NCBI GenBank assembly: GCA_016282375.1
Contig: JAEEKI010000016.1
Location: forward strand, 1-39,218
Length of the DNA stretch: 39,218 nt
Source of the DNA: Caryophanales bacterium
GTDB lineage: Bacteria > Bacillota_I > Bacilli_A > RF39 > UBA660
Direction: 5' to 3'
Shown: one piece after another, positions 1 to 39,218 of the stretch
Position numbering within the stretch: the first letter of the stretch is position 1
Layout of the letters: every line of letters begins with the position of its first letter
The notes under the pieces: model-generated
The model's database searches: none
Told to the model about the DNA's origin: nothing
The model's input: the letters and a program-made list of their open reading frames with translations, nothing else
Program-made: the position numbers and the translations under genes

Positions 1-955
1 TTATTCCCACATCGATAAAGGCTTGATATAACGCTTGTTTGGCACTGGCTTGTTGTTCTGATGTTAAAGTACTATTTAATGTATGTCCACTTAATCCATA
101 TTGCGTATATGGTTGACTTAAACATATTTCGTTTCCTTCATATGTTATACATGTATAATATTTACTACTGTCTTGGCCGATATAGACATTATGGCCTGTT
201 GCTGTTCCACTAATTTGTAATGTTCCCCCATAATTTGGATAGGTACATGGATTATCATATGTACAGGTACTTGTATCAAACCAATAACTTGTTGGGCCTG
301 GTATGGTTACTGTTCCTGCTACACAAGAGACATTGGCTACTTTAAATCTTCCGGCATATGTTTTACCGGATAACGCACTTTGATCTTGAATAGCATTATA
401 AAACTTACTTGTGAGTGTCCATACAGCTGTACTTGTTGCACTACCTATTCCATCAATTTGCGCACCACTTACCACTGTTGCGGCATAGTTTGTATATGTA
501 AGACTAGATAAATCTGTTTCACTTTTAATATTGTTTGTTCCTTCTGATACGTGCGCATTACTTGCTAATGTTCCTTGAATTGTAAACTCATTACCTGTTA
601 CTCCACTTGTATGAGAAGTATACTTATCCGTTGAAGTCCATTCATAAATGATATTATACGTACATACCATACTATAATCAGTATTTGCCGTGAAGTTTAC
701 AGTTAGTGTAGTATTATTCTCGGCAGCCACATTACCTTGTTTAGCTTCTACCATATTGGATGCCGTTACATTAAGAAGCATATCTCCACCTAAGGTATCA
801 AACACCATGTTATTTTGCTCGGTTACGGTATTAGCATTTACCACATTAGTTATATTTAAATTACCAGTGGCAAAATACGCATACGTTGCTCCAATAATAA
901 ATGTTAGTAAGGTAACTATGGCGATAACTATTAATACAATGTTATTCTTTTTCAT
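1..955 (-). CDS. Surface protein with TasA/SipW-like N-terminus, cut at window start
   Basis: The reading frame is open from an ATG at 955 down to the window edge, giving 318 codons with the C-terminus missing. The N-terminus is a short basic stretch, then a hydrophobic segment ending GATYAYF. This resembles the signal region of TasA/camelysin-type proteins, so the product is probably exported. Residues 1 to about 210 closely match the N-terminal module of the leucine-rich-repeat protein at 33203-34798 (shared stretches such as TTGNLNITNVVNANTVTEQN with one change, MVCTY, SGVTGNEFTIQ). The visible C-terminal part (SGTATGHNVYIGQ, LSQPYTQYGL, KQALYQAF) matches the C-terminus of the protein at 20160-21281. 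The Shine-Dalgarno is AGAGGTG upstream of 955. The specific function is unknown, and the mosaic build is the notable feature. Confidence 0.85.
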   Translation of the reverse strand, partial: MKKNNIVLIVIAIVTLLTFIIGATYAYFATGNLNITNVVNANTVTEQNNMVFDTLGGDMLLNVTASNMVEAKQGNVAAENNTTLTVNFTANTDYSMVCTYNIIYEWTSTDKYTSHTSGVTGNEFTIQGTLASNAHVSEGTNNIKSETDLSSLTYTNYAATVVSGAQIDGIGSATSTAVWTLTSKFYNAIQDQSALSGKTYAGRFKVANVSCVAGTVTIPGPTSYWFDTSTCTYDNPCTYPNYGGTLQISGTATGHNVYIGQDSSKYYTCITYEGNEICLSQPYTQYGLSGHTLNSTLTSEQQASAKQALYQAFIDVGI

Positions 956-1026
956 ATAAACACCTCTATTATTTATAATCAAATCTTAACACAACTATAT
1001 AATATTTACAATGACATCTTACATAT

Positions 1027-1887
1027 TTATTTCCTAGTAATTATAAATATCTTATCAAATAGTTTATGTAATAAAGATAATATAAAAATAACAAAATAAA
1101 TACCAATATTTAAATCAAGAAAGATGCATATAAAACTTAATATTCCCAGTATAATACCATATAAATAACATCCCCCTTTTGTATAGGGACTAAACATTAA
1201 TAAAGGTGCAATAAACACACTAGCAAAAAGAAAATTATTATTCATATATAAATCTAAATTAACATGACGAGTAATAATACTATATATGATTAATAAAATA
1301 TAAAAAGTAATAATTCCTGATATAGGAATGTGTTTTTTATAAGAATACTTGAAACATAATACTACTAAACTTAATAAAGAAAAAAGCCATAAAGTATTAG
1401 AAATACCACCTGGTCCTTGGCCAATAAGGTAATCTAATATTGAATATTTATGTTCTACGGATAATTCTAAAGTATTTAAGAAAGTATAATGTTTAGTAAT
1501 AAGTTCGTAGACAAAAACTATAATCATAAAAACTGGAACAATATTAATTTTTAAGAAACAAAAAATAATATTTAAAATAATTAATGAAGTAACATACACT
1601 AGCAAATTTATGTTAGGCATTACTACAAGAGAAATTAAGATGTTTATTAATAAAATATAAGAAAAGAATCCTTTTTTCTTAATAAGAGAAAAAATAATAG
1701 AAATAATAATACTTATTAAAACTAAGTATAAAGGTTTAAACATCATTACCATTGATACTAAATCTTTACGATATAAATGAATTCCATTTTTATAAAATCC
1801 ATATAACATAAATGGTAATAATAAACCAAGTATTACTTTAACTAGACTCTTTTCATTTTGACCACTATGAAGATAAACTCTATTCAT
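1027..1887 (-). CDS. RnfD-like membrane subunit, divergent
   Basis: A 286-residue polytopic membrane protein with about eight or nine hydrophobic segments. The segment DYLIGQGPGGISNT, and the C-terminal stretch FLFASVFIAPLLMFSPYTKGG followed by another helix, follow the pattern of RnfD/NqrB subunits (LGxxPGSIGETS; the P-T-P-region helix pair). RnfD normally carries FMN bound to a threonine in an SGAT motif and I cannot find that motif here. The start at 1887 is chosen because GGAGGG lies five bases upstream; a longer frame to 1950 has no ribosome site. The gene overlaps the end of the rnfC-like gene by eight bases, so the two are translationally coupled. No rnfG, E, A or B follows; the next gene encodes a surface protein. 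Family assignment is fairly secure, electron-transport function is doubtful. Confidence 0.7.
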   Translation of the reverse strand: MNRVYLHSGQNEKSLVKVILGLLLPFMLYGFYKNGIHLYRKDLVSMVMMFKPLYLVLISIIISIIFSLIKKKGFFSYILLINILISLVVMPNINLLVYVTSLIILNIIFCFLKINIVPVFMIIVFVYELITKHYTFLNTLELSVEHKYSILDYLIGQGPGGISNTLWLFSLLSLVVLCFKYSYKKHIPISGIITFYILLIIYSIITRHVNLDLYMNNNFLFASVFIAPLLMFSPYTKGGCYLYGIILGILSFICIFLDLNIGIYFVIFILSLLHKLFDKIFIITRK

Positions 1888-3037
1888 GATTTCCCTCCAA
1901 AAAAGCCCGAAGGTTAATATGACTTGGACATATATAAGAACATAGACCACAATTAATACAATTTGAGGATCTAACTCCCGTATCCATTACCTTTTTAGGA
2001 TTAACACGAACCGGACAAATTTTGTAACACATTCCACAGTTTATACAACTATTTTCTTTAATCTCTTCATCAGGTATAACTATTAAACCAATTGTATTCT
2101 TAGTTACCATGGTCTTTTCTATTTGGCATGGGCTTCCAGTCATTAAACCATCTAAAATAAACAGATTATTACCTTTATTATTAATTTTAAACTTATTATT
2201 AATAATATCTTTCATTAAGGTACCAACCTTAACTTTTAAAACCATTGATTTAACTAAACTTGGACCAGCAATTGTAATAAAAGTTTCATATGTAAACTTA
2301 TTATATTTAATAGCATTATATAATTCATACATCGTTTTAGCATCAATTACAAAAGAATCTATATCTTTTAAATCCAAATACTCAAGTAGAAAAAAAGGCG
2401 TTGCTAATAAATACTTATCTTCGATTAAACGAAGAGATATATTAGGATATGTTCCAATCTTAGATAAAAAGGTTTCAATATTATCCGTATTATTACTCTT
2501 AATTACAATACTTGTATTTTTAATCTCAAAACTACTAGCTAAAATATCCGCCATTTCTAAAATCTCACGATGGTATTTTTTTAAAACATAAGCATTATTT
2601 TGAATATATGGTTCATCATCAAAACCACTGATAACTAGATTATTAATCTTTTTAGTTTCTAAGGTGCTTGCAACATATTTAAAATAATATTCATATAATC
2701 TACTAATTATAAAATCTCGATCATATTTATTATCTTTATATTTACGATTCTTCTTCTCTTCTTCTTTAAAATCGTTTTCAATTACAATAGCATTTCCTGG
2801 TCTACCATCAACATTTAAAGTTGTCATCCCAATAATTTTTCCTGAGATAGGACTAACTATTTTATTTAAATTATCCTCTAAAAGAATTGTCCCTTTATAA
2901 ACATATTCATTGGTTTTAACTAAAGTTTTATAATTCTTTTTCATGGGAATATAAAGATAGTCAGCATCTAAATACTCCACTATATTACTATTATAAACGA
3001 TATCAATATTTGTTTTTAATTTCGTTAATTTTCTCAT
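1880..3037 (-). CDS. RnfC-like iron-sulfur protein lacking the NADH/FMN loop
   Basis: This 385-residue protein has the RnfC order: an N-terminal barrel-sandwich (residues 40-92, ending NAIVIEND), a middle region with GFDDEPYI (137-145, equivalent to the NgaECEPY motif), an SLBB-like segment with GLMTGSP and TKNTIGLIVI, and two C-terminal 4Fe-4S motifs (Cys 331/334/337/341 and 360/363/366/370, each CxxCxxCxxxCP). In RnfC the GGAGFPT loop that binds NADH and FMN precedes the ECEPY motif; here that place reads YVASTLETKK. The iron-sulfur relay is therefore intact while the hydride-accepting site looks lost. The gene is first in a pair with the rnfD-like gene. The upstream sequence has a TATAAT at about 3050 but no convincing -35 or Shine-Dalgarno. 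Confidence 0.8.
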   Translation of the reverse strand: MRKLTKLKTNIDIVYNSNIVEYLDADYLYIPMKKNYKTLVKTNEYVYKGTILLEDNLNKIVSPISGKIIGMTTLNVDGRPGNAIVIENDFKEEEKKNRKYKDNKYDRDFIISRLYEYYFKYVASTLETKKINNLVISGFDDEPYIQNNAYVLKKYHREILEMADILASSFEIKNTSIVIKSNNTDNIETFLSKIGTYPNISLRLIEDKYLLATPFFLLEYLDLKDIDSFVIDAKTMYELYNAIKYNKFTYETFITIAGPSLVKSMVLKVKVGTLMKDIINNKFKINNKGNNLFILDGLMTGSPCQIEKTMVTKNTIGLIVIPDEEIKENSCINCGMCYKICPVRVNPKKVMDTGVRSSNCINCGLCSYICPSHINLRAFLEGNHE

Positions 3038-3126
3038 TTATACCACTGCTAAAATTATACTATAATGTAACCAATTTTCCTAGAATAAATGATAAAAATG
3101 TCTTTATCAATCTTATGTCAAATTGA

Positions 3127-3155
3127 TTGACTATATGTAACATTTTTGTTATTGT
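3127..3155 (+). promoter_or_regulatory. Promoter of small peptide copy 1
   Basis: TTGACT at 3127-3132, a 17-base spacer, and TATTGT at 3150-3155. The same pair and spacing occur in all three repeats. The predicted transcript starts near 3162, leaving a leader of about 55 bases before the ATG at 3218. Confidence 0.6.
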
Positions 3156-3217
3156 TACCATAGGAATACTTAATAAGTTGGGTGGTGCCAATCTTCTTTA
3201 TGAAGGGAGGCGATAAT

Positions 3218-3301
3218 ATGTATAAGAAAGATTTGTTAATCATTTCTCTAATCATTATTATTTTTCTTTTACTATTACTCCTTTTTATAGTTCTAATATA
3301 A
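3218..3301 (+). CDS. 27-residue hydrophobic peptide, copy 1 (candidate type I toxin)
   Basis: The ATG at 3218 follows GAAGGGAGG by seven bases and the frame ends in TAA at 3299-3301. The peptide starts MYKKDLLI, continues with an unbroken run of Ile, Leu and Phe, and ends FIVLI. It has one short basic N-terminus and a single membrane-spanning segment. This is the layout of the Ibs and ShoB toxins encoded beside antisense RNAs, although I recognise no sequence family. It could instead be a small membrane peptide with another role. The upstream promoter and overlapping antisense gene support the toxin reading. Confidence 0.7.
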   Translation: MYKKDLLIISLIIIIFLLLLLLFIVLI

Positions 3302-3415
3302 AAAGAAAAAACCACCTAGCTCAACAATGATTTAGGTGGAACAAATATTTTTTGGCAACACCCAACATCTGGATATTAAGTGTTCCTTTTTTATTGTATG
3401 AAGTTTCCCTCATCG
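3302..3415 (-). ncRNA. Predicted antisense RNA, copy 1
   Basis: Inferred from the minus-strand promoter at 3422-3450 (start near 3415) and a terminator at the other end: stem CCACCTA (3312-3318) with TAGGTGG (3333-3339), followed on the minus strand by TTTTTTCTTTTT (3301-3311). The RNA would be about 114 nt and would cover the 3' end of the peptide mRNA from just after its stop codon. That is the arrangement of B. subtilis BsrG/SR4 and TxpA/RatA. No ORF is evident in it. Confidence 0.55.
3357..3392 (+). terminator. Terminator of peptide mRNA, copy 1
   Basis: AACAC (3357-3361) pairs with GTGTT (3380-3384), with further partial pairing inside, then CC and six T. The stem is short, so termination may be inefficient. 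The first half also pairs with the mRNA leader. Confidence 0.45.
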
Positions 3416-3421
3416 ATATGC

Positions 3422-3450
3422 ATTATATCATAAATAATAATAATTATCAA
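3422..3450 (-). promoter_or_regulatory. Promoter of antisense RNA, copy 1
   Basis: On the minus strand, TTGATA (complement of 3445-3450), a 17-base spacer, and a perfect TATAAT (complement of 3422-3427). It is closer to consensus than the peptide promoter, as expected if the antisense RNA is made in excess. Confidence 0.6.
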
Positions 3451-3466
3451 TCCAGTGTCAAGTTGA

Positions 3467-3495
3467 TTGACTATGTGTAATATCTTTGTTATTGT
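3467..3495 (+). promoter_or_regulatory. Promoter of small peptide copy 2
   Basis: TTGACT at 3467-3472, 17-base spacer, TATTGT at 3490-3495, equivalent to copy 1. Confidence 0.6.
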
Positions 3496-3557
3496 TACAC
3501 TAGGAATACTTAATAAGTTGGGTGGTGCCAATCTTCTTTATGAAGGGAGGCGATAAT

Positions 3558-3641
3558 ATGTATAAGAAAGATTTGTTAATTCTTTCTCTAATCATTATTA
3601 TTTTTCTTTTACTATTACTCCTTTTTATAGTTTTAATATAA
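3558..3641 (+). CDS. 27-residue hydrophobic peptide, copy 2 (candidate type I toxin)
   Basis: Same length and architecture as copy 1: MYKKDLLI, an Ile/Leu/Phe core and FIVLI at the end. The GAAGGGAGG ribosome site is seven bases upstream. Against copy 1 it differs by Ile to Leu at residue 9 and by a synonymous CTA to TTA near the end. The small number of changes and their conservative nature support translation. Function is inferred from context only. Confidence 0.7.
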   Translation: MYKKDLLILSLIIIIFLLLLLLFIVLI

Positions 3642-3751
3642 AAGAAAACCACCTAACTATAACATAGCTTAGGTGGAACCATTTAATTGGCAACACTCAA
3701 CATATGACTATTAAGTGTTCCTTTTTTTATTGTATGAAGTTCCCTTCATCG
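3640..3751 (-). ncRNA. Predicted antisense RNA, copy 2
   Basis: Start inferred from the promoter at 3758-3786. The end is set by a hairpin with an 8-bp stem, CCACCTAA (3649-3656) with TTAGGTGG (3669-3676), extended by CTAT/ATAG, then TTTTCTTTT on the minus strand. The transcript overlaps the peptide mRNA 3' end. Confidence 0.55.
3692..3728 (+). terminator. Terminator of peptide mRNA, copy 2
   Basis: AACACT (3692-3697) pairs with AGTGTT (3714-3719), followed by CC and seven T (3722-3728). Confidence 0.5.
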
Positions 3752-3757
3752 ATATGT

Positions 3758-3786
3758 ATTATATCATAAATAATAATAATTATCAA
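3758..3786 (-). promoter_or_regulatory. Promoter of antisense RNA, copy 2
   Basis: Minus-strand TTGATA (complement of 3781-3786), 17-base spacer, TATAAT (complement of 3758-3763). Confidence 0.6.
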
Positions 3787-3802
3787 TCTTATGTCAAGTT
3801 AG

Positions 3803-3831
3803 TTGACTATTTGTAACAACAATGATATTGT
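3803..3831 (+). promoter_or_regulatory. Promoter of small peptide copy 3
   Basis: TTGACT at 3803-3808, 17-base spacer, TATTGT at 3826-3831. The spacer sequence differs strongly from copies 1 and 2, but both hexamers and the spacing are kept. Confidence 0.6.
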
Positions 3832-3893
3832 TACCCTAGGAATACTTAATAAGTTGGGTGGTGCCGATCTTCTTTATGAAGGGAGGCGATAAT

Positions 3894-3977
3894 ATGTATA
3901 AGAAAGATTTATTAATCTTTGCATTATTAATCATTATCCTTCTTTTATTATTACTGCTTTTTATAGTTCTAATATAA
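3894..3977 (+). CDS. 27-residue hydrophobic peptide, copy 3 (candidate type I toxin)
   Basis: The most diverged copy, still exactly 27 residues: MYKKDLLIFALL, then an Ile/Leu run, then FIVLI. Several codons differ synonymously from copies 1 and 2 (TTG to TTA, CTC to CTG, CTA to TTA), while amino-acid changes stay hydrophobic. This pattern argues that the peptide itself is under selection. The GAAGGGAGG site and spacing are unchanged. Confidence 0.7.
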   Translation: MYKKDLLIFALLIIILLLLLLLFIVLI

Positions 3978-4089
3978 AAGAAATCCACCTAACTCAACAT
4001 TGATTTAGGTGGTAGCATTATATAATGGCAACACCCAACATTGCGATATTAAGTGTTCCTTTTTTTATTGTATGAAGTTCCCTTCATCA
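3977..4089 (-). ncRNA. Predicted antisense RNA, copy 3
   Basis: Promoter at 4096-4124. The terminator stem is CCACCTAA (3985-3992) with TTAGGTGG (4005-4012), followed on the minus strand by ATTTCTTTT. The layout matches copies 1 and 2. Confidence 0.5.
4030..4067 (+). terminator. Terminator of peptide mRNA, copy 3
   Basis: AACAC (4030-4034) pairs with GTGTT (4053-4057), followed by CC and eight T (4060-4067). Confidence 0.45.
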
Positions 4090-4095
4090 ATATAC

Positions 4096-4124
4096 ATTAT
4101 AACATAAATTATTATGTCCTTCAA
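4096..4124 (-). promoter_or_regulatory. Promoter of antisense RNA, copy 3
   Basis: Minus-strand TTGAAG (complement of 4119-4124), 17-base spacer, TATAAT (complement of 4096-4101). The -35 is weaker than in the other copies; this is where the repeat array ends. Confidence 0.5.
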
Positions 4125-4144
4125 GTTTCACTATTTAAAGATAA

Positions 4145-5908
4145 TTATTTGGTATTTTCTTTTAGATATGCTTGTAAACTAATTGCTATATCATAAGGAA
4201 TTATTTTAGCTAGTTCGTTAGGCTCAGCATTCTTAATTTTTTCTAAACTACCATAGGTTTTTAATAAGAGTTTTTTACGCTTTTCACCAATACCTTCGAC
4301 ATTATCTAAAACACTTGATAAAGCGCCTTTACTACGAATTTGTTTATGATAAGAAATAGCATAGCGATGTACTTCATCTTGAATTCTTGTAAGTAAATTA
4401 AAGACATCTGATTCATTGGTTAAATCAATTGGTAATTGATTTGTATCTAAAAGTGTCTTAGTCCGGTGATGTTCATCTTTTTTAAGTCCACATATTGGAA
4501 TCGATATACCAAGTCTAGTTAACGCCTCTTTGCAAGCCGTCATTTGATTTTCTCCCCCATCGACGAAGATTAAATCAGGTAGATTCTCCCTTTCAGTCAA
4601 AAGACGAAAATAACGCCGATAAACAGCCTCGATCATCATATGATAATCATCATTTTTATCCACAGACATCTTATATTTACGATAGTCTTTCTTGGAGGGT
4701 TTACCATTTTTAAAGACAACCATCCCACTGACAGCAAAACTGCCAAAAAGATTAGAATTATCAAATGTTTCAATAACACTTAAATTAGGAATACCTAATA
4801 ACTCACCTAGTCTTTTGTTGGCATTAATAGTTCGTTTTTCATCTTGTTTAAAACTTTCCATTTCTCTTTCTAAATTTAATTTAGCATTGGTAAAACACAT
4901 ATCTAATAAGGATTTCTTTTTGCCTTTTTCAGGAATAACTATTTTTAAATCTAAGAGATCTTCTAAAACACTTTTGTTTATATCTTTATTACATAATAAT
5001 TCTTTAGGTCTTTCATGATTTTGATAAAAGGCATAGATATATGAGTTTAGTTCTTCTTCGAGAGATGAAACAGTATTAATAATGGTACTATGTCCACCAA
5101 GTAACTTACCATTTCGCAGAAAGAAGATTTGAATAGATAAATATCCATTTAAATAGTAATAACTAATTACATCACGATTAATATAGTCATGTAATTCAAC
5201 TTTTTGTTTATCAAGAACAACTTTAATATAATCAAGTTCATTTTTTAGTTCTAAAGCCTTTTCATAATTTAGATTCAAAGAAAGCGTATTAATCTTATCC
5301 ATTATTTTATCAATTAAAACTTTATCATTACCTCTTAGAAAAGATAAGATATCATTTTCCATTTTACTTAACTTTTCTTCATCAAGAGTATTAACACAAT
5401 ATCCTAAACACTCACCAATATGGTAATATAAACATAATTTATGGGGATTTCCTTCACACTTTTTTAAGGGATATAACCGATTAATTAAATTAACAATTCT
5501 TCTTGCAGCATAAGCATTAGGATAAGGGCCAAAAATAAGTTTTTTATCTTTCTTCTTAATTGAGGTATATCTTGCTACTTTAAGCATCGGATATGGTTTA
5601 GAAATATATTCTATGTAAGGATATGTTTTGTCATCCTTTAGTAAAATATTATATTTAGGATCATATTTTTTAATTAAGTTTAATTCCAATATAAAACTTT
5701 CGGTTTCGGTTTTGGTAACAATATATTGAAAATGATCTACTTCACTGACCATTAAAGCGGTTTTACCTGTTACAGTACCCCGAAAATAAGAATGTAAGCG
5801 TTTATTTAAATCTTTAGCTTTTCCCACGTAAATAATGATTCCCTCACGATTAATCATTTGATAGGAACCTGGTAAATGTGGTACTAATTTTAATTCATCT
5901 TTAAACAT
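4145..5908 (-). CDS. uvrC: Excinuclease ABC subunit C
   Basis: UvrC cuts the damaged strand on both sides of a lesion in nucleotide excision repair, acting with UvrA and UvrB. In order: an N-terminal GIY-YIG nuclease (PGSYQM, IIYVGKAKDLNKRL), a four-cysteine cluster (KKC, KLC, GEC, GYC) around residues 150-175, a UVR motif for UvrB contact near 200-230, a C-terminal RNase H-like nuclease (IETFDNSN, FVDGGENQM), and a terminal helix-hairpin-helix (VEGIGEKRKKLLLKTYGS). The 587-residue length is normal. The ATG at 5908 follows AAGGGAG, and a TATAAT lies upstream (complement of 5927-5932). It stands alone between the repeat array and the divergent YigZ-like gene. Confidence 0.96.
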   Translation of the reverse strand: MFKDELKLVPHLPGSYQMINREGIIIYVGKAKDLNKRLHSYFRGTVTGKTALMVSEVDHFQYIVTKTETESFILELNLIKKYDPKYNILLKDDKTYPYIEYISKPYPMLKVARYTSIKKKDKKLIFGPYPNAYAARRIVNLINRLYPLKKCEGNPHKLCLYYHIGECLGYCVNTLDEEKLSKMENDILSFLRGNDKVLIDKIMDKINTLSLNLNYEKALELKNELDYIKVVLDKQKVELHDYINRDVISYYYLNGYLSIQIFFLRNGKLLGGHSTIINTVSSLEEELNSYIYAFYQNHERPKELLCNKDINKSVLEDLLDLKIVIPEKGKKKSLLDMCFTNAKLNLEREMESFKQDEKRTINANKRLGELLGIPNLSVIETFDNSNLFGSFAVSGMVVFKNGKPSKKDYRKYKMSVDKNDDYHMMIEAVYRRYFRLLTERENLPDLIFVDGGENQMTACKEALTRLGISIPICGLKKDEHHRTKTLLDTNQLPIDLTNESDVFNLLTRIQDEVHRYAISYHKQIRSKGALSSVLDNVEGIGEKRKKLLLKTYGSLEKIKNAEPNELAKIIPYDIAISLQAYLKENTK

Positions 5909-5990
5909 AACTGCTCCCTTAAAGTTATTATACTACATAATTTAATTTTTTATCTTTTTAAGTTATAATATAGAAAACAAAGGAGTTAAG

Positions 5991-6335
5991 ATGTTATTAA
6001 ATACTTATACTTTAGAAGTTAAAAAATCAAAGTTTATTGGCCTACTTTATGATGTAAAACAAGAATCGGATGTTAAAGATATTCTTCTTAATTTAAAAAA
6101 AGAACACTCTAAAGCAAGACATATGCCCTATGCGTATATTATAAATGGCAATGCCAAAAAAACAGATGACAAAGAACCCCATAATAGTGCTGGTATGCAA
6201 ATATATAATCAATTAATGTATCACAATTTAGACCATCATTTGTTAGTTATTGTTAGATATTTCGGAGGCACGAAACTTGGTGCTAGTAATCTTTTAAGAG
6301 CCTATCTAGAATGTGCCAAGAATACAATTAAATAA
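5991..6335 (+). CDS. YigZ/IMPACT-family protein, N-terminal domain only
   Basis: The 114 residues match the IMPACT (UPF0029) domain of the YigZ/YvyE family: KKSKFIG near the start, HMPYAYI, DDKEPHNSAGMQI, then VIVRYFGGTKLGASNLLRAY. Usual family members are about 200 residues and carry a second ferredoxin-like C-terminal domain. Here the frame stops after the first domain and a terminator hairpin follows directly, with no remnant of the second. It may therefore be a natural short form. Family members are linked to ribosome or stress regulation, but their biochemical role is unsettled. AAAGGAG precedes the ATG, and TATAAT at 5964-5969 is a possible -10. Confidence 0.85.
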   Translation: MLLNTYTLEVKKSKFIGLLYDVKQESDVKDILLNLKKEHSKARHMPYAYIINGNAKKTDDKEPHNSAGMQIYNQLMYHNLDHHLLVIVRYFGGTKLGASNLLRAYLECAKNTIK

Positions 6336-6338
6336 AAA

Positions 6339-6358
6339 AGACTATTCATCGATAGTCT
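6339..6358. terminator. Bidirectional terminator, YigZ-like gene and sortase
   Basis: AGACTAT (6339-6345) pairs with ATAGTCT (6352-6358). T-rich tracts flank both sides (TTTTATTTTTTT on plus, TTTTTTATTT on minus). The hairpin contains the last codons and stop of the sortase gene. Confidence 0.75.
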
Positions 6359-7112
6359 CTTTTATTTTTTTAGCATGTAATACAACTCGATAATTCTTTT
6401 TAATATCGCAAGTTGATAATGTTAGAATTTGATCGTCACTATTAAGTTCAACACCATAATCATGATTACTACGTTCCAAGATAGTATCTAGAAAATCTTG
6501 ATACTCTTCATCCGAAGTAAAATTATTATTTATGTAATAATCTTCGATTAGTATTTTATAAGTTGAAAAGACTTCATAGTAACTCACTTCATCTTTGGTT
6601 ACTAAAACAATTTGTTTGGAAGTATTTTTATTTTGCCATTCACTGGTTAAAGTGTCTTTTAATGTACCAAACATACTACCATCTAAACGACCATGTCCAA
6701 ATAAAGAAATATTCTTATCACTACCATCGAAAGAATTATGGTAATTAGCAAATACCCAGCCAGCCGAACTCCCCTTTTTGTCTAAACTATGCGTTAAATA
6801 ATAATCATTATCACTTGTTTGCACAACTGGATATTCAATCTTTGTATTAAAGACTTTTAAATAAGCTACAATATCATCATTAAATTCTTTTAGTTTGTCA
6901 AAATCGACATGATAAGTATTATCTTCATCTTCTTTTGCTTCGATAGTCACATAATTATTTATTATTTCTTTTAATTCATCTGCTCTTTTATTCTCTTTTT
7001 TCCATGTAAATATTTTATAAGTTGAAAAAACTAAAACACCTAAAAAGAACAAACCAAAAATGAATAAAATAAATCTATATATTTTCCTTTTTACTCTTCT
7101 TCGTAATCTCAT
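6342..7112 (-). CDS. Class B sortase
   Basis: A membrane-anchored transpeptidase that cleaves a C-terminal sorting motif and attaches the protein to cell-wall peptide. It has a basic N-terminus and one membrane helix (residues 11-35). The class B core includes IEYPVVQTSDNDYYLTH. The catalytic residues are His140 (LFGHGR), Cys235 (TLSTCD) and Arg242 (NYRVVLHA). At 256 residues it is typical of class B. The likely substrate is the adjacent upstream protein, which ends with NPNTG and a membrane tail. The two are separated by a strong terminator, so the sortase probably also has its own promoter. AGAGGT precedes the ATG. The spore-former context does not tell whether it acts in growth or in spores. 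Confidence 0.92.
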   Translation of the reverse strand: MRLRRRVKRKIYRFILFIFGLFFLGVLVFSTYKIFTWKKENKRADELKEIINNYVTIEAKEDEDNTYHVDFDKLKEFNDDIVAYLKVFNTKIEYPVVQTSDNDYYLTHSLDKKGSSAGWVFANYHNSFDGSDKNISLFGHGRLDGSMFGTLKDTLTSEWQNKNTSKQIVLVTKDEVSYYEVFSTYKILIEDYYINNNFTSDEEYQDFLDTILERSNHDYGVELNSDDQILTLSTCDIKKNYRVVLHAKKIKETIDE

Positions 7113-7133
7113 TTATTTTACCTCTAAATAAAA

Positions 7134-7157
7134 ACTAGCATATTTTCATATGCTAGT
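7134..7157 (-). terminator. Terminator after NPNTG surface gene
   Basis: A perfect 10-bp stem, ACTAGCATAT (7134-7143) with ATATGCTAGT (7148-7157), loop TTTC. On the minus strand it is followed by TTTTTA. Confidence 0.85.
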
Positions 7158-7164
7158 CAATCTT

Positions 7165-8361
7165 TTAATTATGTTTTAATTTCTTATTAAGAAGTAGTAC
7201 AGCACCTAAACCAGAAATAGCAATTAAAGCAGCACCAACATAGATAATAACTCCATCACCGGTATTTGGGTTAGATGTATTCTCAACACCTATAACAGCT
7301 GCTGCTTCACCATCAGTAAAGTTTACAAGGAATTGATGATCTCCAGCATCTAGGCCTTTTAAGAATTCCTCCGTAAAGGTAATAATAGTACTACCGGATT
7401 TAACTGTATAATACTTCTCATCAACCTTTTTACCATCAACATAGACATCAACAAATTTATCTCGTGGAGCATTAATCTTAAGAGTTAATGACTTGTCACT
7501 CTTCTTATAGAAAGTTTGATCATCAGTATCATCTAAGAAATCATAATAAACAGTATCATCATTATAGATTACAAAGATACCAACATTTGATGTATTAAAA
7601 TACATTCCGGCATCACGATCATCATATAATACTTCAAATCCTTCGGTAAAATCCATCGTATCTTCATCAAGAAGACGCATTGCCATCATATGATGAACTT
7701 GCTCATAATCACTTTTATCAGTTTTTAATAAAAATCTATAGTTTGAATCAGGAATGTGCTTTTCAACATCCATATCATCTAAAATACTAACAAACATTAA
7801 GGCAAGAACTGTTTTTCTTTCACCCAACATTTCGTTTAATGCTGCAATCTTTTCTTGATCTTCTTGAGGAAGTGTACTAAAATCATCGCTTGATACAACA
7901 CTAATAGCTAATTTGTCATCAATATGAAATGGTTTTTTATCATTAAGGTCCTCAAGTGAATTATCAACTGGATCTAAAATTTTATTTAAATAAAACATTG
8001 GATTATCATCATGGTTCTCATCATGATGTTCTACAACTGGCGGTTCACAAGCCGGAATAGATACATTATTTTTATATAATTCATTTGTACCATTTTCATT
8101 AGATAAAGTAATATCAATCGTTGTATCTTCGTCATATCCTAAAACAAATTCTACTTCATAATTACCGTTATCAATCTCTCCGGTCTTAAAGCCTACTAAA
8201 TTATCATTCTTAAATAATGAAACAGTTGCTTCATGACCAGTTTGCGTACCACTAACAGTTAATACACATCTTTCATTATCAAATGAGGTTTCAATACTAG
8301 CAGCATTTACAACACAAGGAATAAGTAATAAAGTAATAATACTAAATAAAACTTTTTTCAT
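7165..8361 (-). CDS. Cell-wall-anchored surface protein with NPNTG sorting signal
   Basis: The 398-residue protein has a signal peptide (KKVLFSIITLLLIPCVVNAA), an acidic ectodomain with a His/Asp-rich patch (HHDENHDDNP), and a C-terminal sorting signal: NPNTG at residues 364-368, a membrane helix, and a basic tail NKKLKHN. NPNTG is close to the NPQTN-type motif read by class B sortases, and a class B sortase gene lies directly downstream. The start codon overlaps the stop of the upstream gene by one base (TAATG), and AAGGAGGTGA lies before it, so the two proteins are made together. The ectodomain family is not recognised. It may tether the larger upstream partner, which lacks its own anchor. 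Confidence 0.88.
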   Translation of the reverse strand: MKKVLFSIITLLLIPCVVNAASIETSFDNERCVLTVSGTQTGHEATVSLFKNDNLVGFKTGEIDNGNYEVEFVLGYDEDTTIDITLSNENGTNELYKNNVSIPACEPPVVEHHDENHDDNPMFYLNKILDPVDNSLEDLNDKKPFHIDDKLAISVVSSDDFSTLPQEDQEKIAALNEMLGERKTVLALMFVSILDDMDVEKHIPDSNYRFLLKTDKSDYEQVHHMMAMRLLDEDTMDFTEGFEVLYDDRDAGMYFNTSNVGIFVIYNDDTVYYDFLDDTDDQTFYKKSDKSLTLKINAPRDKFVDVYVDGKKVDEKYYTVKSGSTIITFTEEFLKGLDAGDHQFLVNFTDGEAAAVIGVENTSNPNTGDGVIIYVGAALIAISGLGAVLLLNKKLKHN

Positions 8362-10238
8362 TATGGTTGTTCACCTCCTTGTGGTTCATTATGGTGTAAA
8401 TAGAATACTCTACCTTCCCCTACACCATAGGTAAGTGATGGTATCGCATTTTCTTCAATTTCACCATTTATTAAGAAAATAGCTACTCTTTCAACGCCTA
8501 AATCATTTGCTTCATTCTTATTCATTAAAACAATGTTATGCATAATTGAAGCATTATCAATGTTGTCAAAGTAATCTAATTTATCTATTGGCATACCACC
8601 ACGATTATGATCTACTCTAATGTAATCTTTATTGACATCAGTATTGAAAGTATAACCTTCGAAAAGATTTAAAAAGTTTGCTTTAGTAATATATCCACTT
8701 GCATCAACGTCGTGATTTAAATCAAAAGTTCTCGTGGCTACAATCATATCAGCATTATCATAGAATAATGCTAGAACATTTGGCGTAAAGTTTTTATTTC
8801 TTGCATATGCTCTTTCACTTTGATTCCAATTATTTAATTCAACACTATGATTACCTTCATCTATATTGTCGATAACCATAATAGAATCTATTTCATCGTA
8901 ATCTTCACTTTCTGTATAAAACGCTGATAATACACCACGATATTCTACTGAATAATATCTTCCTTGATTACATGTATTACCATTGTTGTTTTCTTGACAA
9001 TTTCGACCAATTTCATCAGTTTCTATTGCTACCTCATTAAAGGCATAACGATTAAGATGTAATTGAACCGGGCCACCAAAAATATTAGTTCCACCATTAG
9101 TGATATTCAACTCAACTGTCATCATATCTTGATAATATGAACTAATAGCAATAGTTGCGATATTACCGCTATATGATACATTATAACCATAACCTGAACC
9201 AGTAACATTATCAAAAGTACCAAAATTACCACAATTATTAGTTCCGTTATTAATAATAGGATTTGGAACAACTTTATTTAAATATAATTTCTTTGTACCA
9301 TAGAATAATTGATTAATATAGGCTTCATGTGACTCAGTTGTAAAGCCAAAAGCCATATTACTATCATTAAAGTTATTGACATCACCTAGGCTATCAAAAC
9401 CGACAAAACCGGGCATATATACCTTGAAATCATAGTAACCAAAATTTACCCGACCAATAGATAATTCATTAAATCCTTTGTTAATAATTACATAACACAT
9501 ATGATTTTCATCGTCGCATTCAACTTCAAACATGTTTTCATTACGACCATCAAACAAAATAACAGCATCAGCACGGAAGTCACCATGTCTAATTTCTTCA
9601 TATTGTTCTTCACTAAATGAGAAGATTAATACGCTACCATTTTCAGCAGCATCTTCAGGAAGAATAATATCACCGTCACGATATTCTTCAACAAGAACTT
9701 GTGGCTCACCATAGTTATTAATATCTCTTAAACTACCACCATCATATTCATGACCAGTATAATTCATATAAGAGATATCAAAACTTGCTTTTTGAGCATA
9801 ATGAATTGTTACTTCAACTTTATCACTTTCCGTTGCTTCCTCAGGAATAAAGAATTCATAAACATACTCATCAAAACTAAAGCCATATTCTCTAAAGAAA
9901 GCGCCTGACTCAGCACCGGCAATAAAGCCAGTTACTAAATGATCACCATGGAATGTAACTTCAAAACCATCAACATAATATCCTGGTTCAGCATTTACTT
10001 CAAAGTGAGCAAGAATATTACTCTTGGATACTTGATTACTAGTCGTAACATCATCGGGATTAAGAAGTTCATCATACCTTACAGTGTAATTACCGTGGCT
10101 TGCCTCTCCTTCCTTTGTAACATTGACGTACTTAGCAGGATTATCATACGATAAAGCTCGAACGCCAATAAAAAATAAAAATACAAAAGCTGCTACAATA
10201 AGAAACGAAAATTTCTTTAACAATTTTTTCCTTTTCAT
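8361..10238 (-). CDS. Large secreted protein, partner of the NPNTG protein
   Basis: The 625-residue protein has an N-terminal signal segment (KKFSFLIVAAFVFLFFIGVRA) and no C-terminal membrane helix or sorting motif; it ends in a Gly/Gln/Pro tail (EPQGGEQP). The mature part is acidic, rich in Asn, Tyr and Asp, with beta-type segments, suggesting an extracellular beta-sandwich protein. Two cysteine-containing pairs (NNCGNFG, RNCQENNNGNTC) could form disulfides. No enzyme motif was found. It shares an operon with the anchored protein downstream (one-base overlap), so the two may form a surface complex. Upstream, a 15-bp inverted repeat TATACT-AAA-AGTATA at 10252-10266 overlaps the likely promoter region. 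Confidence 0.8.
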   Translation of the reverse strand: MKRKKLLKKFSFLIVAAFVFLFFIGVRALSYDNPAKYVNVTKEGEASHGNYTVRYDELLNPDDVTTSNQVSKSNILAHFEVNAEPGYYVDGFEVTFHGDHLVTGFIAGAESGAFFREYGFSFDEYVYEFFIPEEATESDKVEVTIHYAQKASFDISYMNYTGHEYDGGSLRDINNYGEPQVLVEEYRDGDIILPEDAAENGSVLIFSFSEEQYEEIRHGDFRADAVILFDGRNENMFEVECDDENHMCYVIINKGFNELSIGRVNFGYYDFKVYMPGFVGFDSLGDVNNFNDSNMAFGFTTESHEAYINQLFYGTKKLYLNKVVPNPIINNGTNNCGNFGTFDNVTGSGYGYNVSYSGNIATIAISSYYQDMMTVELNITNGGTNIFGGPVQLHLNRYAFNEVAIETDEIGRNCQENNNGNTCNQGRYYSVEYRGVLSAFYTESEDYDEIDSIMVIDNIDEGNHSVELNNWNQSERAYARNKNFTPNVLALFYDNADMIVATRTFDLNHDVDASGYITKANFLNLFEGYTFNTDVNKDYIRVDHNRGGMPIDKLDYFDNIDNASIMHNIVLMNKNEANDLGVERVAIFLINGEIEENAIPSLTYGVGEGRVFYLHHNEPQGGEQP

Positions 10239-10338
10239 TCTAACCTACCTTTATACTAAAAGTATAGCATAATCAATAAGTAAAAAAAAGTACTAATTAC
10301 TATGTTTTAAAAAATAATATGTTAAATGTCAAATAAAA

Positions 10339-10358
10339 AAATCCAAACATGAGGATTT
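10339..10358 (-). terminator. Terminator downstream of tRNA-Arg
   Basis: AAATCC (10339-10344) pairs with GGATTT (10353-10358). On the minus strand a T-rich run (TTTTTATT) follows. Confidence 0.6.
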
Positions 10359-10377
10359 TAAATAATATCAAACAAAG

Positions 10378-10454
<77 letters not shown>

Positions 10455-10488
10455 GTAACATCATTATATCATAAATAAACAATAAAAA

Positions 10489-10507
10489 AACTAGCATCAA
10501 GCTAGTT
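10489..10507 (-). terminator. Terminator after HU gene
   Basis: AACTAGC (10489-10495) pairs with GCTAGTT (10501-10507), followed on the minus strand by seven T. Confidence 0.8.
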
Positions 10508-10519
10508 TTCTTATTTCTA

Positions 10520-10792
10520 CTAATTTAAAGCGTCTTTTAACTTACTTCCAGCTTTGAAAGAAGCAACAACTTTAGCAGGAATCTTAATTGATTCTTTAGT
10601 TAAAGGATTGATGCCTTCTCTAGCAGCTCTCTTTTTAGCAGAGAAAGTACCAAAACCAACTAGAGTAACTTTTCCCTCTTTTTTTAGGCCTTTAGTGATA
10701 CCTTTAGCAGCAGCATCAAGTGCTCTAGCAGCATCAGCTTTAGTTAGACCAGCTTCATTAGCGATAAAATCTACTAATTCAGTTTTAGACAT
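10520..10792 (-). CDS. hup: DNA-binding protein HU
   Basis: A 90-residue nucleoid protein that dimerises and bends DNA. The sequence follows HU throughout: SKTELVDFIANEAGL at the N-terminus, then VTLVGFGTFSAKKRAAREGINP, which forms the arm entry with the conserved GFGTF and the proline at the arm tip, and IKIPAKVVASFKAGSKLKDALN at the end. GGAGG lies upstream of the ATG. It sits two genes downstream of spoIVA, as in Bacillus where hbs follows spoIVA. A terminator follows, and a hairpin-rich leader of about 60 bases precedes it. A possible promoter TTGAAT (complement of 10865-10870) with a weak -10 overlaps the preceding terminator. Confidence 0.97.
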   Translation of the reverse strand: MSKTELVDFIANEAGLTKADAARALDAAAKGITKGLKKEGKVTLVGFGTFSAKKRAAREGINPLTKESIKIPAKVVASFKAGSKLKDALN

Positions 10793-10874
10793 GTTTCTTA
10801 CCTCCTATTATATTTGCAAGGCCTAACGTCCTTACATATTAAGAGTAGCAAATAATATCCTAAAATTCAATAAA

Positions 10875-10907
10875 AAAGTGCAAATTTTACTATTTATTTT
10901 GCACTTT
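10875..10907 (-). terminator. Terminator after the transglutaminase-like gene
   Basis: AAAGTGCAAA (10875-10884) pairs perfectly with TTTGCACTTT (10898-10907). A T-rich run (TTTATT) follows on the minus strand. Confidence 0.85.
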
Positions 10908-10944
10908 TTAATATTTAAAGTAATTTCTAAGAAAATATTGCTCT

Positions 10945-11595
10945 TTAACGTCCTTTACTTATCGCATCACGAAATGATTTATCATAAACAAATTCCTTAG
11001 TTGCTTCATAGCCTACTGATTGAGAAAGATAGTATCTATTCTCTTCGACATAACCTAACTTTTTAGAAAACTCATTTGTCATAATAATCATTAATGATGT
11101 GTCATAAATAAGTCCTCCATATTCCATCCAGGTATGATTTCCTTCAGGACAGTTAACGGTTCCTTTAAGTAAAGGTACTATGCCACCACAAATTTCTGTT
11201 TCTTCACCATGCTTACTAGTTTCAAAAACATAGCCGATGGCTTTAGCAAAATTAGTACAATTACCAAGATTGCGTCCCTTCATAAAGGCTTCTTCTAAAG
11301 TTTCTATATGCGTACAACTGCGATCACGGTAGTTTAAATTATTTAATGCTTCCCATAGATTATCATTAAATGGTCTAACATCGTTATTAATGATGCCCAA
11401 AACAAGCATTTTTCTAAACTCTGGTTTTTTAAGAAGTTCTTTTAAAATATCATAACATTTATAATCTGCACAATTATTATTAATAAAAACATCCTCTAGA
11501 TTAACTTTGTCATAGTTTTTCAGTAAAACCTCTTTTAAAGAATCTTTTTCCGTAAAGGGTATTTTACTATTCAATAAAATGTACTCAATATTCAT
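10945..11595 (-). CDS. Hypothetical protein with possible transglutaminase-type triad
   Basis: A 216-residue soluble protein without signal or membrane segment. I do not recognise a named family. It has a cysteine in GNCTNFAKAIGYVFE (residue about 112) at the start of a helix, a histidine in GNHTWMEYGG (about 154) and an aspartate in LIYDTSLM (about 164). The order Cys, His, Asp, with the last two about ten residues apart in paired strands, is that of transglutaminase- and papain-like folds. This is an inference from spacing. The gene lies between spoIVA and HU, so a role in crosslinking or processing of spore-coat proteins is conceivable. AAAGGAA precedes the start. Confidence 0.7.
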   Translation of the reverse strand: MNIEYILLNSKIPFTEKDSLKEVLLKNYDKVNLEDVFINNNCADYKCYDILKELLKKPEFRKMLVLGIINNDVRPFNDNLWEALNNLNYRDRSCTHIETLEEAFMKGRNLGNCTNFAKAIGYVFETSKHGEETEICGGIVPLLKGTVNCPEGNHTWMEYGGLIYDTSLMIIMTNEFSKKLGYVEENRYYLSQSVGYEATKEFVYDKSFRDAISKGR

Positions 11596-11677
11596 TTTTC
11601 TATATTCCTTTCTGCATAAATAATAATGACTTACTCATTATAGCATGAGAAATTATAGTACTTCAATAGTAACCGTT

Positions 11678-13156
11678 TTATAATACAATGGCAATTAAGT
11701 TGTTAGCACCTTTATTAACAATTTTAGTAACAGTATTAGATAATTTAAACCGTGTGTTATCCGGCATCATAGCTAGTTTAGCCTCTATCCCTTCTTTCAC
11801 AATTTGTTCTAAACTACGACCAAATATTTCACTTTGCCAAATACTATTTTTATCTTTTTCATAATCTTTCATAATATAGTCAATGACTTCTTTAGATTGG
11901 ATTTCGCTACCAATAATCGGTTCAAAAGTTGATTCAACATCCACCTTCATTAAATGAATTGATGAAGCAGTAGCTTTTAGTTTAACACCATATCTACTAC
12001 CCTGTTTAATAATCTCAGGTGTTTCCAATTTCATATCTTTAATGGTAGGATAAATAATACCATAACCAGCATTTTTAGCCATCTTCATAGCGGTTTTAAT
12101 ATTTCTATTTTCTTCTTCATCATCTTTATAAGATATAAACATATTTAAGAGGGCCGATTTAGTTAATTCATTATCTCCCATAACACTGGCTAATACTTCT
12201 TTATATAATGCATCCGAAGCATTTAACGTAACAGTGACTCTACCTGTCGAAGAATCAAAATTACTGATATAGCCTTTTTCAATATACTCGCTATCTTTAA
12301 AGAAGTTAGTGATATTATCAATATCTTTGAGTTTACTAATATTTGTAATACTGTCATTAATACGCTGTAAGTAATGCTTTTTAATGATATGATCATTAGC
12401 AAGAATATCTATCCATTTAGGTATTTGAAAATCAATACTTTCTACTGGGAACTCATATAAAGCCGTTTTTAAAATACTTCTTATTTCTTGTTCATCCATT
12501 TTATCCACGCTACATGGTATAACTGGTACACCATAATTATTTTCTAAAGTCGATGCAAGATTTTTTATCTCTTCTGTCTGAGGATTAACCGCATTTAAAA
12601 TGACAATAAAGGGTTTTCCAATCTCCTTTAATTCTGAAACAACTTTTTCTTCTGCTTCTAAATAGTTTTTTCTTTCAATACCTGTGATAGACCCGTCAGT
12701 AGTAACCACTATGGCAATAGTGGCATGATCCTTGATGACTTTTTGAGTACCAATCTCGGCTGCTTCGGTAAGGGGTATATAGTCCTCATACCACGGACTT
12801 TTAACCATCCGGGGATTGCCATCTTCATCTAAAAAGCCCTGTGAATCATTAATAACATAACCAACACAATCAACTAATTTAATATCAGTAGTAAATTCAT
12901 CAACTTTAATGGTTGCTCCTGATGAAGGAACAAACTTAGGCTCTGTTGTCATGATGGTTTTACCTTGTGCACTTTGGGGTACTTCATCTAAACATTTTTT
13001 CTTTTCGTACTCATCTTCGACATTAGGTACCACCATATTCTCTATAAATCTTTTGATAAATGTTGATTTACCTGTGCGAACTGCCCCGACAATGCCTAGG
13101 TAAATTTGTCCATTTCCCCTTTTACTAATCGAAGCAATCACATTTTCATTTTCCAT
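11678..13156 (-). CDS. spoIVA: Stage IV sporulation protein A, spore coat ATPase
   Basis: SpoIVA polymerises by ATP hydrolysis on the outer forespore membrane and forms the base layer of the spore coat. The N-terminal P-loop domain has GAVRTGKST, then PQSAQGKTIMTTEPKFVPS, LVDCVGY and a PWYEDYIPLTEAAEIGT segment, all hallmarks of the family. The C-terminal region keeps IKVDVESTF-like and IFGRSLEQIVKEGI motifs and ends LIAIVL. The start at 13156 is chosen because GGGAGGA is five bases upstream; it gives 492 residues, the usual length. An in-frame ATG at 13168 contains that ribosome site. The gene is a strong sign that the organism forms endospores. A CATAAGT stretch about 25 bases upstream of the start faintly resembles a sigma-E -10. 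Confidence 0.97.
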   Translation of the reverse strand: MENENVIASISKRGNGQIYLGIVGAVRTGKSTFIKRFIENMVVPNVEDEYEKKKCLDEVPQSAQGKTIMTTEPKFVPSSGATIKVDEFTTDIKLVDCVGYVINDSQGFLDEDGNPRMVKSPWYEDYIPLTEAAEIGTQKVIKDHATIAIVVTTDGSITGIERKNYLEAEEKVVSELKEIGKPFIVILNAVNPQTEEIKNLASTLENNYGVPVIPCSVDKMDEQEIRSILKTALYEFPVESIDFQIPKWIDILANDHIIKKHYLQRINDSITNISKLKDIDNITNFFKDSEYIEKGYISNFDSSTGRVTVTLNASDALYKEVLASVMGDNELTKSALLNMFISYKDDEEENRNIKTAMKMAKNAGYGIIYPTIKDMKLETPEIIKQGSRYGVKLKATASSIHLMKVDVESTFEPIIGSEIQSKEVIDYIMKDYEKDKNSIWQSEIFGRSLEQIVKEGIEAKLAMMPDNTRFKLSNTVTKIVNKGANNLIAIVL

Positions 13157-13214
13157 AAATCCTCCCATTTTCTAATAATACTTATGCTAAGAAAGAGGAT
13201 TTATTACAGATTAT

Positions 13215-13457
13215 TTAAAACATTTTATCGATATTCTGAGGAACATTATCATTTACTACCTTACTAATGATTTTATTACGTTTTTCATCGCTAACCTTTT
13301 TACCAGTCAAAGCTGAAAGAGTATCAATAATTTCATTTAGAGTATCTTTATTTTTCATATTTCCATTTTGAAGTTTTTTTGCTAAATCAAGAATTGTTTC
13401 CTTGTTAACATTCGTTTTATTCTCAACTTTTTCCCAAAAGTTATTATCAAAAGCCAT
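13215..13457 (-). CDS. spoVIF: Stage VI sporulation protein F-like
   Basis: An 80-residue protein matching the SpoVIF pattern: NNFWEKVENKTNVNKETILDLA, then KLQNGNMKNKDTLNEII, and VNDNVPQNIDKM near the end. In Bacillus SpoVIF is needed late for coat assembly. The start at 13457 is preferred over an ATG nine bases upstream, because AAAGGA sits directly against that first ATG and has proper spacing to the second. It lies just upstream of spoIVA on the same strand, which fits a sporulation locus. Family assignment is by remembered pattern. Confidence 0.8.
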   Translation of the reverse strand: MAFDNNFWEKVENKTNVNKETILDLAKKLQNGNMKNKDTLNEIIDTLSALTGKKVSDEKRNKIISKVVNDNVPQNIDKMF

Positions 13458-13506
13458 CAACACCATTCCTTTATAATATAGTATGAAAATTGCCTATTTT
13501 GGTCAC

Positions 13507-13530
13507 AAAAAAAGCAGGATAAATCCTACT
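13507..13530 (-). terminator. Terminator after trigger factor gene
   Basis: AGCAGGAT (13513-13520) pairs with ATCCTACT (13523-13530), with one mismatch and the inner pair open. Seven T follow on the minus strand. Confidence 0.75.
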
Positions 13531-14779
13531 TATTATTCTCTTTAATGATTTCTAAAGCTTTATGCATTGTCATATCGTATTTAACAATATCAATAGTTCC
13601 ATATGCCTTAACTAATTCCTCAACAGTAATACCATAATTATCAGCCATTGTCTTAGCTTCTTTTTCAACTTCTTCTTTTGTAAAGTCAATTTTTTCGGCT
13701 TTAGCAATTTCTTCGATTAAATAACGATACTTAACTCTCTTTTCAGCTTCGCCTTCCATTTGCTTATGTAAATCATCATGAGTTTGGCCTGTTAGTTCAT
13801 AATATTTATTAATATCTAAGCCTTGCATCTTAAGTTGTTCTTCATATTGATGAATCATATGATGTACTTCATCATCAATAATTTCTTCGTTAATATCAAC
13901 TTTCATATTACTTACAGCTTTATCAAGACATTTTTCTAAATATTCATCTTCCAATTTTTTATTTTTTTCGTCTTCAAGATAACTTTTTACTTTTTTCTTT
14001 AATTCTTCGATAGTTTTAACATCATCATAACCTAGATCTTTAAAGAAATCATCATTGATTTCTGGTAAAACACGAGCTTTAATCTCCTTAATCTTAACTT
14101 CAAATTTAACATCCTTATTTTTAAGATTTTCAACATAATTCTCAGGGAATTTTAAATCTAAAGTTACTTCATCACCAACTTTATGACCTACTAAACCTTC
14201 TTCAAAACCAGGAATAAATGAATGAGAACCGATTTCAAGTGGGAAGTTTTCACCAGTTCCGCCTTCAAGTAATTCACCATCAACATATCCTTTGAAATCA
14301 ATAACAGCTGTATTGCCTTCTTCTACTTCGCCTTTTTCTTTAACAACAAGGTCAGCCATTTGATCTTGCATTTTTTTGATTTCATCATCAACTTCTTTAG
14401 CAGTTACTTTGGCCTTTTCACACTTAATACCTAAATTTTTATATTCACCTAACTTAATTTCTGGACGCGTAATAACGGTAAATTTAAAAATAATATTACT
14501 ATCACTAATCCCCGTTACATCAACTTTAGGTTCTAAAGCCGGTACTAAATCTTTGTTTTCATCTAGTAATTGACGGTAAGCATCATTAATTGCTAAATCA
14601 ACAGCATCCATATACAATGATTCAATGCCAAATTTTTTAAGATAAATGTCTTTAGGACATGCTCCTTTACGGAATCCATCGACTTTTACTTCTTTAACTT
14701 TCTTTTTAAAGGCTTTATCTAAAGCTTCTTTCCAAGCACTATCTAATTTAATTTCAAATTCTTTTACATTCTTTTTCAT
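13526..14779 (-). CDS. tig: Trigger factor, ribosome-associated chaperone
   Basis: It binds nascent chains at the ribosome exit and has peptidyl-prolyl isomerase activity. The N-terminal ribosome-binding domain carries the signature GFRKGACP near residue 36. The FKBP-like domain spans about 150-240 (AVIDFKGYVDGELLEGG, IPGFEEGLVGHKVGDEV, FPENY). A helical C-terminal chaperone domain follows. The length of 417 is normal. AAGGAG lies upstream of the ATG, and a near-consensus promoter is at 14807-14835. It is a single-gene unit with its own terminator. Confidence 0.96.
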   Translation of the reverse strand: MKKNVKEFEIKLDSAWKEALDKAFKKKVKEVKVDGFRKGACPKDIYLKKFGIESLYMDAVDLAINDAYRQLLDENKDLVPALEPKVDVTGISDSNIIFKFTVITRPEIKLGEYKNLGIKCEKAKVTAKEVDDEIKKMQDQMADLVVKEKGEVEEGNTAVIDFKGYVDGELLEGGTGENFPLEIGSHSFIPGFEEGLVGHKVGDEVTLDLKFPENYVENLKNKDVKFEVKIKEIKARVLPEINDDFFKDLGYDDVKTIEELKKKVKSYLEDEKNKKLEDEYLEKCLDKAVSNMKVDINEEIIDDEVHHMIHQYEEQLKMQGLDINKYYELTGQTHDDLHKQMEGEAEKRVKYRYLIEEIAKAEKIDFTKEEVEKEAKTMADNYGITVEELVKAYGTIDIVKYDMTMHKALEIIKENNK

Positions 14780-14806
14780 ATAACTTCTCCTTCGTTAATC
14801 AAATGT

Positions 14807-14835
14807 ATTATATTATATTTAGTAATTGAAATCAA
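14807..14835 (-). promoter_or_regulatory. Promoter of tig
   Basis: Minus-strand TTGATT (complement of 14830-14835), 17-base spacer, TATAAT (complement of 14807-14812). Confidence 0.7.
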
Positions 14836-14841
14836 CAAAAA

Positions 14842-14866
14842 AGGCTTAACCTTTTAAGTTAAACCT
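14842..14866 (-). terminator. Terminator after surface protein gene
   Basis: AGGCTTAAC (14842-14850) pairs with GTTAAACCT (14858-14866) including one G-T pair. Six T follow on the minus strand. The stem touches the stop codon of the gene. Confidence 0.75.
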
Positions 14867-16284
14867 CACCAAACAATTTTATAAGGATCATCAAATGTTC
14901 CAGTACCAGATAACACTACATTAGATGGTAAATGGAAAGTTGGATAATAGTAATAATTACTAGTTGTTGCTACTGTTGTCGTGGTTCCTGTTGATGATAT
15001 GTATCTAACACGATTGTTATATGCCCCTGAAGGCGAAATTGTATAATAGTTAACACTTTTAAATAAATAATTAGAATTCTTACAGTTTGAAGCATATGTA
15101 TCACTATAAGAAGAGGCATGGTTACAAGAACCAGTTTCATAACTACCATATAAGAAGTCACTACCATATATGAAGCCAATTTTATCATAAGAATACAACG
15201 GCCAACTATCGGAATATTTTACACCAGTTAGTCTTTCTTTTTCATAATAAGTTGCCGGTGTAACACTAGAACTTGAAGGACTTGTTAAATACCATTTTGT
15301 TGTCAGCATTTTATTAGCTACATTCACAACTGCCTCGGTAGTAATGTAGGTGTTATTTAAGACCTCTCGGGCATGACTTACTGACCAATCGCCGATTGTT
15401 CCGAAAGTAGATTGATGAGAATAGGAACTCTTCATAACTTTTAATAATTTTCCTGTATAATATGTATCACCATCTTTGGCTTCATCTTCCATAATCCCAA
15501 TAATACGATACATATAAGCACTAGTACATGAATCTTTAAAACAAATATAATTATTGGGATTTTTTCCCTCATAACGATAACCATTTTCGTTCTTAACTGT
15601 CCAAGGATTACTAGAACTATCCGTATTTGAAGATCCCACCAAAGACAAAACTTTTAAATATGCAGTAGTACCATCAACACATCCCGTTGATTGAACTCTA
15701 ATAGTACCTTTAATATTTTTGTTGGCATTAATTTGTTGTTCAAAATCATAATTGTAATAAACAATTTGGAATTGAATAGTTTGGGTTTTACTTGCTGAAG
15801 CATTGGCTGATATAGTGCCATGAGTTATAGTGTAACTTGACCCAGCAGCTTTATTACGTAAGTCAAAAGCAAAATGCGAATTTTCACCATCGGATCCTCC
15901 AATACTATCTTCTCCCTCAATGACAAGTTCTGGTAAGTTTTCCGTATTATCAGGACTTAAAACAAAAGTGTCACTTCCTATGGCTGGTTGATAGATAATT
16001 TCATATCCACATGTAATATTTCCTGGACTATTATTAGTTAATTGCACAGTAATAGATGTTGGACTACTAATACCTAATACGGTTTCGTTAACTGGATAAT
16101 AAGGATTGGTAGTGAAGTTTAATTCAGCAGGTAAAGAAATTGTATATGAAATTCCTGACAAGTTACCAACTGCAATGTTAGCATTTACTCTTACAACAGA
16201 AAAATACGCATAAGATGCGCCAATAATTAAACTAACCATTAGAATAAGAGTAATAACTAACACTATTATTTTTTCTTTTTTCAT
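14866..16284 (-). CDS. Surface protein with TasA/SipW-like N-terminus and DPYKIVW end
   Basis: A 472-residue protein. The N-terminal hydrophobic segment ends GASYAYFSV, like TasA/camelysin signal regions. A beta-rich module with paired cysteines follows (GYEIIY, QSTGCVDG). The second half starts at YRYEGKNPNNYICF and contains YRIIGIMEDE and WSVSHAREVLNN, and it ends FHLPSNVVLSGTGTFDDPYKI plus VW. It is rich in Ser, Thr and Tyr, as expected of an extracellular protein. No LPXTG-type anchor is present. Function is unknown. It lies eight bases after the permease gene, so it may be co-transcribed with it; AAGGAA provides the ribosome site. Confidence 0.8.
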   Translation of the reverse strand: MKKEKIIVLVITLILMVSLIIGASYAYFSVVRVNANIAVGNLSGISYTISLPAELNFTTNPYYPVNETVLGISSPTSITVQLTNNSPGNITCGYEIIYQPAIGSDTFVLSPDNTENLPELVIEGEDSIGGSDGENSHFAFDLRNKAAGSSYTITHGTISANASASKTQTIQFQIVYYNYDFEQQINANKNIKGTIRVQSTGCVDGTTAYLKVLSLVGSSNTDSSSNPWTVKNENGYRYEGKNPNNYICFKDSCTSAYMYRIIGIMEDEAKDGDTYYTGKLLKVMKSSYSHQSTFGTIGDWSVSHAREVLNNTYITTEAVVNVANKMLTTKWYLTSPSSSSVTPATYYEKERLTGVKYSDSWPLYSYDKIGFIYGSDFLYGSYETGSCNHASSYSDTYASNCKNSNYLFKSVNYYTISPSGAYNNRVRYISSTGTTTTVATTSNYYYYPTFHLPSNVVLSGTGTFDDPYKIVW

Positions 16285-16292
16285 GACACTTT

Positions 16293-17417
16293 TTATTCCT
16301 TATTTTTACTTCTTTTACGATTTATAAATAAAATAACTTCCTTAATAATAGACATACACGGTGTAGCAAGCACCATACCAGGTATGCCAAAGAAATAACC
16401 AAATAATAATAATCCGACGATTATTGCTACCGGTGGAAGTTGCATAGCCTTACTCATAACCATTGGTTGCAGAATATAACTCTCTAGTATTTGAACAATA
16501 ACCGCAATTACTAGAACACCGATACCAATAATTGGTCCTTGCGTAAAACCGACAATAACAGCGGCTGCCCCACCAATATAAGGCCCAATATAAGGTATTA
16601 AATCCGTTAATCCGCAGAATAGACCAAATAAGATGGCCATATTAAGACCAATAACAGCAAATCCGACAGTATCACACACAAATACCATCAAGGCAATTAA
16701 AACAGTACCATTAACTACCTTATGGGCATTAAAACTAATATTCTCAAATAATTTAATATAATCATTTTTCTTAAACTTAATTAATAGTTTTTGAAATCCT
16801 AGACAAAGATTATCATAATCGATAAGCATGTAAATACCTACTACTAAACTTAAAATGATAATACCAAGTGCAGAAAATAATCCTTTAATAAATTCAATAA
16901 TGTGATTAGGAATGGACGTCGTAAAATTAACAACCATTTCTTGACCTGAGTCAATTAACCCACTTTTAATACTGTCTATATCAATACCACTTATTTCAAG
17001 TTTACTAAATGAATGAGTTACAAAATTAGTCGTAGAATTTAAGATAGATGGAATCATCGAAATCAAATCATTAACTTGTTCATATAGTACGGGAATAAAA
17101 ATATAGATAAATAGAATAGCTATTCCTATAATACCTAAAAAGATAAGAACAGCACTCAAGTACTTGTTCATACCCTTATCAAGAAGTTTTTTATGAAGCG
17201 GATAAACCAGCCAAGCCATAATAAAACCAATAAACAGTGGTGATATGACTTTTAATATTCCTCTTAACATGTCAAAAATAGCTAATCGTTGTAAGGCTAT
17301 TAATACACCAAGGATAATACCAACGATGGTTATAATGTAAAAAACTCTTATCAAGTTTTTTGACAAGTGTATAAGTTCATTTAAACTTTCTTTATCAATA
17401 TTATCATTCTTCTTCAT
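16293..17417 (-). CDS. AI-2E/YtvI-family membrane permease
   Basis: A 374-residue polytopic protein with about seven or eight helices. Motifs of the AI-2E transporter family (PF01594) are present: SPLFIGFIMAWLVYPLHKKL near the N-terminus, FGLFCGLTDLIPYIGPYIGG in the middle and QILESYILQPMVMSKAMQLPP at the C-terminal end. Members export small molecules or act as sodium/proton antiporters. In spore formers the YtvI branch is linked to sporulation, but the substrate here cannot be told. A strong promoter lies at 17444-17472. The surface protein gene follows after eight bases. Confidence 0.88.
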   Translation of the reverse strand: MKKNDNIDKESLNELIHLSKNLIRVFYIITIVGIILGVLIALQRLAIFDMLRGILKVISPLFIGFIMAWLVYPLHKKLLDKGMNKYLSAVLIFLGIIGIAILFIYIFIPVLYEQVNDLISMIPSILNSTTNFVTHSFSKLEISGIDIDSIKSGLIDSGQEMVVNFTTSIPNHIIEFIKGLFSALGIIILSLVVGIYMLIDYDNLCLGFQKLLIKFKKNDYIKLFENISFNAHKVVNGTVLIALMVFVCDTVGFAVIGLNMAILFGLFCGLTDLIPYIGPYIGGAAAVIVGFTQGPIIGIGVLVIAVIVQILESYILQPMVMSKAMQLPPVAIIVGLLLFGYFFGIPGMVLATPCMSIIKEVILFINRKRSKNKE

Positions 17418-17443
17418 CTTGATATCCCTACCCTATATATAAT

Positions 17444-17472
17444 ATTATATATATTTTTATGAGATAATTCAA
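17444..17472 (-). promoter_or_regulatory. Promoter of the AI-2E-family permease
   Basis: Minus-strand TTGAAT (complement of 17467-17472), 17-base spacer, TATAAT (complement of 17444-17449). Confidence 0.65.
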
Positions 17473-17481
17473 GTTATATTC

Positions 17482-17958
17482 TTAAATGTTGGCATTTAAA
17501 TAAGTATAAATGTTACGGACATCTAAATAAGATAATTCAAATAATAAATGTAAAATTTTGGATATACTACATTCAGCAATAGCGCTTTTCATTTTTTCTT
17601 TTTGAGAATTACTCGTTTTTAAATAAATATTTAAAAATTTATTCATGATTTGTTTATCTTCAATGTGATTAGTCAAGAAAGTATCCAAAGAAAAATCAGT
17701 GGTTCTAAGTAATACTGGATAACGGTATTTATTATCATTGATTACATGTAATTTACCATCTAAATATTTAAAAGGTACAATATTACTATCACTAATCATT
17801 GTCATTATTTCATCTAAAGAAAATCTTTTGGTATAACTATCTATTTCTTCTATAGTATCATAACGATGAGTTTTATCTTGGGAAATAATGTTAATATCAA
17901 CAGGCATAAAATCCCCTGGTCTAGCTTCCAAAACTAAATGATATCGCATTATTTTCAC
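17482..17958 (-). CDS. Hypothetical protein, 158 residues
   Basis: I do not recognise this family. The protein is soluble, without signal peptide or membrane helix. It starts MKIMRYHLVLEARPGDFMPVDI and has a helical C-terminal half (EKMKSAIAECSISKILHLLFELSYLDVRNIYTYL). GAAGGTG lies upstream, and a promoter TTGACT-18-TATATT is at 17981-18010. It is flanked by the ftsW-type gene and the permease on the same strand, with its own promoter. Confidence 0.7.
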   Translation of the reverse strand: MKIMRYHLVLEARPGDFMPVDINIISQDKTHRYDTIEEIDSYTKRFSLDEIMTMISDSNIVPFKYLDGKLHVINDNKYRYPVLLRTTDFSLDTFLTNHIEDKQIMNKFLNIYLKTSNSQKEKMKSAIAECSISKILHLLFELSYLDVRNIYTYLNANI

Positions 17959-17980
17959 CTTCTTCTTTGCGAGGATGAAT

Positions 17981-18010
17981 AATATATCATATTTAGGGTA
18001 TCAAAGTCAA
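17981..18010 (-). promoter_or_regulatory. Promoter of the 158-residue protein gene
   Basis: Minus-strand TTGACT (complement of 18005-18010), 18-base spacer, TATATT (complement of 17981-17986). Confidence 0.5.
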
Positions 18011-19162
18011 TTATATTTTAGCCATCTCTCTAGTAAACTTATTTTTCTTATTTTCAATCGCAACTCTTTCAACAATAAAGACAAGAATAATAGCATTTAA
18101 AGTATAACTTCCACCATATGAAAGGAATGGAAGCGGTACGCCTGTAAGAGGTATCAAAGCAAGTATACCTAGTAAATTTATAATAATGTGTAAAGCAAAA
18201 TACCAAAAAGCACCATAAGCGATAATACTAGTACGTAAATTATCCGCGCTTTTGGCAATTCGATACATCCTCAAAAGAATTACGCCATAGCCAACAATTA
18301 ACAAAGCTCCAAAAACAGCACCTAATTCTTCGCAAACAATGGGAAAAATAAAATCCGTATGGCTTTCAGGTAAATACATATATTTTTGCGTACTTTTTCC
18401 TAATCCTACCCCAAATAATCCTCCATTAGAAATGGCAATTAAACCATTACAAACTTGATAACCTGAGTCTTCACGATATCTTGAACAAGGATTTTTAAAA
18501 TTAAAACGAGATAACCTTTCATCCGTTAGTAAACTATCACTTTTATAAAAGAGAATTCCCCCTACAATAATGCCTAGTATTACAAAAATCTTAATAATTT
18601 TACCAAAATTACTATGAATAAGAGGAACAGTCATAAAAATAAAACCAGAAATGGCCGTAAAGATGGCTGCACTACCTAAGTCTGGTTGCTTAGCTATTAA
18701 CACGGCCATAATGGCCGCAAAAGTGATAGGAATAAAATACAGAGATATATTCTTATTCCTCTTCTCCGTTAACATATTATAAAAAACAGCCATAAAAACA
18801 ATGATAACTGTTTTAGCAAACTCAGATGGTTGTAAAGTAAATGGCCCTATTTTAAACCAACTTTGAGCATTATTAGTAATTTTTCCATATACTAAGACTA
18901 ATCCTAATAAGGCAATAACGCCAATGACCGCTAAAAAAGAAAGAAAACCATAACGTTTCGTAGGTATTAATAAAATTACAAAACCAATAATATAGGCTAC
19001 TATTAAAGCAGCAAGCTGTCTAACAAAAAAGTGATATGATGAAACATGATAACGTAATACTGTAGATACACTTGATGCTGATAAAATCATCATCAGTCCT
19101 AAAACAGAATAAAAAATAATCAAAACTAATAAGAATTTATCTATTTTACGAATATCTTTCAT
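18011..19162 (-). CDS. SEDS-family glycan polymerase (FtsW/RodA/SpoVE type)
   Basis: A 383-residue protein with about ten membrane helices. SEDS proteins polymerise lipid II into glycan strands with a partner penicillin-binding protein. Diagnostic pieces are NAQSWFKIGPFTLQPSEFAK, AKQPDLGSA, SHTDFIFPIVCEELG and the C-terminal LTGVPLPFLSYGGS. The YQVCNGLIAISNGGLFGVGLG segment is FtsW-like. I cannot separate FtsW, RodA and SpoVE without a tree, and no partner penicillin-binding protein is next to it. AGGAAGG lies upstream of the ATG. Confidence 0.92.
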   Translation of the reverse strand: MKDIRKIDKFLLVLIIFYSVLGLMMILSASSVSTVLRYHVSSYHFFVRQLAALIVAYIIGFVILLIPTKRYGFLSFLAVIGVIALLGLVLVYGKITNNAQSWFKIGPFTLQPSEFAKTVIIVFMAVFYNMLTEKRNKNISLYFIPITFAAIMAVLIAKQPDLGSAAIFTAISGFIFMTVPLIHSNFGKIIKIFVILGIIVGGILFYKSDSLLTDERLSRFNFKNPCSRYREDSGYQVCNGLIAISNGGLFGVGLGKSTQKYMYLPESHTDFIFPIVCEELGAVFGALLIVGYGVILLRMYRIAKSADNLRTSIIAYGAFWYFALHIIINLLGILALIPLTGVPLPFLSYGGSYTLNAIILVFIVERVAIENKKNKFTREMAKI

Positions 19163-19297
19163 ATCTATACCTTCCTATTATTGATTTTATCAAAACCCCT
19201 ATCTGATGTCCATCTTTTATTGGAAATAGTAATAATGTTGTGTCAAAATTATTGTAAAATAATATCTTATAGTAGATACATAAAGGAGGTCGTAAAA

Positions 19298-19486
19298 ATG
19301 TATTATTATGGTAATAATGGCTACTACGGTGGCAATTATACAGCTCCTTGCTATGGAAACACTTACGCAGGATATACAAGTGGTTATGGAATTGGGGCCG
19401 CTATTTGGATTGTGTTATTTATCTTGCTTGTGATAATTATTGGAGCATGGGGATTTAATAATAACAACGGTTTTAATAATAACTAG
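19298..19486 (+). CDS. YjcZ-like small Tyr/Gly-rich membrane protein
   Basis: A 62-residue protein. The N-terminal 38 residues are rich in Tyr, Gly and Asn (YYYGNNGYYGGNY), followed by one membrane helix (AAIWIVLFILLVIIIGAWGF) and an Asn-rich tail. The Gly/Tyr segment plus VLFILLxIIxGA helix resembles the YjcZ family of sporulation-induced small proteins. That is a pattern match only. The start at 19298 is set by AAAGGAGGT eight bases upstream; the longer open frame has no ribosome site. A terminator follows directly. It is divergent from the ftsW-type gene. Confidence 0.75.
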   Translation: MYYYGNNGYYGGNYTAPCYGNTYAGYTSGYGIGAAIWIVLFILLVIIIGAWGFNNNNGFNNN

Positions 19487-19506
19487 GAAGGTATAAACCT
19501 TCTTTT
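19487..19506 (+). terminator. Terminator after YjcZ-like gene
   Basis: GAAGGT (19487-19492) pairs with ACCTTC (19497-19502), loop ATAA, then TTTT. It follows the TAG stop immediately. Confidence 0.7.
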
Positions 19507-19509
19507 CTA

Positions 19510-19538
19510 TTGTTTTTTTATCTTTTTTTTGATAAAAT
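19510..19538 (+). promoter_or_regulatory. Promoter of def
   Basis: TTGTTT at 19510-19515, 17-base spacer, TAAAAT at 19533-19538. It lies just after the preceding terminator. Confidence 0.5.
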
Positions 19539-19560
19539 ACCCGTAGCAAAGGGGATTAAT

Positions 19561-20112
19561 ATGAAGGTACCAAAAATCAAGATTTATGATGAAAAAGACA
19601 AAATATTAAGAACTATTTCTAAAACCGTATCTTTTCCACTTGATGATCAAACCAAAAAGCTGATCAAAGATGCTATTACTTTTCTAAAAGCATCTCAAAA
19701 TGAAGAAATAGCCGAAGAATACAATCTCCGGGCTGGTATGGGACTTGCTTTTATACAAATGGGCATTCCTAAAAGAATCTTTGTTATTGCTAATCAAAAT
19801 GAGGATGAAACCTTCGAGGAACATATTATTATTAACCCAGAAATTATCTCTCAAAGCGAAGAATTAATTTATGTTGGCGAAGGTGAAGGTTGTTTATCTG
19901 TTAACCGCCCTGTCGAAGGAATTGTGCCAAGACATGCTAGAGTTACTGTTAAATATAATGATATTAATGGTAATGAGAAACAAATTAGAGTTCGAGAAGA
20001 TATTGCTATTGCCTTTCAACACGAAATAGATCATTTAAATGGTATCTTATTTATTGACCATATTGATAAAAAGAATCCTTATAAAGATAAAAATAAAATG
20101 CGAGAAATCTAA
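19561..20112 (+). CDS. def: Peptide deformylase
   Basis: It removes the formyl group from the N-terminal methionine of new proteins and is metal-dependent. All three family motifs are present in the 183-residue protein: GMGLAFIQ (residues 58-65, usual GxGLAAxQ), EGCLS with metal ligand Cys111, and QHEIDHLNG with ligands His154 and His158 and catalytic Glu155. The length and long insert fit the Gram-positive type 2 enzymes. The start at 19561 is chosen because AAAGGGG lies seven bases upstream; an ATG at 19510 would include the promoter. A bidirectional terminator follows. Confidence 0.95.
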   Translation: MKVPKIKIYDEKDKILRTISKTVSFPLDDQTKKLIKDAITFLKASQNEEIAEEYNLRAGMGLAFIQMGIPKRIFVIANQNEDETFEEHIIINPEIISQSEELIYVGEGEGCLSVNRPVEGIVPRHARVTVKYNDINGNEKQIRVREDIAIAFQHEIDHLNGILFIDHIDKKNPYKDKNKMREI

Positions 20113-20125
20113 TCTCGCATTTTTT
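20098..20125. terminator. Bidirectional terminator between def and surface protein
   Basis: ATGCGAGA (20098-20105) pairs with TCTCGCAT (20113-20120). Five T follow on the plus strand and TTTTATTTTT on the minus strand. The def stop codon is in the loop. Confidence 0.85.
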
Positions 20126-20159
20126 ATTATTACTATTTATCTCTTTCAAAGATCAATTG

Positions 20160-21281
20160 CTAATTCAATTTCTCACAAGCCGCATGTTCATTGGCATCTA
20201 CTAAACAGTTTTCATAGTCATTGTAATCTCGACAAGCCACATAACCTCGTGTATCTATTCCACAATAAATATCATCTACACTACAGTAAGATTGACTACT
20301 GGTAACACCACAATCATTATTAATATCAATTGTTATTCCTGCATCAACAAAGGCTTGATATATTGCTTGTTTAACGGCTGTTTGTTGATTACTAGTAAAA
20401 TTATTACCTATTGTATGTCCTTCTAATCCATATTGTGTATATGGTTGACTAAAGCATAGTTCATGGTTTTGATATATCATACACGCATAATACTTAACAC
20501 TATTTTGGCCAATATATACTCTATGTCCAGTCGCAGAACCGCTTATTTGTACTGGTCCACCAGTTGTAGGATGCGTATAAGTTTGTACATACGTACCCAA
20601 AGAATTATTCCATACAGAGTATGTAGTTGGGAACCAATAACTGGTTGGGTGGTTACTAGAACTCCCACATTCACTGTTAGTGATTGATATTGTTCCATAT
20701 GGAACTTGACCTCCTGCATCATTCTGATCAACATTTAGATTATAAAAAACAGTATAAAATGACCATTTTTGTTCAACAGTGTGTACTGATGAACTTGTAC
20801 TTATAGATGTTGAATATAAAATAATTGCGTTAGAACCAGCAATAGGTATTTCAAATTGTTGGACTCCATTCAGTACACCAACTAGTGTAAGTTCGTTTAA
20901 GTTGGCTGCTACGGAAGCTGCACTTGGTACATATGCCACTGTCGGCGTATAAACAAGATCATAACTGCATGATAGTCCCGTTGCAAACTGATTTGAGTCA
21001 GTAGTCAATGTAACATTAATATTACTGGGATCACTATTCACATGCGAATTATAATTGTTTGTAGCATTGGTTATCGACAAATCATCATCTGTTATTTCCA
21101 ACTGTACAAAAGCTTTGTCTCTATCATAACTTAGGGTAGCATTACCATATATAGTAACATTTACATTAGTATTCCCCGTAACAGTCGGTCTGCTTCCATA
21201 AGCAAAAGTAACAGCAAAAATAACTGTTAGTATAACCATGACCACAATGCTTAGAATATAATACACTTGCCTTTTATTCAT
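20160..21281 (-). CDS. Surface protein sharing its C-terminal module with the gene at 1-955
   Basis: A 373-residue protein. The N-terminal hydrophobic segment ends FAVTFAYGS, a variant of the TasA-like signal region. A Ser/Thr-rich beta module follows. From about residue 240 the sequence (SGSATGHRVYIGQNS, FSQPYTQYGLEGHTIGN, KQAIYQAFVDAGI) matches the gene at the window start. The last 55 residues carry seven cysteines, likely disulfide-bonded outside the cell. No sortase motif is present. The ribosome site is AGAGGA, and a promoter lies at 21299-21327 inside the terminator of the kinase gene. Function is unknown. Confidence 0.82.
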   Translation of the reverse strand: MNKRQVYYILSIVVMVILTVIFAVTFAYGSRPTVTGNTNVNVTIYGNATLSYDRDKAFVQLEITDDDLSITNATNNYNSHVNSDPSNINVTLTTDSNQFATGLSCSYDLVYTPTVAYVPSAASVAANLNELTLVGVLNGVQQFEIPIAGSNAIILYSTSISTSSSVHTVEQKWSFYTVFYNLNVDQNDAGGQVPYGTISITNSECGSSSNHPTSYWFPTTYSVWNNSLGTYVQTYTHPTTGGPVQISGSATGHRVYIGQNSVKYYACMIYQNHELCFSQPYTQYGLEGHTIGNNFTSNQQTAVKQAIYQAFVDAGITIDINNDCGVTSSQSYCSVDDIYCGIDTRGYVACRDYNDYENCLVDANEHAACEKLN

Positions 21282-21298
21282 TGCTAATCCTCTATATA

Positions 21299-21327
21299 AT
21301 TATAACAAAAAAAGACATAAATAACAA
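21299..21327 (-). promoter_or_regulatory. Promoter of the surface protein, nested in a terminator
   Basis: Minus-strand TTGTTA (complement of 21322-21327), 17-base spacer, TATAAT (complement of 21299-21304). The -35 lies in the loop and distal arm of the hairpin ending the kinase operon. Confidence 0.55.
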
Positions 21328-21343
21328 TTTTATTTATGTCTTT
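21311..21343 (-). terminator. Terminator of the phosphorelay operon
   Basis: A perfect 12-bp stem, AAAGACATAAAT (21311-21322) with ATTTATGTCTTT (21332-21343). TTTT follows on the minus strand. Confidence 0.85.
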
Positions 21344-21346
21344 TCA

Positions 21347-23206
21347 TTACTTATGACAAAATGTATTATTTAATAAGTCTTGAAGTTCTTCACGGTTAAT
21401 TGGTTTAGATATATAACCATCAAATCCCTCACTTAAATACATTTCCTTCATACCTACCATGGCATTAGCCGTCAAGGCTACAACCGGTGGTATTTTAACA
21501 CCTTCAATTTTCTTTAATTCTTTTAATGTTTGAATTCCATCCATCCCAGGCATCATATGATCTAGGAAAATTAAATCAAAACGTGCACCATTCTTAATTT
21601 TTTCAATGGCTTCTTCCCCACTGTTAGCAAGTGTGATTTGAAATTTATAATCGCTTAATATTCTTTGTGCCACCTTTAAGTTAAGACTGTTATCATCAAC
21701 AATCAAGACATCATAAAGTGAACCATCAAAATGAACATTACTTACATTTAGAGAACCTCTAACAGTACTTTGAGCATTTTCAGCAGCACCATAATATATC
21801 TTTTGCGGAATAATAACTGTAAACGTTGTTCCTTTACCATATTCACTAGTAAAACTTATTGTTCCTCCTAATAATTCCGTAAGTGATTTAGTAATAACCA
21901 AACCTAAACCTGTACCTTCAATTTCATTATTATTTTCAGGATTATGAATTCTTGAGAATTTAACAAATATTTTATCAAAATCTTCTTGTTTGATACCAAT
22001 ACCTGTATCAGCTACAACAAATTTGAGTTTAGCATTATCTTCGAATATTTCAGCTGAAACATCAAAGTTAATACTTCCCATATTCGTATATTTAACAGCA
22101 TTAGATAATAAGTTCATTAATATTTGATATATTTTTAATTCGTCACCAATAAAATGAGTAGGAACATCTTTATCAATATTTATATTAAAATGTATTTTGG
22201 AAGTATCAATTTTAGCGGTTAAAACACTGGTGATTTGCATGATTATTTTTCTAAATTCATATGGTTTTTCATTTTTCTCTTCTTTACCACTTTCAATACG
22301 CGAAACATCCAAAATATTATTAATAATAGCTAACAAAGTAGTAGCAGCTTCATAAATATTTTGAACTTCACCTTTTTGAAACTCGGTTAAGCTTTCCATT
22401 AATAACGACTCACTAAAACCAATAATAGCATTCATTGGAGTACGAATATCATGGCTCATATTGGATAAAAAGTCAGTCTTGGCTTTAGAAGCTTCCTCTA
22501 CTTCCTCTTTATCTTTTTCTAGTTCACTAATAATCTTTTGATCTGGATTCTCCATGGTGAAATAAATAAAGAGCATTACAAACGCCATTACCGAACTAAT
22601 TAAATGGATATAATTATTCATCCATTGGAGAACAACAGAAATTAAAGCTAGTAGCAAAAAGACAAAAATAGGTACCCTCTTTTCAAAAGATACATTTTTA
22701 GGGTTATAAATCATATATATAGCTGTAAAGCCCATATAAACGAAACTAACAATAAATGTGTAATAAATAGCTTTACCACTTTGATAACTCATCATTAAGA
22801 CATCATCATAAACATATGTTGACTCTAAAAAACAAGCACCAACACAGAAGGCTACCGTTAATATTAAACCCCATCGACTAACAACTTCATTCTTAATGAT
22901 ATCTCTTAATTTGCTATAATTGTTGGAGTTGATATGACAAACATAAACTGTCAACCATGCGCACCATAAGATTGAGGATATCAAATATCCTTTGCTAGCA
23001 ATAATATTAAGAATATGATATTTTTCATGAACTGGAATCAATAAAATGGATGCAACATCTAGAACAAGGACAATCATCGATAGGATTAATAACACTTGAT
23101 ATAACAATCCTTCAAAGTTATGACTCTTCTTTTTAAAGATGAAAACACATAGAATTAAGAATAAGTATACAAACGATAATAATTGAATTGATATTGAATA
23201 TATCAT
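21347..23206 (-). CDS. Hybrid histidine kinase with seven-helix sensor
   Basis: A 619-residue membrane kinase. Residues 1-215 form about seven helices and act as the sensor. The HisKA box has FLSNMSHDIRTPMN with phospho-His252. The ATPase domain has N369 (LLSNAVKYTN), the DTGIGI box (400-405) and GTGLGL (431-436). A C-terminal receiver (499-615) has the acidic pair in LIVDDN and phospho-Asp549 (FLDHMMPGMDG). It can pass phosphate from His252 to Asp549 and on to a separate HPt protein, encoded two genes upstream. AGGTGG precedes the start, seven bases after the response-regulator gene. Signal unknown. Confidence 0.93.
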   Translation of the reverse strand: MIYSISIQLLSFVYLFLILCVFIFKKKSHNFEGLLYQVLLILSMIVLVLDVASILLIPVHEKYHILNIIASKGYLISSILWCAWLTVYVCHINSNNYSKLRDIIKNEVVSRWGLILTVAFCVGACFLESTYVYDDVLMMSYQSGKAIYYTFIVSFVYMGFTAIYMIYNPKNVSFEKRVPIFVFLLLALISVVLQWMNNYIHLISSVMAFVMLFIYFTMENPDQKIISELEKDKEEVEEASKAKTDFLSNMSHDIRTPMNAIIGFSESLLMESLTEFQKGEVQNIYEAATTLLAIINNILDVSRIESGKEEKNEKPYEFRKIIMQITSVLTAKIDTSKIHFNINIDKDVPTHFIGDELKIYQILMNLLSNAVKYTNMGSINFDVSAEIFEDNAKLKFVVADTGIGIKQEDFDKIFVKFSRIHNPENNNEIEGTGLGLVITKSLTELLGGTISFTSEYGKGTTFTVIIPQKIYYGAAENAQSTVRGSLNVSNVHFDGSLYDVLIVDDNSLNLKVAQRILSDYKFQITLANSGEEAIEKIKNGARFDLIFLDHMMPGMDGIQTLKELKKIEGVKIPPVVALTANAMVGMKEMYLSEGFDGYISKPINREELQDLLNNTFCHK

Positions 23207-23213
23207 TTGCCAC

Positions 23214-24782
23214 CTACTTTAAATCATCTTTAAGAGATACAAATAATGCTACTGCTCGAGGATCATATTTACTAGCACTCTTACTACTAATAATATTAAC
23301 TATTTCTTCATTATTGTCATGATTTAGCATATAATTAGCGTACTCTATTGCAATATTAATCAAATAAATATGCATAGGGATATCATCTTTTTGTAAACCA
23401 TTTGGAAATCCTAAGCCATCGAAACGTTCATTATGCATTTTAATAATGTCTATGGCATATCGAATTTGTCTTTCACTCATATCATCAGAAATATACTTAA
23501 TCATATCGGCGCCAATGTTAGGATAATTAGTAACAATATTACGTTCATCCGGAGATATACTCTTAATATTATCAATATATGTCCTTGGAACAGCATCTAA
23601 AGATATGTCAAAATACTTAATGGCACTAACTAGTTGATTAATGTCTAAATTAATATTATTTTCGGTTTTATATTTTTCTAAAAGAATACGTGCATATTTA
23701 GCAATCTTTTCATTTATTTTGCTATAATCTACCAAATACGAATTAACAAAAGAATTAATGATTCTTTTTAAAGTCTTATCTTGGGTTCTAATTAATTCAT
23801 TTAGAGAATTACTTTTCATGTACATTGAAATCATATTGTTAACCCGTTTCTTTATAATTTCAAAATTAAACGGTTTTTCAATCATATCAGCGATAGAATA
23901 AGCATAAACTTGTTCTTTAGTTTCTTTAGCATCATCAGCGGAGATAATGACCACTGGCATTCTAGTAAGCAGTCTTTTATCAGCCATGTAATCAAGTACA
24001 CCAAAGCCATCCATCACTGGCATCTTTAAATCAAGAAAAATACCCACGATATTTTGTGTTTCCTTACTGTCAGGCTTAATAACATTCTTTTCAATAATCT
24101 CAACCGCTTCAGATCCATTTTTAGCTTCAATAATATTATATTGACTCTCAAATACTTTTTTAAAAATATTTCTGGTTAACGAGTCATCATCTACAATTAA
24201 TAAAGAACTATATGTTTTATTAACTTGAATAGTAACATTACTCTCATATTCTTTTAAAATATTATTGTTTTTTCTTAATAAATCATTAATTAATTCACCA
24301 ATATATTTAACAGTACTAACTACTTCACTATCACTATTTTTAATATTGTTAATGATATCTTCAATCTCAATAATAAAATCTGCGGCTACTTTAGCGGAAT
24401 TATCACTTAATCCCTTTTCTTCGCCCTCGTCATTTGCCTTAAGGGTCATGATTACAATTTGGTTATCTTCGAAGACTTTTATTAAATCGATGTAATTATC
24501 AAAAGCTAGATTACTGGATAACTTAACATATTTAATAACGGTAATGTCTTGTTTATTTAATTCATTTAAACTAATTTTATTAAAATAGGTATTAGCAAAA
24601 TCAGGATGAATAACCTTCTTTAAATTTTCAATATATTGTTCATAAGTAATTTCATTACTATTACCATTTTTTGAAGACATTAAAAAAACTTTGTCATTTT
24701 GAATGTCAATCATGGTTATAGAATCAAAAATATTTAATAAATTATCATTTATAAGACTAGTATCCAATTTACTCGACCCCAT
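23214..24782 (-). CDS. Response regulator with degenerate HD-GYP output domain
   Basis: A 522-residue soluble protein. Residues 1-120 look like a sensory module of PAS-like size, but this is unproven. A helical linker follows, then a receiver domain at about 190-320 with phospho-Asp251 (FLDLKMPVMDG). The C-terminal 180 residues follow the HD-GYP fold; H450-N-E-RFDGLGFPNGL corresponds to the HHExxDGxGYPxGL motif. The HD pair itself reads YF (390-391, SAIKYFDIS) and the usual HP reads YP (NYPNIG, 419-424). Most metal ligands are therefore missing, and cyclic-di-GMP hydrolysis is unlikely. It probably works by protein contact. The start is two bases after the HPt gene. Confidence 0.87.
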   Translation of the reverse strand: MGSSKLDTSLINDNLLNIFDSITMIDIQNDKVFLMSSKNGNSNEITYEQYIENLKKVIHPDFANTYFNKISLNELNKQDITVIKYVKLSSNLAFDNYIDLIKVFEDNQIVIMTLKANDEGEEKGLSDNSAKVAADFIIEIEDIINNIKNSDSEVVSTVKYIGELINDLLRKNNNILKEYESNVTIQVNKTYSSLLIVDDDSLTRNIFKKVFESQYNIIEAKNGSEAVEIIEKNVIKPDSKETQNIVGIFLDLKMPVMDGFGVLDYMADKRLLTRMPVVIISADDAKETKEQVYAYSIADMIEKPFNFEIIKKRVNNMISMYMKSNSLNELIRTQDKTLKRIINSFVNSYLVDYSKINEKIAKYARILLEKYKTENNINLDINQLVSAIKYFDISLDAVPRTYIDNIKSISPDERNIVTNYPNIGADMIKYISDDMSERQIRYAIDIIKMHNERFDGLGFPNGLQKDDIPMHIYLINIAIEYANYMLNHDNNEEIVNIISSKSASKYDPRAVALFVSLKDDLK

Positions 24783-24784
24783 TT

Positions 24785-25147
24785 CTACATTTTTAAAAAG
24801 GCATCTATTATGGCATATATTTCATTTGCCTTAGTAAACAGTTCATTCACATGTTCATAAATGTAATTAATATCATTTTCTTTACCCTTCATCTCATGAT
24901 TATAGGCTAAATCAGCAAGTGACATAATACCTAATGTTTTACAATTACTTTTTAAAGCATGGACTAGAATAACATAATTAGGCCAATCTTTACTCTCAAA
25001 TTTTTGTTTAATATCATTCATTTGATTAACGAAATTATTCTTAAAGTCGGTTAATATTTCAATATACATGCCTTCATCACCTAAATATGATAAACCCATG
25101 TCAATATCAAAGCCCTTTTCCTTTAAAAAATTTAGTTTGCTATCCAT
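24785..25147 (-). CDS. Histidine phosphotransfer (HPt) protein
   Basis: A 120-residue helical protein. The HPt core is LVHALKSNCKTLG, with phospho-accepting His63, followed by SLADLAYNHEMKGK, which is the standard surrounding pattern. It carries phosphate between the receiver of a hybrid kinase and a final response regulator, and both are encoded directly downstream in the same operon. The three genes are spaced by two and seven bases, so they are made together. A free-standing HPt next to a hybrid kinase is less common in Firmicutes than in Proteobacteria. Confidence 0.93.
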   Translation of the reverse strand: MDSKLNFLKEKGFDIDMGLSYLGDEGMYIEILTDFKNNFVNQMNDIKQKFESKDWPNYVILVHALKSNCKTLGIMSLADLAYNHEMKGKENDINYIYEHVNELFTKANEIYAIIDAFLKM

Positions 25148-25191
25148 TTAAATCACTACCTTATCGTATAAATCAATTTTACCACAAAAAA

Positions 25192-25210
25192 AAACTATTT
25201 TAAATAGTTT
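25192..25210 (-). terminator. Terminator after surface protein gene
   Basis: AAACTAT (25192-25198) pairs with ATAGTTT (25204-25210), extended by A/T pairs. A-rich on the left gives a T run on the minus strand. Confidence 0.7.
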
Positions 25211-25224
25211 TTTTCATTTCTTTA

Positions 25225-26166
25225 TTATCCTGTTACACGTTCAAAAGTTAATGAAGCACCAAAGTTTTTATTACCATTAACAATTTGGTTATGATTGTAA
25301 TTAATTAATGTAATTTCTGCGAAATAATAATCAGTTTTGCTACTGTTATTAACACTAATTGTTTGATTTGTTAATAAACTAACATTTGAACTAGCAGCAG
25401 CGGTAGTTAAATCAGCGGTAGCAACTGGTATATAGCAAAAAGAATCTTGAAATTTAGCTGGAACCCAAGTATTATCACCTGTACAACCTGATTGTGTTGT
25501 AATACCTGCAACTATAGCATGAAGTTTATTAACACATATACCATTAGTTTCACATGTAGCTTGTGCAGAAATTGTTTCATCAGCTTTATATAAATCAATT
25601 ACCAACTCTGCTGCATCTTCGCTTACCCACATGTTACGATTATCTGTTAAACAACCAACTTCATTATTACTGAATGCTCCATCTACGACATCTGGAGTTC
25701 CTGAAAAGCATGCTCCTCCATCATTTGTTTTAGCCCAAATATTGCTATTTGATGTACATTCATTTTGTGTAACGCCAGTAACTTCCGTTGACTTTCTATA
25801 ACAAGTTCCTGAAGTATACTCAAAGTTATTACTTGCAACTGTAACATATGCATTATAAGTATATGTAACTTGTACACCAGTGGCAGATTGCAAAGTTATA
25901 GTTGCTTCGGTATTATCTACTTGGTTACCTGAACCAGAATAGAAATTATCTAAGTCAGCATATACCTCCATATCGCTGCCGGCATTAATCAAAAACATAT
26001 CATTGCCAGCATTAGTAGCGGCTTGGATATTTGATTGACCTTCAGAGTTTACTTGACTAGCCAAATATGCGAATGTTGCACCTACTAAAACAATTAACAT
26101 CGTAGCTATGGCAATAACCGTTAGTAAAACTACATTTCTCCGTGAATCTTCTCTTTCTTCATTCAT
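25225..26166 (-). CDS. Surface protein with TasA-like N-terminus
   Basis: A 313-residue protein with an unusually charged N-terminus (MNEEREDSRRN), then a hydrophobic segment ending VGATFAYLAS. The exported part has a repeated feature: GTCYRKSTEVTGVTQNEC and GICVNKLHAIVAGITTQSGC share spaced cysteines. The end (INYNHNQIVNGNKNFGASLTFERV) is beta-type. No anchor motif was found. AAAGGAGGAT and a near-consensus promoter (26194-26222) suggest strong expression. It lies upstream of the phosphorelay but is separated from it by a terminator. Function is unknown; it could be a filament-forming or envelope protein. Confidence 0.8.
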   Translation of the reverse strand: MNEEREDSRRNVVLLTVIAIATMLIVLVGATFAYLASQVNSEGQSNIQAATNAGNDMFLINAGSDMEVYADLDNFYSGSGNQVDNTEATITLQSATGVQVTYTYNAYVTVASNNFEYTSGTCYRKSTEVTGVTQNECTSNSNIWAKTNDGGACFSGTPDVVDGAFSNNEVGCLTDNRNMWVSEDAAELVIDLYKADETISAQATCETNGICVNKLHAIVAGITTQSGCTGDNTWVPAKFQDSFCYIPVATADLTTAAASSNVSLLTNQTISVNNSSKTDYYFAEITLINYNHNQIVNGNKNFGASLTFERVTG

Positions 26167-26193
26167 ATTTTATCCTCCTTTATTATTAATTTA

Positions 26194-26222
26194 ATAATAA
26201 ACCATTTTTAAAATATAGTCAA
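26194..26222 (-). promoter_or_regulatory. Promoter of the 313-residue surface protein
   Basis: Minus-strand TTGACT (complement of 26217-26222), 17-base spacer, TATTAT (complement of 26194-26199). Confidence 0.65.
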
Positions 26223-26242
26223 TAATATACCATGAATAATTA

Positions 26243-26271
26243 TTCATAATTTACTATTTTGCTGTTATAAT
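26243..26271 (+). promoter_or_regulatory. Weak promoter of the DUF192 gene
   Basis: TTCATA at 26243-26248, 17-base spacer, TATAAT at 26266-26271, 17 bases before the ATG. Confidence 0.4.
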
Positions 26272-26288
26272 TAACTAGGTGATAGTAA

Positions 26289-26618
26289 ATGTATTTGATT
26301 ATAAATAATAAAGAGTTGCGCATTAGGAATGCTAATACTTTTTTAAAGAGATTAATAGGTCTTTTGGGAGAAAAAGAAATTTTATCTGGAATGCTTTTTC
26401 CTCATACCAATAGCGTTCATACTTTCTTTATGAAAACGAATATTGACATCTTAGCCCTTGATGAACATAATGAAGTTATTATGAAATGGGAAGATGTTCC
26501 TAAAAACAAGATATTTTGTGTCAAAAATAGTGCAAAAAAAACTAGTATTCTAGAACTGCCTAGTAATACTAGTAAACAAATCAAAATTGGTGATCAATTA
26601 ACCTTTATACGTAAATAA
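26289..26618 (+). CDS. DUF192 family protein
   Basis: A 109-residue protein fitting DUF192 (PF02643): KRLIGLLGEKEILSGMLFPHT near the N-terminus, HTFFMKTNIDILALDEHNEVI in the middle, and ILELPSNTSKQIKIGDQL at the end. Many family members are secreted and have a signal peptide; this one starts directly with the domain, so it is probably cytoplasmic. The biochemical role is unknown. AGGTGA provides the ribosome site. Its last 21 bases overlap the 3' end of obg on the opposite strand. Confidence 0.88.
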   Translation: MYLIINNKELRIRNANTFLKRLIGLLGEKEILSGMLFPHTNSVHTFFMKTNIDILALDEHNEVIMKWEDVPKNKIFCVKNSAKKTSILELPSNTSKQIKIGDQLTFIRK

Positions 26619-27872
26619 GTAGTCATTAATAACAACATCATCACCTGGTTTAGCGCCCAAAGATTCTAATTCATCTTCGATACCCATGGCTCTCAAAATA
26701 CGGCCAAAACGTAAAACGCCTTCCTCTTCTTCAAACTTCGTCATATTAAATACTCTTTCAATTTCTTTGCCTTTAACTACCCATACATCATTTTCTCTAG
26801 AAATAGTGTAAGGCTTTTCAGTTTTAAATTTAATATAAACATTTTCTTCTAATTCATCTTCTGAGTATAAGTCTTGTTCAGAAGTTTCTTTTAAAGTAGT
26901 GTTTAGGCCTTTAATTAATTCATCAACGCCCATTCCCGTATAAGAACTAATAGCGTAAACAGTCAAATCTGGATACGCTTTTTTAAATTCTCGTAGATTT
27001 TGTTCGGCACCTTCGATATCCATTTTACTAGCAACTACTACCTCTTTTTTGATTGCTAGTTTTTGAGAATACTTTTCGAGTTCTTTACGTATTATTTTAT
27101 AATCTTCAAGAGGATTTCTCCCCTCTTCTGCTGACATATCAATCATGTGAATGATTATTTTACAACGATCAGCATGTTTTAAAAATCGGTCTCCTAAACC
27201 AACACCTTCATGCGCATTTTCAATTAAGCCAGGTAAGTCAGCAACGGTATAAGTATCACCATTTTTTAATCTAACGACTCCTAGATTGGGAGATAAAGTT
27301 GTAAAATGGTAACTAGCTATTTTGGGCTTAGCACTACTGATAACTGATAATAAAGTGGATTTACCTACACTAGGCATCCCAACAATACCGACATCAGCTA
27401 AAACCTTTAATTCAACGCGTAAGTATTTAACTTCCCCCTTTTCCCCGTTTTCTGAAAACTTCGGTGCCGGATTTTCATGGGTAGCAAAAGCTTTATTACC
27501 GCGACCACCGCGACCACCATGGGCAACGACCACTTCATCATCTTCTTGAATAATATCTTTAATAATAAGACCGGTATCATCATCGTACACAATTGTTCCT
27601 AAAGGCACTTTAATAATGACATCTTCACTATTTTTACCATAACGATTTGAACCTTCGCCATTTTGGCCTTTACTTCCCTTAATTATTTTTTGATAACGTA
27701 AATCAATTAAAGTTTTTAAAGATTTATCACCAACAAAAACAATATTACCGCCTCGACCGCCATTGCCACCGTCAGGTCCACCCATAGGTACAAATTTTTC
27801 ACGACGGAAAGACGTACAACCATTTCCACCATCGCCAGCAATCACTTTTATTTTTACTTCGTCAACAAACAT
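26598..27872 (-). CDS. obg: Obg GTPase (CgtA)
   Basis: An essential GTPase that binds the large ribosomal subunit and links ribosome assembly, growth and, in Bacillus, entry into sporulation. The N-terminal Obg fold has glycine-rich repeats (AGDGGNGCTSFRREKF, GGPDGGNGGRGG). The G domain has GMPSVGKST and DLPGLIENAHEGVGLG. The C-terminal OCT domain covers about residues 345-424. The length of 424 fits Gram-positive Obg. AAGGTG lies upstream of the ATG. The gene converges with, and overlaps, the DUF192 gene. Confidence 0.97.
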   Translation of the reverse strand: MFVDEVKIKVIAGDGGNGCTSFRREKFVPMGGPDGGNGGRGGNIVFVGDKSLKTLIDLRYQKIIKGSKGQNGEGSNRYGKNSEDVIIKVPLGTIVYDDDTGLIIKDIIQEDDEVVVAHGGRGGRGNKAFATHENPAPKFSENGEKGEVKYLRVELKVLADVGIVGMPSVGKSTLLSVISSAKPKIASYHFTTLSPNLGVVRLKNGDTYTVADLPGLIENAHEGVGLGDRFLKHADRCKIIIHMIDMSAEEGRNPLEDYKIIRKELEKYSQKLAIKKEVVVASKMDIEGAEQNLREFKKAYPDLTVYAISSYTGMGVDELIKGLNTTLKETSEQDLYSEDELEENVYIKFKTEKPYTISRENDVWVVKGKEIERVFNMTKFEEEEGVLRFGRILRAMGIEDELESLGAKPGDDVVINDYLFTYKG

Positions 27873-27903
27873 AAAACGTCACCTTTCATTAGTTAGTATA
27901 TCA

Positions 27904-28395
27904 TTAAAGTGCTATTTCTTCTATAACATTTTGTTCCATATCAATGATTTTGAAAAGACTTTTTTCATAAATAGCATAACTACATACGCTACCATTTCGT
28001 GGCTTAGAAAGCGAACCAACACAGATATAAATTTGCTTATCAATTTTTTCTATCAAAGGATAATGTTTGTGACCAAAGATAATAATATCACTATCGTCAT
28101 CCACTAAAGGGAGATTATGACCATGTAATAAACAAAATTTATGATTATCTACATTAATTTTTAATAAAGGATAAAAAGTAAAATTAAGAACATTAAAAAC
28201 TTCTTCACTATCACAATTACCTTTAATTAAGATTATTTTATCTTGATATTTTTTGATAAATTCTAAAATTACTTGATTATTACCTAAAGATGGTCCAAAA
28301 ACATCACCAAGAATAACTAATTTATCACAATCTACATCTATTTTGGATAAATTATCTATTTGACCATGAATATCAGATATAAAGACTATTTTCAT
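27904..28395 (-). CDS. YfcE-family metallophosphoesterase
   Basis: A 163-residue protein with all metallophosphoesterase motifs: SDIHGQ (Asp8, His10), LGDVFG, KGNCDSEE, LLHGHNL and FGHKHYP. Size and motif order fit the YfcE/MJ0936 phosphodiesterase family, which acts on small phosphodiesters in vitro; the natural substrate is unknown. AAGGTG precedes the ATG. The start lies two bases after the PRC-barrel gene, so both are in one operon. It sits between obg and mnmA. Confidence 0.9.
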   Translation of the reverse strand: MKIVFISDIHGQIDNLSKIDVDCDKLVILGDVFGPSLGNNQVILEFIKKYQDKIILIKGNCDSEEVFNVLNFTFYPLLKINVDNHKFCLLHGHNLPLVDDDSDIIIFGHKHYPLIEKIDKQIYICVGSLSKPRNGSVCSYAIYEKSLFKIIDMEQNVIEEIAL

Positions 28396-28397
28396 AA

Positions 28398-28625
28398 TTA
28401 CACCTTAACTAGAATAACATCCTTTCCTATTTTTTCGATATCAGTATATTTAAAAGTTATTTCTTCATTTTTAAAAGTTCTTTTGAAAAACTTGGGATTT
28501 TCTGCAACAAAAGAAATAATACTTCCATTATTATCGATTTCAACATCAATTATTTTTCCATAACTCATTCCCGTAACCATCGAGATAATTTGCTTTTCTT
28601 GCATTTCGGATAAAAAAATATTCAT
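28398..28625 (-). CDS. PRC-barrel protein, YlmC/YmxH-like
   Basis: A 75-residue protein with the short PRC-barrel pattern of the YlmC/YmxH sporulation family: LSEMQEKQIISMVTGMSYGKIIDVEID, a middle strand pair, and YTDIEKIGKDVILV at the end. In Bacillus such genes are expressed in the mother cell but their role is unclear. The start codon has no Shine-Dalgarno. It lies inside a perfect 10-bp inverted repeat (28618-28643), and a TATAAT lies only five bases upstream of the ATG. The mRNA might therefore be leaderless, or the gene may be translated by coupling with mnmA. Confidence 0.75.
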   Translation of the reverse strand: MNIFLSEMQEKQIISMVTGMSYGKIIDVEIDNNGSIISFVAENPKFFKRTFKNEEITFKYTDIEKIGKDVILVKV

Positions 28626-28643
28626 ATTAAATTATATGAATAT
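28618..28643. repeat. Inverted repeat over the PRC-barrel gene start codon
   Basis: ATATTCATAT (28618-28627) and ATATGAATAT (28634-28643) are perfect complements separated by six bases. On the minus strand the repeat contains a TATAAT and the ATG of the downstream gene. It also sits just after the mnmA stop codon region. Confidence 0.7.
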
Positions 28644-28644
28644 C

Positions 28645-29751
28645 TTATTTTAAATACCATAAACTCTTGCCGCCTTTATATACTTCTTTGATAAATCCAC
28701 AGCCTAAGCATTCTTCGCCTAAATACAAAACACAGGCTTGACCAGGAGTGACACTTTTAGCAAGTCCTTCATATTTAACCTTAATCTCACCATTATCAAG
28801 ATACTCAAGTACTACAGGATGATCTTCACCACGATAGCGAAATTTGGCGGTACAAAAACTTGGTTTTGTCGAAGAAATAAAATTAACATTATCAATAATA
28901 CACTCATCAGAGTATAAATACTTAGAATCTCCGAAAGCTACATATAAAATATTATCTTTAACATTTTTACCACAAACATAATGGCGCTTTTCATCACCAG
29001 ATAATCCGACATTTCTACGTTGACCAATGGTATAATTCATAAGCCCTGTATGCTTCCCTATCACTTCTTTTGTTTCCACATTAACGATATCTCCGGGATT
29101 TGGTTTTAAATAGTTTTTAACAAACTCTTGAAAATTACGCTCACCAATAAAACATATGCCGGTAGAGTCTTTTTTATCTGCGACAATTAATTCTTGTTCT
29201 TTAGCTATCTTACGAATTTCCTCTTTGGTATAATCTCCGACAGGAAATAAAACATCTTTAAAATTAGAAACTGGTACATCAGCAAGAAAATAAGTTTGAT
29301 CCTTATTTAAATCCTTAGCTCTTAACAGTTTTCCATCCTTAATACGTGCATAATGACCAGTGGCAATATAATCAGCACCTAATTCTCTTGCTTTTTGAAT
29401 AAATAAATCAAATTTAATAAATTTGTTACATAACATATCTGGATTAGGGGTTCTTCCCTTTTCTAGTTCATCTAAAAAATATTTAAAAACATAATCCCAA
29501 TATTCCTTAATAAAATCAACTCGATGAAGTGGTATTCCTAGTTTTTCACAAACTTTAACGGCATCATTATAATCCTTTTCTTGAGGACAAATATCATTAA
29601 AATCATTGGGATTTCCTAAAAAATCATTATTAATATTACTATCCCAGTTGCGCATAAAAAGACCGATAACTTCATAGCCATCTTTTTGTAGTAGATAAGC
29701 TGCTACTGCGCTATCTACACCACCGCTCATTCCAACAACAACTTTTTTCAT
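28645..29751 (-). CDS. mnmA: tRNA-specific 2-thiouridylase MnmA
   Basis: It thiolates uridine 34 in the anticodon of Lys, Glu and Gln tRNAs. The N-terminal PP-loop ATPase has SGGVDSAV. Catalytic cysteines are Cys108 (DMLCNKF) and Cys200 (GICFIGERNF), followed by the QRRNVGLSG-type segment and a C-terminal beta-barrel. The 368-residue length is normal. The ATG at 29751 is taken as start; a GTG nine bases upstream in frame is possible. Neither has a clear Shine-Dalgarno. A promoter (29767-29795) would place transcription start very close to these codons. Confidence 0.95.
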   Translation of the reverse strand: MKKVVVGMSGGVDSAVAAYLLQKDGYEVIGLFMRNWDSNINNDFLGNPNDFNDICPQEKDYNDAVKVCEKLGIPLHRVDFIKEYWDYVFKYFLDELEKGRTPNPDMLCNKFIKFDLFIQKARELGADYIATGHYARIKDGKLLRAKDLNKDQTYFLADVPVSNFKDVLFPVGDYTKEEIRKIAKEQELIVADKKDSTGICFIGERNFQEFVKNYLKPNPGDIVNVETKEVIGKHTGLMNYTIGQRRNVGLSGDEKRHYVCGKNVKDNILYVAFGDSKYLYSDECIIDNVNFISSTKPSFCTAKFRYRGEDHPVVLEYLDNGEIKVKYEGLAKSVTPGQACVLYLGEECLGCGFIKEVYKGGKSLWYLK

Positions 29752-29766
29752 TTCAATCACGTTTTC

Positions 29767-29795
29767 ATTTTATCAAATTGTCCATTTAAAGTCTA
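29767..29795 (-). promoter_or_regulatory. Possible promoter of mnmA
   Basis: Minus-strand TAGACT (complement of 29790-29795), 17-base spacer, TAAAAT (complement of 29767-29772). A start near 29760 would leave almost no leader before the GTG/ATG. Confidence 0.4.
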
Positions 29796-30299
29796 TATTC
29801 TATTCACAAAAGGTAAAATAGCATATATATTCAAAAGACTATATAAGATAATTATTAACAAAACAAAGATACTTATAATGGTCATCTTTTTTAAATAAAG
29901 TCTTATATTGTGTTTGCTGATTGTAATTCTTTTGAATATATAGTTTCCTAAATGCTTAACATATTTACAATAATAAAAGGTATTTAAAACTAAACAAAAT
30001 AGGACAACAATCCTAAAAACACATAGAAATATAATATAAACAAGTAATTTTAATTGAAAATTAATTAATAAAAAAGAAATAGTAATACCTAAAGTAAATA
30101 ATTCATATAGCAAAACTAAAAAAAAGCCTGGAAAACCACCAAAAGATAATCCATAGGCTACAATATAAATTAATATATAAAGATATAAATAAAAGTATGA
30201 ATTAGTATATACAACTGATGAAACAATACTATTACATAAACCAAAGATGGTACCCATTACAATGATTATAACGCTTGCTACGATTATTTTCTTTTTCAT
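29793..30299 (-). CDS. Membrane protein, possible SpoIIM relative
   Basis: A 168-residue protein with about five membrane helices. The pattern FGGFPGFFLVLLYELFTLGITISF, preceded by a helix and followed by another, resembles the SpoIIM/DUF95 family, whose Bacillus member helps forespore engulfment. Similarity is weak and could reflect hydrophobic composition only. No Shine-Dalgarno is seen. A TATAAT ends seven bases before the ATG. It is upstream of mnmA on the same strand. Confidence 0.6.
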   Translation of the reverse strand: MKKKIIVASVIIIVMGTIFGLCNSIVSSVVYTNSYFYLYLYILIYIVAYGLSFGGFPGFFLVLLYELFTLGITISFLLINFQLKLLVYIIFLCVFRIVVLFCLVLNTFYYCKYVKHLGNYIFKRITISKHNIRLYLKKMTIISIFVLLIIILYSLLNIYAILPFVNRI

Positions 30300-30366
30300 A
30301 TCATTAATTATATTGAAAAGGCTTCATTTTTATGATAAATTTATTTAGGAAAAGGAAGTTGAGTTA

Positions 30367-30459
30367 ATGAATAAAAAAGCCCAAAAAATAGCCGCATGGA
30401 TAATGATTATCCTTATGTTAGCTTCAGTAGTAGCAGGCGTTATCGCTTACATGCTATAA
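30367..30459 (+). CDS. DUF4044-like 30-residue membrane miniprotein
   Basis: ATG at 30367 and TAA at 30457-30459 with GGAAG upstream. The 30 residues start MNKKAQKIAAW, then form a single membrane helix (MIILMLASVVAGVIAYML). A basic start plus one helix of this kind is typical of the DUF4044 miniproteins found in Firmicutes; function unknown. Its last six bases overlap the 3' end of the prepilin peptidase gene on the other strand. Confidence 0.65.
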   Translation: MNKKAQKIAAWIMIILMLASVVAGVIAYML

Positions 30460-31212
30460 GCTTATAAATATTAAATCTAATAAAGCTAAGAATTTTTCAG
30501 TAAATGCAAAAACCACGAATAATGAAGATGCAAGGAACGGTCCATAAGGCACTTCATTATTTTTTTTGAGCATTAATGAAGCAAATGAATAAGGTAATGC
30601 TAAAAAAGTAGATAAAATTAATGCACATAATCCCAAACGTGTTCCTAAGCAAAGACCCATTATAAAAGAAAATTTAATATCTCCCCCACCAAGGCTTTCT
30701 CTATTAAACATCTTATCGCCAATGACTTTTATTAATAACATCGTAAAGAATAAAAAGAAGCCTGCTAAAATAGAATATCCCGTTTCTTGCCATCCCAGAT
30801 AATATATCTTAAGAATTAAAATAAGGATTCCTCCGACTACTAAAGGAGAATCTAAAATAATAAAATATGAAAAATCACTAATAAAAATAATCATCATTAA
30901 AGAAGAAACAACCATAAACATAAATACATCATAACTTTTATCATAATATAGATATGCAAAAGTAAACAATAATCCCATTGTTAATTCCACAATTAAATTC
31001 AAAGGACTAATTGTCTTTTTACAATAACGACATTTGCCTCTTAAAAAGACATAAGAAAAAATTGGTACGAGATCATACCAAGCAAGTTGATGGCCACAAT
31101 GATCGCATCTACTGCGATCATTGATGGCATTTAATCCTTGTGGTAGTCGCTTACCAATTACAAGATAAAAAGAACCTAAACATGTACCTAATATAAATAT
31201 TATTAATGCCAT
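30454..31212 (-). CDS. Prepilin peptidase (PilD/ComC type)
   Basis: A 252-residue membrane aspartic protease that removes the leader of type IV prepilins and methylates the new N-terminus. It has GSFYLVIGKRLP at the N-terminus and a zinc-type four-cysteine loop (Cys36, 39, 61, 64) that goes with the methyltransferase part. The two catalytic aspartates are in ISDFSYFIILDSPL (Asp113 or the nearby Asp121) and GGGDIK (Asp178). About seven helices. It is eight bases downstream of the pilC-like gene. No pilin with a G|xxxxE leader was found in this window, so its substrates lie elsewhere. Confidence 0.93.
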   Translation of the reverse strand: MALIIFILGTCLGSFYLVIGKRLPQGLNAINDRSRCDHCGHQLAWYDLVPIFSYVFLRGKCRYCKKTISPLNLIVELTMGLLFTFAYLYYDKSYDVFMFMVVSSLMMIIFISDFSYFIILDSPLVVGGILILILKIYYLGWQETGYSILAGFFLFFTMLLIKVIGDKMFNRESLGGGDIKFSFIMGLCLGTRLGLCALILSTFLALPYSFASLMLKKNNEVPYGPFLASSLFVVFAFTEKFLALLDLIFISL

Positions 31213-31220
31213 AACTCCCC

Positions 31221-32984
31221 CTACATGATTTGATCGTACATTGAGAACATTGGAACCATTACGGCTAATAGAATTCCACCAACTATAACCGCTAAGAAAA
31301 CAATCATAATTGGTTCAATCAAACTCTTTAAAGCGGCAACCATGTTTTTATGTTGCTCTTGATAATAATCACTAACTCTTTGCATCATATCAGCAAGTTG
31401 TCCAGTTGATTCACCAGTAACAATCATGAAATATGCTACTTGTGGAACTGCCCAGTGATCTTTAAAGGCTTCAGAAATCTTATCACCTTTGATAATATTA
31501 TTAATGGTTCTAAATAAAATCGATTTAAATATTTCGTTTTCTGTAATCTTACTTAAAATATCAATACTATCTGTAATATAAATATTATTTCTTAGTAATG
31601 ATGCAAATGTTTTAGCAAAGATGTTTAATTCTTTATAAATAACGAGATCTTTGAAAACTGGTAAATGCATTATCAATATTTGCATTTGAATTCTTACGGC
31701 TTTTACTTTCTTGTATAAGAAGAAGACTAAAATGATAGCAGAAATTAATGCTAAAAAAACCCAAAGAATATTATGCTGTAAGAAATCACTCATTTTGATG
31801 ACCAAGCCAGTTAATCCTTTTATTTCAAGACCGTTCGTAGTATATATTTGTGTAAATTGAGGAACTACATAAACAATGATAAATGTAACTACACCAGTTG
31901 CAAAAACGGTGATAACAGCGGGATAAATAAGTGCACTACGCATTTCTTTTCTGGTAGAATTGACTTCAGTATAATACCTAACCATATCATCCAATGTCTC
32001 TTGTAAAGTACCAGTTGCTTCAGCGGCTTTAAGCATATTGATTAATAAAGCTGGAAAGTAATTGCCTTGTTTAGCTAAAGCGTTAGAAAACGATTCTCCA
32101 AGAGATAACTCATAACACAATGATTTGAATACTTTTTGAGCACTTTTATTCCTTCCAAACTGTTGTGACATAATCCTAACAGAGTCATTTAAAGTAATAC
32201 CTGCTCTTAGATATGTTGCTAATTGTGTTAAGGTAAATACTAGGTCCTTCATGCTCATTTTACGACCAAGCAATGATGAATCTTTGTATACAAAGTTGAT
32301 AAATGAACTTGTTTTAATACTATATACTTCATAGCCTTGGTTTACTAAGAAAGAGTTAATATCCAGTTTTGAAAAACCAGGCATCGTATCAGTAATTATT
32401 TTTCCATTTCCTTTAATATCACGAACAATATATTGATACATATTAGGGACTTTGCTTCGAGTAGCACCGGATGCTTGTAAATCTTTAGCAAGTTCTTCTT
32501 TCATCTTGTCATAACGGGCTAATTTTTTAGGACTATAACGATATTGTTTTACTTTACGACGTCTTTTACTAGTTCTTTCATAAAGTAGTTCGCTATCCTT
32601 CATTTCATCGGTTTTAGCTTCTTTAATGGCAACATCGAAGTTCAGTGATAAACTACTAAAGATTAATGACCAAATATCAATTAATAAAAACTTTACACCT
32701 CTTAAAGCATATAAGAGAATATAAAACCATGCTAAAAAGAAATCGACTATGATGTTAGATTGTTTTGGCAAACTAGAAGGTGTATTACCTTGTACACCAT
32801 TTTGTGCATTAATCTGAGCATTCTTAGCCGTCATAGCTTGTACTGATGTTTGCACCCCAATCGGAGTATTATTCGGTACAGATGCTTGTACTGGTGGTTG
32901 GGTACCAACTGGTAAAGTGCTTTGTACACCAGCTTGCATTGTAGTTTGCGCTGTATTTTGATTGTTATTTACGCTGCTATCCAC
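31221..32984 (-). CDS. PilC/GspF-type inner membrane protein with Q/N-rich extension
   Basis: The platform membrane protein of type IV pilus or competence pilus assembly. Two GspF domains (about 245-370 and 440-570) carry the family motifs: FTLTQLATYLRAGITLNDSV, AAEATGTLQETLDDMVRYY and MIVTGESTGQLADMMQRVSDYY, with three membrane helices. Most PilC proteins are about 400 residues; this one has 587, because of an added N-terminal part: 75 residues rich in Gln, Asn, Thr and Val with repeated GVQ, then a hydrophobic stretch (78-110) and a basic linker (RRRKVKQYRY). The start is GTG at 32984, with AGGAAAGGG upstream. No PilB-type ATPase is adjacent. Confidence 0.88.
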   Translation of the reverse strand: MDSSVNNNQNTAQTTMQAGVQSTLPVGTQPPVQASVPNNTPIGVQTSVQAMTAKNAQINAQNGVQGNTPSSLPKQSNIIVDFFLAWFYILLYALRGVKFLLIDIWSLIFSSLSLNFDVAIKEAKTDEMKDSELLYERTSKRRRKVKQYRYSPKKLARYDKMKEELAKDLQASGATRSKVPNMYQYIVRDIKGNGKIITDTMPGFSKLDINSFLVNQGYEVYSIKTSSFINFVYKDSSLLGRKMSMKDLVFTLTQLATYLRAGITLNDSVRIMSQQFGRNKSAQKVFKSLCYELSLGESFSNALAKQGNYFPALLINMLKAAEATGTLQETLDDMVRYYTEVNSTRKEMRSALIYPAVITVFATGVVTFIIVYVVPQFTQIYTTNGLEIKGLTGLVIKMSDFLQHNILWVFLALISAIILVFFLYKKVKAVRIQMQILIMHLPVFKDLVIYKELNIFAKTFASLLRNNIYITDSIDILSKITENEIFKSILFRTINNIIKGDKISEAFKDHWAVPQVAYFMIVTGESTGQLADMMQRVSDYYQEQHKNMVAALKSLIEPIMIVFLAVIVGGILLAVMVPMFSMYDQIM

Positions 32985-33161
32985 TTCATATCCCTTTCCT
33001 ATTAAAATAAGTATATCATAAATAATTGTTCTCTTCTAGTACTTAATATATAGTTTTTACATCTTTAACACTTGCATTTATTTTCTCATAAATATTTTTT
33101 AAATCGTAGAGTATTTTGGTAACCAACTTTATTTTCAAAGAAAATACATTCGTAATAAAAA
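32985..33161. other. Intergenic leader region of pilC-like gene
   Basis: No ORF with a ribosome site was seen on either strand. On the minus strand a TATACT about 35 bases before the GTG start is the only promoter-like hexamer, without a good -35. Confidence 0.4.
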
Positions 33162-33190
33162 AAGACCACTATAGAATATATAGTTGTCTT
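33162..33190 (-). terminator. Terminator after the LRR surface protein gene
   Basis: AAGAC-ACTATA pairs with TATAGT-GTCTT across 33162-33190, with one internal mismatch. Seven T follow on the minus strand. Confidence 0.85.
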
Positions 33191-33202
33191 AATAATATAT
33201 TA

Positions 33203-34798
33203 TTATGCTCCTAATGAAGTACCAGTAAATACATCCGAACCTAAAGTTCCACCATAGGCTGATGTAAACCCTGACTGTGTTGTATATGTATTACCATTAT
33301 ATATAACCGATGATAAATAAGTACAATATCTGAATGCATAATTATCAATACTTGTTACACTACTTGGTATGGTTATTGAGGTTAAACCTGTTCCTCTAAA
33401 AGCATTACTACCAACACTTGTTACACTGCTTGGAATGGTTATTGACGTTAAACTACTACAATCTTGAAATGCAATATTAGGAATTGTTGTTATATTACTT
33501 GGTAACGTTGCAGAAGTTAAATTTTTGCATCCTTGAAAAACACCGGTTCCAAGTGAAGTTACGGTATCTGGAACGGTTATCGATGTTAGGCTTGTATTAC
33601 TATAAAAAGCATAACTACCAATACTTGTTACACTACTTGGTATGGTTATTGACGTTAAACTTCTACAACCGTAAAATAAAGAATTCGGTATTGTTGTTAT
33701 ATTACTTGGTAACGTTGCAGAAGTTAAATTTTTGCAATTATTGAAAACATTGGTTCCAAGAGATGTTACACTATCTGGAATGGTTATTGATACTAAATAA
33801 GAATCAGAAAAAGCATTATTACCAATTGTGGTTACACTACTTGGAATGGTTATCGATGTTAGGCGTGTACTATTAAAAGCAGAAACGCCAATACTTGTTA
33901 CACTACTTGGAATATTTACCGATTTTAAGTAAGATAGATTATAAAAACTTCTATCACCAATCGAAGTAATTCCATTCTCAATTACAACACTTTCTATAGA
34001 ACTCCTTTTTGCATCCCATGGTTGATCAATCATTGTTGGATAATTTGGCATAGCTCCTGTTCCCATTATTTTAAGAGTGCCGTTATCATCTAATGTCCAA
34101 GTTATATCTTCATTAACGTTGCCACTTGCTATAACGGTTGTTTCAACCTCACCTGCTACACATGCGACATTCGCTATCTTAAATTTCCCTGCAAAGTTTT
34201 TTCCATCTAAAGCCGTTTGACTCGCCTTTACATTATAAACTCTACTTATTAAGTTCCATACAGCTGTACTAGTTGTGTTCCCCGCACCTGATATTTGGGC
34301 TCCACTTACAATTGTTACACTATTATTGTTATATGTTAAGGTTGATAAATCAGTTTCTTCGGTTACGATGCCAGCACCATTAATCGTATTTTCCGCATAT
34401 GTTTGAAAGGCTTGAATGGTAAATTCATTACCCGTTACGCCTGGACTATGAGTTGTATACCTATCACTACTTGTCCATTCATAAACTATATCATAGGTAC
34501 ATACCATGCTATAATCTGTATTGGGTGTAAAATTAACCGTTAAAGTTGTATTATTAGAAATAGCCGCTACATAATTAAAGGCCGCCCCATCAGCCATTTT
34601 AGCTAACGACATATTAAGGGACATATTTCCCCCAATTACATCAAACACCATATTATTTTGCTCAGTTACTGTATTGGCATTTACGACATTAGTAATATTT
34701 AAATTACCAGTTGTAAAGTAAGCATATGTAGCAAAGGCAGCAAAAGATAAAAAGACTATCACAGCTATAATCATCATAATAATATTCTGTTTTTTCAT
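33203..34798 (-). CDS. BspA-type leucine-rich-repeat surface protein
   Basis: A 531-residue protein. Residues 1-215 are nearly collinear with the protein at 1-955, including the hydrophobic segment ending FATYAYFTT. After a short linker (ITWTLDDNGTLKIMGTGAMP), residues 260-515 form about ten BspA-like LRR_5 repeats of 22-23 residues built on LTSITIPSSVTSIG-AF. Such repeats bind host or microbial ligands in gut and oral bacteria. It ends at FTGTSLGA without anchor. Neighbouring repeat units are highly similar in DNA, so unequal recombination is likely. The promoter is at 34818-34846; ribosome site AGGTGG. Confidence 0.92.
   Translation of the reverse strand: MKKQNIIMMIIAVIVFLSFAAFATYAYFTTGNLNITNVVNANTVTEQNNMVFDVIGGNMSLNMSLAKMADGAAFNYVAAISNNTTLTVNFTPNTDYSMVCTYDIVYEWTSSDRYTTHSPGVTGNEFTIQAFQTYAENTINGAGIVTEETDLSTLTYNNNSVTIVSGAQISGAGNTTSTAVWNLISRVYNVKASQTALDGKNFAGKFKIANVACVAGEVETTVIASGNVNEDITWTLDDNGTLKIMGTGAMPNYPTMIDQPWDAKRSSIESVVIENGITSIGDRSFYNLSYLKSVNIPSSVTSIGVSAFNSTRLTSITIPSSVTTIGNNAFSDSYLVSITIPDSVTSLGTNVFNNCKNLTSATLPSNITTIPNSLFYGCRSLTSITIPSSVTSIGSYAFYSNTSLTSITVPDTVTSLGTGVFQGCKNLTSATLPSNITTIPNIAFQDCSSLTSITIPSSVTSVGSNAFRGTGLTSITIPSSVTSIDNYAFRYCTYLSSVIYNGNTYTTQSGFTSAYGGTLGSDVFTGTSLGA
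33340..33960. repeat. LRR-coding tandem DNA repeats
   Basis: Units of about 66-69 bp coding for LRR_5 repeats. A higher-order pair is visible: the block near 33480-33560 (TTACTTGGTAACGTTGCAGA and following) recurs near 33690-33770 with few changes. Confidence 0.8.
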
Positions 34799-34817
34799 AT
34801 TACCACCTATTATAGTA

Positions 34818-34846
34818 AGTATACACTATGTATATGTTTTTCGCAA
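34818..34846 (-). promoter_or_regulatory. Promoter of the LRR surface protein
   Basis: Minus-strand TTGCGA (complement of 34841-34846), 17-base spacer, TATACT (complement of 34818-34823). Confidence 0.6.
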
Positions 34847-34895
34847 GTTAAATCATTGTTATTTAAAGCACGCATATAATGTTGTAGGAGGCTTT

Positions 34896-35132
34896 ATGAA
34901 TAATTCTTTTCTTTCGTTTAATAAGATAGTATCTGGACTATCTAATTCATTAAATATTGCCAATAAATTAATTCCTCTTTATGAAAAAGGTAAACCTCTT
35001 CTTAAAAATGTCAAAAATCTAATTAGTCTTTTGACAAATAATGTCAATACCAATAAAAAAAGCATTACTCCTCAAAATAACGCTTCTTCATTTAATAAGA
35101 TAAAATTTAATAATCCTACTTTCTTTAAATAG
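34896..35132 (+). CDS. YqfQ-like small protein
   Basis: A 78-residue protein. The segment GLSNSLNIANKLIPLYEKGKPLLKNVKNLISLL resembles the conserved part of YqfQ/VrrA proteins (SNTQxVLxxA...PLVKNLPAMWKLY). In Bacillus yqfQ lies in the same neighbourhood as dnaG, sigA and yqfN, which supports the match. The tail is rich in Asn and Lys. TAGGAGG lies seven bases before the ATG, with a CATATAAT further upstream. Eight bases of its 3' end overlap trmK on the other strand. Role unknown, possibly spore-related. Confidence 0.65.
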   Translation: MNNSFLSFNKIVSGLSNSLNIANKLIPLYEKGKPLLKNVKNLISLLTNNVNTNKKSITPQNNASSFNKIKFNNPTFFK

Positions 35133-35742
35133 TTAGTATTCTTAATATTAATAAGTCACCTATTAAACTAATCTTTTTAGAAATATTGGCTTTTTTGAAA
35201 ATACTTTTAGTCTTGTTATATAAGTATTTATAGTAATCTTTATCATTACTGATTCCAAATTTCAATCTAGTTGTTGTTAGTTTTTGAAAACCTTTCTCAT
35301 ATGAAATAATATCATAATACTGATTATTTTCTTGAACTACTATTTCGCTTGCAATCTTATAACCCCGTTTATTCATATATTTTCTTAATTCATATAGTTC
35401 ATTATTAGAACTTAAAATAATATTATTAGGAAGTTCTTTAACATCTAAAATCTTAATTATTGTGTTAGTTCCCATACCACTGATGATTAAAGTATCATAT
35501 TGATCATCGATACCATTTAGTCCATCAGTACAAATTAATTTGATATCACGAATATTTTCTTTTTCAAGATTTCGTTTAGCACCCTCGAGTGCTTTAGAAC
35601 TAACATCCGTGGCAATAATTTGCTTAGATATTTTATTTTGGTACAAATAAATAGGCAAATAAGCATGATCGGTACCCACATCTAAGACCTTAGCATCCTG
35701 TTTAACTAAACTAGCAATTGTTATTAATCGCTTTTTCAGCAT
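35125..35742 (-). CDS. trmK: tRNA (adenine-22-N1)-methyltransferase TrmK
   Basis: It methylates A22 in the D-arm of tRNAs with S-adenosylmethionine. The Rossmann-type core has VLDVGTDHAYLPIYLY, then IIATDVSSKALEGAKRNLE, and ISGMGTNTIIKIL, which is the TrmK/YqfN signature. The length of 205 is slightly short of the usual ~230. Its start overlaps the rpoD stop, matching the Bacillus order dnaG-sigA-yqfN and indicating co-transcription. Confidence 0.92.
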   Translation of the reverse strand: MLKKRLITIASLVKQDAKVLDVGTDHAYLPIYLYQNKISKQIIATDVSSKALEGAKRNLEKENIRDIKLICTDGLNGIDDQYDTLIISGMGTNTIIKILDVKELPNNIILSSNNELYELRKYMNKRGYKIASEIVVQENNQYYDIISYEKGFQKLTTTRLKFGISNDKDYYKYLYNKTKSIFKKANISKKISLIGDLLILRILTI

Positions 35743-36842
35743 TATTCCTCCATAAAGTCTTTTAGTTTCTTAGCACGAGAGGGATGACGAAGTTTACGTA
35801 AGGCTTTAGCTTCGATTTGACGAATTCTTTCTCTTGTTACATTAAACTTCTTACCTACTTCTTCAAGAGTATGACATGTACCATCGATTAAACCAAATCT
35901 TAATTCTAATACTTCTTGTTCTCTTGGTTGAAGACTCATTAACACTTGACGAATCTCTTCTTTTAAGATTTCATTTTCAGTATATTCTTCTGGAGAAAGA
36001 CTACTTTCATCTTTTAAGAAATCACCTAAATGGGAATCATCCTCTTCCCCGATTGGTGTTTCTAAAGAGACTGGATCTTGGGAAATCTTAATAACTTCTC
36101 TTACTTTTTCAACACTTAAGTTCATTTTCTTCGCTAATTCTTCATCAGAGGGTTCACGATTTAGTTCCAAAGTAAGTTGTCTTTGGATACGAACCATTTT
36201 ATTAATTGTTTCAACCATATGGACAGGTACTCTGATGGTTCTTGCTTGATCAGCAAGGGCACGCGTAATTGCTTGTCTAATCCACCAAGTTGCATAGGTA
36301 GAAAACTTATATCCTCTTTCAGAATCAAACTTATCAACAGCTTTCATTAAGCCAATATTACCTTCTTGAATTAGGTCTAAGAATAATAAACCTCTTCCAA
36401 CATATCTTTTGGCAATGGATACAACCAAACGTAAGTTACTTTCGGCTAAAATACGCTTAGCTTCTTCATCATTTTCATTAATTCTTACTGATAAAGCTTG
36501 TTCTTCCTCAGGCGTTAAAAGTGAAATACGTCCAATTTCTTTTAAGTACATCCGAACTGGATCATTGATATTGATATCCTTCGTTATTTCTTCATCATCA
36601 AGTAATATTGGTTCCTCTTCTTCAAGTTTTCTTTGAGTTCCCCCATCTTCATCAACATCAGCTTGAGATAAAACCGTAATGCTTTGTTCAATTAATCGAT
36701 TATATAATTCATCTAATGAATCACTGTCGATATCAAGTCCTTTTAACTTGTTAGCTAATTGTTCATAGGTAATATAACCTTTCTCTTTACCTTCCGCAAT
36801 TAACTCTTCTTCTCTTTCCTTAAATGTTTTAATTTCCTTCAT
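35742..36842 (-). CDS. rpoD: Primary sigma factor RpoD/SigA
   Basis: The housekeeping sigma factor of RNA polymerase. Region 1.2 is [21 protein letters not shown]. Region 2 carries [17 protein letters not shown], and [14 protein letters not shown] contacts the -10. Region 3 follows, and region 4 has [20 protein letters not shown] for the -35. The start at 36842 is chosen because GGGAG lies nine bases upstream; a GTG at 36851 would remove that site. This gives 366 residues, the Gram-positive size. The start lies inside the end of dnaG (14-base overlap), so expression is coupled. The TTGACA/TATAAT-like promoters seen here fit this factor. Confidence 0.98.
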
Positions 36843-38571
36843 TAATACCACTCCCTTTTTTTAATTCAGTTAATCTTTCCATTAATTCAATTTTCTTGGC
36901 AACATCTAGTTCATTTTTAATTTTAAACTTTAGTTCTTTGATTTCTTCTTCATCAATGCATTTAATCACGGCACTTAGTATATCACAAAATTCTTTAGTG
37001 TCGATATTTTCTTTATTATTGGCCATTATTATTTCATTAACATAGTTGGATATTTCTTCATCATTTACCACATAATCAATAAATGAAGCAATACTTATTT
37101 CATGATACTTATTTATGTAATCTCCAATTAAATGTACGGTATCTCGTTCTTTTTTCTCTCTTAAAAAGCCAAGTTTTTCCATAAATATCTTATAATATGA
37201 CGCATCTAGTAACATTGCATAAATGAGTTGCATGACCGAAACAGTATATTTACTTTTCTTTACTGTTTGTTTGACTTCTGGAATTTTTACTGGCTCTTTT
37301 TTAAGAGGCGTTAAGCCTTTTTTTAAGTATTCAACATCAATATTGTATTCTTTACTAATCTTGCCAATAAACAACTCTCTTTCTAATTCAGAGGCATGAT
37401 TTAAGCAAGCCATAACATCTTTTATATAAACCGTTAATTCCTCGATATTATCAAGATTCTTATCATGTTTTAAATACTCTATTTTAAAATCCAAATACTT
37501 TTGCGCATATTTAATATTATCATTTAATTTATCGGTACCAAACTTACGAATATATTCATCTGGATCTTTCGCTCCACTTAAACGAACAACATATAAGTCC
37601 ACTCCCGAAGTATATAACTCATCACCCACAGAGATGGTTGCATTTTGACCAGCATCATCGCTATCCAACATTAATATAATCTTACAATTAAGTTTCTTAA
37701 GATAGTCAATTTGTACTTTAGAGATAACAACCCCCATTAGAGCACAAACATTTTTAATACCTCGAGTTGCTAAACTAATCGCATCCATATTACCTTCGAC
37801 AATCAGCATTTGTTTTTGCAATCGAGCGCTATCTTTAGCGTTGTAATAGTTAAATAAAATATTGCTTTTTTTATAGATTATTGTTTCTTTAGAATTAATA
37901 TATTTATTCTTTTCATTAGTTAAGTAACATCGTCCGGTATATCCTACTAGATTACCCTGCATATCATGAAGGGGAATCATTATTCGATTGGTAAACATAT
38001 CATAATAATCAATACCGTTTTTATTTAATAACCCAACTTCATAAGCCTTTTCTAAGTTAAGATTTTTATTAGTTAAAAACTTAGTAAGTTTATTACCATC
38101 TTCGGATAAACCAATCTTAAATTCATTAATAATATTATCATCGATTCCTCGACTCAAAAGATATTTTTTCGCTTCAAGACCATTTTCAGAAGCTAAATTA
38201 TTTTGGTAAAACTTACAAGAATAATCCATTATTTCATATTCTGTTTTAAATTTAGCGTTACTACTAGAGGTAACTTTATAATCAAAAGCAATACCACATT
38301 TATTGGCTACAATTTTAACTGCTTCAGGATAGGAAACATTTTCAAATTTTTGAACAAAACTAAAAACGTTACCACCAGTGTTACAAACAAAGCACTTAAA
38401 GATATTTAATTTTGTTGAAACATGCATGCTTGGTGAATGATCATCATGAAAAGGACACATGCCAACGTAGTCGCTACCGCTTTTATTAAGAGTTATATAA
38501 CTGCCAATAATATCGACGATATTTGCTTCATTTTTAATACGATTTAATTCTTCTTCACTTATATACGCCAT
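36829..38571 (-). CDS. dnaG: DNA primase DnaG
   Basis: It makes RNA primers for replication with the helicase DnaB. The N-terminal zinc finger is of CHC2 type (Cys39, His42, Cys60, Cys63). The TOPRIM catalytic domain has [12 protein letters not shown] and MLDSDDAG. The C-terminal helicase-binding domain is weakly conserved, as usual. The length of 580 is normal. AGGGG precedes the ATG. dnaG, rpoD and trmK form an operon. A hairpin (38597-38620) lies in the leader. Confidence 0.97.
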
Positions 38572-38596
38572 TTTATCCCCTACAACCTTATATATT

Positions 38597-38625
38597 AAAG
38601 GAAACCCTCTAATTTCCTTTTTTTT
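38597..38625 (+). terminator. Plus-oriented terminator-like hairpin in dnaG leader
   Basis: AAAGGAAA (38597-38604) pairs perfectly with TTTCCTTT (38613-38620) and is followed on the plus strand by five more T. No plus-strand gene lies upstream to use it. On the minus strand it would be a leader hairpin about 25 bases before the dnaG start. Confidence 0.45.
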
Positions 38626-38636
38626 AATGCAAAAAA

Positions 38637-38671
38637 AGCCAATTTTTATCTAAAAATAGATAATATTGGCT
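38637..38671 (-). terminator. Terminator after sortase-like gene
   Basis: AGCCAAT (38637-38643) pairs with ATTGGCT (38665-38671), with an inner TATCTA/TAGATA stem. Seven T follow on the minus strand. Confidence 0.8.
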
Positions 38672-39132
38672 AATTTAGCGCTAATTATGAGTTGTTTTTG
38701 CATATCATATTTATCGCAAGTAATGAGATATAGATAGTTTTTATCATTGGGTATCACAACCTTACTATATTTCTTATAATAGGTTATATCATTGATTAAA
38801 TATTCTTCGATGATATTATTATGATATATCTTAATCATACTATTTAGCTTTAAATACTCTAATTCATTAAAGAGTGCTAAAGGACCAGTCCCTGAATGAC
38901 CAGATATAATCATTGGTCCACCCTTTTGAGAAATATCACTTAATTCTAGTCCATCATCTAAAGTACTATCTTTTGAAAAATAAATATGCAAATTGATATC
39001 ATCAATTTCAATAATGTAACCGCTTTCATTATAGGTATCTTTTAATGATAATGGCTGAGGATAAAAACTATTAATTAATAAAAGTATTTTTAGCCACGAA
39101 AGAAATCGTTTCTTCACTACTTTCAGATTCAT
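38650..39132 (-). CDS. Small sortase-like protein, catalytic Arg not evident
   Basis: A 160-residue protein with an N-terminal membrane segment (FLSWLKILLLINSF). The core has the sortase His (MIISGHSGTGPLALFNELEYL) and Cys (LYLITCDKYD). Sortases keep an arginine just before the last strand (R-L-x-V); here the place reads QKQLIISAK, so the third catalytic residue is missing or replaced by Lys or Gln. The sequence between His and Cys fits the beta-barrel fold of class A/D/E enzymes better than class B. The gene start overlaps the preceding frame by 62 bases. A later GTG start is possible but has no better ribosome site. Activity is uncertain. Confidence 0.72.
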   Translation of the reverse strand: MNLKVVKKRFLSWLKILLLINSFYPQPLSLKDTYNESGYIIEIDDINLHIYFSKDSTLDDGLELSDISQKGGPMIISGHSGTGPLALFNELEYLKLNSMIKIYHNNIIEEYLINDITYYKKYSKVVIPNDKNYLYLITCDKYDMQKQLIISAKLANIIYF

Positions 39133-39218
39133 TTAAAAAAACTTCTTCTTTCTTAGTAAGATGAATATCTAAAGATAAATGGTCATTGATAAAGAAATCT
39201 TCTTGATAGTTCTCAAAA
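39071..39218 (-). CDS. C-terminal tail of an unidentified gene, cut at window end
   Basis: A frame is open from the window edge (first full codon at 39217) to TAA at 39071-39073 and gives 48 residues, FENYQEDFFINDHLSL at the start and ETISFVAKNTFIN at the end, acidic and rich in Ser and Glu. The segment is too short to assign. It overlaps the start of the sortase-like gene in another frame. Confidence 0.5.
   Translation of the reverse strand, partial: FENYQEDFFINDHLSLDIHLTKKEEVFLNESESSEETISFVAKNTFIN

What the first reader, a model, noticed from the sequence alone, without database searches (positions are those of the whole stretch)
1027..3037. Two-gene rnfC/rnfD-like operon lacking both flavin sites
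The RnfC-like protein keeps both 4Fe-4S motifs but the GGAGFPT nucleotide/FMN loop is replaced by an unrelated stretch, and ECEPY reads DDEPY. The RnfD-like partner lacks an SGAT flavin-attachment motif. No rnfG, E, A or B follows. An iron-sulfur/membrane pair without the NADH site and without covalent flavin suggests a repurposed electron conduit or a different donor such as ferredoxin or flavodoxin.
Basis: partly seen in the sequence, partly recalled or inferred. Interest (0 to 1): 0.6.

Follow-up and report, generated by a model that had tools for sequence, protein, structure and literature searches.

The report
Flavin-stripped two-gene remnant of Rnf
A family of small-genome gut bacteria has shrunk the six-subunit Rnf respiratory pump to two conserved proteins that have lost the known flavin-binding features but still keep two iron-sulfur clusters, so annotation as Rnf would wrongly suggest these bacteria have an ion pump.

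Summary
A translationally coupled rnfC-like/rnfD-like pair lies at 3037..1027 (-). RnfC keeps both 4Fe-4S motifs. All four FMN/NADH-site motifs are gone, not just the loop. RnfD has lost the covalent-FMN threonine and the riboflavin Asp. RnfA, B, E, G and ApbE are not detected in the genome (85% complete). It is not a local accident. In 193 genomes of the order, 17 have full Rnf and 75 have only C+D. Among those 75, none has RnfA/E, RnfB or an FMN_bind domain, and 2 have ApbE. Sixty RnfC proteins, the window's included, form one clade (SH-aLRT 100) in which every member has lost both the RnfC FMN loop and the RnfD FMN threonine. All 83 RnfC examined keep eight cluster cysteines, and dN/dS is 0.08 (C) and 0.27 (D). 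Intermediates show stepwise cofactor loss, with at least seven presence/absence changes of RnfA/E on the tree. A further step, an FeS-less and D-less RnfC remnant under purifying selection, occurs in five genomes beside uvrC. Best reading: a retained output half of Rnf, probably fed by ferredoxin. Acceptor unknown; electron conduit inferred, not shown. Rival: an Fe-S-regulated transporter. New variant of a known kind.

The parts
1880..3037 (-). rnfC-like gene, 385 aa: RnfC/NuoF-like body plus C-terminal ferredoxin domain
   Evidence: homologues in 83 loci
1027..1887 (-). rnfD-like gene, 286 aa, helical membrane protein; start revised to the ATG at 1887
   Evidence: PF03116 54 bits over cut-off 27.7; order-wide matches; start read from the sequence and from close relative L035
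1880..1887 (-). ATGAATAG: rnfD start overlapping rnfC stop (translational coupling)
   Evidence: read from the sequence; rnfC and rnfD ORFs overlap in 77 of 83 loci, the rest 0-30 bases apart
2648..2695 (-). stretch where the RnfC loop GGxGFPTxxK (FMN/NADH site) is deleted (approximate)
   Evidence: alignment: the F of the loop is a gap in 60 of 60 clade members; intact in 16 of 16 full-Rnf and 9 of 9 canonical
2606..2620 (-). DDEPY, from ECEPY (residues 140-144)
2393..2413 (-). YLLATPF where canonical RnfC has YPxGxE (third FMN-site motif lost)
2333..2347 (-). IDAKT where canonical RnfC has QNVxT (fourth FMN-site motif lost)
2012..2047 (-). 4Fe-4S motif 1, CINCGMCYKICP (residues 331-342)
   Evidence: both motifs intact in 83 of 83 RnfC-like proteins
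1925..1960 (-). 4Fe-4S motif 2, CINCGLCSYICP (residues 360-371)
1438..1467 (-). shortened RnfD linker without SGAT; covalent-FMN Thr absent (approximate)
   Evidence: Thr position is a gap in 60 of 60 clade members
1543..1545 (-). Asn115 of RnfD-like, equivalent of the riboflavin-binding Asn (kept)
   Evidence: N in 48 of 60
1201..1203 (-). Leu229 of RnfD-like, where canonical RnfD has the riboflavin-binding Asp (lost)
   Evidence: Asp in 20 of 60, Leu in 24 of 60

Best explanation
The pair is a vertically inherited remnant of the output half (RnfC+RnfD) of the Rnf ion pump. In this family of small-genome Bacilli the Rnf complex was dismantled stepwise: RnfA/E/B first, then RnfG and ApbE, then the covalent FMN of RnfD, then the FMN/NADH site of RnfC and often the riboflavin Asp of RnfD. 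What remains is a two-cluster iron-sulfur protein docked on a membrane protein. Most likely it works as a one-way, one-electron conduit: reduced ferredoxin (made by pyruvate:ferredoxin oxidoreductase) gives electrons to the RnfC clusters, which pass them into RnfD and on to a non-covalently bound, unidentified acceptor in or across the membrane. It cannot be the Rnf pump: the RnfA/E centre, RnfG and the NADH site are absent. Shown here: gene content, loss of sites, cluster cysteine conservation, purifying selection, one clade. Inferred: docking as in Rnf, electron flow, ferredoxin as donor, existence of an acceptor.
For: C and D are adjacent on one strand in 83 of 83 loci and overlap in 77. 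Both 4Fe-4S motifs are intact in 83 of 83. dN/dS against L035: C 0.126/1.64, D 0.268/0.976. RnfA/E, RnfB and FMN_bind are in 0 of 75 C+D-only genomes against 17 of 17 full-Rnf genomes; ApbE 2 of 75 against 15 of 17. FMN sites are intact in full-Rnf RnfC, mostly intact in intermediates, and lost in 60 of 60 of one clade with SH-aLRT 100. In the known structures the RnfC clusters link RnfD riboflavin to the RnfC FMN (PMC9588780; PMC12174285). In the FeS-less RnfC remnants no rnfD lies alongside, so cluster and RnfD are kept or lost together. POR_N is in the own genome and in 69 of 75.
Against: No acceptor cofactor can be named: the riboflavin Asp, whose mutation kills A. woodii Rnf (PMC11889175), is Leu in the window and non-Asp in 40 of 60. 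No redox partner gene is conserved next to the pair. Pyruvate:ferredoxin oxidoreductase is almost as common without the pair (91 of 97). FeS-less, D-less RnfC bodies under purifying selection show that at least part of RnfC can be kept for a non-redox reason.
Confidence: 0.45

Rival explanations
1. Fe-S-regulated transporter or channel: RnfD shares the fold of urea/ammonium transporters; with both flavins gone its two vestibules became a solute or ion path, and the RnfC clusters act as a redox or Fe-S sensor that gates it.
For: RnfD/NqrB is structurally related to ammonium/urea transporters (PMC12174285, PMC9588780). At former FMN-contact positions the clade has polar or aromatic residues: E185 to S/T (49 of 60), G237 to N/S/E/D/T, S284 to Y (36 of 60). 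Conserved polar residues lie at the N-terminal YKNG motif and in the former linker.
Against: The hydrophobic gate positions of RnfD (L32, L240, F244 of C. tetanomorphum) remain mostly L, F, F in the clade, so nothing shows an open path. YKNG is already present in the family's full-Rnf RnfD. No substrate is suggested by the neighbourhood.
Confidence: 0.22
2. The RnfD-like protein still binds riboflavin (Asn kept), so the pair is an ordinary ferredoxin-to-riboflavin-to-outside electron exporter that lost only its covalent flavins and its NADH site.
For: Riboflavin Asn kept in 48 of 60 and Asp in 20 of 60; earlier-branching C+D pairs keep Asp or Glu more often. A loss of the RnfD flavinylation site is known in Nqr/Rnf-like complexes.
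Against: In the window itself the Asp is Leu. N123A and D249A each abolish A. woodii Rnf.
Confidence: 0.17
3. Cofactor-independent scaffold: the RnfC-like body has a non-redox role, as proposed for NqrA, and the clusters are structural.
For: FeS-less, D-less RnfC remnants in five genomes of two genera at the same place after uvrC, dN/dS about 0.06-0.1 within g17, matched by the 60-clade profile at E 1e-25 to 3e-31.
Against: Eight cluster cysteines are kept in 83 of 83 proteins whenever RnfD is there.
Confidence: 0.12
4. Decaying, useless leftover of Rnf on its way out.
For: Half the family has no detectable pair; each step is a loss.
Against: Purifying selection and cysteine conservation at about 30% pairwise identity; intact frames in nearly all genomes although the genomes are small.
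Confidence: 0.04

Closest known systems
Rnf complex (RnfABCDGE), output half RnfC-RnfD
   Same: Homologous RnfC and RnfD, adjacent in the same order; two 4Fe-4S clusters in RnfC; descent through in-family intermediates
   Different: No RnfA, B, E, G or ApbE; no FMN site in RnfC, no covalent-FMN site in RnfD, riboflavin Asp often lost; no NADH site; cannot pump by the known mechanism
Nqr/Rnf-like two-subunit complexes (eLife 2021 66878; bioRxiv 2024.03.13.584918)
   Same: Reduced to one half of the circuit; RnfD-like membrane part lacks its flavinylation site; proposed one-way electron export
   Different: Those have an RnfG-like flavinylated subunit and an NqrF-type NAD domain fused to the RnfD-like part; here neither exists and the cytosolic partner is an Fe-S RnfC without NAD site
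NqrA (Na+-NQR)
   Same: An RnfC relative that lost its redox cofactors; parallels the FeS-less remnants seen here
   Different: NqrA works in a complete six-subunit pump and has no clusters; the window protein keeps both cluster motifs
PrdC (proline reductase-associated RnfC-like protein)
   Same: RnfC-like domain outside an Rnf complex (match E 2e-11)
   Different: Far below the PrdC cut-off (43.5 against 490 bits); here paired with RnfD

Membership tests
Rnf complex | RnfC with FMN/NADH site (GGxGFPT, ECEPY, YPxGxE, NVxT) | tested here: not met
Rnf complex | RnfC C-terminal ferredoxin domain with two 4Fe-4S motifs | tested here: met
Rnf complex | RnfD of PF03116 with covalent-FMN threonine | tested here: not met
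   PF03116 met, threonine absent
Rnf complex | RnfD riboflavin-binding Asn and Asp | tested here: not met
   Asn kept, Asp is Leu
Rnf complex | RnfA and RnfE (PF02508) | tested here: not met
   absent in own genome and in 75 of 75 C+D-only genomes
Rnf complex | RnfB (PF04060) | tested here: not met
Rnf complex | RnfG / FMN_bind domain and ApbE | tested here: not met
   only a sub-cut-off PF04205 match in own genome
Rnf complex | Ferredoxin:NAD+ oxidoreductase activity coupled to ion transport | not testable with these tools
   needs biochemistry
Nqr/Rnf-like two-subunit complex | RnfD-like membrane domain fused to NqrF NAD domain (PF00175), with flavinylated RnfG-like partner | tested here: not met
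   no PF00175 in either protein; no FMN_bind in genome above cut-off
NqrA/NqrB of Na+-NQR | NqrA without clusters, in an operon with NqrB-F | tested here: not met
   cluster motifs present; no PF02508 in genome
RnfC / RnfD protein families (homology only) | Significant similarity along the protein to RnfC and RnfD | tested here: met
   series of intermediates

The most novel reading that the evidence does not exclude
A respiratory electron-transfer module was stripped of all its flavins and turned into an iron-sulfur-controlled membrane transporter or sensor, an evolutionary reversal of the RnfD fold towards its transporter relatives, and in some lineages then reduced to a cofactor-free RnfC body with a new role.
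Probability: 0.2. Interest if true: 0.85.

Novelty: new variant of a known kind. Interest (0 to 1): 0.6.

Why it matters
Annotation pipelines that see RnfC or RnfD here may credit these gut bacteria with an ion-pumping Rnf complex that they do not have. The family holds a graded natural series from full Rnf to a flavin-free Fe-S/membrane pair to a cofactor-free RnfC body, which makes it possible to ask directly what RnfC and RnfD do without the rest of the pump, including the disputed question of whether RnfD itself can move ions.

Tried and rejected
Artefact of contig end: the window starts at the contig end, but 80 relatives show the same two-gene locus, often with dnaG downstream. Pseudogene: rejected by dN/dS and cysteine conservation. 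Complete rnf elsewhere: rejected. Thioredoxin, sortase and surface-protein neighbours recur in some loci but are not consistently next to the pair. FeFe hydrogenase: in 33 of 75 C+D-only, 1 of 17 full-Rnf and 23 of 97 other genomes, absent from the own genome; suggestive of hydrogenase replacing Rnf as ferredoxin oxidant, not a partner of the pair. Plasmid search found only distant RsxC-like matches. Literature: the Tenericutes study found in the search reports Rnf well kept in Izemoplasmatales and a wastewater group and, in the passages read, does not describe this pair; no description of a C+D-only system was found, in an open-access library only. Phylogenetic caveat: deep nodes of the RnfC tree are weak and the remnants sit on long branches next to a long-branch row.

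Full report
What is there. The window is the end of a 111,956-base contig of a 1.08-Mb, 24-contig genome estimated 85% complete. On the minus strand an rnfC-like gene (3037..1880) is followed by an rnfD-like gene. The mechanical ORF starts at 1950, but the ATG at 1887, overlapping the rnfC stop as ATGAATAG, matches the start in the closest relative (L035, 81% identical RnfC, a sheep-rumen Bacilli MAG). RnfC is recognised by TIGR01945 (131 bits, under the 246 cut-off) and by 7zc6_C (E 3e-22). RnfD is recognised by PF03116 over its cut-off. Downstream of rnfD there is a secreted-type surface protein (2..982) and then the contig ends.

What is missing. RnfA/E (PF02508), RnfB (PF04060), RnfG (PF04205 over cut-off) and ApbE (PF02424) are not found in the genome. 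The same searches over 193 genomes of the order (all of one family) give a clean pattern. 17 genomes have full Rnf: RnfA/E 17/17, RnfB 17/17, FMN_bind 17/17, ApbE 15/17. 75 have PF03116 without any of RnfA/E, RnfB or FMN_bind (0/75 each) and ApbE in 2/75 (Fisher p 6e-21 for FMN_bind and 3e-15 for ApbE against full Rnf plus g6). These genomes are mostly 89-99% complete, so this is not an assembly gap. 97 genomes have no PF03116 match. One genome (G010) keeps a degenerate RnfA-like protein only. In other orders of the class nearly all PF03116 matches are strong, canonical ones; a few weak ones outside the order were not followed.

Two-gene locus. In 80 fetched loci plus L035, L036 and the window, C and D are adjacent and on the same strand in 83/83, with ORFs overlapping in 77. 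In many genomes the pair sits between uvrC and dnaG-rpoD, sometimes with a surface protein and a sortase-like protein inserted behind rnfD.

Cofactor sites. All 83 RnfC-like proteins keep both CxxCxxCxxxC motifs. With C. tetanomorphum RnfC in the alignment, the four FMN/NADH-site motifs are intact in 9/9 canonical and 16/16 full-Rnf proteins of the family. They are mostly intact in nine C+D proteins on other branches and in the earliest-branching members of the window's group. In the 60-member clade that holds the window, the loop Phe is a gap in 60/60, ECEPY is commonly DDEPY, and the YPxGxE and NVxT motifs are lost or altered. In RnfD the FMN threonine is present in 10/10 canonical, 16/16 full-Rnf and 3/3 g6 proteins and is a gap in 60/60 of the clade. 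The riboflavin Asn is kept in 48/60, and the riboflavin Asp is kept in 20/60 and is Leu in the window. These residues are the ones seen in the C. tetanomorphum and A. woodii structures, and mutating the riboflavin pair abolishes A. woodii Rnf.

Order of loss. Full Rnf in this family is C, a D-G fusion (about 470 aa), E, A and a very short RnfB (83-94 aa). Genus g6 has C and the D-G fusion with the FMN threonine of RnfD and ApbE but no A, E or B. Others have C with an intact FMN site and D without G or SGAT. The window's clade has neither. The RnfC tree supports the 60-row clade (SH-aLRT 100, branch 0.51) inside a 69-row group (100) that includes g6. Presence/absence of RnfA/E needs at least seven changes on that tree; deep nodes are weak. 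At the far end, four g17 genomes and G124 carry, at the same place after uvrC, a 275-279-aa RnfC body without the ferredoxin domain and without rnfD. It is matched by the clade's profile (E 1e-25 to 3e-31), falls inside the loop-less clade (long branches, caution), and has dN/dS about 0.06-0.1 within g17.

Selection. Window against L035: C dN 0.126, dS 1.64; D dN 0.268, dS 0.976. C and D distances correlate across the clade (Spearman 0.36; mean identity 0.33 and 0.29), which shared descent alone would also give.

Mechanism. In Rnf the RnfC clusters bridge RnfD riboflavin and RnfC FMN. With all recognisable flavin sites damaged or gone and clusters strictly kept whenever RnfD is present, the economical reading is that the clusters still exchange electrons with something in RnfD, fed by ferredoxin. 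PFOR is present in the own genome and in 69/75, but this is not specific to the pair. The acceptor is unknown. An Fe-S-gated transporter is the main rival because of the transporter fold and the polar residues that replace FMN contacts. The cofactor-free remnants show that the RnfC body can be kept without any cluster, so a non-redox component is likely in at least one lineage.

Relation to what is known. By homology these are RnfC and RnfD. As a system it fails the tested definition of Rnf and of the published Nqr/Rnf-like two-subunit complexes, which keep an RnfG-like flavinylated subunit and an NAD domain. No report of a C+D-only, flavin-free pair was found in the searched open-access library. 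The taxonomic name (RF39-like uncultured gut Bacilli) is my inference from genome size, relatives' titles and general knowledge, not a tool result.

Noticed in passing
L151:5220-6047, L152:4607-5434, L153:4809-5636, L155:2190-3017, L154:4833-5672: RnfC-like ORF of 275-279 aa after uvrC lacking the whole 4Fe-4S domain, with no rnfD alongside and no PF03116 match in those genomes; under purifying selection in g17.
   Followed up: partly
L115-L119: Full Rnf of this family has a fused RnfD-RnfG protein (about 470 aa) and, where the gene lies in the stretch, a very short RnfB (83-94 aa) with one hydrophobic N-terminal stretch and one PF04060 domain, lacking the poly-ferredoxin part.
   Followed up: partly
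L114:4569-5138: G010 keeps only a degenerate RnfA-like protein that seems to have lost its first cluster cysteine, with C and a G-less D: a possible snapshot of Rnf decay.
   Followed up: no
window 2-982, 14866-16284, 20160-21281, 25225-26166, 33203-34798 (minus): Several secreted-type proteins with a similar N-terminal hydrophobic stretch, most ending in A-T/S-Y-A-Y-F, one with leucine-rich-type repeats; they look like SipW/TasA-like surface proteins.
   Followed up: no
L041, L043, L055, L060 behind rnfD: A variable large surface protein and a sortase-like protein inserted between rnfD and dnaG in some genomes.
   Followed up: no
order-wide: FeFe hydrogenase is nearly exclusive with full Rnf (1 of 17) but common in C+D-only genomes (33 of 75).
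   Followed up: partly
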